From contig QOQW01000026.1 of the NCBI GenBank assembly GCA_003327425.1, positions 1 to 64,000 on the forward strand: a stretch of DNA of 64,000 nt, given 5' to 3'. The translations under genes and the position numbers were made by a program. Origin of the DNA: Candidatus Ozemibacter sibiricus (GTDB lineage: Bacteria > Muiribacteriota > Ozemobacteria > Ozemobacterales > Ozemobacteraceae). Shown one piece after another: positions 1 through 64,000 of this stretch. The notes under the pieces are model-generated. The model was not told where the DNA came from. It did not search any database and saw nothing but the letters and a program-made list of their open reading frames with translations. The first letter of the stretch is position 1; the number at the start of each line of letters is the position of its first letter.

Positions 1-2
1 GC

Positions 3-176
3 CAACGCTTTGCCCTCGACCTCCTGGGGAAAGCCCACCTGGCCACGATGTTCGAGATGCTCTGGCACCTGAGCCAGCAGCGACTCATGTTTCTTGGAAA
101 GGCTATCTGTACCCATGCTAGAGTGTCTTCTATGGCAAGGATTTCACCGAGGAAGAGCTGGCCGCCGGCAAGGTGA
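3..176 (+). other. 3' tail of an unidentified reading frame at the window edge
   Basis: Frame 3 is open from the window edge to a TGA at 174-176. Its first ~36 codons look protein-like (leucine, methionine, phenylalanine and histidine rich, with the stretch LATMFEMLWHLSQQ). After about position 114 it runs into sequence that, in another frame, encodes the SPFH protein downstream. The change of coding frame around 105-122 suggests a junction, for example the end of a mobile element or a rearrangement that removed the start of the SPFH gene. I do not recognise the family; a transposase C-terminus is only a guess. Confidence 0.25.
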
Positions 177-1363
177 TCGCCGAAAAAGGCGAGAAGGGCA
201 TCCAGCGCGAGGTGTTGATGCCGGGCCGGTACCGCATCAACAAATACGCCGAGGCGGTCGAGATCCATCCGGCGGTCGAGGTGCCGGCCGGGTTCGTCGG
301 GGTGGTCACCTGGTTCGGGGGCACCACGCGCGCGCTGGCTTCGCCGGCCGCCGATCCCCAACCCGAGCTGGAGGGCAAGGCCGCCGAGTTCCTGGTCGAG
401 GCCGGTCGCAAGGGGGTGTCGCGCGAGGTGCTGACCCCCGGCGTGCATTACCTGAATCCCTACCTGTGCCGTGTGACCTTGATGGATTGCCGCTCCCAGC
501 GGTTCGAGCTGACGGGCAACGATGCCTTGCGGTTCCCCTCGAGCGATGCCTTCGAGATGACCGTGCTGATGACCGTGGAGTGGGCCATCGATCCGGCTCG
601 CGCTCCTGAGATCTTCGTCCGCATCGGCGAACTCGATCCGGCCCACGAGAAGAACGAGATCCTGCAGAAAGTGGTCATTCCGGCCATTCGTGGCTACGGC
701 CGCATCGAGGGGTCGAAGTATACGGCCCTCGATTACATTTCCGGCAACTCGCGGCAGGCCTTCCAGAATGCCCTGTTCGAGAAGATCCGCGCCACCTGTG
801 GGCCCAAGGGCATCCTGATCAAATCGGTGCTGATCAACGACATCGAGCCGCCCCAGGAGATCGCCACGCCGATCCGTGAACGCGAGATCGCCAAGGAAGA
901 GTTGAACCGCAACAAGAACCAGTTGCTGCAGGCGCAGGCCGAGCAATCGCTGGCGCGTTCCGAGGAGATGGTCAAACTCGAGCGGGAGCGGGTGGCGGCC
1001 AGCACCCAGAACAAGGTCAAGATCATCGATGCCACCAACAAGCAGAAGGTGGCGCTGATCAACCAGGAGCGGCGCCTGCAGATGGAAGCCACGCTGCTCG
1101 AAGCCGCCCGCCGCGAGGCTGAGGCGATCCTGTCGCGGGGCCGGGCCGAGGCCGACGTCGTGCTGCTGGCAGCGACCGCCGAGGCCGAGGCCATCAAGAA
1201 ATCGATCGAGGCCTTCAAGACGGCCGAGAACTACGCCTACTTCGAGTTCGTCAGCCGGATCGCCCCGGCCATGCAGTCGATCTTCGCCAACACCGAGGGC
1301 GTCTTCGGCCGGATCTTCCAGAACATCGTCGCCCCCCGCCGGGACGAGAAGGGAGGCAACTGA
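173..1363 (+). CDS. SPFH/band-7 domain protein, 5'-truncated
   Basis: Flotillin/stomatin-type protein of 396 residues from a GTG. It has an N-terminal SPFH beta domain, then a long charged coiled coil (about residues 225-340, Glu/Ala/Arg rich), then a short hydrophobic end. The paralogue directly downstream begins with a transmembrane anchor, and this copy lacks it. Homology to the paralogue extends upstream of the GTG to about position 125 (residues YGKDFTEEELAAGK align with the partner's TGRDLPPGQ region), but an in-frame TAG at 119-121 closes the frame and no ATG or Shine-Dalgarno site is visible. The gene has therefore probably lost its 5' end and may be non-functional, or may be translated from a weak internal start. 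SPFH proteins usually scaffold membrane microdomains. It is followed after one base by the second SPFH gene. Confidence 0.8.
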   Translation: MIAEKGEKGIQREVLMPGRYRINKYAEAVEIHPAVEVPAGFVGVVTWFGGTTRALASPAADPQPELEGKAAEFLVEAGRKGVSREVLTPGVHYLNPYLCRVTLMDCRSQRFELTGNDALRFPSSDAFEMTVLMTVEWAIDPARAPEIFVRIGELDPAHEKNEILQKVVIPAIRGYGRIEGSKYTALDYISGNSRQAFQNALFEKIRATCGPKGILIKSVLINDIEPPQEIATPIREREIAKEELNRNKNQLLQAQAEQSLARSEEMVKLERERVAASTQNKVKIIDATNKQKVALINQERRLQMEATLLEAARREAEAILSRGRAEADVVLLAATAEAEAIKKSIEAFKTAENYAYFEFVSRIAPAMQSIFANTEGVFGRIFQNIVAPRRDEKGGN

Positions 1364-1364
1364 G

Positions 1365-2936
1365 ATGATCAACCGCTACCTGCTGGCCATGGCGGGCGTG
1401 GCCCTGCTCGCCATCGCGATCTTCTTCTCGGCGTTCTACCACACCTTCTTCATCTACGTGCCGGCCGAGCGCATGCTGATCATCATCAGCAAGACCGGCC
1501 GCGACCTGCCCCCCGGCCAGATCATCGCCACCGAGCCCGGGCAGAAGGGCATCCAGCTCGCGGTCTATGGGGAAGGGCGGCATTTCGTGCTGCCGTATTT
1601 CTACGAGACGCGGCTGGAAAAGATCGTCACCATCCCGCCCCGCAAGGTCGGGGTGGTCACTTCGCTGGTGGGGAAGGAGCCGCCCCCCGGCGCCGTGCTG
1701 GTCAACACCGATGAGAAGGGGGTCTGGCGGAAGGTGCTGCCGCCTGGCAAGTATCGGCTCAATCCCTATGCCTACAAGATCGAGATCCATCCGGCGGTCG
1801 AGATCAATCCGGGCTATGTCGGCTGCGTGACCTCCCTGGTGGGCAAACCGCCGAAAGGGCGGTTCGCCCAGCCCGGCGAAAAGGGCATCCTGCAGCAGAT
1901 CCTGCAACCCGGGCTCTACTACCTGAACCCGCTCGAGTACCGGGTGCAGGAAGTCGAGATCGGCATCAACCAGGTCAGTTTCACCGAGGCCAATCAGATC
2001 CGCTTCCCATCGAAAGATGCCTTCAGCATCGCCATCGAGGCGACGGTCGAATGGGAACTGCTGCCGCAGCATGTCGCTCAGGTCATTAGCGAATTCGGCG
2101 GCAAGGAGGCGATCGAGGAGAAGGTGATCATTCCGCAGAGCAAGTCGATCGGGCGGATCCAGGGGTCCAGCTATGGGGCCAAGGAGTTCCTGCTCGGCAC
2201 CGAGCGCGAGAAGTTCCAGACCACCTTCACCCAGGAGCTGGAGAAGGTCTGCGAGGCCAAGAAGATCACCATCCACAGCGCGTTCATCCGGCAGTTGAGC
2301 ATTCCCGACAACCTGCTGCTGCCCATTCGCGAGGCCTTCATCGCGGTCGAGAAGGAAAAAACGGCCAAGTTCTGGGAAGAGACGCGGAAGTCGGCTTCAG
2401 AACTGGAGCGCGAGCGTGCCCTGATCACGCAGCGCCGGGCCGAGGTCAAGGCCGAGACCAGCGCCATCGTCAATACGATCGCCGCGCAGACCGAGCAGGA
2501 AGTCGGCCGCATCGAGGCCGAGACGCAGCTCGAGGTCGCCAAGAAAGAGCAGGAGATCGCCGCCATCGAGGCCAGCAAGACGGTGCTGCTGGGCGAGGCG
2601 CGGGCCACGGTGACCCGGTTGCGCGGCGAGGCCCGTTCGAAAGGCCTGGAGCTGAAGATCCGCGCCTTCGGCGACAATCCGCGGGCCTATGCCAACTACA
2701 TGTTCGCGCGGGAACTCCCGCCCAACCTGCAGCTGCGACTGATCTACTCCGGCCCTGGCACGCTCTGGACCGACCTGGGCAAGACCGGCGGCCTGGACGG
2801 CCTGACCCGGCTCCGCTCGCTGCAGCGGGAGGCCGGCGCGGCGACCGAGGCCGCGGCCGGCGGCCAGGAGGTACCGACCGGGGCCGATGGGGCCAGCGGG
2901 GCCGCCGAGGGGGCGGCCGGAGCCCCCGCGCGGTGA
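1365..2936 (+). CDS. SPFH/band-7 domain membrane protein
   Basis: 523-residue flotillin-like protein. An N-terminal membrane anchor (about residues 5-30) is followed by tandem beta-rich segments of SPFH character. Then come a long Glu/Ala/Arg coiled coil (about 325-430), a C-terminal segment resembling the end of flotillins, and a Gly/Ala/Glu-rich tail. The ATG lies one base after the stop of the truncated paralogue, so the two were probably co-transcribed. Proteins of this family oligomerise on the inner membrane and organise proteases or lipid domains. No NfeD-type partner is next to it, which would be the usual companion. The Ala/Gly tail is rich in GC codons and may be disordered. Confidence 0.88.
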   Translation: MINRYLLAMAGVALLAIAIFFSAFYHTFFIYVPAERMLIIISKTGRDLPPGQIIATEPGQKGIQLAVYGEGRHFVLPYFYETRLEKIVTIPPRKVGVVTSLVGKEPPPGAVLVNTDEKGVWRKVLPPGKYRLNPYAYKIEIHPAVEINPGYVGCVTSLVGKPPKGRFAQPGEKGILQQILQPGLYYLNPLEYRVQEVEIGINQVSFTEANQIRFPSKDAFSIAIEATVEWELLPQHVAQVISEFGGKEAIEEKVIIPQSKSIGRIQGSSYGAKEFLLGTEREKFQTTFTQELEKVCEAKKITIHSAFIRQLSIPDNLLLPIREAFIAVEKEKTAKFWEETRKSASELERERALITQRRAEVKAETSAIVNTIAAQTEQEVGRIEAETQLEVAKKEQEIAAIEASKTVLLGEARATVTRLRGEARSKGLELKIRAFGDNPRAYANYMFARELPPNLQLRLIYSGPGTLWTDLGKTGGLDGLTRLRSLQREAGAATEAAAGGQEVPTGADGASGAAEGAAGAPAR

Positions 2937-3142
2937 CGGCCGATCGCGGTCTGGGCCACCTCCGGCAGGCGACGGCGGCGTCCGGCCCTGCCACGCGCGG
3001 GAGGGAGGCCGATGATCGGGCCCGGGCGCGGGCGGGTCGAGGCGCCACGGCGTCGGAGGGAACGCGCACGCGTGAAGGGAAGGCGGGCCGCGGCCGCCCG
3101 CGGCCGCTTCCTGGCGCGCGGGGGGCGGATTCCCCCGGCAAA

Positions 3143-3745
3143 GTGGTCTGGCCGGGGGGGACGATGTTGTGGCCGTTGCCGGTGGTGCTCGTGGCCTGCC
3201 AGGGGCGAGACGGCCCGCCGAACCTGCTGACCGTGGTCTGGACCGGCATCGTCTGCTCGCGGCCGCCGCTGCTGGCGATCGCCGTCACCCCCGAGCGTCA
3301 TTCGCACGCGTTGCTGCTGGAGACAGGGCGGTTTTCGGTCAACCTGCCGACCACCGCGCTGGTCAGAGCGGTCGATCTATGCGGCGTCACCTCGGGGCGC
3401 GACGTGGACAAATGGCAGCGCACCGGGCTGACCCCCGCGGCGGGAACGACCGGCGGGCCGCCGCTGGTGGCCGAATGCCCGGTCAACCTCGAGTGCCGGG
3501 TCGCCCGTCGGCTCGAGCTGGGCTCGCATACGCTGTTCATCGCCGAGATCGAACAGGTGCACGTCGCTGCCGCCCTGATCGACGGGAAAGGACGGCTGGC
3601 CCTGGAACGCGCCGGCCTGCTGAGCTGGTGTCACGGCCATTACTACGCCCTGGGCCGGCAGCTCGGGCATTTCGGGTTCAGCGTGCGGCGGAAGCCGCGC
3701 CGCCCGCGCCGCGCGTCTGCTTCTGGTCAGCGAAGGGAGGGGTGA
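3143..3745 (+). CDS. Flavin reductase family protein (FMN-binding split barrel)
   Basis: About 200 residues matching flavin reductase-like FMN-binding proteins: a WPGGTMLWPLP opening, then PNLLTVVWTG, PERHSHALL, FSVNLPT and GVTSGRDVDK motifs, and an AGLLSWCHGHYYALG end. These proteins bind FMN in a split-barrel dimer and reduce flavin or serve as electron carriers. The open frame reaches back to a GTG at 2933 that overlaps the SPFH stop. The extra ~70 N-terminal residues are Arg/Gly/Ala-rich and have no counterpart in the family, so I place the start at the GTG at 3143 (the ATG at 3164 is an alternative). Neither start has a strong ribosome binding site. The C-terminus is Arg-rich. Confidence 0.88.
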   Translation: MVWPGGTMLWPLPVVLVACQGRDGPPNLLTVVWTGIVCSRPPLLAIAVTPERHSHALLLETGRFSVNLPTTALVRAVDLCGVTSGRDVDKWQRTGLTPAAGTTGGPPLVAECPVNLECRVARRLELGSHTLFIAEIEQVHVAAALIDGKGRLALERAGLLSWCHGHYYALGRQLGHFGFSVRRKPRRPRRASASGQRREG

Positions 3746-3748
3746 GGC

Positions 3749-5068
3749 ATGCCCAAGTCGGGATCCGATCACCGGTTGGCCCGCCGCATCCTGGCGGGCC
3801 TGCTGGCGGGCGGGGTGGGCGGGACCGCGGTGAACTTCCTGTGGGGGAGCGGTCCCGGTCTGGACAATTTCATCCGGTATGTCACCGAGCCGCTCGGTCA
3901 GGTGTTCCTGCGCCTGATGATCATGGTGGTGCTGCCGCTGGTCTTCTGTTCGATCGCGCTCGGGGTGGCCGGGCTGGGCGATCTGCGCAAACTGGGGCGG
4001 ATCGGCCTGAAGACGATGGCGTTCTTCCTGCTGGTGACGACGCTGGCGGTGGGCATCGGGCTGGTTCTGGTCAATCTGGTGCAGCCGGGGCAGGGGCTGT
4101 CCGAGGCCGTCAAGAGCAAGTTGCTGGAATTGTACAAGGGCGAGGCCGAGAAAAAGCTGGGGCAGACGCCCACCGAAGGGCTGGGGATCCAGTTCTTCCT
4201 GAATATCGTGCCGCGCAATCCGCTGGCAGCGGCGGTGCAGGGCGACATGCTGGCGGTGATCTTCTTCGCCCTGATCTGCGGGGTCGGGCTGACCATGATC
4301 CCGCCCGGGCGAGCGGCCCCCGTCATCGCCTGTCTCGAAGGGGTGGGCGACCTGATGGTGGCGATCATCGGTCTGGCCATGCGATTGGCCCCGGTCGGCG
4401 TGGCCTGTCTCATCTTCAGCGTGACCGCCCGGTTCGGGTTCGAGCTGGTCCTCAAGCTGGGGTTCTTCGTGGGCACGGCGGTGGTCGGCATGGCCATCCA
4501 TCTGTTCGTGGTGCTGCCGCTGCTGGTGGCCTGGCTGGGCGGGGTGCGGCCGGGTCCGTTCTTCGCCAAGGCCCAGACCATGATGCTGACCGCGTTCACG
4601 ACCAGCTCGTCGAGCGCGACGCTGCCGACCACCCTGACCACGGCCGAACAGGAATTCGGCATTCCCCGCGAGATCAGCGGGTTCGTGATCCCGCTGGGGG
4701 CGACGATGAACATGAACGGCACCGCCTTGTTCGAGGGGGTGGCCGTGCTGTTCCTGGCGCAGGTCTTCGGGATTCCGCTCGGCCTGGGCGCCCAGCTGGT
4801 GGTGACGGCGATGTCGGTGCTGATGGCGGTCGGCGCCGCCGGGGTGCCCGGCGGGTCGATTCCCCTGCTGGCCCTGGTGCTGACGACCGTCGGCGTGCCG
4901 GGGGAGGGGATCGCGCTGATCATCGGGGTCGACCGCCTGCTCGACATGTGCCGCACCACGCTCAACGTGACGGGCGATCTGGCGGCGGCCATCGTCATCG
5001 CCCGTTCGGAAGGCCTGCTGCCGCCGGCCCATCGCCTGGAGACGACCCAGGGCGCCCTGCCGGAATGA
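3749..5068 (+). CDS. Dicarboxylate/amino acid:cation symporter (DAACS, GltP/DctA family)
   Basis: 439-residue inner-membrane transporter with the family hallmarks: a serine-rich re-entrant loop (TAFTTSSSSATLPTT, about residues 280-295), the GATMNMNGTAL segment in TM7 that binds cation and substrate, and a DRLLDMCRTTLNVTGD segment in TM8. It should take up glutamate, aspartate or C4-dicarboxylates with Na+ or H+. Length is normal. The ATG is preceded by a GGGAGGGG ribosome site and lies four bases after the flavin reductase stop, so the two are likely co-transcribed. The exact substrate cannot be read from sequence. Confidence 0.93.
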   Translation: MPKSGSDHRLARRILAGLLAGGVGGTAVNFLWGSGPGLDNFIRYVTEPLGQVFLRLMIMVVLPLVFCSIALGVAGLGDLRKLGRIGLKTMAFFLLVTTLAVGIGLVLVNLVQPGQGLSEAVKSKLLELYKGEAEKKLGQTPTEGLGIQFFLNIVPRNPLAAAVQGDMLAVIFFALICGVGLTMIPPGRAAPVIACLEGVGDLMVAIIGLAMRLAPVGVACLIFSVTARFGFELVLKLGFFVGTAVVGMAIHLFVVLPLLVAWLGGVRPGPFFAKAQTMMLTAFTTSSSSATLPTTLTTAEQEFGIPREISGFVIPLGATMNMNGTALFEGVAVLFLAQVFGIPLGLGAQLVVTAMSVLMAVGAAGVPGGSIPLLALVLTTVGVPGEGIALIIGVDRLLDMCRTTLNVTGDLAAAIVIARSEGLLPPAHRLETTQGALPE

Positions 5069-5188
5069 GTTTCGCGCGGCCGTCGGCCTGGAGCGATGCC
5101 GATGAACGCGCTTCCGACCAGGGCTGAAGCGCGCGGCCGGGCGTGAACGGCTGCTGGCGCGGGGCGGCCCGGGCGGCGCCCGCTCCGG

Positions 5189-5980
5189 TCACTGCGCCTG
5201 GCGGTCGGGCGGGGGCGGGGCGGTGGCGGCGGGGGCCTCGTCGCTCTCGGCCGCCGCGGGGGCGGTGGTGGTGCGAGGGCCGGTCCGGCGATCGACGGTC
5301 TCGTACATGCTGTCGAAGGCTTTGATTTCGGTCATCAAGCGGTCGACCTCGTCGCTCTGGTAGGCGATGCCTTCGGCGAAACGCATCTCGTCGAGTTCGA
5401 GGCGCAGGCGGGTGTTCTTGAAATGGCCGGCCAGCACCGCCTTGCTGTCTTCGTAGCGGCGGAGGAATTCCTGGAGCTCATCGAGATGAGCGAGGGTCTC
5501 GCGGGAGTCGGCCAGCGTTTTTTCGAGAAATCGGCGTTTCTCGGGATCATGAGTATCTTTGAACTGTCGCTCGAGGTCGCGCAGCCGTTCACGCAGGCGG
5601 TGGGGCGGTTCCTGGGCGAGGTATTCCTGGAACCGCTCGGCGCGGTCGCGGGCGGCCAGCAGATGCTTCATGCTGGCTTCGACCACGGCCCGATACGATG
5701 ACAGACGAAGCCGTCGCAGCAGGGCGACGAGCTTCTCGTATTCAGGGACGACGGCCCAGACATCGCGGTACTTATACTGGCGCCAGAGGTACCATAGCAG
5801 CGGAGCCAGTACCAGCAGCAGGAACAGCATGGGGAAGAATAAACGCAGGAAGCGGCGCAGCATGAACAACACCACCACGCCCAGCAGGGCGAGCAGCAGC
5901 GCCCACGGGATCTCGCCGCGGCGGGACGGGCGGCGGCCCGTTGGCAGAGCGGGCGGGCGGGTGAGGGGAGGTCTGGCCAT
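5189..5980 (-). CDS. Hypothetical membrane protein with coiled coil
   Basis: About 263 residues from an ATG at 5980, which has GGAG ten bases upstream; an in-frame ATG at 6016 lacks such a site. An Arg/Pro-rich N-terminus is followed by two adjacent hydrophobic helices (about residues 24-66). The rest is a long, strongly charged helical region with coiled-coil character (about 80-230) and an Ala/Pro-rich tail. I do not recognise a family. The architecture suggests an inner-membrane protein with a cytoplasmic coiled coil. It is convergent with the symporter gene and sits in tandem with the gene upstream at 6064-6933. Confidence 0.72.
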   Translation of the reverse strand: MARPPLTRPPALPTGRRPSRRGEIPWALLLALLGVVVLFMLRRFLRLFFPMLFLLLVLAPLLWYLWRQYKYRDVWAVVPEYEKLVALLRRLRLSSYRAVVEASMKHLLAARDRAERFQEYLAQEPPHRLRERLRDLERQFKDTHDPEKRRFLEKTLADSRETLAHLDELQEFLRRYEDSKAVLAGHFKNTRLRLELDEMRFAEGIAYQSDEVDRLMTEIKAFDSMYETVDRRTGPRTTTAPAAAESDEAPAATAPPPPDRQAQ

Positions 5981-6063
5981 GGTCGAAGGGCTCCGCGTCA
6001 GACGAAGCACCACCATTATAGCATGGCGGACCGGAACGCGAGGCGGGACCGGAAGAAGGCCGG

Positions 6064-6933
6064 TCAGTCGTGGGCGACGGCGTCCTCGAAGGAGGCGTAT
6101 TCGTCGGAATCGGGCACGAAGACCGGGTAGACCACGAGCCGATTCTTGCGCCGATGGACCTCGGAATCGTAGTGCTGCTTGATCGTCTTCCAGTCGGACA
6201 GGGCGAGCAGGTCGCGCACCAGATTGAGGATGCGGACGTGGTCATAGAGGTTGAAGACGGGGAACTCGACGGTCAGCAGATCGATGGGGGCCGCGCACTC
6301 CGAGAATCGGCGGGTCCAGCTCTGGCGGAAATGGGCTTCGGAATCGCAGGAGTTGAGCATGATGATGCGGTATTCCGGCGGGAAGCGGGTGGCGTCGAGG
6401 TCTTCGGAGGTCGCGTGGTAGTAGCGGTAGGGGGTTTCGTGGCGGTCTTCGATCAATTCCCCGTTGCCGGAGCGGAAGATGTCGTCCTTGTCGGAGAAGG
6501 CCATGCCGCCGCCGTAGCGGGCGTGCCCCGAATAGATGACGACGTCGATGGTGGGGTCTTCGAGGGCGTCTTTGAACAGGGCCTTGGCGTTGGGCGTGAC
6601 CGAGGTGAAGACCCCCAGTTCGATGCGGGCGGCCCGCCCGTTGAAATAGACCGTCTTGCCATTGAGCATCTCGAAGGCCGGGAAGACGGCCTCGATGGTC
6701 TCGCGGGGATGGTCCCATCCCCAGAACAGGGCGATGCGCAGGACGCCGTCGGCGAACATCCGTTCGTACCAGGGGCGGCCCTTGGGCACGTAGTTGGCAT
6801 GGGTACGTTTGGGCTCTTTGCGAGCCGGCGTGGGGGCGGCGGTTCTCTTCTTGGCGCCGTTGAGGAAGATGACGAGCAGGACGGCAGCCAGCAGGAAGAC
6901 CAGGCGACGGGACTGGCGGTTGCGATAATACAT
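6064..6933 (-). CDS. Membrane-anchored protein with caspase-like His/Cys motifs
   Basis: 289 residues from the ATG at 6933. A single N-terminal hydrophobic anchor (about residues 10-26) precedes a Lys/Arg/Pro-rich linker and a globular domain. Two elements stand out: a hydrophobic strand ending in YSGHARYGGG with His137, and a second hydrophobic strand ending in MLNSC with Cys196. A strand followed by (S)GH and, about 60 residues later, a strand followed by xxC is the arrangement of clan CD cysteine peptidases (caspase, gingipain, CHAT). The rest does not match a family I know, so peptidase activity is inference. It is divergently transcribed from the TlpA-like gene. Confidence 0.68.
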   Translation of the reverse strand: MYYRNRQSRRLVFLLAAVLLVIFLNGAKKRTAAPTPARKEPKRTHANYVPKGRPWYERMFADGVLRIALFWGWDHPRETIEAVFPAFEMLNGKTVYFNGRAARIELGVFTSVTPNAKALFKDALEDPTIDVVIYSGHARYGGGMAFSDKDDIFRSGNGELIEDRHETPYRYYHATSEDLDATRFPPEYRIIMLNSCDSEAHFRQSWTRRFSECAAPIDLLTVEFPVFNLYDHVRILNLVRDLLALSDWKTIKQHYDSEVHRRKNRLVVYPVFVPDSDEYASFEDAVAHD

Positions 6934-6982
6934 GGATGGTGCGGATGCTCCGAGAATCCTATCGGCAGGCGAGCGATCGTAC

Positions 6983-7011
6983 TTGACTCCTCGGGGTGAT
7001 CCCCCTATGCT
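6983..7011 (+). promoter_or_regulatory. Predicted sigma70-type promoter for the TlpA-like gene
   Basis: A -35 box TTGACT (6983-6988) and a -10 box TATGCT (7006-7011) are separated by 17 bases, in the gap between divergent genes and about 40 bases before the ATG at 7051. It matches the spacing seen at the rplY and cyclase promoters in this window. Confidence 0.5.
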
Positions 7012-7050
7012 GGGCCGAGTCCTCGTCCGATTCGAACAATGGAGGTGCCC

Positions 7051-8058
7051 ATGCGCGCCGTGCTGTCGACCCTGGTGTCTGTCGTGTTGTTGCTGACCCC
7101 GTTCCTGCCTGTGTTTGGAGCCCCCGAGGTCCTGTCCAAGAAGGATCTCGACGAACAGGAGATGCAGGAACCCAAGCCCGTCATCGAGTTCCGGGATGGA
7201 GCCTTCCGCGAATTGGTGCAGAAGGTGCAGCAGGAGGTCGATGCCGACGTCAAGGCCGGCAAGCTCGATCCCCGCGACCAGAAAGCGTTCAAGGCCGAGC
7301 TGGTCAAGCGGCTGGCGCCGGCCCGGCAGAAGTGCCTGGAGTTCCGGGCCACCCTGAAGAAGCCCGAGCACCGGCTGGTGCTCGATTTCCTGCAGCTGGG
7401 CATGTATGCCGAGATCGGCGCCGTCGAGTGGCTGGAAGAGCTGACCGGCAACTGGGGCGGCGAGATCGGTGACGACATGGTGCTGGCCGGGGCGGAAGGG
7501 CTGATCCAGAACGGGGGCGATCTGACGCCGGAGCTGACGACGCGTCTCGAGGGCATCGCCAAGAACGGCAACGAAGAGGCCCAGGCTACGGCCAAGCGGC
7601 TGCTCGATCCGTTCTTCCGCAACCCGGTGGGACTGCCCTTCCCCGCCTTCCCGGCCGGGAAGAAGACCCAGGACGGCCAGGCGTTGTCCCTCGATCGGTT
7701 CAAGGGCAAGGTGCTGCTGGTCGATTTCTGGGCGACCTGGTGCCCGCCCTGCAAGGCCGAGGTGCCCAACCTGGTCGCGGCCTACCAGGCCTACAAGGAC
7801 AAGGGCTTCGAGATCGTCGGCATCTCCTTCGATGAAGACAAGGACGACCTCGACAAATACCTCGCCGAGAACAAGATGGCCTGGCCGCAGTATTTCGACG
7901 GCAAGGGCTGGGGCAACGAGGTGGGCCAGACCTACGGCATTCGCAGCATCCCGGCGATGTACCTGCTCGATGGCGACGGCAAGGTGCTGGCGGCCGGCCA
8001 GGAGCTGCGGGGCGGGGGCCTCGAGAAGATCCTGGCGGCGCACTTCGGGAAGAAGTGA
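7051..8058 (+). CDS. TlpA-like thioredoxin-fold protein, exported
   Basis: 335-residue exported protein. It has a Sec signal peptide (about 1-23), a helical domain of ~165 residues without an obvious family, and a C-terminal TlpA/ResA-type thioredoxin domain with WCPPC at about 230-234 and a cis-proline motif SIPAMYL. Such domains reduce or oxidise disulfides of envelope proteins, for example in cytochrome c maturation. The ATG at 7051 is chosen over 7039 because GGAGGT (7041-7046) sits directly upstream and the product then starts at the signal peptide. The stop overlaps the GTG of the next gene (GTGA), implying translational coupling. Confidence 0.9.
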   Translation: MRAVLSTLVSVVLLLTPFLPVFGAPEVLSKKDLDEQEMQEPKPVIEFRDGAFRELVQKVQQEVDADVKAGKLDPRDQKAFKAELVKRLAPARQKCLEFRATLKKPEHRLVLDFLQLGMYAEIGAVEWLEELTGNWGGEIGDDMVLAGAEGLIQNGGDLTPELTTRLEGIAKNGNEEAQATAKRLLDPFFRNPVGLPFPAFPAGKKTQDGQALSLDRFKGKVLLVDFWATWCPPCKAEVPNLVAAYQAYKDKGFEIVGISFDEDKDDLDKYLAENKMAWPQYFDGKGWGNEVGQTYGIRSIPAMYLLDGDGKVLAAGQELRGGGLEKILAAHFGKK

Positions 8059-9248
8059 GCGGGCGAGTCGCCACGCCGACCGAGTCGGGCGGGGCGGTCG
8101 CCCCCGGGTGGCCGCCCCGCCCCAATTGGGAGCCGGCTTGTCGGAGCGCCCCGCCCCGGCGGCCCGGTGACGTCGGCGACTCGGCCAACACCGCGGCGCG
8201 AGCTGCGTGGTGGGCGGCGGTGCCCGCCGGGGCGGGATGCCGACTGGCGGTCGTCCTGGCGCTGGTCTGCGGGCTGGGGCTGGCCCCGGGGCTGGTCGAA
8301 GCCCAGGGGCGGCGGATGCCGGGGTATGACATCCAGCTCGAGGAGCGGGCGCGGTTCGCCCAGCGGAGCTGGCTGCCGTGGGTGACCGATGTCGAGGTCT
8401 GGCACGAGAAGCGGATTCTGGGCCCGGCCCGGCATGGCGATCCGAGTCTGGTGCGGCTGCGCGACATGGAGTGGCGCATCCACTGGAACGACCTGCGCGA
8501 CGGCGGCATCACCAGCGCCTTCTCGGTCGATGGCGGGACCGTCTTCCGCTCCGAGGCCGATCTGCGGTTGAAACATGGCGGGCGCGGGGCGCCCGATGCC
8601 GTGGTGTCGCACCCGTGGGTGGTGCGGCTGCCGGTGGGCTGGCGGATGTACTACCAGGGCGATCAGCGCTGGCCGCCGCGGGCCGGGGAAGCGCCGATCC
8701 TGCGCATCTTCAGCGCCTGGTCGCGGCAGGGTCGTCACTACTTCGGGGAAGGGGTCCGCATCGATCTGGGGCGGGCGACCGGCCTGGCGCGGGCGGCGCA
8801 TCCCTGCGTGCGGCAACTGGCCGACGGGACCTGGCGGATGTGGTTTTCGGCCACCCGGCTGGGCCGTGGCGGAAAACCCGGCCCCTCCGGAATTCTCGGC
8901 GCCTCTTCGGAAGACGGGCTGACCTGGCGACTTGATCGGGAGCTGACCATCGAGGTGGCCGAAGATCCGCTGGTCTTCGAGCGGGGCGGGCGCTGGGTGA
9001 TGCTGGCCCGCTTCGGCCTTGACAATGTCTTGTTGCTGAGTTCTCCCGATGGCGTGACGTTCTCGCCGCAGGCCTGGGTCGAGTTCTACGATGCCCGAGG
9101 CTTGCGATTGTCGGGGTTCACGCCGGCCGATGTGCTCGACGCGGGCGACGGGCGGGTCCGGATCCTGGGGGTCGGCCGCAACTCGCGCGGCCTGGGCCTG
9201 TTCGAACGGCACCGGCCGATCGGCACGCACGACCGGAATTTCCGCTGA
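8055..9248 (+). CDS. Secreted glycosidase-like beta-propeller protein
   Basis: 397 residues starting at a GTG that overlaps the stop of the TlpA-like gene. A hydrophobic signal segment lies at about residues 62-83 behind an unusually long Pro/Ala/Gly-rich N-terminus, so the true start may be downstream. The mature part consists of repeated strands of the type SHPWVVRL..WRMYYQG, AHPCVRQL..WRMWFSA and EDPLVFERG.WVMLA. This pattern recalls five-bladed propellers of glycoside hydrolase families (GH43/GH130/GH32-like) and related proteins that read 'sample is genuine, conditions are met' blades. I cannot identify catalytic acids with confidence, so glycosidase activity is unproven. Confidence 0.7.
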   Translation: MSGRVATPTESGGAVAPGWPPRPNWEPACRSAPPRRPGDVGDSANTAARAAWWAAVPAGAGCRLAVVLALVCGLGLAPGLVEAQGRRMPGYDIQLEERARFAQRSWLPWVTDVEVWHEKRILGPARHGDPSLVRLRDMEWRIHWNDLRDGGITSAFSVDGGTVFRSEADLRLKHGGRGAPDAVVSHPWVVRLPVGWRMYYQGDQRWPPRAGEAPILRIFSAWSRQGRHYFGEGVRIDLGRATGLARAAHPCVRQLADGTWRMWFSATRLGRGGKPGPSGILGASSEDGLTWRLDRELTIEVAEDPLVFERGGRWVMLARFGLDNVLLLSSPDGVTFSPQAWVEFYDARGLRLSGFTPADVLDAGDGRVRILGVGRNSRGLGLFERHRPIGTHDRNFR

Positions 9249-9439
9249 CGAGCGGCCGGGCCGCCCGGCTCGGGCCGAGGGCCGCGCGGCGGCCGGTTCG
9301 GTCGATCTGCTGAGGCAGAACGGCGAGGCTGTTGGCATGCGACGAGGCTGCTGGCGTGCGATCGGCGGTGCCGGCGGCCCCCGTCAGGGTGGGGCCGGTT
9401 GGCATGCCGTGAGGTCGCGCGCCGCGGTCGCCGCTGATC

Positions 9440-10309
9440 TCAGTCGCGGGCCGCGCTGGGCGACGGCTGGCTGAGCAGCACCGCGAGCGGCCGGGCGCCG
9501 GCGGCGAGGAGGGCGAGGTTGCCGGCCCAGGCGGGGTCGTCGGGGCAGGGCGGCACGACCACGCGCACCGGGCGGCCGTAGCGGCGGGCGGCGCGGGCGG
9601 TGAGGCAGGCCCCGCTGCGCCGCGGGGCCTGCACGACGATCGTCTCGGCGGCGAGGCCCGCGATGATGCGGTTGCGGGTCGGGAAGAAGCCGCGGCGCGG
9701 GCCGGTGCCCGGCAGCAGTTCGCTGACCAGCGCGCCCTGGGCGGCGATGCGGGCGAACAGCTCGGCGTGGTCGGGGGGGAAGACGACGTCTACCCCGGTG
9801 CCCAGCACGGCGACGGTGCGACCGCCGGCAGCCAGCGCGCCCCGATGGGCGGCGGCGTCGATGCCGGCGGCGCCGCCGCTGACGATCGTCACGCCGCGGC
9901 GAGCCAGGTCGGCAGCCAGATGTTCGGCCAGGGCGAGGGCGGCCGGGACCGGATGGCGTGTGCCGACGATGGCGGTGGCGGGCCCTTCGGGCAGGGTGCC
10001 GCGGAGGAACAACACCGGGGGCGGCTCGGGCAGGTCGAGCAGGGCGGCGGGATAGCCGGGCCCGCCCCACCAGACCGCGGTGCCGCCGGCGGCGAGCCAG
10101 GCCTCGGCGGCGGCCAGGCCGTCGAGGGTGGGCGACTTGCGGCGGCTGACGGCGGGCAGGGTGGCGCGGCAGGCCGGCAGGTCGGCCAGCCAGGCGGCGA
10201 GGGCGGTGGCCGGATCGCCGTGGCGGCGCAGCAGCTCGCGGAAGCGGGCGGCGCCGACGCCGGGCGCTCGGCTCAGCCGCAGGGCCGCCAGGATCAGCTC
10301 TCGCCCCAT
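9440..10309 (-). CDS. dprA: DNA-processing protein DprA, short form
   Basis: 289 residues with the DprA/Smf Rossmann-like core: a short helix-hairpin-like N-terminus, IVGTRHP, VSGGAAGIDAAAHRGAL, GTGVDVVFPPDHAEL and ETIVVQAP.RSG blocks. DprA binds single-stranded DNA and loads RecA during natural transformation. Many homologues are ~360 residues with a C-terminal winged helix; this one ends soon after the Rossmann core, so that domain is missing. The start overlaps the last 16 bases of the sigma54 activator gene upstream, so the two genes form an operon. Confidence 0.9.
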   Translation of the reverse strand: MGRELILAALRLSRAPGVGAARFRELLRRHGDPATALAAWLADLPACRATLPAVSRRKSPTLDGLAAAEAWLAAGGTAVWWGGPGYPAALLDLPEPPPVLFLRGTLPEGPATAIVGTRHPVPAALALAEHLAADLARRGVTIVSGGAAGIDAAAHRGALAAGGRTVAVLGTGVDVVFPPDHAELFARIAAQGALVSELLPGTGPRRGFFPTRNRIIAGLAAETIVVQAPRRSGACLTARAARRYGRPVRVVVPPCPDDPAWAGNLALLAAGARPLAVLLSQPSPSAARD

Positions 10310-11517
10310 GCCTTGAGCTTCATCTGCAGCGAGCGCAACGAGATGCCCAGCCGGCGGGCCGTCTGGGTCTTGTTGCGGCCGGTCGCGGCGTAGGCGGCCA
10401 GCACGTAGGTCCGTTCCACCTTGGCGAGAGGCAGGATCTCTTCGGGCCGGGCCGGCAAGGCGAGACCGGTCATGCCCAGGGTGGTCGGGCAGGGGGCGGT
10501 CCCTGGGTTCGAGCTGGGGTTCAGGCTAGGAGCAGGAGTTGGCTCGGGACCAGGGCTGGCCGCGCCGGGCAGGACCACGCTGGGTGTCGCCGCCGTCGAT
10601 CGTGCAGCGCCGGGGCCGAGCGTGGCGGGGCCGCCGGCGGCACTGGAGCTGGTCGCGCTGGAGCTGGCCGCGCTGAGCGGTGTGAAGGGGGCCTGGCAGA
10701 GGCGCACGTGCTCGGGCAGGTCGGCCAGGGTGATCAGATCGCCGTCGGCCATGGTGACGGCGAAATGCAGGCAGTTTTCCAGCTCGCGGATGTTGCCGGG
10801 CCAGGGATACTCGAGCAACAGACGCTCGACCTCAGGATCGAGGCGGGGCGGTTCGGCCCGGCCCTGCTGCTGGGCGAAGGCCCGGACGAAGTGACGAGCG
10901 AGGGGCAGGATGTCTTCGCGGCGTTCGCGCAGCGGCGGAATGGTCAGGGTGAACAGGTTGAGCCGGAAGTACAAATCCTCGCGGAATTTGCCTTCCCGGA
11001 CCAAGGCCTCGAGGTCGCGGTTGGTGGCGGCGACGACCCGGGTATCGACCCGGTGGGGTCGGGATTCTCCGACCGGCTGCACCTCGCCAGTCTGCAGGAC
11101 GCGCAGCAGCTTGACCTGATGGGCGAGGGCGAGGTCGCCGATCTCGTCGAGGAAGAGGGTGCCGCCATCGGCCTCGTCGAACCGTCCGGGGCGGTCGCGG
11201 TCGGCGCCGGTGAAGCTGCCCTTGCGGTGGCCGAACAATTCGCTCTCGAACAGGTCGGGGGGGATGGCGCCGGCGTTGACCGCGATGAAGGGACGGTGGG
11301 CGCGCGGCGACTGCAGATGGATGGCCTGGGCCAGGATCTCCTTGCCGGTGCCCGACTCGCCGCGGATCAAGGCGACGCCCGAGCTGCGCGCGATCTTGCG
11401 GACGATCTCGCAGATCTGCTTGATCTGCCCGTTCTCACCGAACAGGCAGCGGCTGGTGCCGAGCGCGGTCAGCGGGTTGTCGAACGGCGGGGCCGGGGGA
11501 ACCGGACGTACAGGCAT
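10294..11517 (-). CDS. Sigma54-dependent transcriptional activator without receiver domain
   Basis: 407 residues from the ATG at 11517 (an ATG at 11694 is possible, but the extra residues look non-coding). It has an AAA+ sigma54-interaction domain with Walker A GESGTGKE at about 53-60, the loop KGSFTGA that contacts sigma54, Walker B GGTLFLDEIGD and an arginine-finger region. A Ser/Ala/Pro-rich linker of about 75 residues follows, then a Fis-type helix-turn-helix (NKTQTARRLGISLRSLQMKL). There is no receiver, PAS or GAF domain at the N-terminus, so activity must be controlled by level or by another protein. It lies directly upstream of dprA with overlap. The linker contains short imperfect repeats. 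Confidence 0.88.
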   Translation of the reverse strand: MPVRPVPPAPPFDNPLTALGTSRCLFGENGQIKQICEIVRKIARSSGVALIRGESGTGKEILAQAIHLQSPRAHRPFIAVNAGAIPPDLFESELFGHRKGSFTGADRDRPGRFDEADGGTLFLDEIGDLALAHQVKLLRVLQTGEVQPVGESRPHRVDTRVVAATNRDLEALVREGKFREDLYFRLNLFTLTIPPLRERREDILPLARHFVRAFAQQQGRAEPPRLDPEVERLLLEYPWPGNIRELENCLHFAVTMADGDLITLADLPEHVRLCQAPFTPLSAASSSATSSSAAGGPATLGPGAARSTAATPSVVLPGAASPGPEPTPAPSLNPSSNPGTAPCPTTLGMTGLALPARPEEILPLAKVERTYVLAAYAATGRNKTQTARRLGISLRSLQMKLKAWGES

Positions 11518-11739
11518 GGAGGAAGGATACACTATCGTTGGGCAAGTGGGAATCTCCGGCCCGTCTTTTGATGTGGTGGTAGTGGTCTCAAAATTGGCCT
11601 GAGCCAAGAGAATTGGGGGATTGGAGAGATTCAGGAAGGGCCAGCTGGGGAAGGGACCTCGCTTCCCCGAGCGGGAGCAGAAAATCCATGGCAATGCTGA
11701 TTGGAACAGGGTTGTGAGAGGATGGTCGGCGACAGCCAG

Positions 11740-11768
11740 TTGACCGAGGGGGCCAAAGGTGATATAGT
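11740..11768 (+). promoter_or_regulatory. Predicted sigma70-type promoter of rplY/ctc
   Basis: TTGACC (11740-11745) and TATAGT (11763-11768) are separated by exactly 17 bases. The likely transcription start is about 30 bases before the ATG at 11806, which has an AAAAGGAG ribosome site at 11793-11800. Confidence 0.75.
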
Positions 11769-11805
11769 GAAGGTCCCATTTTGCCGATGTAGAAAAGGAG
11801 ATTCT

Positions 11806-12507
11806 ATGGCAGAGTTTACATTGAACGCTGAAGTAAGAACCCGGACCGGCAAAGGGGATTCACGGCGCCTTCGCATGAAGGACCAGATCCCCGCCGTCAT
11901 CTACGGACCGGGGATCAGCCCGCTGCACATTGCGCTGTCCCGCATCGATCTCGAGAAGACGATGATGAAGGCGCGGCGCAATTCGATCATGAAGATCGCC
12001 TTCGGTGGCAAGGAGACCGACCGTGAGGTCATCATCCGCGACCATCAGAAAGACCCCCTCACCCATCGGTACACCCACGTCGATTTCCAGGCCATCGACA
12101 TGAACGTGCCCATCAAGGTCGAGGTCGATCTCAACCTGGTGGGAGAACCCATCGGGAAGAAGGCGGGCGCCATTCTCACCACCCAGTTGCGCACGGTGCG
12201 CATCGAGTGTCTGCCGTCCAAGATCCCGGCCAAGATCGATCTCGATGTCAGCGGGCTCGATGTCGGCGATTCGCTCCACGTGTCCGATCTGCCCAAGAGC
12301 GAATTCAAGATCATCTCCAACCCCAAACTGACGATCTGCCAGATGTCGATCGTGAAGGAAGAGGTCGTGGCCGCTCCTGTCGCTGCCGAGGCGGGCGCCG
12401 AGGGTGCCGCTGCCGCGCCGGCGGCTGGTGCCGCTCCCGCGGCTGGCGCTGCTCCCGCGGCCGGTGCCGCCCCTGCCGCTGCCGAAGCCAAGAAGGAAGC
12501 CAAGTAA
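11806..12507 (+). CDS. rplY: 50S ribosomal protein L25/general stress protein Ctc
   Basis: 233-residue long-form L25 (TL5/CTC). The N-terminal L25 beta-barrel that binds 5S rRNA covers about residues 4-92 (AVIYGP, HVDFQAID motifs). The C-terminal TL5 beta domain covers about 95-185 and is followed by an Ala/Pro-rich tail with PAAGAA repeats and a Lys-rich end. The ATG at 11806 has a strong AAAAGGAG site; an earlier in-frame ATG at 11701 lies upstream of the promoter and is rejected. The gene stands alone with its own promoter and terminator. In many genomes it is next to pth, which is not the case here. Confidence 0.95.
   Translation: MAEFTLNAEVRTRTGKGDSRRLRMKDQIPAVIYGPGISPLHIALSRIDLEKTMMKARRNSIMKIAFGGKETDREVIIRDHQKDPLTHRYTHVDFQAIDMNVPIKVEVDLNLVGEPIGKKAGAILTTQLRTVRIECLPSKIPAKIDLDVSGLDVGDSLHVSDLPKSEFKIISNPKLTICQMSIVKEEVVAAPVAAEAGAEGAAAAPAAGAAPAAGAAPAAGAAPAAAEAKKEAK
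12418..12471 (+). repeat. Three 18-bp coding repeats in the rplY tail
   Basis: Three imperfect 18-base units each encode PAAGAA and are followed by a partial unit. They form the low-complexity tail of L25, and copy number could vary by slippage. Confidence 0.7.
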
Positions 12508-12562
12508 TCAGAAGGAGCCGATTCCCATCAGCGTGGCTCGCCCCGATTCCATTGCCAATGAC

Positions 12563-12592
12563 AAGCCGTTCTCCCAGGAGGGAGAGCGGCTT
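12563..12592 (+). terminator. Rho-independent-type terminator after rplY
   Basis: A 13-base-pair stem (arms 12563-12575 and 12580-12592, one G-U pair) with a four-base AGGA loop is followed by the pyrimidine-rich stretch GTTCCCTTCCTGTTCC. It lies between rplY and carD. Confidence 0.75.
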
Positions 12593-12693
12593 GTTCCCTT
12601 CCTGTTCCGTTTCCCGGGTCTTTCCGACCGGGTGTCCTGTCCTCTGCCCTCCGTTCTATCCAGTATCAAATTTGTGGTGTAGGAGTAGAGAAG

Positions 12694-13203
12694 ATGCACA
12701 CCTTCGAGATCGGATCCCCCATCGTCCACCCGATCCATGGCGCGGGAATCCTTCGACAAATCGAGAAGCGCCAGGTCCGGGGGAGGTTGATGCGGTACTA
12801 CGTGATCGACTTTCCGTACAGTGACCTGGGCCAGGTGATGGTCCCGGTCGATATGGCCGAAAAAGTCGGATTGCGCGGCATCAACGCCCAGACCAACATC
12901 GATACGATCTTTGAGACGCTCAGCGGCAACTTCTCCGAAGCTGAAGAAGAAGAAAGCAAGAGCTTCCACCAGCGGTACCGCGAATATCTCGAGAAGATCC
13001 AGAGCGGCGACCTCAACCAGGTGGCGCAGGTCTATCGGCTCCTGTACCGGCGCAGCATGATCAAGCCCCTGGGCACCAAAGACAAGGCCCTGTTCGAAAC
13101 CGCTCGCCAGCTGCTCGTTTCTGAGATCGTCTACGCCCGCAAGGTCGGCGATGAAGAGGCCCGGGCCCTGCTCGACGAGGCCATGGAGGACCTGGTCTTC
13201 TAG
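12694..13203 (+). CDS. carD: CarD/CdnL-family transcription regulator
   Basis: 169 residues. The N-terminal RNA polymerase-interaction domain (Tudor-like, opening FEIGSPIVHPIHGAG and ending VMVPVDMAEKVGLR) occupies about 1-65. The helical C-terminal DNA-binding domain (about 75-165) carries the typical YREYLEKIQSGDLNQVAQVYRLLYRR region. CarD proteins bind the RNAP beta subunit and stabilise open promoter complexes, notably at rRNA promoters. GGAG at 12682-12685 lies eight bases before the ATG. The gene is flanked by hairpins on both sides, so it is probably monocistronic. Confidence 0.93.
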   Translation: MHTFEIGSPIVHPIHGAGILRQIEKRQVRGRLMRYYVIDFPYSDLGQVMVPVDMAEKVGLRGINAQTNIDTIFETLSGNFSEAEEEESKSFHQRYREYLEKIQSGDLNQVAQVYRLLYRRSMIKPLGTKDKALFETARQLLVSEIVYARKVGDEEARALLDEAMEDLVF

Positions 13204-13228
13204 CCTGTCCTCCCCGATCGTCTGCGGT

Positions 13229-13269
13229 CGACACCCCTGCGCTCCTGAGTCCGGGGCGCAGGGGTGTCG
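13229..13269. terminator. Strong hairpin between carD and the convergent dehydrogenase gene
   Basis: A perfect 14-base-pair inverted repeat (arms 13229-13242 and 13256-13269) with a 13-base loop. It lies 26 bases after the carD stop and just before the end of the convergent gene, and probably terminates both. No clear T-tract follows. Confidence 0.7.
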
Positions 13270-13304
13270 CGTTCTGGGGGGCGTCCTAGGGTCGGCCCGG
13301 AGTT

Positions 13305-14294
13305 TCAGGCCCCGGAGCCCAGGCGTTGGCGCCAGGCCGGCGTGTCGTAGACCTCGGGGTTGACGGTGAAGGGCGCCCGGCGGCCGCTCAAAGCCTCGTG
13401 CAGCGAGCGAGCGGCCATCATTCCCATCTCGGAGCGGGTCTCGAGGGTGCCTGATCCGATGTGGGGCAGCAGCACGGCGTTGGGGTGCTGCCACAGCCCC
13501 GGATGGACCTTCGGCTCCTCCTCGAAGACGTCGAGACCGGCCCCGGCCAGGTGGCCGCTGGCGAGGGCCTCGACCAGGGCGGCCTCGTCGACGACCGGCC
13601 CGCGCGCGGTATTGATCAGCACCGCCCCGGGTTTCATGCGGCGCAACTGGGCGGGGCCGAACAGGTGGCGGGTGGCGTCGGTCAGGGGCACGTGGATGCT
13701 GATGACGTCGGCTTCGGCGAGCAGGGCGTCGAACGAGAGGTGCGGCCAGGGCAAATCGGGCTTGGGGCCCGACCGCGTGTGGTAGAAGATCTTCATGCCG
13801 AACGCTTCGGCGCGGCGGGCCACCGCCTGGCCGATGCGGCCCATGCCGACGATGCCGAGGTTCTTGCCGCGCAGGTCGCGGCCGAGCAGGAGGTCGGGCT
13901 TCCAGCCGGTGAACCGGCCGTCGGCGAGGTAGCGCATGGCATCGGGCACTCGGCGCATGGTCATCAAGATGAGGATCATGGCCACATCGGCGGTGGCGTC
14001 GGTGAGCACGTCGGGGGTGTTGGTGACGGGCAGGCCGGCGCGGGTGCAGGCGGCGATGTCGATGTTGTTGTAGCCCACGGCATAGGTGGCGATGGCGCGC
14101 AGGCGGGCCGCCTCGGCGAGGACGGCGGCCCCCATCGGATCCGACAGCAGGCAGATCACGCCATCGGCCTGGGCCAGCTCGCGCTGGAACTGTTCCTGGG
14201 GACGATCGTCGGGGAGAACCGTAACCTGGTAGCCGCAGCGGCGCAGGAAATCGGCGGCACCGCCCGGCAGGGGGCGAGAAATGAGAATCCGCAT
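13305..14294 (-). CDS. D-isomer-specific 2-hydroxyacid dehydrogenase (glyoxylate/hydroxypyruvate reductase-like)
   Basis: 329 residues from the ATG at 14294, which has AAGGAG seven bases upstream. The NAD(P)-binding domain carries GIVGMGRIGQAVARR. The catalytic arginine sits in INTARGPVVDE, the glutamate in GLDVFEEEP and the histidine in LLPHIGSGT, the standard Arg/Glu/His set. The YAVGYNNID segment resembles glyoxylate reductases rather than SerA, and there is no ACT domain. The likely reaction is reduction of glyoxylate, hydroxypyruvate or another 2-keto acid. Transcribed divergently from the metX-family gene. Confidence 0.92.
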   Translation of the reverse strand: MRILISRPLPGGAADFLRRCGYQVTVLPDDRPQEQFQRELAQADGVICLLSDPMGAAVLAEAARLRAIATYAVGYNNIDIAACTRAGLPVTNTPDVLTDATADVAMILILMTMRRVPDAMRYLADGRFTGWKPDLLLGRDLRGKNLGIVGMGRIGQAVARRAEAFGMKIFYHTRSGPKPDLPWPHLSFDALLAEADVISIHVPLTDATRHLFGPAQLRRMKPGAVLINTARGPVVDEAALVEALASGHLAGAGLDVFEEEPKVHPGLWQHPNAVLLPHIGSGTLETRSEMGMMAARSLHEALSGRRAPFTVNPEVYDTPAWRQRLGSGA

Positions 14295-14412
14295 GACGCA
14301 CTCCTTCGAGACATCTGTGGCGGCAGTGTAGCAGACTCGGGAACGTCGGGCCACCCCGGCTCTCGCGGGAAAATCCTGGGGAGGGTTGCGGGCTCAGGGC
14401 GGCCTGCGGCGG

Positions 14413-14442
14413 ATGACGGGGGCGAGGAGAGTGTGCTAGAGT
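14413..14442 (+). promoter_or_regulatory. Possible promoter of the metX-family gene
   Basis: ATGACG (14413-14418) and TAGAGT (14437-14442) are 18 bases apart, about 65 bases before the GTG start. Each box matches consensus at four of six positions, so support is modest. Confidence 0.35.
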
Positions 14443-14506
14443 AGGTGCCGCTGGACGGGGCTCGTGGCCCGCCTGATCTTCGAGACGCGACGTGGAGGAC
14501 TTGCCC

Positions 14507-15619
14507 GTGCTGGTGACCAAGCAGACCTTTTCCCATCCGGCGTTCCGGTTCGAGCTGACCGGACGGACGATTCCCATCCGATTGGGCTATGAGGCCTACG
14601 GGCGGTTGTCCCCCGCCAAGGATAACGCCATTCTGGTCTGCCACTATTTCACGGGGACCAGCCATGCCGCCGGGCGGTACACCCCCGACGATGCGGCGCC
14701 GGGCTGGTGGGATGCCCTGATCGGGCCGGGCAAGGTGATCGACACCGAGCGCTGGTTCGTGATCTGCGTCGATACCATCAGCAACATCAATTTCCACAAC
14801 CCCAACGTCGTCACCACGGGGCCGGCCAGCCTCGATCCCGAGACCGGCCGGCCCTATGCGATGACCTTCCCCATCTTCACCCTGACCGATGTGGTGCGGG
14901 CGCAGCGGCTGCTGCTCGACGAGCTGGGCATCCGGCGGCTGCGCTGCGTGATCGGGCCGTCGATGGGAGGGCTGCAGGCCTTCCTGTGGGGGCGGCATTT
15001 CCCCGACGATGTCGACAAGGTGGTGGCGGTGGTCGCGACGCCGATGATGCGGCCGTCGTGCGTGATGGTGCCCAACCAGCTGGGCATCGAGGCGATCATG
15101 CTCGATCCTGACTGGCGCGGCGGCGACTACTACGGGCACCAGCCCCCGCATCGCGGGCTGCTGCTGGCGTTCAAGATCCTGCTGACCGAGACCCGCACCG
15201 ACCATTGGGCCGAGACCAACTTCGGACGGCGGTTCGCCGATCCGACCTTCACCACCTGTCCGGACCCGTATCGCAGTTTCCAGGGGCGGTTCCTGGTCGA
15301 GACCGAGGTCGAGAAGACGGTGCTGCAGCGCATGCAGTTCTTCGATGCCAATTCGTACATCTACATCGCCAAGGCCAATACGCTGTTCGACCTGCGCGGG
15401 CCGGGCGAGGAGCTGCCGCAGGCGCTGGCCCATCTGAAGATGCCGACGCTGATGATCATCGACGAGTCCGATCTGATGTTCACGCGCGAACAGGCCGAAG
15501 CCGCGCTGCCCCACCTGCCGAAGGGAACGCTGACCACCTACAACAGCCGCAACGGGCATCTGTCGTGCCTGTTCGAGACCGAGCTGTTCGCGAATCGCCT
15601 GGCCGCTTTCCTGGCCTGA
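14507..15619 (+). CDS. metX: Homoserine O-acetyltransferase family protein (MetX-like)
   Basis: 370 residues from the GTG at 14507, which has GGAGG eight bases upstream; the GTG at 14492 overlaps that site and is less likely. Alpha/beta-hydrolase of the MetX family: CHYFTGTSH near the N-terminus, nucleophile serine in GPSMGG (about residue 152), catalytic aspartate in IDESDLMF and histidine in NGHLSC. MetX acetylates L-homoserine with acetyl-CoA in methionine synthesis. The nucleophile elbow has Pro where many MetX have Gly, and no metY or other methionine gene is adjacent, so a related acyltransferase function remains possible. Confidence 0.85.
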   Translation: MLVTKQTFSHPAFRFELTGRTIPIRLGYEAYGRLSPAKDNAILVCHYFTGTSHAAGRYTPDDAAPGWWDALIGPGKVIDTERWFVICVDTISNINFHNPNVVTTGPASLDPETGRPYAMTFPIFTLTDVVRAQRLLLDELGIRRLRCVIGPSMGGLQAFLWGRHFPDDVDKVVAVVATPMMRPSCVMVPNQLGIEAIMLDPDWRGGDYYGHQPPHRGLLLAFKILLTETRTDHWAETNFGRRFADPTFTTCPDPYRSFQGRFLVETEVEKTVLQRMQFFDANSYIYIAKANTLFDLRGPGEELPQALAHLKMPTLMIIDESDLMFTREQAEAALPHLPKGTLTTYNSRNGHLSCLFETELFANRLAAFLA

Positions 15620-15883
15620 TCGAGCCCCGCTCGAGCCCCGCTTCGCCCCTCTCTCCCCTGACCCTCGGCCTGTCTGAAGGCGGCATCGCCAGGCCCAGGC
15701 CGTGGTGTGCCGCAGGGGCCTGGGAGGTGAGCGGTCATTGGCCAGACGAGGGCGGTGCCGGCCCTTTCCTGCCATATCCGGAACGCGGCCGAGGGAGAGG
15801 ATTCCCTGAGAATTTCGCGCGGGAAAGAGAAAGGTGTCAGGAATGAGGGGGTGAGTGCCGAAGGCTAATGAAGAGCATCTTCC

Positions 15884-16519
15884 ATGAAACGTCGCTTGTT
15901 CTGGGGAATCATCGTCTTCGGCGCCCTGTTCCTGCCCTGGCGCGAGGCCGCCCTGCGCAGCGCGCTGGACGAGACCGGCCGGCTGCGTCAGGTGCCGGTG
16001 CCGCCGGCCGCCGGCCGCGGGGCCGAACGGCGGGTCCAGGCCTGGCTGAGCCGGGATCCGACCTCGTTCGCGGCCTGGATGGCGGCGGGGCGGGGCTACC
16101 TCGCCCGGAAGGAGTTCGAGCAGGCGATCTGGGCTTTCCGCAAGGCGGTCGAGATGCAGCCGCTGTCCTCGGAAGCACGCTTCCTGCTCGGCGTGGCGTT
16201 CGAACGCCGCGGGCGAGAGGGGCTGCCCGGCGACCTCACCGCCTGGGACCGCCTGGCCGAGACCGAATATCGGACGGCGGCGGGGCTCGATGATCATCTG
16301 CCCTCCCGTTTCAATCTTGGCCTGCTCTGCGAGCGACAGGGCCGCTACGACGAGGCGCGTCGCGAGTTCGAGCATATCCTGACCATCGCGCCGAGATCGG
16401 CGCTGGGGCGGCGGGCGAAGACCGCCCTCGACCGCACGGTGGCCGCCGACCTGCTGCCGCGGCTGCTGTCCCAAGGTCTGCCGCTCGGCGGGGCGGTGGC
16501 AGAGGAGGGGCACGAATGA
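15884..16519 (+). CDS. Tetratricopeptide-repeat membrane-anchored protein
   Basis: 211 residues. A short N-terminal hydrophobic segment (about 5-18) acts as signal or anchor. It is followed by about three TPR-like helical pairs (AWMAAGRGYLARKEFEQAIWAF, ARFLLGVAFERRG, SRFNLGLLCERQGRYDEA). The role is probably protein-protein interaction at the envelope. The stop overlaps the ATG of the next TPR gene by four bases (ATGA), so the two are translationally coupled and probably act together. No specific family recognised. Confidence 0.8.
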   Translation: MKRRLFWGIIVFGALFLPWREAALRSALDETGRLRQVPVPPAAGRGAERRVQAWLSRDPTSFAAWMAAGRGYLARKEFEQAIWAFRKAVEMQPLSSEARFLLGVAFERRGREGLPGDLTAWDRLAETEYRTAAGLDDHLPSRFNLGLLCERQGRYDEARREFEHILTIAPRSALGRRAKTALDRTVAADLLPRLLSQGLPLGGAVAEEGHE

Positions 16520-18240
16520 GTCCCATGCTGCGCCGGTGGTTGCTGCTGGCTTCGATGGCGCCATTCCTGCTGGCGATGCACTGGACCGTCGCGGCCCAGG
16601 GCACGAAGGAATCGTCGGTCGAAGCGCGGCTCTATCAACGGGCCACCGACCTGTTCCGGCAGGGCAAGCTGGATGAGGCCATGGCCGATCTCGAGCGGGT
16701 GCGCAAGCTGCGCCCCGATCATCCGGGAGCGCAGTTCCACCAAGCCGAAATCTGGCTGAAGCGGGGCGACCTGGCCAAAGCGACCGCCCTCCTCAAAGGG
16801 CTGGTCGGCCATGCCGAATTCGGCTCCAGAGCCCGCCAACGACTGGCCGACCTGGAGGCGGCCCGCCGCGCCCGATCGATCGACCAGGATGTGCAGGCCT
16901 ACCTGGAAGGCGGCGCCTGGAAGGAGGCCCTGCAGGCCGTGCGGCGCGGCTTGGAGCGACAGCCCGACAAGCCGGAGCTGCTGTGGGCCGGCGCATTCGC
17001 GGCCGCCATGGTGAACGATCAGATGCTGGCCGAGCAGTTCTACGAGCGCTATGCGGCCACCCGTCCGCCGGCCGAGCCGCGCGATGACCTGCGGCGCCTG
17101 CTGCACGGATGGTTCGCCCGCGATCATGCCCCGGCCGAGGCCATCGAGAACCTGCGCGGCATCGCCGACCAGCGCTTGCGGCCGCCGTTGGTGATGAAGG
17201 TCTTGCAGGAGCTGATGCTGGCCAACAAGCGCCACGAGGAGTTCGAGCAATTGCTGCTGGCCGAGGCCCGCCGGCCCGGGGCCAATGTGGGCGCCATCGA
17301 GCGGGATCTCGTGCGTTTCTACACCGAGACCGGCCAGTATGAGAAAGGTCTGCGCCTGCTCAACCGGCGGCCCATCGAATCGCTCGAGGACAACCTCAGC
17401 TATATCGAGCTGCTGACCCTGTCGGCCCAGGAAGAGCGGGCGATGACCACCGCCCGCACCCTGCTGGGGCTGTATCCCGACGAACTGCGTCTGCATTACG
17501 CCTGGTTGCGGGCCTTCCATCACCTGGTCGGGCGGACCGGCAAGGTGCCCGAGGGGAAGGATGCCTCCGGTTCGCCGCTGCGGCTGGTGGCGGTCGCCGA
17601 GGTCAACCGGATCTTGAACAGCAAGACCGAGTCGGGCAACCCGACCGCGGTGCTGACCGCCTTGCGGACCGCCATCGTCCTGCACGACCAGGCGACGTTG
17701 AACACGGCGGTGCAGAAGATGGCGCAACTGCCGGTGGAAGATCGCTATCTCGACGAACTGATCGAGGCGGCCGAGGACATGACCGAGCGGCATTTCCGGG
17801 CGCAGGCCATCGCCTTCCTGGAGATCCTGCTCGGGCAGCGGCCCGACGAGCCGCGCCTGCAGCGGGTTCTGGCCGAGAACTACTACCTGGACAACCGCAC
17901 CCTGGAAGCGCTGGAGCTGCTGCGCAGCGCCCATGCCGCCGATCCCAGGAGCATCCGCACCTTGCTGCTGCTGGTCGATGCCATGACCTCGGCCGGCCAG
18001 GCGGAAAAAGCCCTCGAGCTGGTGCTGGAGCGGCTCAAGGATCCCGATCTGGAGGAGGCGCCGCGGCGCCAGTTGAAGGCCAAGGCGAACATCCTGGGCG
18101 CGGAGATCGACGCTGGCCCGGCGGGCGTGGCGTCGCCCTCGGAAGACGACGCCGGGGCCACCGCCCCGGCGACCCGGCCGGACGAAGAGACGCCGGTCGC
18201 GCCGGACGGGACGGGCGCCAGCGACACGGGAGGTGATTGA
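16516..18240 (+). CDS. Exported tetratricopeptide-repeat protein
   Basis: 574 residues with a Sec signal peptide (about 7-28). TPR units run through most of the length, clearest at about 35-105 (LYQRATDLFRQGKLDEAMADLERV, AQFHQAEIWLKRGDLAKATALL) and 425-520. An acidic Pro/Thr/Ala-rich tail follows. It is probably periplasmic or outer-membrane associated and coupled to the TPR gene upstream by an ATGA overlap. The partner is unknown; TPR proteins of this size often work in secretion or in assembly of envelope complexes. Confidence 0.83.
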   Translation: MSPMLRRWLLLASMAPFLLAMHWTVAAQGTKESSVEARLYQRATDLFRQGKLDEAMADLERVRKLRPDHPGAQFHQAEIWLKRGDLAKATALLKGLVGHAEFGSRARQRLADLEAARRARSIDQDVQAYLEGGAWKEALQAVRRGLERQPDKPELLWAGAFAAAMVNDQMLAEQFYERYAATRPPAEPRDDLRRLLHGWFARDHAPAEAIENLRGIADQRLRPPLVMKVLQELMLANKRHEEFEQLLLAEARRPGANVGAIERDLVRFYTETGQYEKGLRLLNRRPIESLEDNLSYIELLTLSAQEERAMTTARTLLGLYPDELRLHYAWLRAFHHLVGRTGKVPEGKDASGSPLRLVAVAEVNRILNSKTESGNPTAVLTALRTAIVLHDQATLNTAVQKMAQLPVEDRYLDELIEAAEDMTERHFRAQAIAFLEILLGQRPDEPRLQRVLAENYYLDNRTLEALELLRSAHAADPRSIRTLLLLVDAMTSAGQAEKALELVLERLKDPDLEEAPRRQLKAKANILGAEIDAGPAGVASPSEDDAGATAPATRPDEETPVAPDGTGASDTGGD

Positions 18241-18352
18241 GCGGCGTCGGCATGAACGAACAAGCGGGCGGCGGCGAGCCGCCTCGATGGTACACAGACA
18301 ACCGGGAACCCGGTGGCGGGCTCCCCATTCCTATGGATACGAAGGAGGTCGA

Positions 18353-18502
18353 ATGCTGATCGAAATCTTCACCGACGGGCGGGTGCTGATCGACGGCCAG
18401 GATGCGGGCCCCGGCTATCAGCCGGAGCATGTCCTGCTGGACTATCTCACCAACCCCAAGGGATTCCTCGAGATGCGCCGGAAGCAGAAACACGCGGCCT
18501 GA
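18353..18502 (+). CDS. Small hypothetical protein, 49 residues
   Basis: A 49-residue ORF with an excellent ribosome site (GGAGG, seven bases before the ATG) and followed 46 bases later by a strong hairpin. The product is acidic at the start and basic at the end (EMRRKQKH), with no membrane segment or recognisable domain. In-frame sequence upstream to 18233 has no start with a comparable site. It may be co-transcribed with the TPR genes. Confidence 0.6.
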   Translation: MLIEIFTDGRVLIDGQDAGPGYQPEHVLLDYLTNPKGFLEMRRKQKHAA

Positions 18503-18548
18503 GCCGGCCGACCGTCCCGGATCAGGGTCGCCGGCGACGGCACCCATG

Positions 18549-18582
18549 ACGAACGGCGCCCCCGTCTGGGGGCGCCGTTCGT
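18549..18582. terminator. Strong hairpin terminator
   Basis: A perfect 15-base-pair inverted repeat (arms 18549-18563 and 18568-18582) with a GTCT loop. It lies between the small ORF and the convergent TPR gene, and may terminate in both directions. No T-tract is obvious. Confidence 0.72.
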
Positions 18583-18627
18583 CGGTCAAGACCAGGTTGG
18601 CGGCGTGGGCGGGCCGATCTGGGCCGG

Positions 18628-19677
18628 TCAGTGGGCGGCGGCCGGCGAGGCGTTCAGTTGCTGTCGGAGGCGCTCGGCCTCGCGGCGAGAGCGGGCCGCC
18701 TCTTCGGGCTGGCCCATCTCTTCCAGGATGCGGGCCCGCAGGTCGTAGCTGTCGGGGTTGTCGGGGTCGTCCTGGAGGAAGCGCTCGACCTCGCGGAGGG
18801 CGTCCTGGGCGCGGCCTTCTTCGAGGAGGGCGACGCTGAACTGGCGGCGCAGACGGCGCAGGCAGTCGCGGACGTAGCGGGCGAGGGTTTCCCACCCTTC
18901 GCGTCCCAGGATCAGGGACCGGGCGCGGGTAAAGAGATCGTAGGCCTCATCGCGCCGATCGAGCTTCTCGAGGATCTCGGCCTTGGTGATGAGACCGGGC
19001 GGGTAGTCGGGTTCTCGGGCCAGGACGATCTCGATCTCGGCGAGGGCTTCATCGTAGCGGCCGAGCTGGAGAAGAGCATCGCACAGGTTGTTGCGGGCCT
19101 TGGACTCGTCGGGGCGGGCCTGGACGTAGATGGTCCATTCGGCGCAGGCGGTCTGGTAGTCGCCGTGATCATAGCTGGAGTTGGCGATCTCGTAGTGGTA
19201 TTCGGGGTCGTCTGGTTTGAGGGCGATGGCGCGGCGGAAAGCGGCGATAGCGGCTGGCAGGTCGCCGATGGCATGGTAGCACTTGCCCAGGTAGTAGTGG
19301 GTGTCAGCCTGGTTGGGGTCGAGGCGGGCGGCCTCTTGGAGGGAACGAATGGCTTCCTTCCAGAACATTTCCTCGTAGTAGTGGTATCCCAGGTTGAAGT
19401 AGGCGTGGTCGAAATCGGGCTTGACCTCGATGGCCCGATGCCAGTAGTGGACCGCCTTCTCTTTGTCTTTCAGCTTGTAATACGTATTGCCAAGATTGTA
19501 GAGGGCTTTGTAGAATCGGGGGTCGAGGTCGAGGGCTTTCTGATAGAATTCGACCGCTGCGGTGTAATTTTCAGCCTTGAAGTGGCGGTTGCCGATCTCT
19601 TTGTAGATTTCGGGGTTCTGGGGATCCTGGGCGGCCAATTGGGAGAGTTCCTCGAGGGATTTGTCTTTCAGGTCCAT
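18628..19677 (-). CDS. Tetratricopeptide-repeat protein, cytoplasmic
   Basis: 349 residues from the ATG at 19677. No signal peptide or membrane segment. About eight consecutive TPR units begin at residue ~20; units at about 22-125 are near-canonical (IYKEIGNRHFKAENYTAAVEFYQKALDLDP, then ALYNLGNTYYKLKDKEKAVHYWHRAIEVKP). The C-terminal third has looser repeats and an Arg/Glu-rich helix. It is probably an interaction scaffold, and the partner is unknown. The gene has its own predicted promoter and is divergent from the amino-sugar recycling operon. Confidence 0.88.
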   Translation of the reverse strand: MDLKDKSLEELSQLAAQDPQNPEIYKEIGNRHFKAENYTAAVEFYQKALDLDPRFYKALYNLGNTYYKLKDKEKAVHYWHRAIEVKPDFDHAYFNLGYHYYEEMFWKEAIRSLQEAARLDPNQADTHYYLGKCYHAIGDLPAAIAAFRRAIALKPDDPEYHYEIANSSYDHGDYQTACAEWTIYVQARPDESKARNNLCDALLQLGRYDEALAEIEIVLAREPDYPPGLITKAEILEKLDRRDEAYDLFTRARSLILGREGWETLARYVRDCLRRLRRQFSVALLEEGRAQDALREVERFLQDDPDNPDSYDLRARILEEMGQPEEAARSRREAERLRQQLNASPAAAH

Positions 19678-19718
19678 GACGAATGCTCGCTTTCCTTGGG
19701 CATTTAAGATATGTTTCC

Positions 19719-19747
19719 ATTCTAAACCATTCCCTCCGAGCTGACAA
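19719..19747 (-). promoter_or_regulatory. Predicted sigma70-type promoter of the TPR gene
   Basis: On the minus strand, TTGTCA (19747-19742) and TAGAAT (19724-19719) are separated by 17 bases, about 40 bases upstream of the ATG at 19677. Confidence 0.6.
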
Positions 19748-19884
19748 GGACAGTAGGTGAAAATGTGGTATGGTACCGGTAAGGGTTCGCGGCCGACCAT
19801 GGCCGGGAAGGGGCTTGGGGTCGGGGTGAGCGGGCGACGTCGGCGATGGTCGGCGGCCCGGCCCCGCGCCGAGGGAGCAGGAAG

Positions 19885-21084
19885 ATGACGTCGGGAATGG
19901 TCTTCATCACGCTTGACATCGGGGGGACGGCGGCGCGCGGCTTCGCCGTGCGCTGGCCGGCGGGGCCGGTGGTGCCGCTGGCCGCTCCTTCCCGCAACCT
20001 GCGGCTCATCGTCGACCTCGAGCTGGGGCAGTTGCTGCTGGCGGTGCGCGAGCAGGCGGCCGCCGGCGGGCTGGGCGAGCCGCCCGCCGTCTGGCTGATC
20101 GGCGCGGCGGGGGGGCGTCCCGACCACGACCGGCCGCGCCTGACCACGCTGCTGGACGACCTCGGGGCGGCCACGGCCGGGGTGGAGGTCTGGCGTGATT
20201 TCGAGGCCAACCAGGCGGCGGCCTTCGCCGGGGGCGATGGCGTGCTCTCGGTCAACGGCACCGGTTCGGTCGTCTACGGCCACTGGCAGGGCCGGGAAGG
20301 GCGCCGCGGGGGGTGGGGCTATCTGCTGGAAGAGGTGCCGTCGGCGGGCGTCTGCGGGCGGTGGGCGGTGCAGGCGATCCTGCATGCGCTGAGCGGCGCC
20401 CCGGTCTCGGAGGTCTGGCCCGCCCTGCTGGCGGCTCGGCTGCCGGTGGCCTTCGATTCCCTGTCGGCGCTGCTCGACCATCTGTATGCGACGCCTTCGC
20501 CGCAGAAGGTGCTGGGCAGTTTCGCCCCACTGTTGACCCGGGCGGCCGATCTGGGCTGTGCCTGGAGCCGCGCCCGCCTCCGGGACGGCTTCACCGTCTG
20601 GGCGCATGATCTGGTCAGGCTGGCGGCCGAGCTGGCGCTGCCGGTCCCGGCGCCGGTGGCCGTCCTGGGAGGATTGTGGCGACATTGGCCCGGGGCCCGG
20701 GAACTGGCCAGCCAGATCCTCAATGAGGTCTGTCCGGGGCGGTTCGCCCTGCAGGCGCCGCGCTACGATCCCGCCTGGGGCCCGCTGCTGCGCTATCTGG
20801 CCACCGACGAGGGGGCCCGCACCGTCGGGGCGCCCTCGCCCGCGGCCGCTCTGCTCCAGGCCAGCCGCTTGATCGAACGCCTGTCGGGCGGCTCGGCCGA
20901 GCCGCCGCCCGCCCGTTCGGCCGAAGCCGCTGTCGCCGAGCGGCGCGACTCGGCGCTGGCCAGTTCTGCGGTGGGGCAGGCCGAAGGATCTGCCACCCCG
21001 CCGGCGCCCGCGGCGACCGACACGCCGCCCGCCGCGGGGGGCGAGGGGCCGGCCGACCGGGCGGGCGATTCGGCTGGCCGATGA
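19885..21084 (+). CDS. BadF/BcrA-type ATPase, probable amino-sugar kinase
   Basis: 399 residues from the ATG at 19885 (GGGAGCAGGAAG just upstream). ASKHA-fold kinase of the BadF/BadG/BcrA/BcrD family, which includes N-acetylglucosamine kinases. Phosphate loop 1 DIGGTAARG is near the N-terminus, VNGTGSVVYG forms phosphate loop 2, and there is a glycine-rich adenosine region VAVLGGLWRH. The RGGWGYLLEEVPSAG segment matches the usual GGWGxxLGDEGS region but is altered. An Ala/Pro-rich tail of ~70 residues follows. Next to murQ, the simplest role is phosphorylation of N-acetylmuramic acid or GlcNAc during murein recycling. That is inferred from context. Confidence 0.82.
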   Translation: MTSGMVFITLDIGGTAARGFAVRWPAGPVVPLAAPSRNLRLIVDLELGQLLLAVREQAAAGGLGEPPAVWLIGAAGGRPDHDRPRLTTLLDDLGAATAGVEVWRDFEANQAAAFAGGDGVLSVNGTGSVVYGHWQGREGRRGGWGYLLEEVPSAGVCGRWAVQAILHALSGAPVSEVWPALLAARLPVAFDSLSALLDHLYATPSPQKVLGSFAPLLTRAADLGCAWSRARLRDGFTVWAHDLVRLAAELALPVPAPVAVLGGLWRHWPGARELASQILNEVCPGRFALQAPRYDPAWGPLLRYLATDEGARTVGAPSPAAALLQASRLIERLSGGSAEPPPARSAEAAVAERRDSALASSAVGQAEGSATPPAPAATDTPPAAGGEGPADRAGDSAGR

Positions 21085-21165
21085 ACCCCTGTCGTCGTTT
21101 TCCCAGCGTTCGGCCACTGTTGGAGGCCGGGCCTCGCTGCACTCTGCACCTTCTGGAGACGCATC

Positions 21166-22131
21166 ATGCAACCGATTGAGCCAACCCTGGTGTCCCAGTC
21201 TCTGACCGAATCGCGCAATCCGCGCACCACCTGGATCGACCGGCAACCCACCGCCGAGGTGGTCCGGTTGTTCGTGCAAGAAGACCATGCCGTCTCGAAA
21301 GCGGTCGAGGCCATCGCCGACGATATCGCCCGCGCGGTCGATCTGATCGTGGCGGCCCGCCGGGCGGGCGGGCGGCTGGTCTACCTGGGCGCCGGCACCT
21401 CGGGACGCCTGGGCATCCTCGATGCCTCCGAGCTGCCGCCGACCTTCGGGGTCTCGCCCGACGAGGCCGTGGCGCTGATCGCCGGCGGACCGGCCGCCGT
21501 GACCCAGGCGATCGAGGGGGCCGAAGACGATGAAGAAGGGGCGCGGCGCGATCTCGAGGGCATCAGGTTCGCCGCTCCCGATCTGCTGGTCGGCATCAGC
21601 GCCAGCGGTCTGACCCCCTATGTGCGAGCCGGGCTGGCCCTGGCCCGCGAACGCCGCGCCCGCACTGTTTTGCTGACCTGCAATCCGCGCGGGCCCTTCC
21701 CCCCCGTCGATGTACTGCTGAACCCAGTGGTCGGGCCCGAGGTGATCACCGGCTCGACCCGCTTGAAATCGGGCACGGCCTGCAAGATGGTGCTGAACAT
21801 GCTGTCGTCGGTGGCGATGATCCGGCTCGGCAAGGTCTACCAGAACCTGATGGTCGACGTGCGGGCGACCAATGCCAAGCTGCGCGATCGGGCCCTGCGC
21901 ATCGTGGTCGAGGCGGGGAAGGTGTCGCGGGAACGGGCGGCCGAACTGCTGACGCAGGCCGGTGGCGATACCAAGGTCGCCATCCTGATGGCGCGCCGGG
22001 GCGGCACCCCCGAACTGGCCCGCGAAACCCTCGAAGCCACGCAGGGCGTGCTCTATCGCGCCCTCGGGGAACCCGACCAGCCGCCGGCCGGACCGACGGC
22101 CTCGCCGGCCACGGGGAACGCCCAGCCATGA
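21166..22131 (+). CDS. murQ: N-acetylmuramic acid 6-phosphate etherase
   Basis: 321 residues with the MurQ SIS domain: LTESRNPRT near the N-terminus, LVYLGAGTSGRLGILDASELPPTFG, the acid/base region IEGAEDDEEGA, VGISASGLTPYV, and GPEVITGSTRLKSGTACKMVLN. The enzyme splits MurNAc-6-phosphate into GlcNAc-6-phosphate and lactate in the cytoplasm. It lies downstream of the BadF-type kinase and overlaps the SpoIID gene by four bases (ATGA), so cell-wall sugar recycling and wall remodelling are encoded together. Confidence 0.97.
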   Translation: MQPIEPTLVSQSLTESRNPRTTWIDRQPTAEVVRLFVQEDHAVSKAVEAIADDIARAVDLIVAARRAGGRLVYLGAGTSGRLGILDASELPPTFGVSPDEAVALIAGGPAAVTQAIEGAEDDEEGARRDLEGIRFAAPDLLVGISASGLTPYVRAGLALARERRARTVLLTCNPRGPFPPVDVLLNPVVGPEVITGSTRLKSGTACKMVLNMLSSVAMIRLGKVYQNLMVDVRATNAKLRDRALRIVVEAGKVSRERAAELLTQAGGDTKVAILMARRGGTPELARETLEATQGVLYRALGEPDQPPAGPTASPATGNAQP

Positions 22132-23885
22132 GGCCGTCGCCGCTCGCCTCGGCCTGGGGAGTGTTCCGCCGGCCGCCGGCGATGGTCCGAAGATGGCTGC
22201 TGGTCGGTCTGCTCAGTCTGCTCATCGTCGGCCGCGTTCCAGACGAGGCCGGGGCGGCCCGGGGCAAGCCGACGGGGAACGCCCGCGGTCCGGCGCCGAC
22301 GGTCGCCAAGCCGGGGGCGTCCCGCCGCGCCTCGACCGCCAGCGGAGAGGCCGCCCCGGCGACGCCCGCGCGCCCCAGTGCGGAGCGGGCCGGAGCGACG
22401 GCGCCGGTGTTGCGCCTGAAGGTGGCCGAGTATGCGACCGGGCTGACCTTCCGGATGCCGCAGGGCGGCACCTGGAGCCTGGGCGGGAAGACCGGCCGCC
22501 TGGCCAGGAGCGATCGGGCCGAGGTGAGCGGCCGCCTGCAGAGCCGGGCCCGCCAGCAGTACCATGTCGTCGTCGAATCGGTGCCGATGCGTGATCCGGA
22601 GCGGGTGGCGGCGGCTCTGGCGAAATGGCGGGCGACCGGTCGGCCGATCCATACCTACCAGGCGGGGCGGCAGTCGCCGACCTGGGATGGGCGCGTCCTC
22701 TACATCGCGGCAGGTCTCTTCCCCACGCGGGAGGCGGCCCAGAAGCTGGTCGACCAGTTGGCCAACGACGGCCAATCGAGCTGGATCTTTGCTGAACCGC
22801 TGGCCCTCGCCAGAGGGACCATCGCCCTGACCATCAACGGGCGGCGGGTGGCGCAGGGCGCGGGGCCTCTGGGGTTGACGCCCGTTCGCGATCTGATTCT
22901 GCACAAGGTCGAGTATGCTCGCGGTTATAGCTGGCATGGCCGGGCCGATCGCACCTACCGAGGGCCGCTGACGATCGGGTGGGGGGCCCAGGATGCCCTC
23001 GATTGCGTGCTGGCTACCGATCTCGAGCACATCCTGGCCGGCGTGGTGCCGTCCGAGATCTCGTCGAAGGCGGCGCCGAGCGCCTTGCAGGCCCAGGCCG
23101 TGGCGGCGCGCGGGGAGATCCTGTCGAAAGTGGGGTTGCGTCACCTCAAAGAAGGGTTCGACTTCTGTGCCGAGCAGCACTGCCAGGTCTATGCCGGCGA
23201 CAACGCCGTCACCGATCGCATCGCGGCCGAGATCGCCCCGACGCGTGGTCTGATCCTGCACGCGGCGGACGGGACGATCCTCGATGCGGTCTACGCTGCG
23301 AACTGCGGGGGGCGGGGCGACCGCAACGACCTGGTCTGGAATTCGCAGCCCAATCCGCATCTGATCGGCGTCTGGGATGGCCCTCGTCCGCTCGCCCTCG
23401 ATCTCACCGACGAAGCGCAGGTGGCGTCCTTCATCCGCTTCCCGCCGTTCTCCTATTGCCAGGATCCGACCGTCGAGGGCGGGGACAAGTTCCGCTGGAC
23501 GCGCACCCTGACGGGCGACGCCTGGCAGAAGGTCGTGGCGGCCGCCGGAGTGGGCCGCATCCGCCAGATCGACGGCCTCGAGCGGGGCCCGTCGGGGCGC
23601 TTGTACAAAGTCGTCATTCATGGCGAGAAGGGGATCAAGACCGTCATGAGGGAACTGAAGATCCGCCAGCTCTTCGGCGGTCTGCGCAGCGCATGCTTCG
23701 TCGTCGCCTGGCAGCGCGATGCGGCGGGGTTCATCACCGGCGGGGAATTCACGGGGGCGGGGTGGGGCCACGGCGTGGGCATGTGCCAGACCGGGGCCCA
23801 GTACCTGGCCCGGCAGGGCTGGTCGTTCGATCGCATCCTGTTGCACTATTTCCCGGGCGCCCGGCTGGTCCTGAAATATCGGTAG
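22128..23885 (+). CDS. SpoIID/LytB-domain protein with SPOR-like region
   Basis: 585 residues. A hydrophobic signal or anchor lies at about 20-38, followed by an Ala/Pro-rich linker. A SPOR-like region at about 140-225 (YHVVVESVPMRDPERVAAALAKW, RVLYIAAGLFPTREAAQKLVDQL) could bind denuded glycan. The SpoIID/LytB domain at about 285-580 has the catalytic-type motif AQAVAARGEI and the ending GWGHGVGMCQTGAQYLARQGWSF. SpoIID proteins are lytic transglycosylases that cut denuded murein, and LytB enhances amidases. Spore formation is not implied by this gene alone. The stop-start overlap with murQ supports a role in wall turnover. Confidence 0.92.
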   Translation: MRPSPLASAWGVFRRPPAMVRRWLLVGLLSLLIVGRVPDEAGAARGKPTGNARGPAPTVAKPGASRRASTASGEAAPATPARPSAERAGATAPVLRLKVAEYATGLTFRMPQGGTWSLGGKTGRLARSDRAEVSGRLQSRARQQYHVVVESVPMRDPERVAAALAKWRATGRPIHTYQAGRQSPTWDGRVLYIAAGLFPTREAAQKLVDQLANDGQSSWIFAEPLALARGTIALTINGRRVAQGAGPLGLTPVRDLILHKVEYARGYSWHGRADRTYRGPLTIGWGAQDALDCVLATDLEHILAGVVPSEISSKAAPSALQAQAVAARGEILSKVGLRHLKEGFDFCAEQHCQVYAGDNAVTDRIAAEIAPTRGLILHAADGTILDAVYAANCGGRGDRNDLVWNSQPNPHLIGVWDGPRPLALDLTDEAQVASFIRFPPFSYCQDPTVEGGDKFRWTRTLTGDAWQKVVAAAGVGRIRQIDGLERGPSGRLYKVVIHGEKGIKTVMRELKIRQLFGGLRSACFVVAWQRDAAGFITGGEFTGAGWGHGVGMCQTGAQYLARQGWSFDRILLHYFPGARLVLKYR

Positions 23886-24052
23886 TTGATCCGGAACAGA
23901 CGGTTGGACCGCCGACTCGGTCGAGGGGAGAGCATCAGGCGTCGACCCGACGGGACCGGTGGGCCTTCTGTGCCAGTGGCCTTCTCTGTGGTTGCCGGGA
24001 AGCTTTCTCCCCTTCATGCGGGGAATTGGGGTAGAATGATCCCGAGGGTTAT

Positions 24053-26062
24053 ATGACCACCCAGCCACAGGAAGGCGAGGGCACCACAGGCCAGGCCCGG
24101 GTAGCTACCGGGCTGGAGGCGCCGTCGTTCCTCAAACAGCTCGAGGAAGGGCTGGGGCGGAAACGCCTGGGCTGGTGGGGCCTGGGTCTGGCCGGGCTGC
24201 TGCTCGTCGTGGTCAGCCTGCCCTGGCTGGGCGAGGATATCGACCGGGTGGCCATCGATACGGCGGTGCGGATGGCGGCGGCCGGGCGGGCCCCGCACCC
24301 CGATCTGGTCATTGTCGGCATCGACACCGAGACGCTCGCGGCGGTGCCCGAACGCTGGCCGTGGCCACGCGAACGGTATGCTCGGCTGCTGGAGGCGATC
24401 GGCGCGGCGGGACCGCGGCTGATCGTGTTCGATGTGCTGCTGCAGCAGCTCGAGTCGGCCGATGGCGGGGCCGGCGATCAGGAGCTGGCCGCCACCTTGC
24501 GGCGACTGGGCCATGTTCATCTCATCTCCCTGATCGAGCAGCGCTCGACGGAGGTCGAGCTGCAGAAGCGGCATTTCCGCAGCGCGCCGCTTTTCCGCGA
24601 GGCGGCGGCGGGGGAAGGGTTCGTCTGGGCCTGGGTCGACGGCGACGGGCTGGTGCGGTCCTTCGTGGTGCGGGATGAGCACCTGGGGCGCGCGAGCTGC
24701 GTGTTGAACGTCGCCCAGCGGCTGCGGGCCGATCTGCCGCCGCCCCCGCCGGCCGATGCGGAAGGGCTGTCGCACAGTCTGATCGCCTTCGCCCGCCGGG
24801 GCGGCGAGACGCCCACCTGGTCGGCGCTCGATTTCCTGGAAGGGCGGGTGCCGGCCGGCGCGCTGGCCGGGCGGGTGGTGCTGGTGGGGGCGACCGCCCC
24901 GATCCTGCATGATTTCCACCGGACGGCCATCGGGCTGATCGCCGGGCCGCGGCTGCTCGCCGCCACGCTCGACACCCTGCTGCAAGACCGCGTCGCCACG
25001 CGTCCGAGCGGGCGTGGCTGGCGTCTGCTGCTGGTGGTGCTCGGCTGCCTGGGCGGGGGATGGCTCACGCGGCGGGGGGGCCGCCGGCCGTGGGCGGCTC
25101 TGGGGCTCGGTCTGGCGATCGCCCTGGCCGGGTGGGCGGCGATGTTCCTGGGGGCGGGGCTCTGCCTGCCGGTGTTCCCGCTGCTGATCGGATGGCTGGT
25201 GGCCGGTCTGGCGGTGATCGCCCTCACCCGCCTGCTGGAGCTGCTGGCCTGGCAGACGTTGCAAGCCGAGGCCTCGGCGGCCGGGCTGGTGCAGCGACAG
25301 TTGTTCCCGCCCTCGGCCTGGGAAGGCCAGGAATTCATGAGCTACGGGCGGTGCGTGCCCTGCAGTGCGGCGGGCGGCGATTATTTCGATGTGGTCAAAC
25401 TGGGAGAGCAGGACACCTTGTTCCTGGTCTGCGACGTGGCCGGGCATGGCATCGGGGCGGCCATGGTGGCGTCGATGCTCAAATCGGCCCTCGCTTCGTT
25501 GGAAGACCAGGCGGGCTTCTCTCTGGAATCCGCGGTCACCCGGCTGAATGGCTTGCTGTTTCGGCTGTTTCGTGGCAAGAAGATGGTGACGGGGGTGTTC
25601 TGTCGGCTCGAGGAGGCCACCCGGCGTGTGACCCTGCTGTCGGCCGGGCATGTGAAATCCCTTCTCGTTAAGGCGGATGGCCAGGTCGAGGAGATCGGAG
25701 CGCCGGCGTATCCGCTGGGGGTGCGGCCGGTGGCTCGGCTCAAGATGGTGCCGCTGGCCCTCGAGCCTGGCGATACCCTGGTGATGTATACCGACGGGTT
25801 GGTCGAAACCGTCGATTGGTACAATGAGGTGCTGGGCTATTCGAGGTTCAAGGCGATGCTGGCGCGCCGCGCCCCCTTGGTGCCGGGGCCCGACGTGGTC
25901 GAACAGATCCTGGATGAGGTCCGCCAGTTCGCGAAAGGACGGCCCGCCGCCGATGACATGACGATCCTGTTGGTGCATCGCCGGCAGGTGGGCCGGCCGG
26001 TCGTGCTTCAAGAAGGATCTCCCCCCGTGGAGATCGTTCGGATCTCGCGTTCGGAATCATGA
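24053..26062 (+). CDS. CHASE2 sensor-SpoIIE/PP2C serine phosphatase
   Basis: 669 residues. After an N-terminal membrane helix (about 40-58) comes an extracytoplasmic CHASE2 domain (about 60-315; VIVGIDTETLAAVPERWPWPRERYARLLE is typical). Further membrane helices lie at about 320-400. The cytoplasmic SpoIIE-type PP2C domain (about 415-655) has the metal ligands in GGDYFDV and DVAGHGIGAAMVASML, then MYTDGLVE and GRPAADDMTILLVHR. Such proteins dephosphorylate anti-sigma-factor antagonists of the STAS type. A STAS protein is encoded 900 bases downstream and a FecR lipoprotein immediately downstream. A TAGAAT at 24032 could be a -10 box. Confidence 0.93.
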   Translation: MTTQPQEGEGTTGQARVATGLEAPSFLKQLEEGLGRKRLGWWGLGLAGLLLVVVSLPWLGEDIDRVAIDTAVRMAAAGRAPHPDLVIVGIDTETLAAVPERWPWPRERYARLLEAIGAAGPRLIVFDVLLQQLESADGGAGDQELAATLRRLGHVHLISLIEQRSTEVELQKRHFRSAPLFREAAAGEGFVWAWVDGDGLVRSFVVRDEHLGRASCVLNVAQRLRADLPPPPPADAEGLSHSLIAFARRGGETPTWSALDFLEGRVPAGALAGRVVLVGATAPILHDFHRTAIGLIAGPRLLAATLDTLLQDRVATRPSGRGWRLLLVVLGCLGGGWLTRRGGRRPWAALGLGLAIALAGWAAMFLGAGLCLPVFPLLIGWLVAGLAVIALTRLLELLAWQTLQAEASAAGLVQRQLFPPSAWEGQEFMSYGRCVPCSAAGGDYFDVVKLGEQDTLFLVCDVAGHGIGAAMVASMLKSALASLEDQAGFSLESAVTRLNGLLFRLFRGKKMVTGVFCRLEEATRRVTLLSAGHVKSLLVKADGQVEEIGAPAYPLGVRPVARLKMVPLALEPGDTLVMYTDGLVETVDWYNEVLGYSRFKAMLARRAPLVPGPDVVEQILDEVRQFAKGRPAADDMTILLVHRRQVGRPVVLQEGSPPVEIVRISRSES

Positions 26063-26078
26063 TGGGATGGAGGTTGCT

Positions 26079-26699
26079 ATGACTGGTCTGCGTTGGTTGT
26101 CCGTCGGTCTCGTGCTCGCCCTGGTGGGCGGGCTGAGCGCTGGCTGTGGCGGGAGCGGCGGGGCCGCGGTCGCCACCTTGCGGGAAGTGAAAGGCAAGGT
26201 CGAAGCTCGAGGGACGGGCGGCGCGCCGTTCCAGATCGTCGCGGGCGAGCTGCCGTTGCAGGTCGGCGGGGCCATCCGGACCGGCGAGGACGGGGAAGGT
26301 CTGGTAAAATACGTCGAGGGCAGCGAAGTCCGGCTGGGGGCCGAAACCTACTATGAGGTGCGCGAAAAGGGAACGCTGGGCTGGCAGGAGTCGGGGTCGG
26401 CTCGGTACAAGGTTCCGCCCCAGAAGCAGCCGGTGGGGGTCGAGACACCGCATGGGGTCACCGCGGTGCTGGGCACGGATTTCCGGCTGGACGTCACGGC
26501 CACGCAGACCACCGTCACGCTGCAAGAGGGGAAGATCCGCTTCACCAACCGGGCCAGCGAGAGCATCGAGCTGACGCCCGGCCAGCAACTGACGGTGACC
26601 GCCGGGCAACCGCTGGGCACCCCGGCCGAACTCGACCCCATCACCCTCGAAAGTCTGTTCACCCCCGGCGTCAAGCTGCCGGCCATCAACCAGCGCTGA
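26079..26699 (+). CDS. FecR-domain lipoprotein
   Basis: 206 residues from the ATG at 26079, chosen because GGAGGT overlaps the earlier ATG at 26067 and serves as its ribosome site. A lipoprotein signal peptide ends at LSAGC (Cys23). The FecR domain runs from about 35 to 165: VKGKVEARG, LQVGGAIRTGEDGEGLVKY, ETPHGVTAVLGTDFRLDV and TLQEGKIRFTN are typical. There is no anti-sigma N-terminal domain, so this is the secreted type of FecR protein. It follows the CHASE2-phosphatase gene at 16 bases and may be part of that sensory unit. Confidence 0.9.
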   Translation: MTGLRWLSVGLVLALVGGLSAGCGGSGGAAVATLREVKGKVEARGTGGAPFQIVAGELPLQVGGAIRTGEDGEGLVKYVEGSEVRLGAETYYEVREKGTLGWQESGSARYKVPPQKQPVGVETPHGVTAVLGTDFRLDVTATQTTVTLQEGKIRFTNRASESIELTPGQQLTVTAGQPLGTPAELDPITLESLFTPGVKLPAINQR

Positions 26700-26923
26700 T
26701 CCGGCCTGAGGGCCCAGGTCCCCTGTCTTGATCGCGGCATGTCCCGGGAGGCGGGTCTGGCCCCGCCCCCCGGGGCCGATCCTGGCCGGATCGGTGGTCG
26801 TTCAGAAGCCACGCGAGGGAGAACGGTCGGTCGGTGGGGCGGGCCGGCTGGGGGAAATCCCCCGTCCCCCCTGGTGTCTCGCTTCTTTCCTCCTGTCGAG
26901 CCCCTCTGGTCCGCTCGCGGCGA

Positions 26924-26952
26924 TTGACAACCCTGGGGGGGCATGGTTTCAT
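26924..26952 (+). promoter_or_regulatory. Possible promoter for the STAS gene
   Basis: TTGACA (26924-26929) and TTTCAT (26947-26952) are 17 bases apart. The -10 is weak and the inferred start lies almost at the ATG at 26959, so a leaderless transcript would follow. Low support. Confidence 0.3.
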
Positions 26953-26958
26953 GGGGGC

Positions 26959-27300
26959 ATGGCAGGCTTTTCCTGCGGTGTCACCGTGGCGGGCGATACG
27001 TGCATCGTGCGGCCGGTCGGCTATCTCGACGACGCGACCGGCCGGGAGATGCGAGCCGCCTTCCAGGAGCCGTTGCAACGGGGAGTGCGGCGGTTCGTCC
27101 TCAACCTGCAGGGAACGCCGGTCATCAACAGTCAGGGCATCACGCAGGTGCTCGAGCTGGTCGAGGAGCTGGTCTACGACCAACAGGGCAGTCTGGCGCT
27201 GGTCGGGGTTTCCGAGCTGTACCTCGAGGTGTTCCGCACGGTGGGCATTCTCCATCTGGTCAGAACCTTCCCTGACGAAGCGTCGGCCTTGCAGCGGTGA
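26959..27300 (+). CDS. STAS-domain protein (anti-sigma-factor antagonist-like)
   Basis: 113 residues covering a single STAS domain: a first strand around CIVRPVGYLDD, then RRFVLNLQGTPVINSQGITQVLELVEEL, then LALVGVSE and a C-terminal helix. The phosphorylatable serine motif usually read as DSSG is NSQG here, so one serine remains. STAS proteins of this type bind anti-sigma kinases in their unphosphorylated form, and SpoIIE phosphatases reactivate them. The CHASE2-SpoIIE gene upstream is a plausible partner. No RsbW-like kinase is visible in the window. The open frame extends upstream to 26728 but those residues look non-coding. Confidence 0.85.
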   Translation: MAGFSCGVTVAGDTCIVRPVGYLDDATGREMRAAFQEPLQRGVRRFVLNLQGTPVINSQGITQVLELVEELVYDQQGSLALVGVSELYLEVFRTVGILHLVRTFPDEASALQR

Positions 27301-27458
27301 GTCGGCTGGCCGCTGGCAGGGGCGGTGGTGTCAGACGAAACATCGCCGGGCTTGGGGAGCCCCACGACCTTCACCTGCCGCTGTTCGGCGCGAAGTCCTG
27401 GCGACCGGCGCCGGAGATTGCAACCCATCTGCGAGAGGAGTAGACTGGGTGAGGTTCC

Positions 27459-28472
27459 ATGCAGAAGAGGAAGCTGGTTTCCGCTCTGATCGCCCTGGTA
27501 CTGCTGTTGTCCACCGGAACGCTGGGGTACCGGATCATCGAAGGCCCGGAATGGACGCTCCTCGATGGGTTGTTCATGACGGTCATCACGTTGGCCACGG
27601 TCGGGTTCAGCGAGACGCACCCGCTTTCTCCCCAGGGAAGGATGTTCACCATCGTGTTGATCTTCCTGGGCGCCGGCCTGATGGCCTATCTGGTGACGAC
27701 GCTGGCGCAGTTCGTGGTCGAAGGAGGCTTGCGAGACCTGCTCGGGAGGCGACGCATGAGGGAACGCATCAAGTCCTTGCATCATCACTACATCGTCTGC
27801 GGCGCCGGCGACACGGGGTGGGTGGTGGCCGATTACCTCCGCCGGCATCAGGCCCCGGTGGTCCTGGTCGATATCGAGCCCAAGACGGTTCAGAGCTTGA
27901 TCGACGAAGGGTTCATCGCCCTCGAAGGGGATGCCACCGCCGATGAGATCCTGGTCGAAGCCGGCTTGGAGCGGGCGGCCGGGTTGGTGGCCGCGCTGCC
28001 GCACGATGCCGACAATGTGTTCGTGGCGCTGACCGCCAAGGGGATCAACCCGCAGGTCTTCGTGGTGTCGACGGCGACCAAGATCGAGTCGGTGTCGAAG
28101 CTGAAGCGGGCCGGAGTGAATTACGTGGTCTCGCCGAACATCACGGCCGCCAATCGCATGGCGTCGGTGCTGATGCGACCGTCGGTGGTCGATTTCCTCG
28201 ATGCCACCCTGGCCGGGGATGATTCCGACCTGCAGATGGATGAGTTCCGCATCCAGCCGGGGTCGGCCCTCGACAATGTCGCCTTGAAGGATGCCGACCT
28301 GCGGCGGCGGTCGGGGGCGATCATCGTCTCGGTCAAGCGGCAGGGGAAGACCGTGATCAACCCGGAACCCACCCATGTCTTCGCCGGTGGGGACATCCTG
28401 GTCGTGATGGGCAATCGCGAGCAGATCAACAAGATGGGCGAGCTGGCCACCGTGGCCGTGGCCCGAGGCTGA
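27459..28472 (+). CDS. Potassium channel with TrkA-N/TrkA-C regulatory domains
   Basis: 337 residues. Two membrane helices (about 7-25 and 61-82) flank a pore loop with selectivity filter TVGF at 47-50 and the outer sequence SETHP in place of the common GYGD. A cytoplasmic RCK/TrkA-N domain (about 108-225) follows, with the Rossmann motif GAGDTG at 115-120 and acidic VLVDIEP. A TrkA-C domain covers about 240-330. This is the MthK-like layout: a two-helix channel gated by ligand binding to RCK domains. GF occurs in place of GY in some K+ channels, but SE after it is less usual. The gene lies 15 bases upstream of the 1930-residue protein gene. Confidence 0.9.
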   Translation: MQKRKLVSALIALVLLLSTGTLGYRIIEGPEWTLLDGLFMTVITLATVGFSETHPLSPQGRMFTIVLIFLGAGLMAYLVTTLAQFVVEGGLRDLLGRRRMRERIKSLHHHYIVCGAGDTGWVVADYLRRHQAPVVLVDIEPKTVQSLIDEGFIALEGDATADEILVEAGLERAAGLVAALPHDADNVFVALTAKGINPQVFVVSTATKIESVSKLKRAGVNYVVSPNITAANRMASVLMRPSVVDFLDATLAGDDSDLQMDEFRIQPGSALDNVALKDADLRRRSGAIIVSVKRQGKTVINPEPTHVFAGGDILVVMGNREQINKMGELATVAVARG

Positions 28473-28487
28473 ATCAGGAGGAGGAAG

Positions 28488-31400
28488 ATGAACGCACGCA
28501 GGGAGCCGCATGGAGGAGAGGGCCGACGTTCGGGCACGACGGGATCCCGCCGGCGAGCGTGGTTCGCCTGGACGCCGGGGTGGCTGCGGCTGGCGATCGT
28601 GCTCATGCTGGTCGGCGCGGCGTGGCGGCCGGCGCTCGGCCAGGAGCGCTCCGCCGCGCCTCCGTCGCCGACGCCATCGCCGGCGACGCCGCCGGTCGTG
28701 CGCACCCTCAAGACGCTCATTCCCTTCACCGAGGTGTCGAAGGTTCTGCAGGACACGGGCCGTCGCTACCTGATGCTGCCGTTCGAAGAGTTCGAACGGC
28801 TGCGGGCGGCCAAGGAGGCGGCGCTGGCCTCGGCGGCGGCGCCCGCTCCCGAAGCGCCGCCGATGGGCTACCGTCTGGTCTCGGCGCGCCTCGAAGGGAC
28901 CCTGGAAGGGACCTTCGTCCGGATGCAGGCCGAATTCAAGCTCGAGAGCTTCCTCGACGACTGGCAGGTGCTCGAGGTGCTGCGCGGACCGCTGGTCATC
29001 GAAGGGGCCACGCTCGACGGCCAGCCGGTCTCGCTGCTGGCCGGGTGGCTGCGGGATGCGGCGCCGCGCCGGCTCGAGTTCGGGCGGGCCAGTCGGGCCG
29101 CCTCTGGCCAGATCTTCCCGGGCACGCGGCTCGGCGCCGAGCTCCTGGGCCAGGACCTGTGGCGGGAAGCCCGGTTCCAGCTGCCCTTCCTGGGGAAGGG
29201 CCTGCACACCGCCAAGATCTCCTTCGTGGCGCCGGTGGAGAAGCGCGAAGATCGGCATGTTCTCGATTTCGTGCTGGCCCCGGTGCCGTTGACCTTCGTG
29301 CAGATCACCTCGCCCGAGCAGGTGTGGTCGGTCGAAGAGACGACCTTCCGCGACTGGACCGTGGAGACCCCCGAAGGGGCCGGCGCTCGCGGTTGCACCT
29401 TCGTGGGCTGGCTGGGCGCCGAGCCCTCCCTGCGCGTGACCTGGCGCCGGCGGGCCCGTCGCCTGATCGACGACGAGCCGGTGCCGACGCCGGCCCCCGT
29501 TCCCGGGCCGGCGACCGGCGCCGCTCCGGTGGCCAGCGCGCCGGCGCCCGCCCCGGTGGTCAAGCCGGTCAAGGCCCCGCCCCGGCCGCTGGTCTACGCC
29601 CGCACCGAGACGCTGATCACGTTGGGCGAAGCGGCGCTGCAAGGGCGTCTCGACATCGAATACTCGATCACCAAGGCGCCGGTGGCGAGCTTCGCCATCC
29701 AGCTCCCCTCGTACGTCGAGGTGCTCGAGGTCACTTCCGATCGTCCGCAGACCTATCAGGTGGTGCGCGAAGGGGAACGCAAGCGGCTCATCGTCGACTT
29801 CCTGGCCGCGCGCGAGGATTTCTGCCCGCTGACCGTCACCTTCGAGGCGAAGATGGATGAAACCCTGGGCACCTACCACCTGCCCGATGTGCATCCGATC
29901 GGGGTGGAACGGGAGCTCGGCACCCTGGCCCTGCAGGCCCTGACCAGCGTCGAGGTGCAGCCTACTGTGGCGATGGACAAGAACCCGCCCCCCCACCTGG
30001 TGCGCATCGACGCGGTGGAATTGCCCGAAACCTTGAAACGGCGGGCGTTCCGGCCGATCCTGCTGGCCTATCGGCTGTCCGGCCGACCCGCGGCGCCCGA
30101 GATCCAGGTCAAGCGCTATGAGGATCTGCCGCTGCAGACGGTGGTGGCCGACCAGATGGACGTCAAGACCTCGTTCACCACCAACGGCAGCAGCCAGACG
30201 CAGGTCACCCTGCGCATCCGCAACAACAACAAGCAGTATCTGACCTTGCAACTGGCCTCGGGCACCGAGGTGATGAGCGCCCTGCGCGACGATCAACCGA
30301 TCAAGCTGGTGGCGGGCCGCGGCGATGGGCGAGTCCAGGTGCCGCTCAAGATGAGCCGCAATCTGGGGCGTCCCGAAGAGATGGAGCTGAAGGTGCTGGT
30401 CAAGAATGCCGTCGCCAGCATGTCCTGGATGGGCGAGCATCGGTTCGAGGCCCCGCTGGTCGACGTGCCGGTCTCGCATTTCTCCTGGAGCCTGTTTGCG
30501 CCGTCGCAGTATACGCTGTTCCATTTCACCGGCACGGTCAATCCGCCCGAACCGCCGCGCGACCCGTTCCTGTTCCGCGGGTTCCTGGCCCTGTATGATC
30601 TGAGCCTGGTGCTGTTGTTCGACCCGAACCTGCTGATGGGGGTCATCTTCCTGCTCGTGCTCATGCTGCTCGTGGTGTCGCGCCATTTCCTGGTGTGGAT
30701 GATCAAAGGCCTCTGGACCCTGGTGACCGAGGGCATCATGTTCATCTTCACCGGCCGCGGCTTCCGCCTGGCGGAGTTGATGATCGTGCTCGCCGTCGTG
30801 GCCTTCTTGGGGGCCATGGCCATCCCCAACTTCCGCAAGGCTCGCGAGCAGGCCCGCACCAAAGCCTGCTATGCCAATCAGCGGGTGCTGCAGGGCGCGG
30901 TCGAGATGTACAACATGGACCATGGCGACCACATGATGACCAGGCTCGATATCAAGGCGCTGCGGCAAGGCCAGTATCTGAAGAGCGATATCGCCAGTCC
31001 GTATCCGCAATGCCGCTACGAAACGGCTGGCGATCTGTCGGGCTCCGGCTTCATCTACTGCACCTTCTGCGGCGGGGTCGAGCGCAGTCTCGAGGAGATC
31101 CAGGCCATGGGCGGGACGCCGGTCGCCCAGGAGCGGTATGCCGCAGCGAGGAACGAGATGGAGCAGGGGGCCCGAGCGGGGGGCGGCGGGCCGGCGAAAG
31201 CCACGGGGTACGGCCAGCCCGGGGCGCCGCCTCCACCGTTCGTGGGCGGGCGCGCCCGCGGCACTTTGCCGATCGAAGCCCGGTTCGTGCTCACTCCCAA
31301 CTTCTGGACGGTCCGGCGCGATCTGGTGCTGGCCGATGTGGCCACCGACGGCACGCTCCTGCCCAACTCGACCTCCCCGCGGGTGGCGGTGCGCTACATG

Positions 31401-34280
31401 CGCTGGGAGATCGTGCAGGGCCTGAAGATCGCGTCCTTCCTGCTCGGTCTGCTGGCCGGGCTCTATTTCATCGGGGCGGCCTTCCACCAATATCTGCCGA
31501 AACTGCTGGCCTCGGGGATCATCCTCACCATCCTCCTCCTTTGGGACAAACTCTACCCGCCCGCCGGCGATGCGGCCAACCTGGGCCTGTGGCTGGCCCT
31601 GATCGGCGGGGTCTTCTGGAAGATCGGCTGGGCGCTTTCCCTGCAGGATTGGAGCTTCGGCGGCAAGGAAAACGATGACGGACCACGCGGCTCGGGCGGG
31701 CCGGGTGGCGGCGCGGGCGGCGGCCGGAACGGACCGCCGCGGCGACCGGCCCCGCGTCCTGCGGTGGCGGGCATCAATTTCGATGACCGGGTGGTCACCG
31801 AGCCCTTGCCCGACGAGGAGGCGGAGGACGATCCGGCCCCGGCCCGCCGCGAGGCGGGGACGCCCACCGCGCGGGCGAGCCGTCTGGGCACGGCGGTGAC
31901 GGTGGGGCTGACGCTGCTGCTGGCGGGCACGCTGGCCACGGCGGCGGCGGGGGCCACCCCGGCCGCTCCGGCCACCCAGGAGATCCGGATCATGGTGCCG
32001 TTCACCGACCTGGCGTCGGTGATGGGGCCGCTCGAGAAGATGGTGCTGATCAGCGAGGACGACTATCGCGCGCTGCAGACCATCGCTTCGACTCCGGAGA
32101 CGCCGCCGGTGCGGCCGCCGGCCGGCTATTCGATCCGGCAGGCGGTCTATCGCGGCACGGTCGGGGAACGCGGCGTGCGGTTCCAGGGCCGGTTCGAGAT
32201 CGACCTGTGGGAGGACGGCTGGAAGACGGTGCCGCTGCTGTCGGCGGCGGTGGTGCCGTCCCAGGCCCGCTGCGACGGGCAGCCGACCCCGCTCGACCTG
32301 ATCCGGGGGGCCGGGCCGTCCGACAGTTCCTATGGGTTGGTGATCAACGGCACCGGCTCGCGCGTGCTGGAGGTGGAATTCTTCCTGCCGCTGGCGGGGA
32401 CCGAGTTCAACACCCGGCGCATCGATTTCCCGACGGTGCCGCTCTGCCAGTCGCGGCTCGAGATCACGGTGCCCGAGGCCGACTGCGATGCCTGGCTCGA
32501 TCCCGGCGTGCTGCGCGTGGTGGCGTCGGGGCCGCAGGGCACGACCTTCCAGGCGCTGCTGCCGCCGACGCCGCGGGTCCGGCTCGAACTGGTGCGGCGC
32601 GTGACGGCGCCGGCGGCGCCGGTGAGCGAGGAACCCCCGCCCGAGGAGGCGCCGGCGCCGGCCAGCGCGCCCGCGCCGGCGGCGGCGCCCGTGGTGGTCA
32701 AGGAAGAGACCCGGGTAGTCGTCCAGGAGCGGAACCTGCTGGTCTTCGAAGAGGGGTTCGTGCGGGGGCGCAACCACTATACGCTGACCGTCACCGGATC
32801 GGATGGGATCAGCAGCTTCTCGCTGCGGGTGCCGTCCGGGGTGCGGGTGCTGAAAGTCGAAGCTCGCACCATCGATGACTGGAAGGTCGAGGAGCCGACC
32901 GGGCCGACCGGCGGCCGGCGGCTGACCATCGCGTTCGCCTCGGTGGTGCGAGGGCAGCTCTCCTTCACCGTCGATTTCGAAGAAGACGTGCCGACCGCCG
33001 CGGCCGAGGCCTACCAGGTTCCCGAACTGATCCCCTTGATGGTGGATCGCAGCCAGGGCCTGCTGGCGGTGGGCTGCCTGCCGGCCTTGGAGCTGGGAGT
33101 GCCCGAGAGCCCGGTGGGGTATACGCCCATCGATGTCGGCGAGTTCCTGCGCGACTTCCAGGGGCAGCCGCCCGAGAAACTGCCGTTCGCCTTCAAGTTC
33201 CTCAAGCACCCCAACAAGCTGGTGGTCGCGGTGTCGCGTCCCAAAGACATCGAGCAGGCGACCGCGGTCGTCGACAAGGCCGAGGCGATGACGCTGGTCA
33301 ACGAAGATGGGTTCATTTTGACGCGCATGGCCTTCGAGGTGCGGAACAACTCCGAGCAGTTCCTGAAGCTGCGTCTGCCCGAGATGCCGGGCGCGGCCTC
33401 GGCCACGCTGTGGAGCAGCGAGGTGGCCGACCAGGCGGTCAAGGCGGGCTACGATCGCGAGCAGGGCGTCTACAATGTACCGATCATCCGGTCGCCGCTG
33501 GTGAACGGTCAGTCGCAGCCGTTCCCGGTCGAAGTGATCTTCGCGCAGCGGCTGCCGGAGGGGTTGCGGTCGTTCATGCCGTTGCAGCTGGCGCTGCCCC
33601 GGCTCCATCTCGACATCAGCGAATTGAGCTGGGTGGTCTATCTGCCCGAGAGCTACGAGCTGATGCGCGGGCAGGGCAATGTCGATCGTTTGATGGAGCG
33701 CCCGTTGCAGCCGCTGCTGGAGGGGCAGAAACGGTTCCCGGGCCTCGATCTGGGCGCCCTGCTGACCACGCGCTCGCAAGCCGCGCTGGGCGGCGATACC
33801 GGCGGGGCCGGCATCGTCGGCCTGCTGCCGGTGGAGTTCCGCATTCCGACGACCGGGTGGTCGACGGCCTTCGTCATGCAGCAGATCGACCCGCGGGGCG
33901 AACCGCCGCGCGTGTCGGGCGTGCTGGTCAGTCCGCGCTCGGGCCGGGGCCAGGTCTTCCAGGTGCTGATGATCCTGTGTGGCGCGCTGGCGGGCATCGC
34001 CCTGGTCTGGTTCGGCACCGGGCCGCGCCGGTTCCTGTGGTTCGTGGTGGTGGCCGCCATGTCGGGCCTCCTGGGGTTCACGTTGGTGATGAAGCTCTAT
34101 CAGGCCGACCATTCGTTCAAGATGGGCTTTTTGACCACGTTCGTGACCCTGATCCTCTTCTACCTCTACCGCTGGAATCCGGCGGCGACGATGGCAGCCG
34201 CGGCCGCTGCGGCCACCCCGCCGAAGGCACCGTCCTCGCCGGATGCGCCTGCCTCGCCGGCCACGCCGGGGGCCGAGTAA
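28488..34280 (+). CDS. Giant two-module membrane protein with internal prepilin-like segment
   Basis: 1930 residues in one uninterrupted frame, with AGGAGGAAG before the ATG. A signal segment lies at about 28-45. Module 1 spans about 70-700: beta-rich with Pro/Ala linkers, starting TLIPFTEVS, and with NNNKQYLTLQL near its end. Membrane helices lie at about 705-730. A prepilin-type N-terminus then follows: G758, F759, E763 in GFRLAELMIV plus a hydrophobic helix, followed by a pilin-like stretch with four cysteines (to about 875). More helices lie at about 980-1060, with a second signal-like helix at 1130-1155. Module 2 spans about 1165-1810: MVPFTDLAS start, NNSEQFLKLRL near its end. Two or more terminal helices finish the protein. 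The modules look homologous. Function unknown. Confidence 0.85.
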   Translation: MNARREPHGGEGRRSGTTGSRRRAWFAWTPGWLRLAIVLMLVGAAWRPALGQERSAAPPSPTPSPATPPVVRTLKTLIPFTEVSKVLQDTGRRYLMLPFEEFERLRAAKEAALASAAAPAPEAPPMGYRLVSARLEGTLEGTFVRMQAEFKLESFLDDWQVLEVLRGPLVIEGATLDGQPVSLLAGWLRDAAPRRLEFGRASRAASGQIFPGTRLGAELLGQDLWREARFQLPFLGKGLHTAKISFVAPVEKREDRHVLDFVLAPVPLTFVQITSPEQVWSVEETTFRDWTVETPEGAGARGCTFVGWLGAEPSLRVTWRRRARRLIDDEPVPTPAPVPGPATGAAPVASAPAPAPVVKPVKAPPRPLVYARTETLITLGEAALQGRLDIEYSITKAPVASFAIQLPSYVEVLEVTSDRPQTYQVVREGERKRLIVDFLAAREDFCPLTVTFEAKMDETLGTYHLPDVHPIGVERELGTLALQALTSVEVQPTVAMDKNPPPHLVRIDAVELPETLKRRAFRPILLAYRLSGRPAAPEIQVKRYEDLPLQTVVADQMDVKTSFTTNGSSQTQVTLRIRNNNKQYLTLQLASGTEVMSALRDDQPIKLVAGRGDGRVQVPLKMSRNLGRPEEMELKVLVKNAVASMSWMGEHRFEAPLVDVPVSHFSWSLFAPSQYTLFHFTGTVNPPEPPRDPFLFRGFLALYDLSLVLLFDPNLLMGVIFLLVLMLLVVSRHFLVWMIKGLWTLVTEGIMFIFTGRGFRLAELMIVLAVVAFLGAMAIPNFRKAREQARTKACYANQRVLQGAVEMYNMDHGDHMMTRLDIKALRQGQYLKSDIASPYPQCRYETAGDLSGSGFIYCTFCGGVERSLEEIQAMGGTPVAQERYAAARNEMEQGARAGGGGPAKATGYGQPGAPPPPFVGGRARGTLPIEARFVLTPNFWTVRRDLVLADVATDGTLLPNSTSPRVAVRYMRWEIVQGLKIASFLLGLLAGLYFIGAAFHQYLPKLLASGIILTILLLWDKLYPPAGDAANLGLWLALIGGVFWKIGWALSLQDWSFGGKENDDGPRGSGGPGGGAGGGRNGPPRRPAPRPAVAGINFDDRVVTEPLPDEEAEDDPAPARREAGTPTARASRLGTAVTVGLTLLLAGTLATAAAGATPAAPATQEIRIMVPFTDLASVMGPLEKMVLISEDDYRALQTIASTPETPPVRPPAGYSIRQAVYRGTVGERGVRFQGRFEIDLWEDGWKTVPLLSAAVVPSQARCDGQPTPLDLIRGAGPSDSSYGLVINGTGSRVLEVEFFLPLAGTEFNTRRIDFPTVPLCQSRLEITVPEADCDAWLDPGVLRVVASGPQGTTFQALLPPTPRVRLELVRRVTAPAAPVSEEPPPEEAPAPASAPAPAAAPVVVKEETRVVVQERNLLVFEEGFVRGRNHYTLTVTGSDGISSFSLRVPSGVRVLKVEARTIDDWKVEEPTGPTGGRRLTIAFASVVRGQLSFTVDFEEDVPTAAAEAYQVPELIPLMVDRSQGLLAVGCLPALELGVPESPVGYTPIDVGEFLRDFQGQPPEKLPFAFKFLKHPNKLVVAVSRPKDIEQATAVVDKAEAMTLVNEDGFILTRMAFEVRNNSEQFLKLRLPEMPGAASATLWSSEVADQAVKAGYDREQGVYNVPIIRSPLVNGQSQPFPVEVIFAQRLPEGLRSFMPLQLALPRLHLDISELSWVVYLPESYELMRGQGNVDRLMERPLQPLLEGQKRFPGLDLGALLTTRSQAALGGDTGGAGIVGLLPVEFRIPTTGWSTAFVMQQIDPRGEPPRVSGVLVSPRSGRGQVFQVLMILCGALAGIALVWFGTGPRRFLWFVVVAAMSGLLGFTLVMKLYQADHSFKMGFLTTFVTLILFYLYRWNPAATMAAAAAAATPPKAPSSPDAPASPATPGAE

Positions 34281-34295
34281 GGAGCGACCAGCAGG

Positions 34296-35087
34296 ATGGA
34301 CGAGCCCTTCCCCTTCCCTGACGTTCCGGCCGTGCCGCCGTCGCCCGCGCCGCCGCCTCTCGGCGGCGGCCGGGACGGAGCGGGCCCTGACGTTCGGGGA
34401 GGGAGGGCGCCGACGGAGAAGCTGCCGCTCGGCGGCATGGGCCTGCCCTTGATCCTGTTCGTGCTCTCGGTCTGGTTCTGGCACAGCCCCCTCGTCTATC
34501 CGATCAAGATCCTGACCGTCTTCTTCCATGAGCTGTCGCATGGGCTGGCGGCGGTGGCGACAGGAGGGCGCATGCATGCGATCGAGCTGACGGCCGATCA
34601 GGGCGGTCTGTGCTGGACCGCCGGCGGCATCACCTGGATCATCCTGTCGGCCGGCTATCTGGGCAGCCTGCTGTGGGGGTCGGGCCTGCTCTGGCTGGCG
34701 GCCAAGACCCGCTGGGATCGCGAGATCGTCCAGGGGCTGGGGCTGCTGCTGATCGGGGTGACGGCGGTCTATGTCCGGACCTGGTTCGGCCTCGCCTTCG
34801 GCCTGGGGTTCGGTCTGGCCCTGCTGGCCCTGGCCCGCCATTTCGGCGCGGTCGTCTGCGACCAGTTCCTGCGCTACATCGGCCTGACTTCGAGTTTCTA
34901 CGTGATCCTTGACATCAAGTCCGACCTGATCGATCGAAGTATTCCTCAATCCGATGCCTTCCGGCTCGGGGAGATGATCCACCTGCCGGGGTGGGTGGTC
35001 GGAGTCGGCTGGATGGTGGTCGCCATCTGGCTGACCGTGCGTGTGCTCGAATCGACCATGACGTCGGACCCGGGGAGCCGGGTCTGA
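34296..35087 (+). CDS. M50B-family membrane metalloprotease
   Basis: 263 residues. A Pro/Gly-rich cytosolic N-terminus (about 1-45) is followed by at least six membrane helices. The zinc motif is HELSH at 78-82 inside a helix, as in the M50B-like proteins (PF13398 type). These relatives of site-2 protease cut substrates within the membrane, although activity in this subgroup is little tested. Encoded 15 bases after the 1930-residue protein, which has many membrane helices and could be its substrate or partner; that is only inference. Confidence 0.87.
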   Translation: MDEPFPFPDVPAVPPSPAPPPLGGGRDGAGPDVRGGRAPTEKLPLGGMGLPLILFVLSVWFWHSPLVYPIKILTVFFHELSHGLAAVATGGRMHAIELTADQGGLCWTAGGITWIILSAGYLGSLLWGSGLLWLAAKTRWDREIVQGLGLLLIGVTAVYVRTWFGLAFGLGFGLALLALARHFGAVVCDQFLRYIGLTSSFYVILDIKSDLIDRSIPQSDAFRLGEMIHLPGWVVGVGWMVVAIWLTVRVLESTMTSDPGSRV

Positions 35088-35157
35088 GACGAGATCCGAT
35101 CGGCGGTCCGGCCGCGGCCGGCAGCCAGCAAACACCATTTTCGGGAGGTTCCGCTGC

Positions 35158-35550
35158 ATGTTCATGCCCTTCGGTGAGATCAAAGACAACACCCTGACCA
35201 TGTCCTTCAGTTCGGCCGACTACTCGATCGCGACGGTGCTCAATGCGGTGCGCGAGCGGTGCGACATGTTCAGCGAGATGAAGGTGCGGTTCCTGGGAGC
35301 CAGCACCGACGTTCCCAATACCCCGTCGCCGGTATTCCGCCCGGTGGCGATCCAGGCGTTCTTCGAATACATCGGGGGCGGTGACGCCCGCCCGGTGCTG
35401 GAAAAAGTCTATGTGCATCTCTGGGAAGCAGTCGCCCTGACCTTCCCGGCCGAGCCGGCGTGGGCCACCGCCAAGGGCGATTTCGCCCGCTTCATCTCGT
35501 CGCAGGCCGATCTGATCCGCGCCCGCATCGAGAGCGCCAAGGCGGAATGA
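35158..35550 (+). CDS. Hypothetical protein, 130 residues
   Basis: Soluble protein with mixed helix and strand, no signal peptide, and no family I recognise. The ATG at 35158 has GGGAGG nine bases upstream. The last codons overlap the ATG of the next gene (ATGA), so it is translationally coupled to the DUF2207-like protein. The sequence EIKDNTLTMSFSSADYSIATVLNAVRER gives the impression of a small alpha/beta domain. A regulatory or accessory role for the membrane proteins in this operon is possible. Confidence 0.7.
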   Translation: MFMPFGEIKDNTLTMSFSSADYSIATVLNAVRERCDMFSEMKVRFLGASTDVPNTPSPVFRPVAIQAFFEYIGGGDARPVLEKVYVHLWEAVALTFPAEPAWATAKGDFARFISSQADLIRARIESAKAE

Positions 35551-37412
35551 GCAGGATGGCCGCGCCGATGAGCGCCCTCCCCGCCTGGGGGTTCCCCGTT
35601 CGGCGGGGCGGCCGCGCGCTGGCTGGCCCGCGGCCCGCCGCCAGGTCGGCCGGCCGGTCGGTCGCCTGGTGGATGGCCTGGGTGGGGTGCCTGCTGCTGC
35701 TGGGCGGTTCTCTGGCCGCGGCGCCGCGGGTCGATTTCCAATGGATCGAGACCGATCTGACCCTGACCGGCAACGGGCACGGCATCGTCGTCACCAAGAT
35801 CCGGGTGGCGGTGCAATCGGAAAGCATGGGCGGTCTCGACTACGAGGGCATCGCCGGCGAGCCGCGCTTCGAGGCCGACAAGTGCCTGGTGCTGCGCCAG
35901 AACCGGACCAGCCAGCCGGTCAAGGTGGTGCGCCAGGGCCGGACCTGGGCGGTCGATGTCATCGGCGAGCGCATTCCGGCCGGGGAATGGGCTACCTGGG
36001 TGCTGACCTATACGGTCAACCTGCTGGCTTCCGGCCATCTCGGCCTGACACGGCATGAGAAAGACCAGTCGGAGCTGGTCTATCTGAACTGGGCCGATCC
36101 GGCCTGGGACGAACCGCTCGAGCATCGCACGATCTACCTGCATCTGCCCTACGAGGTGCCGGGTAGTGCGGTCGAGGTCGAGAAGTGGCGGCGGACGATC
36201 CTGACCGAACCGTTCATGAACGCCCAGTACAAGATCGATTATCGGGGGCAGCGCGGGGAAGATGGGAAGTTCTGGCTGACGCAGGTGCTGCACCGCGAGA
36301 AGGTCGGGACCAGAGAAGAGATGCGCGTGCAGCAATACTTTCCGCGGTCGGTCTTTTCCGGTTTCACCTTCAAGGCCGAGGTCAGGTCGCCGGGAGCGGT
36401 CGGCCTGGGGCGGCCGGGGCTGCCCAAAGAGCTCGACCAGGCGCGAAACCGCATGAACCGATCGAGCCTGAAGGGGATGGCCCCCATGCAGCAGAAGGTG
36501 TTGCTGGGGTTGGCGCTGGGGGGGCTGATGACGCTGACGCTGGTGCTGTTGCATCTCAAGCGCCACCGCGCCGCCCAGGAGGTGAGCAAGCTGCCCGACC
36601 TGAGCTGGGAGGGCGAGAACTGGGAACCGCCGCGCATCCAGGTGGCGACCTTCCGCAAGAACGGCAAGGTGGCCGAGCTGACGGTCCTCGAGGCGATGAT
36701 GCTGCTCGACTATCCGGTGACCCGATTGTTGGCCTGCATGCTGTCGAACCTCGAGCAGAACGGGGTGCTGACCATCACGTCGACGCAGCCGGTGCGGGTA
36801 CGGTTTCTGGTCGACCATCCGACCAGCATCGATCCCTATGAGAGCCTGCTGATCCAGGCCGTGGGCTCGGAAGGGGAGATCCTGCCCGAGACGGCCAAGG
36901 GCATCTTCTACAAGCTCGTCGATTCCTTGCAGGCCAAGATGTGGGATGCCGATGTCGAAGCGACCAAGGCCTACTATCGCGCCGAACTGGCCCGGGCCGC
37001 CCAGGAGGCCGATCCCGCCCAGCCGGTCGATGACTCGACGGTGCCGGTCTTTCGACGGAGGTACTACCGGCGATCCTATGTCCGGTCCTGGTACTATCAC
37101 CACCATTATGGGCGATCGCGCTTGTCGGAGGTGCCGCCAGGCGAGGGCCAGCCGGCGCCGCCGCCCGTTCCCGACCGGTTCGACAGCCGAGTGGCCGAGC
37201 TGGAGCCGGGGCTCGGGCAAGTGGGCAACGTCGCTCCGACCATGAGCCTGGGCGATCTGGTCAAATCGGATGCCTGTCATGCCGCCTGCTACGTGCATAC
37301 GGCCTGTCATGACGCCTGCCACAGCGCGTGTCACAGTGCCTGCCACAGCGCCTGCCACAGCGCCTGCCACAGTGCCTGTCACAGCGCCTGCGTTTCGGGC
37401 CGGGCCCGCTGA
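35547..37412 (+). CDS. DUF2207-like membrane protein with C-terminal Cys-His repeats
   Basis: 621 residues from the ATG at 35547, overlapping the previous stop. A hydrophobic export signal lies at about 38-58 behind an Arg/Pro-rich start. A beta-rich exported domain at about 60-290 resembles DUF2207 (SGHLGLTRHEKDQSELVYLNW region). One membrane helix at about 313-335 is followed by a cytoplasmic helical domain (KVAELTVLEAMMLLDYPVTRLLACMLSNLE), a Tyr/Arg-rich stretch and a tail of 47 residues (575-621). That tail has ten cysteines and nine histidines, mostly as CHSA units. DUF2207 proteins often end in Cys-rich tails, but the strict Cys-His alternation here suggests metal or cofactor binding. 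Confidence 0.82.
   Translation: MSRMAAPMSALPAWGFPVRRGGRALAGPRPAARSAGRSVAWWMAWVGCLLLLGGSLAAAPRVDFQWIETDLTLTGNGHGIVVTKIRVAVQSESMGGLDYEGIAGEPRFEADKCLVLRQNRTSQPVKVVRQGRTWAVDVIGERIPAGEWATWVLTYTVNLLASGHLGLTRHEKDQSELVYLNWADPAWDEPLEHRTIYLHLPYEVPGSAVEVEKWRRTILTEPFMNAQYKIDYRGQRGEDGKFWLTQVLHREKVGTREEMRVQQYFPRSVFSGFTFKAEVRSPGAVGLGRPGLPKELDQARNRMNRSSLKGMAPMQQKVLLGLALGGLMTLTLVLLHLKRHRAAQEVSKLPDLSWEGENWEPPRIQVATFRKNGKVAELTVLEAMMLLDYPVTRLLACMLSNLEQNGVLTITSTQPVRVRFLVDHPTSIDPYESLLIQAVGSEGEILPETAKGIFYKLVDSLQAKMWDADVEATKAYYRAELARAAQEADPAQPVDDSTVPVFRRRYYRRSYVRSWYYHHHYGRSRLSEVPPGEGQPAPPPVPDRFDSRVAELEPGLGQVGNVAPTMSLGDLVKSDACHAACYVHTACHDACHSACHSACHSACHSACHSACHSACVSGRAR
37317..37388 (+). repeat. Six 12-bp tandem repeats encoding CHSA
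   Basis: Six units of a 12-base repeat (variants of TGCCACAGCGCC) lie end to end inside the Cys-His tail of the DUF2207-like protein, preceded by diverged units. Synonymous differences between units show the amino acids, not only the DNA, have been kept. Confidence 0.85.
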
Positions 37413-37429
37413 GGGCGCCGTCTACGTCC

Positions 37430-37552
37430 ATGAGCGAAACCACTGATGGCAAGGTTCGGCCTTTCGAACCAGGCGAAGACAAGCGCATCGCGGTCGAGAT
37501 CATGGACGACCGCGGCATCGAGAGCATGACGTTGATCGAGGTGGACGCATGA
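37430..37552 (+). CDS. Small ORF resembling the C-terminal tail of a DNA methyltransferase
   Basis: 40 residues. The sequence RPFEPGEDKRIAVEIMDDRGIES resembles, from memory, the C-terminal end of large adenine-specific DNA methyltransferases of restriction systems. If so, this is the last fragment of a lost gene, or a detached tail kept as a small ORF. Its stop overlaps the ATG of the nucleotidyltransferase (ATGA), so it may serve as a translated leader for the toxin-antitoxin pair. No clear ribosome site. The family assignment needs a search. Confidence 0.45.
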   Translation: MSETTDGKVRPFEPGEDKRIAVEIMDDRGIESMTLIEVDA

Positions 37553-37854
37553 ATCCCAACCTGACGATTCCGCGCGAGCAAATGGCGGCTTTTTGTCGAA
37601 AGCACGGTATTCGACGATTGGCCATTTACGGATCGGCTCTAAGGGAGGATTTTGGTCCCGATAGCGACGTGGACGTGCTGGTCGAGTTCGAGCCGGCCCG
37701 TATTCCGACGCTCTTTGACCTGGCCGGAATGGAGCAGGAATTCTCAACCCTGCTGGGCGGGAGAAAGGCGGATCTCCGCACCCCCGGCGATCTGAGCCGG
37801 TATTTCCGCCAGGAGGTGATGGAGGAGGCGGAGGTGCAGTATGAGGCCGGATGA
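37549..37854 (+). CDS. mntA: MNT-type nucleotidyltransferase antitoxin (MntA-like)
   Basis: 101 residues of a minimal nucleotidyltransferase. The signature GSX10DXD is present as G28-S29 and D40-V-D42 (IYGSALREDFGPDSDVDVLVEF), with a later acidic KADLRTP. In MNT/HEPN modules this protein adds AMP to, and so silences, the HEPN ribonuclease toxin. The partner gene follows with a 14-base overlap. The base composition of this pair is less GC-rich than its neighbours, consistent with horizontal acquisition. Confidence 0.9.
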   Translation: MNPNLTIPREQMAAFCRKHGIRRLAIYGSALREDFGPDSDVDVLVEFEPARIPTLFDLAGMEQEFSTLLGGRKADLRTPGDLSRYFRQEVMEEAEVQYEAG

Positions 37855-38182
37855 CCGTATTCGCCTCCACCACATGCTCGAGGCGGCCGAGCAGGCCAGG
37901 GCGTTCATCCTGAACAAACGCCGAGACGATCTGGAGAATGACCTGCAATTGGTTTGGGCGCTTGTCAAAGCGATGGAGATTATCGGCGAGGCGGCCTGTC
38001 AAGTCGGCTCAGAAACCAGGGCGCAGTTCCCACAGATCCCGTGGGAGAAAATCACGGGGATGCGACACCGGCTTGTCCATGCCTATTTCGACATAGACCG
38101 CGATATCCTGTGGAAGACCGTTCAAGATGGGCTCCCGCCCTTGATCACCGTTCTCAAGGGCGCTCGAGGAGAGACTGCTTGA
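37841..38182 (+). CDS. hepT: HEPN-domain toxin ribonuclease (HepT/DUF86)
   Basis: 113 residues, all-helical HEPN domain. The catalytic RX4HXY motif is intact: R75, H80 and Y82 in RHRLVHAY. HepT cleaves RNA when not modified by its MntA partner. It overlaps mntA at the 5' end, and its TGA overlaps the ATG of a 40-residue ORF. Together the genes make a typical mobile toxin-antitoxin module that may act in phage defence or stabilise the locus. Confidence 0.92.
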   Translation: MRPDDRIRLHHMLEAAEQARAFILNKRRDDLENDLQLVWALVKAMEIIGEAACQVGSETRAQFPQIPWEKITGMRHRLVHAYFDIDRDILWKTVQDGLPPLITVLKGARGETA

Positions 38183-38304
38183 TGCTGCGCAGCACCATGG
38201 TCCGCCTCATCAACCTGCACCAGCGTGACCTGAAAGACAGCGCCGAACAAGCCACCATCTGGATCGGCGGCCTCGACCGCCTGACTCGCGTCCGAGGCCT
38301 GTGA
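38182..38304 (+). CDS. Small ORF following hepT, 40 residues
   Basis: Starts at an ATG that overlaps the hepT stop (TGATG) and encodes 40 residues (RLINLHQRDLKDSAEQATIW within). No family recognised. It may be a remnant of a gene disrupted when the module inserted, or a coupled small protein. The product is amphipathic rather than membrane-spanning. Confidence 0.35.
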   Translation: MLRSTMVRLINLHQRDLKDSAEQATIWIGGLDRLTRVRGL

Positions 38305-38496
38305 AAATGGTACGATGCCCGAGGCTTGGCCGGACCTGGTACGGAACGCCTGGTATCTCTTTGGCTGAGATTGACGGGAGACGCTGATGGCCTGGCGTGT
38401 GAGGCAATGCGAGGAAGTGAGGATGGGAGGCGAGCAAGAGCAGGCAGCGGACGGCGCGGTGCGCCGCCGCTGTTGCTGAGCGTCGGAGCGAAAGGA

Positions 38497-39990
38497 ATGG
38501 CGACGAAGGAGAGCGCGGTGCCGCCGGCCCAGCAGTTTCCCTTGCACTGGGTCGATGGGTTGATCCGGGAGATCAGGCCGCACGTCTTTGTGCGCGAGAT
38601 CGATCAGTTGCTGATTCTGCTGCCCAATCAGTCCTACCGCCTGAATCGCACGGGGTTCCGTTTGATGCAGGCCCTGCTCGACGGGCAGACCCTCGACCAG
38701 GTGCTGGGCGGGCGGGAGCCGCCGCCGGCGGTTCGGCGCGACCTGTTCGCGTTCTTCACCGGCATCGCGGCCATGGTCAAAGGCTGTCTGGGGGAAGGCC
38801 GCGATCGGCCCGAGGTCGAGGCCATCCCCTACCGACGGCCCTGGCTGGCGTTGCCCATCCTGTCGGAGGTGGCGCTGACCTATCGATGCAATCTGGCCTG
38901 CCGCTTCTGCTATGCCGGCCCGCATCGCGACCGGGCCTGCGCGGCGGCCGGGCGCGGTTGCCCGCCGCCGGCGACGGGGCAGGGCCCAGGTGTGGCGAGT
39001 GGGGAGGGGGCCTCGGGCGGGAACGGAAACGGGGCCGCCGCCGCCGCGGCCTCTGGTGGCCTCGCTGTGGCCGGGGCGCCGTCGCGCGAGATGTCGACCG
39101 CCGAGGTCGAGCGGGTGCTGCGCATCATCCGGCAGGAGGCGCAGGTGCCGTCGGTCTCGTTCACCGGCGGGGAACCCACCCTGCGCGACGATCTGCCGCA
39201 TCTGGTGCGGGTGGCGGCCGACCTGGGCCTGCGGGTCAATCTGATCAGCAACGGGGTGGCGCTGACCACCGAGCGGGTGGCCCGTCTGGCCGCCGCCGGC
39301 CTCGATTCGGCCCAGATCAGTCTCGAGGGTCCCGATGCCGAAACGCATGAGCGCCTGACCGGGGTGCCGGGGTCGTTCGCGGCGACGACGGCGGCGGTGC
39401 AGGCCTTGGTCGCGGCCGGGGTGCCGGTCCATACCAACACCACGCTGACCGGGCTCAACGTCGAGGCGGCGGTGCGGATGCCCGCCCTGGTCAAACGCCT
39501 GGGGCTCGATCGATTCTCGATGAACATGGTGATCCCGGCGGCCTGGATGCGGGAGGCCGAGCCCGCGCTGCTGCTGACCTATCGGGAGATCGGAGCGCGG
39601 GTGCTGGCGGTGCGCGACGCCGCGCGGGCGGCCGGGGTGCGGTTCATGTGGTACTCGCCGACGCCGTATTGCCTGTTCAACCCGATCGCGCACAACCTGG
39701 GAAACAAGGGGTGCGCGGCGTGCGATGGCTTGTTGAGCGTCGATCCGGCCGGGCGGGTGATTCCCTGTTCGAGCTACTTCGAGCCCCAGGGCTCCTTGCT
39801 CGAGATGCCGTTCCAGGCCATCTGGCAGGCGCCGTCGGCGGTGCGGTTGCGCGAGAAGCGGGCGGCGCCGGCGCGCTGTCGCGAGGGCTGTCCGACGTTC
39901 GACCTGTGCGAGGGGGCCTGCCCGCTCTACTGGCAAGCCATGGGAGAAGATGAATTGAGGAAGAAGGAGGGAGACGGATGCCTACGATGA
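38497..39990 (+). CDS. Radical SAM/SPASM protein with PqqD-like N-terminal domain
   Basis: 497 residues from the ATG at 38497 (GGAG eight bases upstream). An N-terminal domain of ~95 residues (HVFVREIDQLLILLPNQSYRLN, then LLDGQTLDQVL) resembles PqqD/RiPP-recognition folds. The radical SAM core has CxxxCxxC at C131, C135, C138, and SFTGGEPTLRDD for SAM binding. Between these lies a Gly/Ala-rich insert of ~50 residues (about 145-195). The C-terminal SPASM-like region has CAACDG, IPCSSYFEP and CREGCPTFDLCEGACPLYW for extra iron-sulfur clusters. Enzymes of this layout modify ribosomal peptides or proteins. No precursor peptide is evident nearby. It overlaps the next gene by 13 bases. Confidence 0.88.
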   Translation: MATKESAVPPAQQFPLHWVDGLIREIRPHVFVREIDQLLILLPNQSYRLNRTGFRLMQALLDGQTLDQVLGGREPPPAVRRDLFAFFTGIAAMVKGCLGEGRDRPEVEAIPYRRPWLALPILSEVALTYRCNLACRFCYAGPHRDRACAAAGRGCPPPATGQGPGVASGEGASGGNGNGAAAAAASGGLAVAGAPSREMSTAEVERVLRIIRQEAQVPSVSFTGGEPTLRDDLPHLVRVAADLGLRVNLISNGVALTTERVARLAAAGLDSAQISLEGPDAETHERLTGVPGSFAATTAAVQALVAAGVPVHTNTTLTGLNVEAAVRMPALVKRLGLDRFSMNMVIPAAWMREAEPALLLTYREIGARVLAVRDAARAAGVRFMWYSPTPYCLFNPIAHNLGNKGCAACDGLLSVDPAGRVIPCSSYFEPQGSLLEMPFQAIWQAPSAVRLREKRAAPARCREGCPTFDLCEGACPLYWQAMGEDELRKKEGDGCLR

Positions 39991-41057
39991 AAGCGGCGGC
40001 CCTGCCGGCTCCGGTCGAAACCGACATCCTGCGCGAGGTGGTGCTGCCCGCCCTGGTGGTCACCCTCGGGGTCTTCGTGCAGATCCTGTGGTCGGCCTGG
40101 GTGGGATTGTTCATCCTGGCGGGCGGGTTCCTGTTCGGCTATTCCCAGGGCTGGGCCAAGGATCCACGGTTGAACTTCTCGCCTTCCTTCACGTCGAACC
40201 CTGGCAAGCGCTGGGTGCAGGTCACCTCGACCGAGATCGCTCGTCTCAAGAAGAAGATGGAGGTCGTCGATCGGCTGTCGCCGGGGTGCCTGGGCAGTCT
40301 GGCCAACGGCTGCGCCAGCCTGCTCGTCTTCTTCGTGACGATGATCGTGGTCGGCCTGCTGAGCGAGGGGGTACCCGGCTATTTTCAAGAAGACATGCTC
40401 GGCGTGGCGACGCTCGACCTCGTCTTCCTGGGGATCTGGTACTTCTGGATCTGCATCCCCTCTACCTGGAAGCCCGACCTGATCGAATTCAAGCTGCCGG
40501 TGTTCGAGAAGGTGCTGACGCTCCTGCCCGAGGTGGGAATGGGGAAATGGAGCCGGGAATACCAGTTCGAACTGACCAAGACCGCCAAGGGCGAGGTGCC
40601 GACCGACATCAAGCTATTGCTGAAACCGCCGGAGGCGCCCAAGGAATTCCTCGGCGTGCAGGGGCAGGTGGCCATCAACCGGGGCGGTCCCTATGTCTAT
40701 TTCGTGGTCATCACCCGGCCGACCTTGCCGATCGTCAAGGTGAGCAGCGACGGTCGAGACGTCTTGGAAGCCAAGAGCGAGAAGGACGTCAACATCCTGG
40801 TCATCCGGCAATATGCCGACAAGCACGGGGGCTATCAGACCCGCCAGGCCGATCACCAGCGCCTGCTCGAGCTGGTCGCCCAGGTGACGGCGCGGACGCT
40901 GGCCGCGGCCCCGCCGCCGCGCTCCGAGCCGGACCAGACGGCCGGGTCGGAGGTGGCTGGCCTGTTCAGCAAAGCCGCCCCGGCCCGTCCCGGCGAACGG
41001 GCGGATGGGAAGATCGGGCCCCGGCCCATCCCGCCGCTGCCGCCCGGCAAGAAGTAA
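39978..41057 (+). CDS. Hypothetical membrane protein coupled to the radical SAM gene
   Basis: 359 residues. The ATG lies inside the end of the radical SAM gene and has AAGGAGG upstream. Membrane helices lie at about 21-55 (two closely spaced), 107-127 and 138-160. A soluble region of ~160 residues follows with alternating strands (YVYFVVITRPTLPIVKVSSDG), and a Pro/Lys-rich end. I recognise no family. The overlap implies co-translation with the radical SAM enzyme, so it may be its membrane partner or substrate. Confidence 0.75.
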   Translation: MPTMKAAALPAPVETDILREVVLPALVVTLGVFVQILWSAWVGLFILAGGFLFGYSQGWAKDPRLNFSPSFTSNPGKRWVQVTSTEIARLKKKMEVVDRLSPGCLGSLANGCASLLVFFVTMIVVGLLSEGVPGYFQEDMLGVATLDLVFLGIWYFWICIPSTWKPDLIEFKLPVFEKVLTLLPEVGMGKWSREYQFELTKTAKGEVPTDIKLLLKPPEAPKEFLGVQGQVAINRGGPYVYFVVITRPTLPIVKVSSDGRDVLEAKSEKDVNILVIRQYADKHGGYQTRQADHQRLLELVAQVTARTLAAAPPPRSEPDQTAGSEVAGLFSKAAPARPGERADGKIGPRPIPPLPPGKK

Positions 41058-41339
41058 GCGCGATCGTTCGTCGATTTCCTGCGCGGATCAGGTGGCGCGG
41101 TGGCCGCGGGCCGGGGGATGCATGCTGACTGGCGATCTTCCTGCGCCTCGCCCCCTGGCATTGGCACGCCTGGTCGCCCAAGGGCGGGGCTTAGGTCGAA
41201 GCCGCCCTCGAACGTTGTTGTGGCAGACGACGGTCGGCAACTTCCTGGGGCTCCTGGATGGATACTTGGCTCGAGAAAGCCGTTGGGCGTATACTTGGGC
41301 ATCACCGGATACGGTCGGTCCGGCTCCAGGAGGAACTTG

Positions 41340-42584
41340 ATGATGTGGCGAACGGGCCCGAGCCGTGGTCGGCTCGGAATGAAGCTGGCCCTGGTCCTGG
41401 CCTCGGTCTTGGTTCTGGCGCCAGTTGGACTGGCGGGGGCGGCCCAGGTCGCGTGCCGTTTCGAGGTGGAAGTGCCGGCCGGCACGCCCGCTGGCGACAC
41501 CGTGTATCTGATCGGCAATCATCCGGCGATCGGAGCCTGGAAGGGCTCCGGGGTGGCGCTGCAGCCTGCCGGGCCCGGAAAATTCCGTTACCAGGGGAAA
41601 TTCCCGGCCGGGACCCGCCTCGAATTCAAGTTTACGCGCGGCGATTTCGGTCGCGTCGAAAAATCGGCCGCCGGCCATGAGCTGCCCAATCGCACCCTCG
41701 AGGTGACCGGGCCCGGGCCGGTGGTGGCGACCTTCCGAGTGGCGGCCTGGGCGGATCTGATCGAACCCCCGGCGCCGACCATCACGGGGAAATATCAGAT
41801 CTGGCGGAATTTCCCGTCCAGGTTCCTCGGCCATCGCCGAACCATCACGATCCTGCTGCCACGCTCGTATGACGATCCGGCGGCGCGGGAGCGGCGGTAT
41901 CCCGTGCTCTACATGCACGACGGCAACAACCTGTTCGACCCCGCCCAGTCGTTCGGGGGCGTCGACTGGGGCGTCGACGAGACGGTCGACGAGCTGACCC
42001 GCACCGGCGAGCTGCCCGAGCTGATCGTGGTCGGCGTGGCCAACACCGCCGCCCGCCTGGAGGAATACACGCCGTTCCCCGACCCGCGACATGGCGGCGG
42101 GAAGGGCGATCTGTACGGCCGGTTCCTCATCGAAGAGCTGAAACCGGCGGTCGATGCGCGGCTGCGCACCCGGCCCGAGGCCGCCGCCACAGCGCTCGGC
42201 GGGTCGTCGCTGGGCGGGCTGATCTCCCTCTACCTCGGGTTGAAGCATCCCGAGGTGTTCGGCGGCGGCTTGATCGTGATGTCGCCGTCGTTCTGGTGGG
42301 CGGGCGGCCGCATCATCCCCTGGGCCGTGGAGCAGCGGGGGGCGGGCGGCCGCGCCCCGCTGTGGGTCGACATCGGCCTGGCCGAGGGGGAAGAGGCGTT
42401 GTCCTTCTGCCGCAAGTTCGATCGCGCCTGGTGTCCGGGCGGCATCGCGCCCGCCCGCTACTGCTATCGCGAAGTGCCGCAGGCCGGCCACCACGAGGCG
42501 GCCTGGCGGGCCCGGTTCGCCCAGCCGCTCTTGCATCTGTTCGGCACGCGGGCCGGCCGGGCATCCCACCCTTCCCGGAGGTGA
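41340..42584 (+). CDS. Secreted CBM20/48-like plus esterase D-type hydrolase
   Basis: 414 residues from the ATG at 41340 (GGAGG six bases upstream); the open frame reaches back to 41100 without a good start. Signal peptide at about 14-34. An N-terminal carbohydrate-binding-like domain follows (VYLIGNHPAIGAWKGSGVAL, then FKFTRGDFGRVEKS, as in CBM20/CBM48). An alpha/beta-hydrolase of the esterase D/Fes group comes next: YPVLYMHDGNNLFDP, the nucleophile elbow GGSSLGG, and a final histidine GHHEA. Such enzymes hydrolyse acyl or feruloyl esters on polysaccharides, or siderophores. The sugar-binding domain argues for a polysaccharide substrate. Confidence 0.88.
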   Translation: MMWRTGPSRGRLGMKLALVLASVLVLAPVGLAGAAQVACRFEVEVPAGTPAGDTVYLIGNHPAIGAWKGSGVALQPAGPGKFRYQGKFPAGTRLEFKFTRGDFGRVEKSAAGHELPNRTLEVTGPGPVVATFRVAAWADLIEPPAPTITGKYQIWRNFPSRFLGHRRTITILLPRSYDDPAARERRYPVLYMHDGNNLFDPAQSFGGVDWGVDETVDELTRTGELPELIVVGVANTAARLEEYTPFPDPRHGGGKGDLYGRFLIEELKPAVDARLRTRPEAAATALGGSSLGGLISLYLGLKHPEVFGGGLIVMSPSFWWAGGRIIPWAVEQRGAGGRAPLWVDIGLAEGEEALSFCRKFDRAWCPGGIAPARYCYREVPQAGHHEAAWRARFAQPLLHLFGTRAGRASHPSRR

Positions 42585-42588
42585 ACCC

Positions 42589-44169
42589 ATGAAGGTTCGT
42601 GCATCATCTGCCGTCGTCATCGTGTGCGGCCTGGTCCTGGCCGGCTGTCTGTGGTCGCCGCTCACTGCCCAGCAGGCGCTTTCCACGTCAGAGCTGATCA
42701 AGGTCGAGGGCAAGGTCGAGGTCAAGAAGGGGCAGGCGCCCACGTTCAAGCCGGTGCCGCCCAACCTCAAGCTGGCCGGGGCGCTCAAGCGGCTCGACGG
42801 CGGGGACAAAGTGCGCACTGGCGTTCAGAGCGGCGCCGAGCTGATGTTGAAAGATACCTGCGTCCTGGCCGTCAAAGAGGGCAGCCTGTTCGAGGTGCCG
42901 CTGGTGATCGGCGAGAAGGGCCTGGCCCAGCTCAAGGCCCAGCAGGGCAGCTTCCTGTTCAAGGTGGTGTCGGGCAGCGATTTCAAGGTGCAGACGGCGG
43001 ATGTGGTGGCGGCGGTCAAGGGCACCTTGTTCGAGGTCGAGATGACCGACTCCTTCCACAAGCTGTTGCAGTTGCCGGGCCTCGAGATCGGCATCGACAA
43101 CATCGGCGGGACCATGGTCGACGTCTACGAAGGCGAGGTCGAGCTGACCAATCAGGCGTCGAAAGCCACCCGTCGCCTGAAGGCCGGTCAGGGGATCTCG
43201 GTGCTCAACCGCCTGCTGATGGGCCTGGACAAGAACTTCGCCGAAGGGTTCAGCCCGATCCGGGCGTTCGATCCGCTCGAACGGCTGCGCAAGAACTTCG
43301 GGCAGGTCGGGGAACTGCTGCATGGCCTGGCCTCGACCCGCCAGGGCTTGCTAGGGTTCGACAGCACGGGGCTGTCCCTGCCGTTGGGGCGCCTGAACCT
43401 GGGGGAACGGCTCGGCCGGTTTTCCGAAGGGTTCGCTCCGGAGCTGCGCCAGAAGTTGACCAGCTTGGGCAGCAGTCTGGGCGAACTGCGATCGACCCTC
43501 GAAGAATGGAAGAAGATCGGGCAGGCGCTCAAAGGCGAAGAATTCAAGCCTCGCCTTGACGAGCGTCGATTCCCGCGACAGAAATTCCCGTTGATCGTGC
43601 CCGAGGTGGCGGTCAAAGAGGCCTGCCTCGGCGATGGTCTGTTCGTGGCGGTCGGTCCGCGGCCGGGCTGCCAGGTGGTTCGGCTCACGCCGGAAGAGGA
43701 CCAGGGGTTGGTCCTGCAGGAAGGGGAAGGCACGTTCCGGATCCGCGATTTCCTGCATGGCATCGATGGCGTGGTGACGGTCCGCCAGGAGGCCGGCCAG
43801 CTTGTAACGGTGCTGGAAATGACGGACGGAACGCTGCATGTGAGAATTCCCGGCGAGCTCGAAGTTCATCCGGTTGGGGCGAAGCAGCGGCTGGCCTTCG
43901 TGACCAGCCAGGCCGACGGCAGCAGCCGTCGACTGGAGCCGGCGCCGGCGCTCGATCCCAATCCGAAGGTGCTGGAATATTCCTTCCGAGCCGAAGCCGA
44001 GATCGCCAAGCAGAGGGCTGAGCACGAGCAGAAGGTGGGCAAGGCCCGCCAGGAAGCCATCGAAAAGGTGGTCGACCAGCTCAAGGATGGCAAGGGGCGC
44101 GACCAGCTCAAGGAAAAGGCGAAGGACCTGAAGAACCTCGGCAAGAACCTGCGCAACCTCTGGCGCTGA
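42589..44169 (+). CDS. FecR-domain lipoprotein, long form
   Basis: 526 residues; GGAGGTGAACCC precedes the ATG. A lipoprotein signal peptide ends at VLAGC (Cys20). The FecR-type domain runs from about 35 to 205 (LKRLDGGDKVRTGVQSGAELML, VQTADVVAAVKGTLFEVEM, DVYEGEVELTNQ). A middle region without a recognised family follows, and the C-terminus is a Lys/Glu-rich coiled coil (about 465-526). It resembles the FecR lipoprotein at 26079 in its N-terminal half. It lies 19 bases upstream of the CHASE2-cyclase gene, repeating the CHASE2/FecR pairing seen earlier. Confidence 0.88.
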   Translation: MKVRASSAVVIVCGLVLAGCLWSPLTAQQALSTSELIKVEGKVEVKKGQAPTFKPVPPNLKLAGALKRLDGGDKVRTGVQSGAELMLKDTCVLAVKEGSLFEVPLVIGEKGLAQLKAQQGSFLFKVVSGSDFKVQTADVVAAVKGTLFEVEMTDSFHKLLQLPGLEIGIDNIGGTMVDVYEGEVELTNQASKATRRLKAGQGISVLNRLLMGLDKNFAEGFSPIRAFDPLERLRKNFGQVGELLHGLASTRQGLLGFDSTGLSLPLGRLNLGERLGRFSEGFAPELRQKLTSLGSSLGELRSTLEEWKKIGQALKGEEFKPRLDERRFPRQKFPLIVPEVAVKEACLGDGLFVAVGPRPGCQVVRLTPEEDQGLVLQEGEGTFRIRDFLHGIDGVVTVRQEAGQLVTVLEMTDGTLHVRIPGELEVHPVGAKQRLAFVTSQADGSSRRLEPAPALDPNPKVLEYSFRAEAEIAKQRAEHEQKVGKARQEAIEKVVDQLKDGKGRDQLKEKAKDLKNLGKNLRNLWR

Positions 44170-44188
44170 GCGCGACCGCGGTTCGGCG

Positions 44189-47100
44189 ATGGTGGAGGGG
44201 GACGCGGGGCGCCCCGGTTCCGGGCGGTGGTGGCTGGCGCTGCCGGTGCTGCTGTGCCTGAGCGCCTTGCATCCATTGGGAGCGGCGCTGATCCAGTGGA
44301 TGGATGGGAAGGCCACCGATCTGTTCTTCGTGCTGCCGCTACCGGAACGGTGGCGGGGGGAAGTGGCGCATCCGGTCGTAGTGGTGGCCAAGGACACCGC
44401 CTTCACCCGGCTGGCCCAACCGGTTCCCCTGCGCCGCTCGTTCGCCCAGGCCCTCGCGGTGCTGGCGCCGGCCGGGGCGACGGTGGCGGGCTTCGACTTC
44501 CTGTTCGACGAAGGGCGCGAGCCCGACGTGGATCGGGCCTTCATCGACGCCCTGCGCGCCTTCCCCTGGCCGATCCTCGGGCAGCGCTTCCTGCTGCGGC
44601 AGGCGGTGGGCGAGGCGTCCCAGCTGTCGCTGTCCGATCTGCAGGCGGCCATTCCCCCGCCGCCGGAAGCGCTGCATGGGCCGATCGCGGCCGCCGCGCC
44701 CGACCGCGGGCTGGTCAACATCGTCCTCGATTATGACGGCGTGGTGCGCGCCATGCCGCTGGCCTTCCAAACCGTCGCCGGCGAAGAGTTCCTGCCGTCG
44801 CTGGGCATGGCTGTCTGGCTGGGGCACCAGCTGGCGGAAGCCCGGCCACAGCTGGAGCGGGCCGGCCTGCCGGCGGTGCCGCCGCCGGGGGGCGATCTCG
44901 AGGCGCGCGCTCGGGCGTGGCTGGCGGCGGCGGTCGCCGCCGGGCCGCGGCCCTTCCAACCCACCGGCCATACCGGGTTGGATGCCCTGGCGCGGCGCTG
45001 GGAGGCGCGCTGGCTGGCCCGTTGGGCCGCTCGGCGGGCCGGGCTGGCTCCGGAAGAGCCTGGGTGGCAGGTCTGGGAGCAGGTGGGGCAGACGCTGCCG
45101 CCGGCCGGGCCGGAGGTGCCGACCTGGCTCGATCTGCCGGCGGGCGGCCTGCCCTGGCTGGGGGCCTGGACAGCGCCCTGTCTGCGCGTGCGGTTCACTC
45201 GCGTGGCGGTGCCGAAAGGCGACGGGCTGCCCGTCGATTCGCTGGGGCTGCTCGTGGAATCGACCGCCCTGGGCGGCCGGGGGCGGCTCACGGTGACCCC
45301 CGCCCTGGCGGGGTCGGGGCCGGTCGATCTGGCCTTCGATCTGGCCCCGCCGGGCTCGTGGACGGTGGTCGGCCGGGCCCTCGATCAAGCCGATCGGCCG
45401 CTGGCCGGGCTCGAGGTGATGGCGTGGCCGCTGGCCGGGGGCTACTGGGCCACGGGGACGACCGACGCCGACGGCCGCTTCCGGTTGACGGGGTTGGCGC
45501 CCGGCTCGCACACGGTGCAGGCCATCTGGAGCCAGGGGCCCGGTCGTCAGGTGCTGACGCTCGAGGTGGGCATTCCGGCGGTGGAGCGGCCCTTGGGGCC
45601 GGTGGCCAGCGCGGGCAGGCTGGCCGAGGGAGCGGCCCCTGCGGCGGGGTCGCCGGCCAGCCCACGAACGCCAGCCGATGAGAGCGTGTCGGCGGCCGGG
45701 GCCGGGGAGGCCGCCGTGGTCGAGCTGCCCGTGGCCCACTTTCTGACCGCCAGCGCTGCGCTGGAGGTCGCGGTTCCCGTGGCCACGGTGCCGCAGGTGC
45801 TGGCGGTGCGGGGCAACCCGCTCTGGATCGAACGAACCGGCCCCGGGGGCACTGTCGGCGTGGCGACCTTGCCGGCCGGGTTCGAGGCCACGGTGCTGGA
45901 GGATTTTTCCACGCCGGTCTTCGAAGCCGGCGGGCGATTGCTGGGCCCTGATGGCCCGCTCCCGCCCGGCCAGGCGATCGCCTTCACCGACGCGGCATCG
46001 CCCTGGCAGGCCGAAATCGCCGTCCTGGCCGAGGTGCCGCCGGGATCGTCGCAGGTGCGTCTGCCCGCCCTGCCCCCGGGACGCGAGCTGCAGGTCGAAC
46101 TCTGGCGGAGCGACCTGCCGCCGCGCTCGCCCCTCGACCCGGTGCCGGAACACCCGTTGGTCGATCTGGTCATGGGAGAGACGGCCAGTCTGTCGACGGG
46201 GCTGGTGGCGGGCCCGGCCGACCTCGAGCTGGTGCCGGTGCGCGTGCGTCTCGCGACGGCATCGGCAGGCGTCGCGCTGGTCTTCCGCGACGGGCTGGGT
46301 CAGCAGGTGCTGGCCCGCGCCGCGGAAGAGCCGATCGCCTTGCGGCCCGGCATCTGGCGGGTGTTCTGCGCCGAGACCGGCGGACCGGGGCGGCGTGGCA
46401 CCTACAACCGGCTGGTCGCGCGCTATGGCGGGCGGGCCGTCTTCTTCGGAACCCACCTGGCCGAAGATCGCGACACCCAGGTCACCCCGGTCAATTTCCT
46501 CGATCGCGACTTCAAGGAGATGGCCGGCGTCAACCTGCATGCGCACCTGTGTTCGTGCTTGCTGCGGCGGGATTTCCTCCGCCCGCTGCCCCTGCATCCC
46601 GATGCGTCGCCCCGTTCCTGGCCGCTCTGGACGCTGTTGGCCTTGTTCCCTTGCCTGGTGGGCATCGACGTCCTGGTGGCGCGACGCGGCGCGGTGGCTG
46701 GCGGGGTGGGAACGGCGCTGCTGATGCTGCTCTGGAGCGGGGCCGCTCTGGGGCTCTTCCTGCATGGGTGGGTGGTGCCCGTGGCCCTGCCGCTGCTGGC
46801 GCTCGGCTCCTTCGGGGTGGGGCGCGGCTTCCATGCCTATACCGAGGTGCGGCGTCGCGAGCGGCTGGTGCGGTCCTCCTTCGGGCGGTTCGTCTCGAAC
46901 AAGATGGTCGAAGAGATCGTGCGCAACCCTGACGTAGTCAAGCCGGGCGGCGAAAAGAAGGAACTGACGGTCATGTTCACCGATCTGGCCGGGTTCACCA
47001 CCATCTCCGAGATGCTGGCGCCCGAGCAGCTGGCCGGGCTGATGAACGAGTATCTCGGCGAGATGACCGATCTCGTCTTCCAGTTCGACGGCACCCTCGA

Positions 47101-47743
47101 CAAATACATCGGCGATGCGGTGATGGCGTTCTGGAACCACCCCGGCCACCAGCCCGATCATGCGGTGCGGGCCGTGCGGTGCGCCCTCGCCATGCAGAAG
47201 CGGCTGGCCCAGCTGCGCCAGATCTGGCGGGCGCGGGGCCTGCCCGACGTCTCGATGCGAGCCGGCCTCAACACCGCCGAGTGCATGGTCGGCTTCTACG
47301 GCAGCTCCATCCAGATGAACTTCACCTGTCTGGGTGACGGCGTCAATCTCGCTTCCCGCCTGGAAGGCGCCAACAAAGCCTATGGCACCTTGATGATGAT
47401 GGCCGAGAGCACCCAGCAGCGGCTGGCGGGCAGCGGCATCCGGACCCGGTTCCTCGATTTCCTGGCGGTCAAGGGCAAGCAGCAGCCGATCAAAACGTAT
47501 GAATTGATCGGGGTCGAGGGGGAGGACGACGACCTGTGGGACAAGGTCCTGCCGCTCTACGCTCGCGGGATCGAGGCCTACCTCGCCCGCCGCTGGGACG
47601 AGGCCGAAGCGGCCCTGCTCGACGTGCTCGCCCTCCGCCCCGACGATGGCCCCAGCCGGACCTACCTCGAGCGCATCGCCGCCTTCCGCGAAACCCCACC
47701 ACCGCCGGATTGGGACGGCAGCTTCCATCTCAAGACGAAGTAG
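44189..47743 (+). CDS. CHASE2-adenylate cyclase with inserted carboxypeptidase-regulatory-like domain
   Basis: 1184 residues. A first membrane helix at about 15-35 is followed by a CHASE2 domain that starts as usual (VVVVAKDTAFTRLAQPVPLRRSFAQAL). It is interrupted by a long extracytoplasmic insert (about 270-760) and completes at NLHAHLCSCLLRRDFLRPLP (about 780-800). The insert contains a carboxypeptidase-regulatory/CnaB-like beta domain (about 390-447, TDADGRFRLTGLAPGSHTV). Membrane helices lie at about 810-870. The class III cyclase domain (about 920-1110) has metal aspartates D932 (VMFTDLAGFT) and D976 (GDAVMAFW). A short TPR-like helical pair ends the protein. It should make cAMP on an envelope signal. 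Confidence 0.9.
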   Translation: MVEGDAGRPGSGRWWLALPVLLCLSALHPLGAALIQWMDGKATDLFFVLPLPERWRGEVAHPVVVVAKDTAFTRLAQPVPLRRSFAQALAVLAPAGATVAGFDFLFDEGREPDVDRAFIDALRAFPWPILGQRFLLRQAVGEASQLSLSDLQAAIPPPPEALHGPIAAAAPDRGLVNIVLDYDGVVRAMPLAFQTVAGEEFLPSLGMAVWLGHQLAEARPQLERAGLPAVPPPGGDLEARARAWLAAAVAAGPRPFQPTGHTGLDALARRWEARWLARWAARRAGLAPEEPGWQVWEQVGQTLPPAGPEVPTWLDLPAGGLPWLGAWTAPCLRVRFTRVAVPKGDGLPVDSLGLLVESTALGGRGRLTVTPALAGSGPVDLAFDLAPPGSWTVVGRALDQADRPLAGLEVMAWPLAGGYWATGTTDADGRFRLTGLAPGSHTVQAIWSQGPGRQVLTLEVGIPAVERPLGPVASAGRLAEGAAPAAGSPASPRTPADESVSAAGAGEAAVVELPVAHFLTASAALEVAVPVATVPQVLAVRGNPLWIERTGPGGTVGVATLPAGFEATVLEDFSTPVFEAGGRLLGPDGPLPPGQAIAFTDAASPWQAEIAVLAEVPPGSSQVRLPALPPGRELQVELWRSDLPPRSPLDPVPEHPLVDLVMGETASLSTGLVAGPADLELVPVRVRLATASAGVALVFRDGLGQQVLARAAEEPIALRPGIWRVFCAETGGPGRRGTYNRLVARYGGRAVFFGTHLAEDRDTQVTPVNFLDRDFKEMAGVNLHAHLCSCLLRRDFLRPLPLHPDASPRSWPLWTLLALFPCLVGIDVLVARRGAVAGGVGTALLMLLWSGAALGLFLHGWVVPVALPLLALGSFGVGRGFHAYTEVRRRERLVRSSFGRFVSNKMVEEIVRNPDVVKPGGEKKELTVMFTDLAGFTTISEMLAPEQLAGLMNEYLGEMTDLVFQFDGTLDKYIGDAVMAFWNHPGHQPDHAVRAVRCALAMQKRLAQLRQIWRARGLPDVSMRAGLNTAECMVGFYGSSIQMNFTCLGDGVNLASRLEGANKAYGTLMMMAESTQQRLAGSGIRTRFLDFLAVKGKQQPIKTYELIGVEGEDDDLWDKVLPLYARGIEAYLARRWDEAEAALLDVLALRPDDGPSRTYLERIAAFRETPPPPDWDGSFHLKTK

Positions 47744-47924
47744 AGGGGAACGCGCCGCTTTCGGCTGGCGGCGGCCAGGGGCCCCAGGCGGGGGCCGCGC
47801 GAACAATGGTGCGCCACCCGCCCTGGATGCCCTTCTGGCGTCGGTGTCGGCCCTGGGGTGGTAGACGAACTCGGGGTATGGCAGAATGAGGCACGGATGA
47901 ATGTTCGTTGCTGGGAGGCGGTAC

Positions 47925-48653
47925 ATGTGTCGAAGAGCTGATCATGAGCGGACAGGGCTGCGGCGCCCGGCCTGGATGGCCGTTCTGCTGGTTCTGGCGG
48001 TCTGGCTGCCCGGTCTCGTGGTTGCCCCCGGCCCCCTGGCCGGGACGGCCGCCTGGGCGGCCCGCAAACCGAAGCCGCCCAAACCGCCGAAGCCGCCCAA
48101 ACCGCCCAAACCCGGGCAACAGCCGGCGCTGCCGCAGGTCTCGCCCGGCGCGGTGTGGCAGGAAGTCGCCACCACGACCTTCGCCGCACCGCCGGGGGCG
48201 AATCGGTTCATCCTGTCGGGATGGGTCTGCCCCGGCAGCGGTTCGGCGGGGCTCGGCTTCCTGCGCACCGATGTCGAGGGCGATGAGATCGGCTTCGACG
48301 GCGTGGAGGTGGACGGGCGGGGGCAGATCACCCGCTATGGGTCACCGGTGCATGCGGGCTTGCGCGAACGCGCCATCTTCCCGCACCCCACGTTGGGCAC
48401 CCAGGAATGGTATCGGCTCTACACCACCTTCGAATACACCTTCTCGCCGCAGACGGCCAGTCGCACCAGCATTCTGCTCGAGAACATGTCGCCTGACACG
48501 GCTTCGTACGCGGTCTGGTTCGATGGCATCCAACTGGAGCGGCCGGTGCGGCCAGACCAGATCCGGCCCACGACCTTCCATCCACGGTGGAAGCCCATTT
48601 CGCCCAATTTCGAGATCGACATCCCCGGAGGGAAATCCTACTACGAATGGTGA
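47925..48653 (+). CDS. Secreted protein with Lys-Pro repeat linker
   Basis: 242 residues from the ATG at 47925, chosen for GGGAGG six bases upstream (an ATG at 47901 lacks one). Signal peptide at about 16-46, then a KPPKPPKPP repeat linker (about 48-65). A beta-rich domain of ~170 residues follows whose strands (RFILSGWVCPGSGSAGLGFL, WYRLYTTFEYTF, SYAVWFDGIQLERP) resemble carbohydrate-binding jelly rolls such as CBM4_9-like domains. Function unknown. Its stop overlaps the probable start of the channel gene. Confidence 0.75.
   Translation: MCRRADHERTGLRRPAWMAVLLVLAVWLPGLVVAPGPLAGTAAWAARKPKPPKPPKPPKPPKPGQQPALPQVSPGAVWQEVATTTFAAPPGANRFILSGWVCPGSGSAGLGFLRTDVEGDEIGFDGVEVDGRGQITRYGSPVHAGLRERAIFPHPTLGTQEWYRLYTTFEYTFSPQTASRTSILLENMSPDTASYAVWFDGIQLERPVRPDQIRPTTFHPRWKPISPNFEIDIPGGKSYYEW
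48066..48116 (+). repeat. Lys-Pro-Pro coding repeat
   Basis: Short tandem units of AAACCGCCG/AAGCCGCCC type encode the Lys-Pro-Pro linker of the secreted protein. Confidence 0.65.
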
Positions 48654-51600
48654 CGCCTTTCCTCGCTGGTCGACCACAAGCAGGCCTGCTCGCTTCGCGC
48701 TTTGGTACCGGGTCGGAGGCGCGGTTGTGTCAGGACCGCTCCGCCGATCACTCCTTTCACGCTCTGCCCGAGAATCCTGCCGGCTCCTGCTCGGCTGCGG
48801 CTTTGGGTAAGCCCTGGCGGAGGTGGCGGGTCGGGTGGTGGTATCTCGCTCTGCTGATCCTGGGGCTGGGCGGACTTCGGCCTGCCACCGCCATCTCCCT
48901 GGACCCGCCCCGGCGGGAGGTGGTCGAGAAGCGGTTGCAGGAACTGGAGACCTTGCCGCTCGCCTCCGAGACGCGGCAAATCATTCGAGACAATCTGACC
49001 CAGACACTGGCGGCCTTGCAGGCCATCGCCGACCTTCAAGCGCAGGCACGGGCCATTGCCGAACAGGCGCAGGCGGCGCCGCGCGACAGCGAACGCCTGA
49101 AAGCCCAGATCGCCAGCGGCGTGCCGGGGGTATCGCCGCTGGTCGGCACCGGAACGCCGCTCATCGTGCTCGAGCAGACGCTGGCTCGCGCCCAGGCCGA
49201 TGTCAAAACCCTGCAGGACAAGCAGGCGGCCGAGCAGGCCGAGGCGGAACGGCTGCAAGCCAGACGCAAGGATCTGCCGCCCCGGCTGGCGGCGGCCCGG
49301 CAGCGGGTAGAGGCCCTGACCGAGCAGCTGACCGGGCTGGGGGCCGAGGCCGAAGAGAGCCGGGTCTGGCTCCTGGCCGCCCAGCGGGCCCAGGCGCAAG
49401 AAGAAGCCCGGCTGCGTCAGCTCGAACTCGACCATCTGGAATCCTTCATCGAAGTCAACCGGTTGCGCCGCGATCTTCTGGCGCTACGCCTGGGCGCGGC
49501 CGAGATCGAGGTCGAGAGCTGCCGGCGGCTGGTCGACGATCGCCGGCGGCAGGAAGCCGAACGAGCGGCGGCGCAGGCCCGCGAGCTGGCGCGCGATCTC
49601 GGGGTGGCCTCCCCGCTGCTGGCGGCTCTGGCCGAAGAAAACACCGCCTGGGCGGAGAAGCGCCGGGCCGGCGCGATCCGCCTGGAAGAGATCGGCCGGG
49701 AGGCGGCGAGCCTGAGCCAGATCCTGACCCGCTTGCAGGACGATCATCGCGCCCTGCGCGACCGGCTGCAGGCCATCGGCTTCTCCGATGCCATCGGGTT
49801 GCTGCTGCGGGTCAAGCGCGCCGAGCTGCCATCGGCGGCTCGTTTCCGGCAGGGGGCCGAGCAGCGGGCGCAGGAGATCGCCCAGGGACAGCTCGAGCTG
49901 ATCGAGCTCGAAGAGAACCTGGCGGCTCTGCGCGATCTCGATGCCCGCGCCCGCGAGCTGGCCGCCGGCGCCCTGGCCGGGGCCGCCCCCGATCGCGGCC
50001 AGGAGCTGGAAAGCAAGATCAAGGCTTTGCTGCGGGCCCGTCGCGAAATCCTGGAGTCGTCGCAACGCGACTTGTCGACCCGATTGACCCGCCTGGTCGA
50101 TCTCGACACCCTGGCCCGCCAGGTCGCGCGCAAGCGAGACGAGTTCGCGGCGTTCATCGACGAGCGAGTGCTCTGGATCCGCAGCACGCAGCCGGTTGGC
50201 GTAAGCGATCTGATGCGGTTCCTGCGGGGGCTGGCCTGGATCTTCAGCCCTGCCCGCTGGGCGGCGGTGGCCGGGGCGCTCTGGCAGGGCTTGCGGCAGA
50301 AGCCGCTGCTCCTGATGGCCGGGTTGGCGCTCTGGGGGCTGGTGCTGGCGGCTCGCCTGGGCATCAACCGGCGCCTCGCCGACATCGCCGGCCAGGTGCA
50401 GCGGGCCGCCACCGACAATTTCCGCATGACCCTGGAGACCTTCCTGCTGACGGTGGTGTGGGCGGCACCCTGGCCAATCCTGATGGGGGTGCTGAGCATG
50501 GGTCTGACCCTGGTGCCCAACAGCGAGCCCCTCGTCGACGGCATGGCGGCCCGCCTGGCCGGGCTGGCGCTGCCGGTCTGGGGGCTCGAGGTCTTCCGAC
50601 AGGTCTTCCGGCCGGATGGCCTGGCCGAGCGGCACTGCCACTGGAACCTCGGCGAGGCCCATCCCCTCCTGCGCCGGCAAGCGCGCTGGCTGGGCCTGAT
50701 CGTCGTTCCCTTGCTGTTCTGCACCCAGGTGGTCACCGATTTCGCTCCCGATGCGGTGCAAGCCAGCCTGGGACGGTGGCTGACCATCGCGGTGCTGCTG
50801 GCCTCGGCCTGGCTGATCGATCCGCTGGTGCGGCCGACCGGGCCGGTCATGAGCCGCCTGGGGAAGCATTCCCAGGAACGGCTGCTGTACCGGCTGCGCT
50901 ACCTCCTGTTCTTCCTGGGGGTGGTCGGCCCGCTGCTGCTGGCGGTGGGGTGCCTGCTGGGCTATGTCTACACCGCCCAGCACCTCTGGATGAAGGCGGT
51001 GGCCACCCTGGCCTGGATCCTGGGGGCGGGCCTGCTGTATGGTCTGGTCTGGCGGGCCCTGCACGTCCATCGCCGGACGCTGGCCCTGCACAAATCGCAG
51101 ATCATGCGAGCCATTGCCGACCCCGCAGCCGTTGGCGAGGGCGGCGCGGCCGTCGGTGGCCCGGCCCCCGCGCTGACCCCGCCAGGAATGCCGGCGACCG
51201 GTACCATGTCGGGCGCGCCGGGCGCGGCGGCGGCCGAACCCTCGATCTTCCAGATCAGTACGCAGACCGAGAATCTGCTCTATGTCTGTCTGCTGGTCGC
51301 GCTGGTGGTGGGGGTCTATCACATCTGGGTCGATGTCTTCCCGGCGTTGCGCATCCTCGATCGGGTCAAGCTGTGGACGACCGAGACCCAGGTGCTGGAG
51401 ACGCTGACCGGTCCCGACGGCGCGGAGCGCCGCGAATGGGTGCAACGCACCGTCGATATCACCTTGTTCGATCTGTTCCTGGCGGTGGGTATCGGGTTCC
51501 TGACGGTGACCGCCACCCGCAACGTGCCGGGGTTCATCGAGTTCGCGGTGCTGCAGCGGCTGGACATCGATGTGGGAATGAAGTTCGCGGTCCGCACCCT

Positions 51601-52288
51601 GGCCAGTTATCTCATCGGCGTGCTGGGATTCGTGGTCGTCATGGAAACCATCGGCCTGGGCTGGGACAAGATCCAATGGCTGGCGGCCGGCATCAGCGTC
51701 GGTCTCGGGTTCGGCTTGCAGGAGATCTTCGCCAATTTCGTCTCCGGCCTGATTTTGCTGTTCGAGCGGCCCTTGCGGGTCGGCGACATCGTCACCGTCG
51801 GCGACGTGACCGGGGCGGTCACCCGCATCCAGATTCGCGCCACCACCTTGCTGAATGCCGATCGCAAGGAAGTGGTCATTCCCAACAAGGAACTGATCAC
51901 GGGGCGCTTGATGAACTGGACCCTGACCGATCCCATTCTGCGCATCACCTTCCCGGTGGGAGTGGCCTACGGGTCCGACCCTGAAACAGTGGCCCACCAT
52001 CTGATGCATGCCGCCCGCACCCATCCGCGGGTGCTGGTCGACCCGGCGCCGCAGGTGGTGATGACGGGGTTCGGCGAGAGTTCGCTGAATTTCGAGGTGC
52101 GGGTCTTCATCGCGGGCATGGACAACTTCCCTCTGTTCCAGAACGACATGAATCAGCGCATCTACGCTACTTTGCGGGCCAACGGCATCGAGATCCCGTT
52201 CCCGCAGCGCGACGTCACCATCAAGAACTGGCGTCCCGGCCCAGGCGATGGGCCGGCGGGCCCGCCGCCGGGGCGGCTTCCCGAATAG
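48647..52288 (+). CDS. Large mechanosensitive channel of the MscS/MscK type
   Basis: About 1213 residues from an ATG overlapping the previous stop by seven bases; an ATG at 48587 is also possible. A signal peptide lies at about 60-83. A periplasmic coiled-coil domain follows (about 90-520, Gln/Glu/Ala/Arg rich) as in MscK/KefA, then about eight membrane helices (530-930). The MscS core at about 1005-1195 has the pore helix AAGISVGLGFGLQEIFANFVSG and the beta domain RPLRVGDIVTVGDVTGAVTRI, then VVIPNKELI. Such channels open on osmotic downshock. Length fits MscK/MscM (1100-1120 residues) with a longer leader. Confidence 0.92.
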   Translation: MVTPFLAGRPQAGLLASRFGTGSEARLCQDRSADHSFHALPENPAGSCSAAALGKPWRRWRVGWWYLALLILGLGGLRPATAISLDPPRREVVEKRLQELETLPLASETRQIIRDNLTQTLAALQAIADLQAQARAIAEQAQAAPRDSERLKAQIASGVPGVSPLVGTGTPLIVLEQTLARAQADVKTLQDKQAAEQAEAERLQARRKDLPPRLAAARQRVEALTEQLTGLGAEAEESRVWLLAAQRAQAQEEARLRQLELDHLESFIEVNRLRRDLLALRLGAAEIEVESCRRLVDDRRRQEAERAAAQARELARDLGVASPLLAALAEENTAWAEKRRAGAIRLEEIGREAASLSQILTRLQDDHRALRDRLQAIGFSDAIGLLLRVKRAELPSAARFRQGAEQRAQEIAQGQLELIELEENLAALRDLDARARELAAGALAGAAPDRGQELESKIKALLRARREILESSQRDLSTRLTRLVDLDTLARQVARKRDEFAAFIDERVLWIRSTQPVGVSDLMRFLRGLAWIFSPARWAAVAGALWQGLRQKPLLLMAGLALWGLVLAARLGINRRLADIAGQVQRAATDNFRMTLETFLLTVVWAAPWPILMGVLSMGLTLVPNSEPLVDGMAARLAGLALPVWGLEVFRQVFRPDGLAERHCHWNLGEAHPLLRRQARWLGLIVVPLLFCTQVVTDFAPDAVQASLGRWLTIAVLLASAWLIDPLVRPTGPVMSRLGKHSQERLLYRLRYLLFFLGVVGPLLLAVGCLLGYVYTAQHLWMKAVATLAWILGAGLLYGLVWRALHVHRRTLALHKSQIMRAIADPAAVGEGGAAVGGPAPALTPPGMPATGTMSGAPGAAAAEPSIFQISTQTENLLYVCLLVALVVGVYHIWVDVFPALRILDRVKLWTTETQVLETLTGPDGAERREWVQRTVDITLFDLFLAVGIGFLTVTATRNVPGFIEFAVLQRLDIDVGMKFAVRTLASYLIGVLGFVVVMETIGLGWDKIQWLAAGISVGLGFGLQEIFANFVSGLILLFERPLRVGDIVTVGDVTGAVTRIQIRATTLLNADRKEVVIPNKELITGRLMNWTLTDPILRITFPVGVAYGSDPETVAHHLMHAARTHPRVLVDPAPQVVMTGFGESSLNFEVRVFIAGMDNFPLFQNDMNQRIYATLRANGIEIPFPQRDVTIKNWRPGPGDGPAGPPPGRLPE

Positions 52289-52302
52289 GCGAAGGGGCGC
52301 GG

Positions 52303-52368
52303 GGGCCGAAGCTGGGGCCGAAGCTGGGGTCGAAGCTGGGTGCGGCGAGTCTGGGTGCGGCGAGTTCA
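52303..52368. repeat. Short tandem repeats between convergent genes
   Basis: Three 12-base units (GGGCCGAAGCTG, the third with one change; 52303-52338) are followed by two 15-base units (GGTGCGGCGAGTCTG and a variant; 52339-52368). They fill most of the gap between the channel gene and the convergent glycosyltransferase gene, reaching its stop codon. Confidence 0.7.
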
Positions 52369-53496
52369 GGCGGCGAAGAGGAAGTCGACGCCTTCGCGCC
52401 AGCCGGCGGCGGCGGCGCGGGCGCGGATCTCGGCGCGGGCGCCGTGGGCGCTGACGTAGACCACGGTGAACGCCGCCCCGGGCGGGGGGAGGCGGTCGCG
52501 GGAGAAGACGGGCCGGCCGTCGATCTGGCGGCCGATGATGGTCGGGCGCAGGTCGAAGAAGCCGGTCACCGTCACGCCCTGGCGTTCGAGCGGGGCGAGG
52601 CGGCGGCGGGCGAGGCGGCTGGCGCCCCAGACCATGATGCGCGGGTGATGGGGATTGTGGCGAGCCAGCCAGCGGGCCAGCCAGACCGCTTTGAGGGCGA
52701 ACAGGCGATCGAGGCGGCAGCGGTCGGCATCGGTGCGGGACAGGCGGGCCGGCCGGTCGTACCAGTCGAGCAGCACCTCGGGCACCTTGGCCATGCGCAC
52801 GCCGGCATCGAGCCAGCGCAGCCACAGCTCATAATCTTCGGGGAAGGGGCCGGGCCGGTAGCCGCCGTAGCGCTCGATCAGCGCACGGCGGAACATCACC
52901 GAGGGATGGGCGAGCGGCGATTCGACGAAGCGCTCCCGTTCGATGTCGTCGGGGGTGAGGAGCGAGTTCATCCAGTCGACGTAGCGGGCGAAGCCGACGC
53001 CGGGCGGGGTGCCGCGGGCGAGGCCAGCCGCTGACGGCCGTTCGAGCCGGTCAGGTGGGTCGGCGGCGGGTGGGCCGGGGTTCGACGGCGAATCGGTTGG
53101 GGAGTCGGCTGGCGGGCCGGGGGGCGGGTGGTAGGCCACGAGGCAGGAGACGAGGCCGAGGTCGGGGCGGCTTGCCAAGAGGGCGCGCTGGGCTTCGAGG
53201 CGACGGGGCCGGGCCCGATCGTCGGCGTCGAGGCGGGCGATGAACCGGCCGCGGGCCTGGGCCAGGCCGAACTGCAGGGCGGCGACCAGACCGGTCGCCG
53301 GGCGGCGGAACACGCGGAAGCGGGGATCGCGCGCCGCCCAGGCGGCCAGCAGGGCGGGCGTGTCGTCGCACGAGCCATCGTCGACGACGACGACTTCGAA
53401 ATCGGGATCGGTCTGCGCGACGAGGCTGGCGAGCGAGTCGGCGAGGGTGGCGGCCCCGTCGCGCACCGGCAGCAGAACGGTCGTGGTGGGGGTCAT
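52366..53496 (-). CDS. Family 2 glycosyltransferase
   Basis: 376 residues. The GT-A domain opens TVLLPVRDGAATLADSLASLVAQ and has VVVVDDGSCDDT and the metal-binding ARLDADD motif. An ED motif lies in PFPEDYELWLRW, with a Pro-rich insert at about 120-160. The C-terminal ~100 residues (MVWGASRLARRRLAPLERQGVTVTGFFD) resemble a Rossmann-like sugar/polysaccharide accessory domain. It transfers an activated sugar to a polysaccharide, lipid or protein acceptor that cannot be read from the sequence. No other glycosyltransferases are adjacent. Confidence 0.9.
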   Translation of the reverse strand: MTPTTTVLLPVRDGAATLADSLASLVAQTDPDFEVVVVDDGSCDDTPALLAAWAARDPRFRVFRRPATGLVAALQFGLAQARGRFIARLDADDRARPRRLEAQRALLASRPDLGLVSCLVAYHPPPGPPADSPTDSPSNPGPPAADPPDRLERPSAAGLARGTPPGVGFARYVDWMNSLLTPDDIERERFVESPLAHPSVMFRRALIERYGGYRPGPFPEDYELWLRWLDAGVRMAKVPEVLLDWYDRPARLSRTDADRCRLDRLFALKAVWLARWLARHNPHHPRIMVWGASRLARRRLAPLERQGVTVTGFFDLRPTIIGRQIDGRPVFSRDRLPPPGAAFTVVYVSAHGARAEIRARAAAAGWREGVDFLFAA

Positions 53497-53573
53497 CGGG
53501 TGCGGCCTTCAGGCGGGCTTGCCACTGGCGGCTCGGCCTGCCAGGCGGTGGGGTTCGAGGAATGAGAAGCCTG

Positions 53574-54167
53574 TCAAAACAGGTACTTCAGCGCCACGAA
53601 TCCCAGGATGCCGATGATGGTCACGAGGATGGTCAGAAGTTCGAAATACTTCTCGATGAACTCCTTCATCGGCGGGCCGAACTTCCAGAGCAGGCCCGCG
53701 ACCAGGTAGAACCGGGCGCCGCGCCCGATGACGCTGGCCACCACGAACGGCAGGAAGGAAATGCGGGTCACCCCGGCGCTGATGGTGATGACCTTGTACG
53801 GAATCGGCGTGAAGGCGGCGGTGAAGACGATCCAGAAAGAGTAGAGTTCATACTGGGCGCATACCCGCTGAAAGACCTCGGGCGTAAACCCTGGGACATA
53901 TTTGAAAAACAGGTCACTCACCATCGCCCACAGGAACATGCCGATGGCGTAGCCGGCCATGCCGCCCAGGGTCGAGCCGAGCGTGCAGAGGGTGGCGAAC
54001 CAGAAGGCCCGCTGGGAGGCCGAGAGGCAGAGGGCGATGAGCAGCACGTCGGGCGGAATGGGGAAGACGCTCGATTCGGCGAAGGCCAGCACCAGCAGGG
54101 CGATCGGCCCGCCCGGGCGATCGGCCCAGGTGAGCATCCAGTCATACAGGCGTTTCAGCCATCCCAT
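53574..54167 (-). CDS. YqaA/DedA-family (SNARE-associated) membrane protein
   Basis: 197 residues from the ATG at 54167, with GAGGAGAG upstream. About five membrane segments are visible. The VTT/DedA signature elements are present: FAESSVFPIPPDVLLIAL near the N-terminus, and FTPIPYKVITISAG and VASVIGRGARFYLVAGLLW in the second half, with the conserved glycines and arginine. DedA proteins move undecaprenyl phosphate or phospholipids across the inner membrane. The VVASVIGRGARF segment places it nearer YqaA than classical DedA. Confidence 0.9.
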   Translation of the reverse strand: MGWLKRLYDWMLTWADRPGGPIALLVLAFAESSVFPIPPDVLLIALCLSASQRAFWFATLCTLGSTLGGMAGYAIGMFLWAMVSDLFFKYVPGFTPEVFQRVCAQYELYSFWIVFTAAFTPIPYKVITISAGVTRISFLPFVVASVIGRGARFYLVAGLLWKFGPPMKEFIEKYFELLTILVTIIGILGFVALKYLF

Positions 54168-54358
54168 GGCTCGGCACTCTCCTCGCCCGCCGGTGCTGTC
54201 GTCCCGCGCGGGAGGGCCATCATACCGGAAAGCCTCCCCTGCCGCAAGATACGACCTTGGAATTCGCCCACCCGGTGGATCTCGTGGCCGATCTGGTTCT
54301 GACGCGTTCTTGGCGATCTCTCTTCGTGTCGGCGCGGGACTGGAGCGCTGGTCCAGCG

Positions 54359-55471
54359 TCAGAGCGGGCCGAGGACGGTGACGACCGGCACCAGGATGGC
54401 GGCCAGGGAGCTGCCCATGATCACCAGGTCGAAGAGGAGGCCGAAGGGGGCCAGGATGGCGGCTACCACCTGCGCCCGGTGCTCGGATTCGGCCTTGAAC
54501 CAGGTGCGAAGCTGGTCGAGATGCACGAGCAGGTCGCCCTCCTGTTCGCCGGTGCGGATGGCCTGGTGCACCGCCGCCGGCAGCAAATCGACATCTTCGA
54601 GGGCCGAGGCCAGGGTGAAGCCGGTCCAGACGCGCCGCGCAGCCACCTGCAGTTGGGCAGCGAGGGGGCCGTGACCGATGGTGGCGGCCGAGGTCGCCAG
54701 GGCGCTGCCGAAGGGAAGCCCCGAAGCGAGGAAGGTGCGCCAGACCAGCAGGATCTGGCCCGTCACGTGGGCGGTATAGAGCGGCGCCACGCCGGGCAAG
54801 GCTCTGAGGAAGGTTTCGACCAGCGGGCCCAGGATGCTGTCTCCCCGGGTAAGGGCCAGGCGGACCGACTGGATCAGTCCCAGAGCGAGGAACGCGCCGG
54901 CCGGGGACCACACGATGCCCTGCAGGACCACGGCGACCCACGATCCCAGGCCCAAAGGGCCATAGTCGGGGTCGGCGGTCACCTGCAGGTTGGCGAGCAG
55001 GAACCAGGCGAACCCTCCCCAGATGCAGAACCACCAGAGCGGGCAATGGATGTTCAAACACCCGAGCTGGCCGAGCAGATAGGTGGTGCGGGACAGCAAG
55101 CAGGCCTTGATCTGGAGGAGTTCCAGCAGCAGGCCGGTGGTTTCCCCCGCTTCGATCATGTTCCGGAAGGATGGGGAAAAGCTGTGCGGATGCCGGGCCA
55201 TGGCGGTCGACAACGGCAGGCCGGCGGTCACGGCCCGTGCGAGGTCCTGCAGCGTGCGGCGCCACGGCCCTTCCTCGGTGCCCGCCACCAGGCCGGCCAG
55301 GGCCTGCTCGAGGGGAAGACCCGCCTCCAGCAGGGTGGCGAGGTTCCAGGTGAAGGCATACAGCTCTTCGGGAGTGGGTGGCTGTTCCGGAGCGAGAGCG
55401 CTCGGGACAGGAAGGGCCGGGGCTGGCCAGGGGGACGTCGAGCGGGGCGATCGGCAGCATGCGTGGTCCAT
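54359..55471 (-). CDS. Type II secretion/type IV pilus platform protein (GspF/PilC-like)
   Basis: 370 residues with two copies of the T2SS-F helical domain: the first at about 38-140 (LATLLEAGLPLEQALAGLVAG, MIEAGETTGLLLELL), the second at about 240-340 (TFLASGLPFGSALATSA, AIRTGEQEGDLLVHL). Membrane helices lie between them (about 150-215) and at the C-terminus. Platform proteins couple the assembly ATPase to pilin or pseudopilin polymerisation. No ATPase or pilin gene is adjacent, so this is an orphan copy. The prepilin-like segment inside the protein at 28488-34280 is the only pilin-type sequence I recognised here. Confidence 0.87.
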   Translation of the reverse strand: MDHACCRSPRSTSPWPAPALPVPSALAPEQPPTPEELYAFTWNLATLLEAGLPLEQALAGLVAGTEEGPWRRTLQDLARAVTAGLPLSTAMARHPHSFSPSFRNMIEAGETTGLLLELLQIKACLLSRTTYLLGQLGCLNIHCPLWWFCIWGGFAWFLLANLQVTADPDYGPLGLGSWVAVVLQGIVWSPAGAFLALGLIQSVRLALTRGDSILGPLVETFLRALPGVAPLYTAHVTGQILLVWRTFLASGLPFGSALATSAATIGHGPLAAQLQVAARRVWTGFTLASALEDVDLLPAAVHQAIRTGEQEGDLLVHLDQLRTWFKAESEHRAQVVAAILAPFGLLFDLVIMGSSLAAILVPVVTVLGPL

Positions 55472-55921
55472 GGCCCGTTGCCTCCTGGGTTTGATGCGGT
55501 CGCGTTCGATCCTGTCCTTGCATCGATCATGCCGACCTCGCCGATCGACGGTGGCACGAGGTGCGATCGCAGCAGGGAAGCCTGTTGCCGCCTGGCGGCC
55601 CCTCGCCTGACCGAACAGCGGTGTGCAAGACTTCGCACAGTTCCGTCACCGCCGAATCCTGGAAACGCTCCGTGGTAGATTTGCTGAGCGAGATCGTCCT
55701 GGCCCGGAATGTCCTGCCCATGGCGAACATCGCCAAGCTCACCCCGCGGCGTCACCGGTCTGCCCGGTCGGCTGCCCTCCCTGCCCGGTCGTGTCCGATA
55801 CGAAGATGCTGGACCAGTGCCAGGATGCGGGGAGCACGATCGCCCTGGCTCACTATCTGCGTCTTTTGGATGCCGCTTTTCTCGCCAACGGGCTCGATAG
55901 ATGCAGGCTGGTGTCCTGCCA
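55472..55921. other. 450-base intergenic region with no recognised gene
   Basis: Short frames exist on both strands but none has a recognisable product or a good ribosome site. Two copies of TGCCCGGTCG are visible near 55760-55795. An imperfect hairpin (GTCCTG/CAGGAC) at about 55912-55927 could end the long minus-strand gene whose stop is at 55922. The promoter of the T2SS-F gene must lie in this region but I cannot place it. Confidence 0.4.
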
Positions 55922-58900
55922 TCAGGACTGGGCGGCGCGGGCTTCCAGCCACTGGCTGGCCTGGGTGTCGATCGCGGCGATCCGTTCGGGCGGCCATTCC
56001 TCGACCGACGGGTGCAGGGCGACCTCCCTGGTGGAGAAAGTGTCGTGGAGCGCTTCCTGGAAAAGCGCCAGCGCGACGATCTTGAGAAGGTCGTCGAGAC
56101 TGCCGGGGGGGAAGGTCTGCGCCAGCAGGGCCATCGCCAGGCGCGCCAGGATCTGCACGTTCCACACCTCGGCGGCCGGCCGTTCCCACAGCATCGAGCA
56201 GGCTTCCGCCCACCGCTCGTCTTCGATCGCCGCAGCGAACCGGGCCTGGATCTCGGTTCCGGGCAAGGCAGCAGCGGCCGTGGGGTCAGGAGCCGCGGAC
56301 CGCTGGGCCGCGAACTCGAGCAATGGCCCGAGATGGCACAACCCGTGGGGGTGTTCCTCCTCCCCTTCCTTCCAGACCGCCATGGCCTCGGTGATCAGGC
56401 CGGCGTGGTACAGGGCAAGACCGAGAAGATGGCAGTGATGGCAGCTGTTGGGGGCATTGGGCGGTCGGGGCAGGTCCTCCAGGAGGCGGCGGGTGGTCGC
56501 CCAGTCCTCTTCCTGTGCGGCTTTTTCGGCGGCCAACAGCCGGCCCACCCGGGAGTCGGGATGGTTGTGCACGAGCCAGTCCGTCAGGGCACCTGCCTCG
56601 TCGGACAGAGAGAATTGTACCAGAGCGTCCCGGAAGGCGAGGATGTCCTCGGGAGGATGCCGCCCCGGAACCTTCATGTCGCGGATCATGTCCTGTACCT
56701 TCCGTGGGTTCAGAGCGACCAGGGTGGAAAGGAATTCCTCGACCCGTTCCCGGCTTTCTGCGTGGAACTGGCAAAAAAGCTGTTTCCCACGCATGGTAGG
56801 GATGTTGGGCACCGAGACCGCGGGGTGAGGCGGGGTGAGCACCGGGGCGGTCGAGCCGAGGGTGACCGCCTGCAGGCGGCCGCCGCTCCAGCTCAGCGCG
56901 GTGACTCTCCGGATGCCCGGTTCCGGCAGAAGCGCGCACTCTCGCGGAACCTCCACCCTGAATTCCTGCGCCCATCGGTTCCTGGTCAGACGAAAGGCGG
57001 CCAGTTCCGTCCGCTGGCTCTGTTCGTCGGAGATTCCCATCAGAACATACACGAGGCCGGTATCCAACGACGTGAATGCCTGGTGGTCCAGCTCTCCGTT
57101 CGATCCCTCGATGCAGAAAGGCGGAACAGCCTCCCCGGCGAGAGGGCGGATCTCGAGGAAGAGGGTGGGTGGCTCATCATCAAGGTCCGAATGGGTCAGG
57201 AAGACGAAATCACGGCCGTTGGGATGGATGGTGCACGCGTAGATGGCCTTTCCCATCGGGAAGGGGAATGAACCGAGGGGTTTCCCGGAGGCCGAAAACA
57301 CCGCCATTCCCCTTTCGGAAAAGCAGTCCACGGTGAAAAGGTTTCCCTGGCTGGCCGGCAGGGGACGGAGCATGCCTGAGACGGGAACCCTGCAGGAAGG
57401 CTTCCGGCCATCCAGATCCAGGATCTCCAGGACGTAGTGGATGTCTGGTCCGCGTCGGCGATGGTCGATCCAGACCAGGCGTTCCTCGGGAGCCACCAGC
57501 ACTTCTTCGATGATGTCCTGTTCTGGAATGTATGAGGAGGCGGACCACCAGGACCGAATACTCAGAGGGGAAAGAGAGATCTCCAAGACGATACCCTTTT
57601 CCCCAGTGATCCAGAGGGAACCGTCGCCGAAGGTGAGCCCCACGATCATGACGGGACGGGGTGTGCGCAGGAGAATGGCCTTGCGGCAGGTCTGGGTCTC
57701 CTTCGAGAACAGCCGCAAAAATACCCAGCGGTCGTGACTGCTGGCCACGACCACGGTCTGGCCGTCAGGGAGCACGATGGCCGGCTGGGCGAACCTGAAG
57801 TTGCACAGGCCCAGGGCGGCGAAGAAGGGGGGAAGGTCCTGGCAGGGCGTTTCGGTCAGGCACCAGGCGTTGGCCAGCGCCACTTCGTGGTTGGCCGCCC
57901 GGGCCCTCCAGTCGTCGGCCTGGGCGGGGTCCCCGGCGGTCGCCAGCTCCATGGCCAGGCGCCGGGCGGCGAACAGGTCGCCCCGGTCGCAGGCGGCGGC
58001 ATAGCGGCGGGTCAGGCGGTCCCAGGCCTCCAGGGTTTCGGCGCGGCGGCGGAGGGTTTCGAGGCGCTCCTGGTCTGGCGGGGAAAGGAGGGCGGCCGCT
58101 TCCCGGTCCAGGCGGTCGAGGGCGGCGCGGGCTTCGGAGAGGCGGCTGGCCTCGAGGTGCCGGGCGGCGTCGGACAGGGCTTCCCGGGCCTGGGCTGCCC
58201 GGATGTCCCGCTGTCGGGCGCTCACCCGCCGGGAGAGTTCCCGGGCTTCGGGCAGGGCCTGCCAGACGTCGGCATGGGGGGCGAGGAGGGCCAGAACCCG
58301 CTCCGGCGGGGCGTCGGCGTCCATGGCCCGGGCGGCTTCGCCGAGGGCCTGGACCGCTTCGACGAGGGCCTCCGGGCGGGCGGCGGGGCGGGGGAAGGCC
58401 AGACGTTCCAGCCAGGGAAGGCGCGGATCGGCGGTCTGCTCGCGGAGCATCTGCCGGTGGGATTCTTCCAGGTCGAGATACAACCGGAGGCCGTCCGTGC
58501 CGGGAGGGCAGGCGAGCAGTTCCGCCGCCCGGCGGACCATCTCGGCCGCCCGCCGCGTGCGGGCGGCCGTCTGCGCGGCTTCGAGGCGCGTCTGCAGGGC
58601 CTGGGCGGGCGCCCCCGCGGCGATGGCGCGGCGCAGGGCCTCCGCCTCCCGGTCGGGGTCATCGCGGCGGCGGGCGGCTTCCGCGGCGTCCAGGCATGAC
58701 TGGATCCGTTCCTGGCGCTGGCGGGCCTCGATCTCCCGGAGGGCCTGGGCGGCGGTTCGATTGCCGGGATGGGCGGCCAGCAAGGCCTCGGCCAGGGTCT
58801 TCGCCTCCGGCAGGCGTCCCTCGGCCAGGGCTTGCTTGATCGGCTGTTCGAGCGGCGCCAGGCGATCGGCTTCGGCCGCCCGCAGGGCTTGCCGGAGGGT

Positions 58901-59878
58901 CTCGCGTTGTTCGCGCCAATCCGCCGGGTCGAGGTCGGGGCGATCTTCGCGCTCGTCGAGCTCGCGCAAGCATTGCCCGGCCCGTTCGAGATCGCCCTGC
59001 TCGAGGAAGCTCCGTCCGGCCGCCAGCAGCACCTCGGCCGGGGCCGGCCGTCCGGCGCGCCGGGCCCGGGCCAGGGCGTCGGCCGCCCGCCCGGCCCGGG
59101 TTTCGGCCAGGACGAGGTAGGTGGTCACCCGCGGATCGGCGACGACGGTCGGGGGGAGGTGGTCGCCGATGGCCAGGGCCTGCTCGTGATCGGCCAGGTG
59201 ATCGACGAACAGCTCGAGGAGCAGGAGGGCGGCCGCCGGATCGGCGGGCGCCGCCTGCAGGGCCGCCCGGCCGCAGGATTCGCAGGTTTCGAAATCATAG
59301 GCGGCCAGCGCCTGGCGGCCGAGTTCCAGGGCCTCGCCAGGATCGGCGGGGCAGCTGGCGGCCTTGGTGCTGGCCGGGGTTGGGGCCGGGGTTGCGGTCG
59401 TGGTTGCGGTCGGGGGTCTGGCGGGTCTGGCGGTAGCGGCAGTCGGCGTGGGGGTCGCGGGGAGGTGGGCCGGCGGAAGTCGGTCAGCCCTTCCTGGGGG
59501 CTGCACCCGTCCGCCGTTCCGCGCCGCCTGGTCGAGCTGCCGGACGACCCAGTCCTGGGCTTCGGGGTCGAGTTCCCCGATCAGGGCGTGGCAGGCGTCA
59601 TCGTCGAAGAAGCCCGTCCGGCGCAGGCCGATGAGATCAGGGTGGGCGGGGTCGGGCCGGTCGACGGTCAGGCAGTCGGGGAATCTCCTGATCATCAGAC
59701 TCTGCAGGAGCGCCTTCTGGCGGTATCGGGTCGCGGTTTCGGCCGGGGAAAGCCGCTGACCGGTCGGGTTGACGCGGTGGATCAACCGGATCAGCTCGTC
59801 CAGGGTGGCTGATCGCCGCCCCTGCAGGATGTCCTCGGGGTCGGGGTCCGTTCTGGCGATACGGTTTTTGCGGGCCAT
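55922..59878 (-). CDS. Large protein with helical repeats and a beta-propeller-like region
   Basis: 1318 residues with no signal peptide and no membrane segment, so probably cytoplasmic. The order is: a charged N-terminal domain with LDELIRLIHRVNPTG (about 1-120), an Ala/Pro/Thr linker (about 128-170), and long Ala/Glu/Arg-rich helical repeats of TPR/coiled-coil type (about 175-660). A strand-rich segment follows (about 690-1010) whose repeats (QPAIVLPDGQTVVVASSHDRW, TIHPNGRDFVFLTHSD) look like WD/PQQ-type propeller blades. The C-terminal helical domain has TPR-like pairs (about 1030-1318). No catalytic motif or known family. It is divergent from the GAF-cyclase gene. Confidence 0.8.
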   Translation of the reverse strand: MARKNRIARTDPDPEDILQGRRSATLDELIRLIHRVNPTGQRLSPAETATRYRQKALLQSLMIRRFPDCLTVDRPDPAHPDLIGLRRTGFFDDDACHALIGELDPEAQDWVVRQLDQAARNGGRVQPPGRADRLPPAHLPATPTPTAATARPARPPTATTTATPAPTPASTKAASCPADPGEALELGRQALAAYDFETCESCGRAALQAAPADPAAALLLLELFVDHLADHEQALAIGDHLPPTVVADPRVTTYLVLAETRAGRAADALARARRAGRPAPAEVLLAAGRSFLEQGDLERAGQCLRELDEREDRPDLDPADWREQRETLRQALRAAEADRLAPLEQPIKQALAEGRLPEAKTLAEALLAAHPGNRTAAQALREIEARQRQERIQSCLDAAEAARRRDDPDREAEALRRAIAAGAPAQALQTRLEAAQTAARTRRAAEMVRRAAELLACPPGTDGLRLYLDLEESHRQMLREQTADPRLPWLERLAFPRPAARPEALVEAVQALGEAARAMDADAPPERVLALLAPHADVWQALPEARELSRRVSARQRDIRAAQAREALSDAARHLEASRLSEARAALDRLDREAAALLSPPDQERLETLRRRAETLEAWDRLTRRYAAACDRGDLFAARRLAMELATAGDPAQADDWRARAANHEVALANAWCLTETPCQDLPPFFAALGLCNFRFAQPAIVLPDGQTVVVASSHDRWVFLRLFSKETQTCRKAILLRTPRPVMIVGLTFGDGSLWITGEKGIVLEISLSPLSIRSWWSASSYIPEQDIIEEVLVAPEERLVWIDHRRRGPDIHYVLEILDLDGRKPSCRVPVSGMLRPLPASQGNLFTVDCFSERGMAVFSASGKPLGSFPFPMGKAIYACTIHPNGRDFVFLTHSDLDDEPPTLFLEIRPLAGEAVPPFCIEGSNGELDHQAFTSLDTGLVYVLMGISDEQSQRTELAAFRLTRNRWAQEFRVEVPRECALLPEPGIRRVTALSWSGGRLQAVTLGSTAPVLTPPHPAVSVPNIPTMRGKQLFCQFHAESRERVEEFLSTLVALNPRKVQDMIRDMKVPGRHPPEDILAFRDALVQFSLSDEAGALTDWLVHNHPDSRVGRLLAAEKAAQEEDWATTRRLLEDLPRPPNAPNSCHHCHLLGLALYHAGLITEAMAVWKEGEEEHPHGLCHLGPLLEFAAQRSAAPDPTAAAALPGTEIQARFAAAIEDERWAEACSMLWERPAAEVWNVQILARLAMALLAQTFPPGSLDDLLKIVALALFQEALHDTFSTREVALHPSVEEWPPERIAAIDTQASQWLEARAAQS

Positions 59879-60306
59879 GCGGCTATCGGTGCGGGTTCGG
59901 GGGCTTCCGTCGGGCTTCGGTCGGCGTTCGGGCCGGTAGAGGGCTTTGTCCGCTCTCGCTGGCTATCATACTACAAACACCATGGGCGGGAAAAACGCCT
60001 GGGCGAGACATTTTTTGGAACATCCAGCCTGCTTCGCCCGTCGCAGGTGCGACAGGCTGGTCGTGGGTAGCCGGCCCCAAGCCACCTCTTTGGGTTAGGC
60101 AGAAGGCAGGTCAAATCCTTGAAGGGGACAGGCTCCAACCGCCCTGCTTCCACCCTGCGGCGGCCGCATCGGCCACGGGCATACCGACCGCGCGGTGCGT
60201 GCGATGGCCAGCTCAACCTCACGCGGGGCCGGCGGCCCAGGCGTCCAGGGCATTTGAGGTTGGCGCTGGCTTCTGCTATAGTGGCCCGAAGAAAGGGGAA
60301 CCGACG
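59879..60306. other. 428-base divergent intergenic region
   Basis: Lies between the divergent 1318-residue protein and GAF-cyclase genes. It holds the cyclase promoter at 60254-60282. An AT-richer patch near 59965-59985 (minus-strand TATGAT) may carry the promoter of the opposite gene. No RNA gene recognised. Confidence 0.45.
60254..60282 (+). promoter_or_regulatory. Predicted sigma70-type promoter of the GAF-cyclase gene
   Basis: TTGAGG (60254-60259) and TATAGT (60277-60282) are 17 bases apart, about 25 bases before the ATG at 60307. The -10 box is identical to that of rplY. Confidence 0.65.
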
Positions 60307-61956
60307 ATGGCGAACGAAGGCATCACGCGGCCGTCCGGCGCCGCCACGGATCTGGAGAGACGGGTCGACTACCTCGAAGGCTTGCTGCGCCTGGGCGAAG
60401 ACATCGATCATTTGATCGAAGGCTGTCTGAAAAGTCAGAAAGATCTGGCCTCGACGCTCGAAGCGGTGTTCGATTTCCTGGAAGAGCGACTGGCTCCTGC
60501 CGCCATCTTCCTCTTCACGCAGAACGAGGATCTCCGCCCGACATTCTATGGTCGTCGCCTCACCGAGGAAGCGTTGACCCGGCAGGTGCCCCAGGCCCTG
60601 TCGGTGACCGCCCGTCTCCAGCAGACCGTCGATGATCGAGCATGGTTCATCATGCCCCTCGACATGGCCGGCGATCCCATCGGGGCGTTCGGTCTGGCCT
60701 TCCCTGCCGCCAGCGCTCCTGCTCCCGACGCGGTGTTCCGGCAGATGGATCTGGTGGCCGAAGAGCTCGACAATTACTTCTTCGGCATCCAGGAAAGCCG
60801 GTACAAGCACATGAACATCATGGAGATCCAGCGGTGCCTGAAGGCGCGCAGCCTCAGCGAGGCCATCGATACTGCCGTCTCCATCCTGGCCGATGTGGTC
60901 CCGATGGAAGAGTTCGTGCTGCTCTACCTCGACGAGGATCTGGCCGGCGCGAAAGTCGTGCAATATCTCGTCTACCGCGGGTTCAAGAAGGAGTTCGATT
61001 CGATCGAACGGCCGCTGCCCGAACTCGACGCCCTCATCAAACGCGGGGTCGATGTGGTGCGGCCCGGGAACCGCGACCTGGAGGCGATCTTCCCGGCCAG
61101 CGCGATGACCGAGACCATTCTGCTCGACGGGCTGGTCGAAGAGACCCTCGTCGGCAAGCTCATGATCAAGCCGCCCAGCCATATCGGCCTGTCGATCGCC
61201 AGTCGGGAGATGATCCAGGTCTTCGCCGAGGCCCTGCGTCAGCGTCTCGTCGATTTCAACCGCGAGAAGAACATGCTGCGGCAGTTCTTCCCCGCCGATG
61301 TCATCCGGCGGATGATGCGCGAACCGAATTACCGCACCAAGTACCTGTCGCCGCGCAAGGCCGACATCGGCATCCTGTTCGCCGATGTCAGCGGGTTCAC
61401 CAAGCTCAGCGAGCAGGTGCTGCGCGACCCGGCCCGCATCGCTCGCTTCATCGACGGCTGGTCGAGCGGCGGCACCGAGCGGTTCTTCCCCCTGGGCGGC
61501 ACGCTCGACAAGCTGGTCGGCGACTGCCTGATCGCCCTGTTCGGGCCGCCCTTCTACGACAAGTCGCCGGCCCAGATCGCCCTCGACACGCTGCGGTCGG
61601 CCGTGGCCATCCGCTCCTTCACCCGGGAATACCTGGCCTCCCCCGCGAATGCCGATATTCAGGCCTCGCCTTTCTACCGTGATTTCGGAGTGGCGATCGG
61701 CTTGAACTACTGCTCGGCCGACGTCGGCCTGATCGGGCCCAATCAAGATCTGACCGCCTTCAGCAGCGGCATGAACAACACCGCCCGGCTGCAGGGGCTG
61801 GCCAAGGTCGACGAGATCCTGGTCTTCCCGCCCATCAAGGATCTCGTCCAGGCCGCCGAGCCCGGGCGATGGGAATTCGCCGGCCCTTTCACCGCCTCCG
61901 TCAAGAACGTGGCCGAGCCGATCTCCTACTTCAAGCTGGTCGGGGAACCGCGCTGA
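60307..61956 (+). CDS. GAF-domain adenylate/guanylate cyclase
   Basis: 549 residues from the ATG at 60307 (AAAGGGGAA upstream). A short coiled-coil start precedes two GAF-like domains (about 30-190 and 200-335). A class III nucleotide cyclase domain follows at about 345-545. Metal aspartates are D360 (ILFADVSGFT) and D406 (VGDCLIALFG). GMNNTARLQGLA matches the usual VNxAARLQ region. There is no membrane segment, so it is a cytoplasmic sensor with small-molecule or redox input through GAF. Whether it makes cAMP or cGMP is uncertain, since the base-specifying residues cannot be assigned by eye. Confidence 0.9.
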   Translation: MANEGITRPSGAATDLERRVDYLEGLLRLGEDIDHLIEGCLKSQKDLASTLEAVFDFLEERLAPAAIFLFTQNEDLRPTFYGRRLTEEALTRQVPQALSVTARLQQTVDDRAWFIMPLDMAGDPIGAFGLAFPAASAPAPDAVFRQMDLVAEELDNYFFGIQESRYKHMNIMEIQRCLKARSLSEAIDTAVSILADVVPMEEFVLLYLDEDLAGAKVVQYLVYRGFKKEFDSIERPLPELDALIKRGVDVVRPGNRDLEAIFPASAMTETILLDGLVEETLVGKLMIKPPSHIGLSIASREMIQVFAEALRQRLVDFNREKNMLRQFFPADVIRRMMREPNYRTKYLSPRKADIGILFADVSGFTKLSEQVLRDPARIARFIDGWSSGGTERFFPLGGTLDKLVGDCLIALFGPPFYDKSPAQIALDTLRSAVAIRSFTREYLASPANADIQASPFYRDFGVAIGLNYCSADVGLIGPNQDLTAFSSGMNNTARLQGLAKVDEILVFPPIKDLVQAAEPGRWEFAGPFTASVKNVAEPISYFKLVGEPR

Positions 61957-62135
61957 CGGCGGGGGCGTTCGCGCCTTCGCGTGGGATGCCGAGGCCACCC
62001 CTGCCGGCCGCCTGCTCCTGACGGTTGGGCGCGTCGGTGAAGCGGGCGGCCCCGGCGGGGTTGCCGACCGAGCCGTGTCCGCGGCGAAGCGGGGGGCGGG
62101 GCGCCACGCACGTCGGCCGGCCAGAACGCGAGACC

Positions 62136-64000
62136 TCAGGGGTCGCGAACCACCAGCAGCAGCGTGGCGTCATCGCCCAGCGGGGCATCTCCCACGAACT
62201 GGCGGAATCGGTGCAGGATCTCGTCGAGCCGTTCATCCGGGGAACCGCGGCTCTCGGCCAGAGCCTTCATCAGGCGATCATAGCCGAAGGGCTCCTCGTG
62301 GCGGTTCAATCCTTCGACGATGCCATCGGTGTAGAACAGCAGGCAATCGCCGGGCTGCAGGTCGATCATGGAGGGGGTCCAGCGCGGATGCGCCCGCGCG
62401 CCCAGAGGCAGACCGGGATGCCGCAGCATGGAGGTCGACCCGTCGGCGCCTCGCCGCAGCGGGAAGGTATGGCCGGCCGAGAGCCAGGTCCAGGTGTGGG
62501 CGTGCGGATCGAGGAGGCCGCCGCAGAAGGTCATCAACCGGCCGCTGGCCCTGCCTTCGTGGAGGATGGCATTGAGGGAGGCGAAGAGGTCGGGCAGGGC
62601 GCACCCTTCGCGGCAGGCCTGCGCGCAGGCGGCCTTGGCCATGGCGGTCTGCAGGGCGGCGGCGATGCCGTGCCCGGTGACGTCGCCGATGCCCAGGAAC
62701 AGGCAGCCGTCGGGCCGCGGCAGCGTATCGCAGTAGTCGCCGGCGAGGTCGTCCAGCGGCAGGTAGCGCAGCGCGGTGCGATAGCCCGGCACCGTGGCGG
62801 CCCGGCTCGGGATCAGGCTTTCCTGGACTCGTCGGGCGGCATCGACTTCCCGGGCTTCGCGGGCCATGTCGTTGACGGCCTGACCCAGCACTCCGATCTC
62901 GTCGGCGCCCAGATCGGGTAGGGCGAGCCGCCGCGCTCCCCGGGCGAAGGCGTTCACGCCCTCGACGAGCTGGCCGATCGGGGTCAGCAGGGTGCGGGAG
63001 ATGACCAGGGCCAGGAACGCGGCGAGGATCACGGTGAAGACCGCGGCTGCGCCAAAGAGGGCGCGGCGGCGGTCGAGCCGACGGAGGACGGGGTCGAGGT
63101 CGGCGACGGTCAGGAAACAGAGGTCGCTGGCGGTCGGACAGGGCAAGACCGAGACCAGGTGGGGGCGACCGCCCAGGTCGCGGTGGGCCTGGGCGCTGCG
63201 CCGTCCGACGAAGGCCTGCGCCAGCAGGCCGTCGACCTCTGGCAGGCCGGGGTCGTGCGGCAGCCAGGTGCCGCCCATCCGGTTGTAGACGAAGACGCCG
63301 GGCGGAAGGTGGCGTCGGAAGACGCGGGCCCGCACCTCGTCGATCGCCTGGAGCAGACCGGCCACGGCTGGTTCGGAGCCGGTGGCGGTCGGGAAGACAT
63401 CCCAATACCACCAGGCCTGGGCGGCGGTCCCGGCGTCGATCAGGCGGGCCTGCCCGGGGGAGTCGCTGATCGTGTCGAAGCCCAAGATCGGGCTCTGAAT
63501 CACCTGGAAGAACGTCCAGGCCAGGGTGTCGGCGGGTTGCAGGAAGGTGTCGTCGGCATAGCGGCGGAGCATCTCGCGGGCGAACATGCTGGTCAGATCG
63601 CGCACCTCCTGGTCGCCCCACCACCCGACGAGTTCATTCCCGGCGCGATCGAACAGGCTGTAGCTGGAAATGAGGCGGCGGCGGCGGGCCCGTTCGAGGA
63701 AGGCCTGCGGGCCAGGACCGCCCGGTCGGGCCAGGGCGCGAGCCTGGCAAGCGATCCGACGGAACACCTGGTTCTGTCGCTCCTCGCCTTCCGTGAGCGC
63801 GGCGCTGGCCGCCCGCAGCCGCTCCAGATTGGCTTCATGCACTTCCTCGGTCAGGCGGCGGGCGGTCTCGTCGAGGAGGTGCCAGCCGTTCTGCAGCAGC
63901 AGGAAGGCGGGCAGGAAGGATGATACGGTGAACAGCAGCAGCAGCCGGGTCTGCAGGCCCAGCCGGGCCAGCGGCTGACCGCCGGTGAAGAGGCCGAGCA
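62136..64000 (-). CDS. HAMP-SpoIIE/PP2C phosphatase with extracytoplasmic sensor, partial
   Basis: The gene runs off the window; about 621 residues are visible, and the frame stays open beyond an ATG at 63842 into a membrane helix (LLLLFTVSSFLPAFLLL), so the true start is outside. Order: first membrane helix, extracytoplasmic sensor region of about 270 residues (ARRRRLISSYSLFDRAGNEL, then WWYWDVFPTATG), second helix (FTVILAAFLALVI), HAMP domain (LLTPIGQLVEGVNAFARG), SpoIIE/PP2C domain. The last has the metal sites in LDDLAGDYCDT and GDVTGHGIAAALQTAM, then FYTDGIVEGLN and PLGDDATLLLV. It would dephosphorylate a STAS-type protein on an envelope signal. It is convergent with the GAF-cyclase gene. 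Confidence 0.92.
   Translation of the reverse strand, partial: LGLFTGGQPLARLGLQTRLLLLFTVSSFLPAFLLLQNGWHLLDETARRLTEEVHEANLERLRAASAALTEGEERQNQVFRRIACQARALARPGGPGPQAFLERARRRRLISSYSLFDRAGNELVGWWGDQEVRDLTSMFAREMLRRYADDTFLQPADTLAWTFFQVIQSPILGFDTISDSPGQARLIDAGTAAQAWWYWDVFPTATGSEPAVAGLLQAIDEVRARVFRRHLPPGVFVYNRMGGTWLPHDPGLPEVDGLLAQAFVGRRSAQAHRDLGGRPHLVSVLPCPTASDLCFLTVADLDPVLRRLDRRRALFGAAAVFTVILAAFLALVISRTLLTPIGQLVEGVNAFARGARRLALPDLGADEIGVLGQAVNDMAREAREVDAARRVQESLIPSRAATVPGYRTALRYLPLDDLAGDYCDTLPRPDGCLFLGIGDVTGHGIAAALQTAMAKAACAQACREGCALPDLFASLNAILHEGRASGRLMTFCGGLLDPHAHTWTWLSAGHTFPLRRGADGSTSMLRHPGLPLGARAHPRWTPSMIDLQPGDCLLFYTDGIVEGLNRHEEPFGYDRLMKALAESRGSPDERLDEILHRFRQFVGDAPLGDDATLLLVVRDP

Follow-up and report, generated by a model that had tools for sequence, protein, structure and literature searches.

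A membrane-tethered protein with a predicted clan CD fold, probably a cysteine peptidase, conserved in the Ozemobacteraceae

The gene at positions 6064–6933 (minus strand) of the window, the stretch of 64,000 nucleotides from Candidatus Ozemibacter sibiricus (contig QOQW01000026.1) that we analysed, encodes a protein of predicted caspase fold that we interpret, with a probability of roughly two in three, as a single-pass membrane-tethered cysteine endopeptidase of the clan CD fold, belonging to an orphan family that is near-universal and single-copy in the Ozemobacteraceae. The Ozemobacteraceae are an uncultured group of the phylum Riflebacteria. Peptidase activity is probable, judging from the predicted fold and an invariant His/Cys dyad, and the protein would then probably be a protein-cutting enzyme peculiar to the Ozemobacteraceae. 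It would extend the caspase/separase/gingipain fold by a family not recognised before, in a phylum where enzymes of this kind already abound, and, if active, it would provide a small, soluble-domain model of the separase/CHAT-like protease core.

The gene and its distribution

Translation of the minus strand gave 289 residues followed by a stop codon, and the 5.7 Mb genome to which the gene belongs holds one copy of it. A protein search of 95 genomes yielded a match in 21 of them (its own genome counted), at one place each, and these 21 homologues were aligned; the other 20 are 53–93% identical to the window protein. Comparison with the closest relative over 288 codons revealed 68 synonymous and 20 non-synonymous differences, with 78 of the 101 base differences falling at third positions. 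The 21 aligned members and the mostly synonymous codon differences show that this ORF is a real gene, and that it is under purifying selection.

A profile built from the 21 members detected the gene, always as a single copy, in 21 of the 24 Ozemobacteraceae genomes, in none of 15 genomes from other Riflebacteria families and in none of 342 genomes from outside the phylum, and no match was found in plasmid records. We therefore consider it to be a lineage-specific core gene. The three Ozemobacteraceae genomes without it are G008 (64% complete), G016 (84% complete) and G012 (95% complete). The last of these also lacks orthologues of the genes for an M50B-like metalloprotease, a HAMP protein and a small membrane protein described below, which suggests that a whole block is missing or that the assembly has a gap. 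At six loci from other Riflebacteria families (L156–L161), the next gene downstream of HAMP, inspected over its first 110 residues, did not encode an SGH/NxC protein.

This near-universal, strongly conserved and single-copy occurrence throughout the family points to a housekeeping function rather than to defence or cell death. A role in defence and an origin as a mobile or accessory element were both considered and dropped, given the lineage-wide single-copy spread and the PADLOC searches, in which no defence family scored below E 0.01 (best value 0.013, in one member).

The His137/Cys196 dyad and the predicted fold

The preliminary description of this DNA had drawn attention to a histidine in the motif SGHARYGGG (His137) and, 59 residues further on, a cysteine in NSC (Cys196), each following a hydrophobic strand. 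Translation bears this out: His137 (codon 6525–6523, minus strand) lies within IDVVIYSGHARYGGGM and Cys196 (codon 6348–6346, minus strand) within YRIIMLNSCDSEAHF, where the local motif is LNSCDS, and a hydrophobic stretch directly precedes each. As phrased there, the pattern is weak when taken alone. When the protein was shuffled 5000 times, a loose version (hydrophobic run and His, 25–75 residues, hydrophobic run and Cys) turned up in 595 of the shuffles, and 19 of the 132 neighbouring ORFs that are at least 200 aa long also have it; a stricter version, with GH[GA] after the first hydrophobic run and C after the second, turned up in none of the 5000 shuffles and in four of the 132 ORFs. The clan CD reading is decided by the invariance of the two residues and by the predicted fold, and not by the bare His/Cys pattern.

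Conservation of the dyad among homologues had been proposed as a check, and both residues are retained in all 21 aligned members, Cys196 being the only invariant cysteine. In the alignment, 75 of the 289 positions are invariant, so the invariance of the dyad is, by itself, weak evidence for catalysis. Every homologue belongs to a single bacterial family. The invariant positions of the core are concentrated in the loops following strands β1–β5, which hold 29 of 68 such positions in 55 of 212 residues (p = 1.8e-4, for loops picked after the model and the alignment had been seen).

Two structures were predicted with AlphaFold, one for the window protein from the alignment (model 1: mean pLDDT 77.7, pTM 0.75) and one for a homologue 59% identical to it (model 2: pLDDT 77.8, pTM 0.77); they are not independent, because both were built from the same 21 sequences. 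Model 1 comprises β1 (64–71), α1 (77–90), a hairpin strand (94–97), β2 (100–109), α2 (116–125), β3 (131–135), two short strands (160–163 and 170–173), α3 (177–180), β4 (189–196), α4 (201–212), β5 (217–223), α5 (228–243 and 248–256) and β6 (265–269), and model 2 has the same order of elements. In both, His137 lies just past β3 and Cys196 at the end of β4, in the positions of a predicted general base and a predicted nucleophile, respectively. In the caspase core, according to an excerpt of PMC4357240, the catalytic His and Cys stand at the ends of β3 and β4, and a small sheet is inserted between β3 and α3. The clan CD core order, β1-α1-β2-α2-β3-α3-β4 with His after β3 and Cys after β4, is found along the chain in the two models. 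The caspase-like fold anticipated in the preliminary description was thus recovered as a caspase-haemoglobinase arrangement, both in the models of two members and in the structure comparison given below, and there is good support for a predicted domain of this fold at residues 61–272 (6118–6753, minus strand), with His and Cys in the catalytic places.

The surroundings of the dyad leave some room for a caspase-fold protein devoid of peptidase activity, serving in binding or as a scaffold and keeping the dyad for, e.g., ligand binding. Clan CD peptidases have a glycine adjoining the catalytic His (PMC4357240, excerpt), as in PmC11, where His133 is followed by Gly134 (PMC4850288, excerpt). In the present family, the residue after the His is Ala in 16 of the 21 members, including the window protein, and Gly in the other five, and the residue before it is Gly in all 21. 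The substitution at His+1, the poor modelling of the loop after the His (pLDDT below 50 at residues 139–145 in model 1) and the many invariant positions besides the dyad are compatible with a non-catalytic role. However, the dyad is invariant in 21/21 members, no other cysteine is, and invariance gathers at the catalytic edge, and we regard such a role as unlikely.

If the protein is a cysteine endopeptidase, as we prefer, Cys196 would attack the scissile carbonyl, with His137 acting as the base, and the S1 pocket would be formed by the loops after β1, β4 and β5. The clan-wide S1 pocket consists of the loop or helix after β1, the Cys loop and the loop after β5, which carries a conserved aromatic residue (PMC4357240, excerpt). 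By analogy, the loop after β5 (residues 223–231, EFPVFNLYD; 6241–6267, minus strand) is predicted to form a wall of this pocket; Glu223, Pro225, Val226, Asn228 and Asp231 are invariant in it, and position 227 is aromatic (Phe/Tyr) in 21/21 members. According to the excerpted text of PMC4850288, PmC11 probably relies on Asn50, Asp177 (two residues before its Cys) and Asp207 (28 residues past it). The corresponding places are occupied here by Asp74, which is near-invariant (Glu in one member), by Asn194, and by Glu223 (27 residues past Cys196) together with Asp231, with Phe/Tyr at 227. The Asp conserved two residues before the Cys in PmC11 and C11 peptidases (PMC4850288, excerpt) is thus replaced, Asn194 being present in all 21 members. 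A basic P1 residue is the commonest preference in the clan (PMC4357240, section 17, excerpt), and it is also, by analogy, our best guess for this protein, because the acidic residues Asp74, Glu223 and Asp231 stand at places corresponding to the PmC11 residues; the invariant Glu223 and/or Asp231, together with Asp74, would favour such a residue.

Relationships with known clan CD families

Searches of Pfam, NCBIfam, PHROGs and PADLOC with the protein or with all 21 members gave no convincing family match. Weak matches were scattered over differing families, with one to five members each (the best E value in each library lies between 0.0035 and 0.013), and the curated Pfam models PF00656 (C14), PF12770 (CHAT), PF03415 (C11) and PF01364 (C25) matched none of the 21 members. 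A sequence search against the PDB returned a single chance match (E 0.55), and no separase appeared among the matches up to E 10. The sequence had been called otherwise unfamiliar from the start, and none of these libraries recognises it. The titles and opening lines of abstracts listed by searches of the open-licence literature on the Ozemobacteraceae, the Riflebacteria, bacterial clan CD and membrane-anchored caspase-like proteases made no mention of the family. Many unknown families of Riflebacteria have been reported in FESNov (PMC10849945, excerpt).

In profile–profile comparisons, the strongest match was with the C14 proteins (PF00656) of Riflebacteria (probability 29.8, E 5.6e-4, 21 columns; reversed profile 0.6), and it runs across the catalytic-cysteine motif, aligning YRIIMLNSCDSEAHFR with VNIVILDACRNNPFAR. 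The C14 set comprised 10 of 20 loci, after removal of edge-cut and weak ones. The same stretch was aligned with C25 at a probability of 1.8 (reversed control 1.1; 19 of 20 loci, an edge-cut one dropped), and CHAT (6 of 6 loci) and C11 (19 of 20 loci, one with an internal stop dropped) each gave 0.1; reversed and shuffled control profiles reached at most 1.1. Established clan CD families scored only 0.2 to 0.7 against one another in this test, and the lack of a profile match is therefore uninformative. Despite the C14 match, the family differs from C14 peptidases in having Ala rather than Gly after the His in 16/21 members and Asn rather than Asp two residues before the Cys.

Foldseek searches of the PDB returned DdvA, SAVED-CHAT and caspase-1 as the best matches for model 1 (E about 3e-4), and SAVED-CHAT (1.3e-5) followed by DdvA and caspase-1 for model 2, with modest TM-scores by query length (0.33–0.43). 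Matches to viral models included caspase-like proteins. A second-look aligner, applied to chains already ranked by Foldseek, ordered the matches to model 1 as separase (Z 11.3, rmsd 3.1, 172 residues aligned), SAVED-CHAT (Z 11.1, rmsd 3.3, 178 residues), then DdvA, the TPR-CHAT/Csx29 chains (Z about 7.4–9.4), legumain (Z 7.9), caspases (caspase-7 also Z 7.9) and C11 peptidases. For model 2, it gave separase (Z 10.9, rmsd 3.0, 165 residues), SAVED-CHAT (Z 10.9, rmsd 3.3, 172 residues), gingipain K (Z 8.9, rmsd 3.2, 177 residues) and a metacaspase (Z 8.3, rmsd 3.9, 180 residues), and the list also contained DdvA, TPR-CHAT, caspases, legumain and MALT1. The top Z values exceed 7 to 8, the range typical of this tool for models without a clear match.

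Flavodoxin-like proteins and small GTPases appeared lower down in the Foldseek lists, and these, together with the lack of sequence family matches, might suggest another doubly wound α/β enzyme, akin to flavodoxins or hydrolases, where convergence brought His and Cys to their places past strands. However, 48 of the 50 rows in each second-look list, drawn from the Foldseek-ranked chains, were clan CD or CHAT proteins by title (the other two being DdvA), and the caspase core is fitted both by the order of the elements and by the pair of short strands that separates His from Cys. We therefore consider convergence in such an enzyme to be highly improbable.

The separase (C50) catalytic domain is among the best matches for both models, but separases are giant, multi-domain proteins with a large helical region before the protease, whereas the window protein consists of a single domain and a membrane helix. 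The CHAT proteases (SAVED-CHAT, TPR-CHAT/Craspase and Csx29) match it with Z values of about 7–11, yet it has neither a PF12770 match nor a SAVED or TPR part. C11 and C25 (gingipain) peptidases belong to the same clan, and C11 and gingipain K are among the structure matches, but the C11 proteins inspected carry signal peptides (by eye), whereas the anchor of the window protein appears to be uncleaved. The best reading is that of a new orphan family with a clan CD fold, outside all the families tested.

The membrane anchor and the gene neighbourhood

The membrane anchor proposed in the preliminary description is upheld. The protein has a single hydrophobic segment, at about residues 11–29, lying within a helix that spans residues 4–29 in model 1 (6847–6924, minus strand), with basic flanks on both sides and, by eye, no AxA-type cleavage site. 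A short basic N-tail followed by a hydrophobic core resembles a signal peptide, and the product could accordingly be imagined as a soluble exported protease from which signal peptidase removes the N-terminal segment. Against this, the AxA site is lacking, the helix ends in L-N-G-A/L-T-G-M with Leu24 and Gly26 invariant, and ordinary cleavage sites are seen (by eye) in C11 and C14 proteins from this group. Such a secreted form seems to us improbable. The basic helix suggests instead a tethered enzyme with a membrane or envelope substrate: it would hold the protein at the inner membrane, and the task there would be to cleave a membrane or envelope protein at specific sites, not to degrade protein in bulk.

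The charges flanking the helix conflict as to the side of the membrane on which the domain lies, and the periplasmic orientation put forward in the preliminary description is no more than a possibility. With the N-terminal amine counted, the N-tail is the more positive flank in 13 of the 21 members and the other flank in seven, with one tie, so the flank charge rule places the C-terminal domain outside in 13, inside in seven and leaves one tied. Several members carry a charge of +6 to +8 right after the helix, which argues against export of the domain. The same description had called an anchored caspase-like protease in the periplasm unusual, which was overstated: bacterial metacaspases whose N-terminal membrane helix is predicted to run from inside to outside are tabulated (Table 1 of PMC4933709, excerpt), and the genome from which the window comes has eight C11, three C25 and two C14 matches. 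All of the C11 (four) and C14 (two) proteins inspected begin with signal peptides, as judged by eye. Export of clan CD proteins is commonplace in Riflebacteria, which makes the setting less odd than had been held. Clan CD peptidases abound in the phylum: of 35 Riflebacteria genomes searched, 34 have C11 matches and 34 have C25 matches, with up to 24 C11 places in a single genome.

Immediately downstream of the gene, at 5189–6016 (minus strand), lies a gene for a 275-aa protein with an N-terminal hydrophobic segment and no Pfam match; tblastn with this 275-aa protein found it at both same-genus loci and at none of the other 17 among the 19 loci searched. With the window proteins as queries, no neighbourhood seemed to be conserved outside the genus, a view that was refuted by clustering all ORFs. 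The clustered neighbours at the 19 loci comprise lspA, two lgt genes, rluD (the label given to a pseudouridine synthase), a small membrane protein and a HAMP protein, followed by the gene studied here; lspA, lgt, the pseudouridine synthase and HAMP were named by family match. This is the older arrangement. The pair of genes for the HAMP and small proteins is also present in further families of Riflebacteria that do not have the gene, which therefore joined, or stayed in, a pre-existing locus. The two adjacent lgt (prolipoprotein diacylglyceryl transferase) genes beside lspA and the pseudouridine synthase gene differ from one another, at L060 (8849–10416, minus strand) and at related loci in several genera.

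A second set of neighbours is seen at loci L169 and L170, where the gene is followed by those for a TrkA channel, a giant protein, an M50B protease and a cyclase, with other ORFs intervening in L170. In the window, the first three of these form a block at 27459–35087, on the opposite strand and some 20 kb from the gene. The block consists of a TrkA-type potassium channel (27459–28472, plus strand), relatives of which adjoin homologues of our gene in other genera, a giant protein of 1930 aa with no Pfam match (28488–34280, plus strand), relatives of which lie near the homologue in several genera, and an M50B-like membrane metalloprotease (PF13398; 34296–35087, plus strand), relatives of which are adjacent to it in three genera. 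At four loci of genus g11 (4 genomes), the M50B gene neighbours the homologue at a distance of 14 to 49 bases; in g5 (2 genomes), it adjoins it on the opposite strand; and in G010, it converges with it at a distance of about 200 bases. The two genes are on one contig in 13 of the 18 genomes holding both.

This proximity raises the possibility of a site-1-like protease, in which the caspase-fold protein would cut a membrane substrate and M50B would then cut the remnant within the membrane. This is a special case of the tethered endopeptidase that we favour and is compatible with it. However, the proximity could also reflect the common descent of a gene block, and the two genes do not always occur together: three genomes (G011, G004 and G021) have the gene with no M50B detected, and G008 and G016 have M50B without it. 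We consider this division of labour to be quite improbable. Should both proteases act in succession on one envelope substrate, the process would amount to regulated intramembrane proteolysis with a caspase-type first cut; the genes that such a scheme would draw on lie near one another (both proteases, the lipoprotein-maturation genes, HAMP, the potassium channel, the giant pilin-like protein and the cyclase), and we offer it as a very doubtful proposal. Taken more broadly, the neighbours in relatives (lspA-lgt-lgt-rluD, HAMP, TrkA, the giant pilin-like protein and M50B) suggest a role in envelope processing for the tethered endopeptidase, and they provide a testable hypothesis of such a role.

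Three further features of the window were observed. The giant protein contains, by eye, a type IV pilin-like segment GFRLAELMIVLAVVAFLGAMAIPNFRKAREQ in its middle, between large repeated regions, and a cut by prepilin peptidase at this segment, if it occurs, would split the protein; according to our reading of the match list, relatives are present in 18 of the 24 Ozemobacteraceae genomes. At 60361–61944 (plus strand), 25 kb from M50B, the window encodes a protein homologous to the cyclase found after M50B in other genera; its Pfam cyclase score (21.1) is just below the cut-off (21.9). Finally, two neighbouring ORFs at 173–2936 (plus strand), of 396 and 523 aa, appear by eye to be SPFH/flotillin-like, and they match each other in tblastn searches.

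Follow-up and report, generated by a model that had tools for sequence, protein, structure and literature searches.

The locus described here raises the question of what a type IV pilin segment, complete with a prepilin-type cleavage motif, does in the middle of a large polytopic membrane protein. It lies in a window of 64,000 nucleotides (contig QOQW01000026.1, positions 1 to 64,000) from Candidatus Ozemibacter sibiricus, whose close relatives are Riflebacteria of the family Ozemobacteraceae. Genomes are denoted by G-numbers, G000 being the window's own genome (5.68 Mb). The window's family is denoted f1; three further families, f5, f6 and f7, are placed in the same phylum by the kinship table, although their records carry the names Wallbacteria or Muiribacteriota. 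A literature search revealed no description of a polytopic protein with an internal pilin, and the original prediction, made from the sequence, likewise knew of no described system with this layout. Known pilin fusions place the pilin first, enabling its entry into the filament, whereas here it is trapped in a polytopic protein and yet tracks the lineage's own PilA in several lineages. The embedded motif is also a direct test case for the cutting of an internal site by prepilin peptidase.

Architecture of the host protein

The host gene is a continuous, stop-free open reading frame with AGGAGG preceding its ATG codon (Table 1). Nine further full-length orthologues of 1784-1910 aa, from different genera and about 35-67% identical, have an intact frame in each case, confirming the uninterrupted frame noted originally. 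The same continuous architecture recurs in independent MAGs from several studies, which refutes an assembly or frame artefact fusing two genes; nothing was found in favour of such an artefact, and its probability is negligible. An antisense frame of 2675 codons (window positions 27174-35201, minus strand) was taken as a high-GC artefact, the conserved protein being that of the plus strand.

Table 1. Features of the host gene and of its conserved neighbours in the window.
Feature	Positions	Strand	Evidence
Potassium channel, TrkA_N/TrkA_C, conserved upstream neighbour	27459..28472	+	Pfam; synteny in family
Polytopic host protein, 1930 aa	28488..34280	+	Open frame; full-length orthologues throughout family
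N-terminal signal-peptide-like hydrophobic segment, residues 31-51	28578..28640	+	Hydropathy
N-half, predicted periplasmic beta-sandwiches, residues 60-690	28665..30557	+	AF2, Foldseek; BLAST homology to C-half
TM1, residues 713-733	30624..30686	+	Hydropathy 2.54; AF2 helix
Cytoplasmic stretch joining TM1 to the pilin helix: amphipathic helix 734-754 and TGRG turn	30687..30761	+	K/R-rich loop in homologues; AF2 turn 755-758
Prepilin-type motif G758/FRLAE763	30759..30776	+	Sequence, alignments, codon comparison
Pilin alpha1, residues 759-811	30762..30920	+	AF2; ComGC/GspG and PDB pilin matches; tree with PilA
Pilin head with Cys 842, 858 and 861, residues 812-868	30921..31091	+	Alignment, AF2
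TM3-TM5, residues 974-1052	31407..31643	+	Hydropathy, AF2
TM6, signal-peptide-like, residues 1133-1155	31884..31952	+	Hydropathy
C-half, repeat of N-half	31953..33932	+	BLAST, N-half against orthologue C-halves, E to 1e-34
C-terminal TM7-TM9	33945..34181	+	Hydropathy; TM9 by eye only, under hydropathy threshold
M50B-like membrane metalloprotease (HELSH), conserved downstream neighbour	34296..35087	+	Pfam E=1e-45; synteny in family

BLAST matches of the N-half to the C-half of orthologues show that the two halves of the protein are related and arranged in tandem. The whole protein had no match in Pfam, even at E=1, and the C-half had none among PDB sequences. Both halves are taken to be sets of periplasmic beta-sandwiches. 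The AF2 model of the N-half showed a weak likeness, with low TM-scores, to OST1/ribophorin I and VIT-type folds in Foldseek searches; such VIT/VWA and ribophorin I-like proteins differ from the 1930-aa protein, given these low scores and its lack of Pfam matches, although VIT-VWA proteins of this phylum also bear a pilin head. In the membrane block that separates the halves, TM1 leads through a short cytoplasmic segment into the pilin helix and head, after which come TM3-TM5, a linker on the cytoplasmic side and TM6. Downstream of the pilin module, seven transmembrane helices were found by hydropathy, TM9 being assigned by eye.

The embedded pilin module and its prepilin-type motif

Residues 758-868, with the GFRLAE motif, a long helix and a Cys-bearing head, form a type IV pilin module. 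The translation contains the motif at residues 758-763, as predicted, along with four cysteines (794, 842, 858 and 861). Searches with NCBIfam models matched ComGC (NF040999) at residues 757-838 with E=5e-11 and GspG (TIGR01710) with E=5e-7, both below their curated cut-offs (42.6 bits against 75, and 29.8 bits against 88.85, respectively). Of the 21 aligned orthologues, only 4 were matched by Pfam N_methyl, at E=0.006 at best. An orthologue profile matched geopilin, PilA and GspG chains of the PDB at 2e-9, with the alignment running from mature residue 1. In the AF2 model of residues 690-876 (pLDDT 92.8), a 53-residue pilin helix begins at F759, right after the TGRG turn, and among PDB folds the model comes closest to Thermus PilA4 (probability 0.91, E=0.11). 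Profiles, alignment and AF2 all indicate a pilin alpha1 with a hydrophobic N-terminal half. The closest free-standing relative of the module within the genome is PilA, a short prepilin (MNKRRG/FTLIELMIV...) with 61% identity that is encoded in a pilB-pilT-pilA operon, behind pilB and pilT. In further genomes from the phylum, and in Cloacimonadota, this gene order is likewise conserved. The embedded segment is therefore beyond doubt a real pilin module, as first proposed. The major pilins PilA, ComGC and GspG are its direct homologues, from which it differs in not being N-terminal, in carrying Arg at +2 and in scoring below the curated family cut-offs.

The search for orthologues with the same fusion revealed the module at the same fixed place across Ozemobacteraceae, and it recurs in Wallbacteria and Muiribacteriota (f5, f6 and f7). 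The sequence of the pilin helix is strongly retained in the alignment of orthologues.

The stretch preceding the pilin helix is a hydrophilic, K/R-rich loop in the homologues from f6 and f7 and in those of paralogue 2, and the parity of transmembrane helices between the two exported halves is consistent with a cytoplasmic Gly758. The placement of the Gly-Phe bond on the cytoplasmic face, where the original prediction had it, is thus supported by homologues. The alternative topology, with residues 735-753 as a transmembrane helix and the head in the cytoplasm, was rejected because the corresponding loop of the homologues is hydrophilic and because parity would then confine the C-half to the cytoplasm, despite its homology to the exported N-half.

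The prepilin-type motif is located downstream of the signal-peptide-like segment and TM1 rather than at the N terminus of the protein. The Gly-Phe-Arg-Leu-x-Glu pattern is complete in 11 species. Compared pairwise with the window in nine cases, the codons for Gly-1, Phe+1, Arg+2, Leu+3 and Glu+5 show synonymous differences only; purifying selection on this pattern in the motif-intact clade is supported by sequence comparison. The Gly/Phe/Glu set is absent in G014, G008, G007 and G006 and in the homologues from f5, f6 and f7, while G009 and G011 keep Glu+5 with Phe+1 gone and G003, with Ala at -1, keeps the set only partly. Residue -1 is not fixed, being Ser in G009 and His in f5, and some copies have Gly or Ala at -1 without Phe+1 and Glu+5. 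Processing of prepilins depends critically on the last residue of the leader, Gly or else Ala, while Glu5 is dispensable (PMC4471445; PMC10191384). Gly at -1 being critical (PMC4471445), the lineages with Ser or His at this position should not be cut.

The original prediction had prepilin peptidase cutting after Gly758, yielding a membrane-anchored N-half and a polytopic C-terminal part with a mature pilin-type N terminus. For the window's clade we consider this unlikely, though well worth weighing: the motif is complete and kept by purifying selection, its site is probably cytoplasmic, the residue critical for processing, Gly-1, is in place, prepilin motifs abound in the genome, and the genome also encodes a complete prepilin peptidase that contains the sequences VVDYRYYIIPD and GWGDVK. 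This part of the prediction finds support within the clade; however, the set is lost in sister genera (G014, G007, G008 and G006) and in f5, f6 and f7, and is incomplete in further orthologues, therefore cleavage is not a function of the whole family. Orthologues lacking the set were what the original prediction named as its refutation, and their existence partly counts against it. In addition, Arg at +2 is foreign to other prepilin motifs (see below), and the hydrophobic helix upstream might block the peptidase. The mature pilin-type start envisaged for the C-terminal half cannot make it a filament subunit: the C-terminal product would retain the seven transmembrane helices that follow the module, and therefore could neither enter a filament nor polymerise.

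A separate small prepilin could alternatively be made from the same gene by an internal start at Met751, 8 residues ahead of the cleavage bond. This option was rejected as highly improbable, since no Shine-Dalgarno-like sequence was seen by eye close upstream and Met at or near this site is absent in several motif-intact orthologues; moreover, the head is not followed by a stop codon.

All intact embedded copies have Arg+2, whereas among 64 further prepilin motifs of the loci examined this position is occupied by Thr (51), Ser (11) or Ala (2), and by a basic residue in 0/64. Arg or His at +2 occurs in 15/15 embedded copies with Glu+5 versus 1/9 without it, with a Fisher value of 1e-5 that is overstated, the sequences being related and not phylogenetically independent. 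The normal partner of Glu5 in filaments is considered to be the N-terminal amine of an adjacent subunit (PMC10191384). A basic +2 residue therefore fits an uncleaved helix, in which the internal Arg three residues before Glu5 could stand in as charge partner. Against this argument stand the non-independence of the +2/+5 count and the VWA host protein in G001, which appears, in a by-eye alignment, to combine Glu+5 with Ser+2.

The closest known analogues are modular type IV pilins such as Streptococcus sanguinis PilB with its grafted vWA domain, in which the pilin is N-terminal and the grafted domain is presented probably at the filament tip; the published census of them covered N-terminal motifs only (PMC8179133). 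What they share with the present case is the linkage of a pilin to non-pilin modules, which in other proteins of the phylum can be of VWA type. Modular pilins polymerise and carry the extra module C-terminally, whereas here the pilin is internal, preceded by a signal-peptide-like segment and TM1 and followed by seven transmembrane helices, with Gly-1 unfixed. The 1930-aa protein thus falls outside the definition of modular pilins as N-terminal pilins with a C-terminal, filament-compatible graft (PMC8179133).

Relation of the module to the pilins of its own lineage

In the phylogenetic tree, as well as in a broader one, the embedded modules of f1, f5, f6 and f7 each group with the PilA of their own family. 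A single clade of embedded modules was rejected by the AU test (delta lnL 123, p-AU 7.6e-5), and with it vertical descent of the module from one ancient fusion. Over the 52 residues from the PNF motif on, the modules are 54-73% identical to the PilA of their own family versus mostly 29-52% to those of other families, the exception being the f7 modules, which are 56-62% identical to Cloacimonadota PilA; embedded modules of different families are mutually only 29-48% alike. The embedded f1 modules group together as one clade (95/95), giving no sign of recent conversion. Such lineage-matching would follow from repeated capture, from gene conversion or from tight co-evolution, which are indistinguishable here because the tree of the host protein is limited by long branches. 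These comparisons show mimicry of PilA at the level of sequence.

Another pilin class was revealed in a paralogue of the host protein, paralogue 2 (G000:C7, about 422160-427523; L021:4161-9524), which has relatives elsewhere. Its same-site helices in G004 and G010, VLASISGPMLSSITDQG and VLASVAGPMVGSITDQG, are of a second pilin type and match alpha1 of a GspG-like prepilin, VLASVAGPMIGSITDQG (pairwise BLAST 2e-11), that stands alone in about 18 genomes of the family. Paralogue 2 follows PilT-type ATPases in G000 and G001, where its own helix has diverged; among the genomes checked, this adjacency is limited to genus g1. In G000, it adjoins a pair of pilT-type genes as well as a gene for an adenylate/guanylate cyclase.

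The second, GspG-like alpha1 is also borne by a VWA protein of 660-690 aa, and the pilin head occurs without the helix on a VIT-VWA protein, a lipoprotein and a zinc-ribbon protein. In the VWA protein of the window's genome (G000:C23, L246:2405-4444, minus strand) and its relatives (L247-L249), the membrane anchor has a near-identical counterpart in the GspG-like prepilin helix, VLASVSGPMIGSITDQG. An A2M-like protein from family f8 (G036, L254:2-3808) carries the embedded pilin helix STRVAELMIVILIIAVLAAIAVPNF.

The best reading of these data, to which we give close to an even chance, is that the host protein is a membrane-locked PilA mimic that docks on the pilus system. A captured PilA would form the second membrane helix of the host together with the adjoining periplasmic head, between the two beta-sandwich halves. 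The other helices would lock it in the membrane, preventing extraction into a filament, and its PilA-like face may use the PilA pool or the pilus base in the inner membrane as a docking site; docking is the most likely job because both helix and head resemble the PilA of the same lineage. In this way the large periplasmic halves would be tied to pilus assembly or sensing. Nicking by prepilin peptidase after Gly758, the main rival, is compatible with a docking mimic; it may occur in the window's clade, and the proposed mechanism would work without it. If docking on pilins is true, it would constitute a new means of coupling membrane proteins to type IV pili, and would offer a natural probe for the features that a pilin helix recognises within the membrane.

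The identity to the operon-encoded PilA, the grouping with own PilA, the GspG-like helix in both the paralogue and the VWA protein, the paralogue's place beside PilT-type ATPases in genus g1, the basic +2 residue and the seven helices after the module favour docking, and suggest that the host protein touches the pilus system. Other observations speak against it. Gly-1 and Phe+1 are under purifying selection in the intact clade, whereas an uncleaved mimic needs neither. Furthermore, this copy's locus is without pilus genes, synteny in the family revealing none beside the gene and a K+ channel and an M50B protease as its conserved neighbours; only the paralogue adjoins pilT. Both neighbours might also be tied to the pilus system.

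Pilin helix and head could instead be a mere anchor or spacer, likened to own PilA by recombination with pilA and devoid of functional contact. The wide shuffling of pilin heads in the phylum, found in VIT-VWA, lipoprotein, zinc-ribbon and other contexts, agrees with such a role, but the reuse of the same site in four families, each time resembling own PilA, the different pilin class in the paralogue and the retention of the helix sequence make it improbable. Extending the docking reading, we tentatively suggest, with less confidence than for the host protein itself, a phylum-wide class of membrane-locked pilin mimics. In it, large periplasmic adhesion-type proteins (double beta-sandwich, VWA and A2M-like) may have repeatedly taken up, and kept matched, alpha1 of own PilA or of a GspG-like pilin, sometimes with the head, for docking on specific type IV filament systems, with optional nicking in one clade.

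Genome context and neighbouring genes

The set of type IV filament genes in the window's genome is unusually large, as judged from domain matches. N_methyl matches the genome 97 times at E<=0.01, mostly above the Pfam cut-off, and T2SSF and T2SSE/PilT matches are likewise numerous.

Elsewhere in the window, a DUF2207-like membrane protein with a Cys-Xaa-Xaa-Xaa repeat tail (HACHSACHSAC...; 35460-37412, plus strand) is encoded near a radical SAM/SPASM protein (38326-39990, plus strand; Pfam E=2e-26), suggesting that the Cys-repeat tail is modified by the radical SAM enzyme; TIGR04117 gave only a weak match (E=0.05). Between these two genes, an MntA-like nucleotidyltransferase and a HepT-like HEPN protein, paired by eye, are encoded at 37549-38182 (plus strand).
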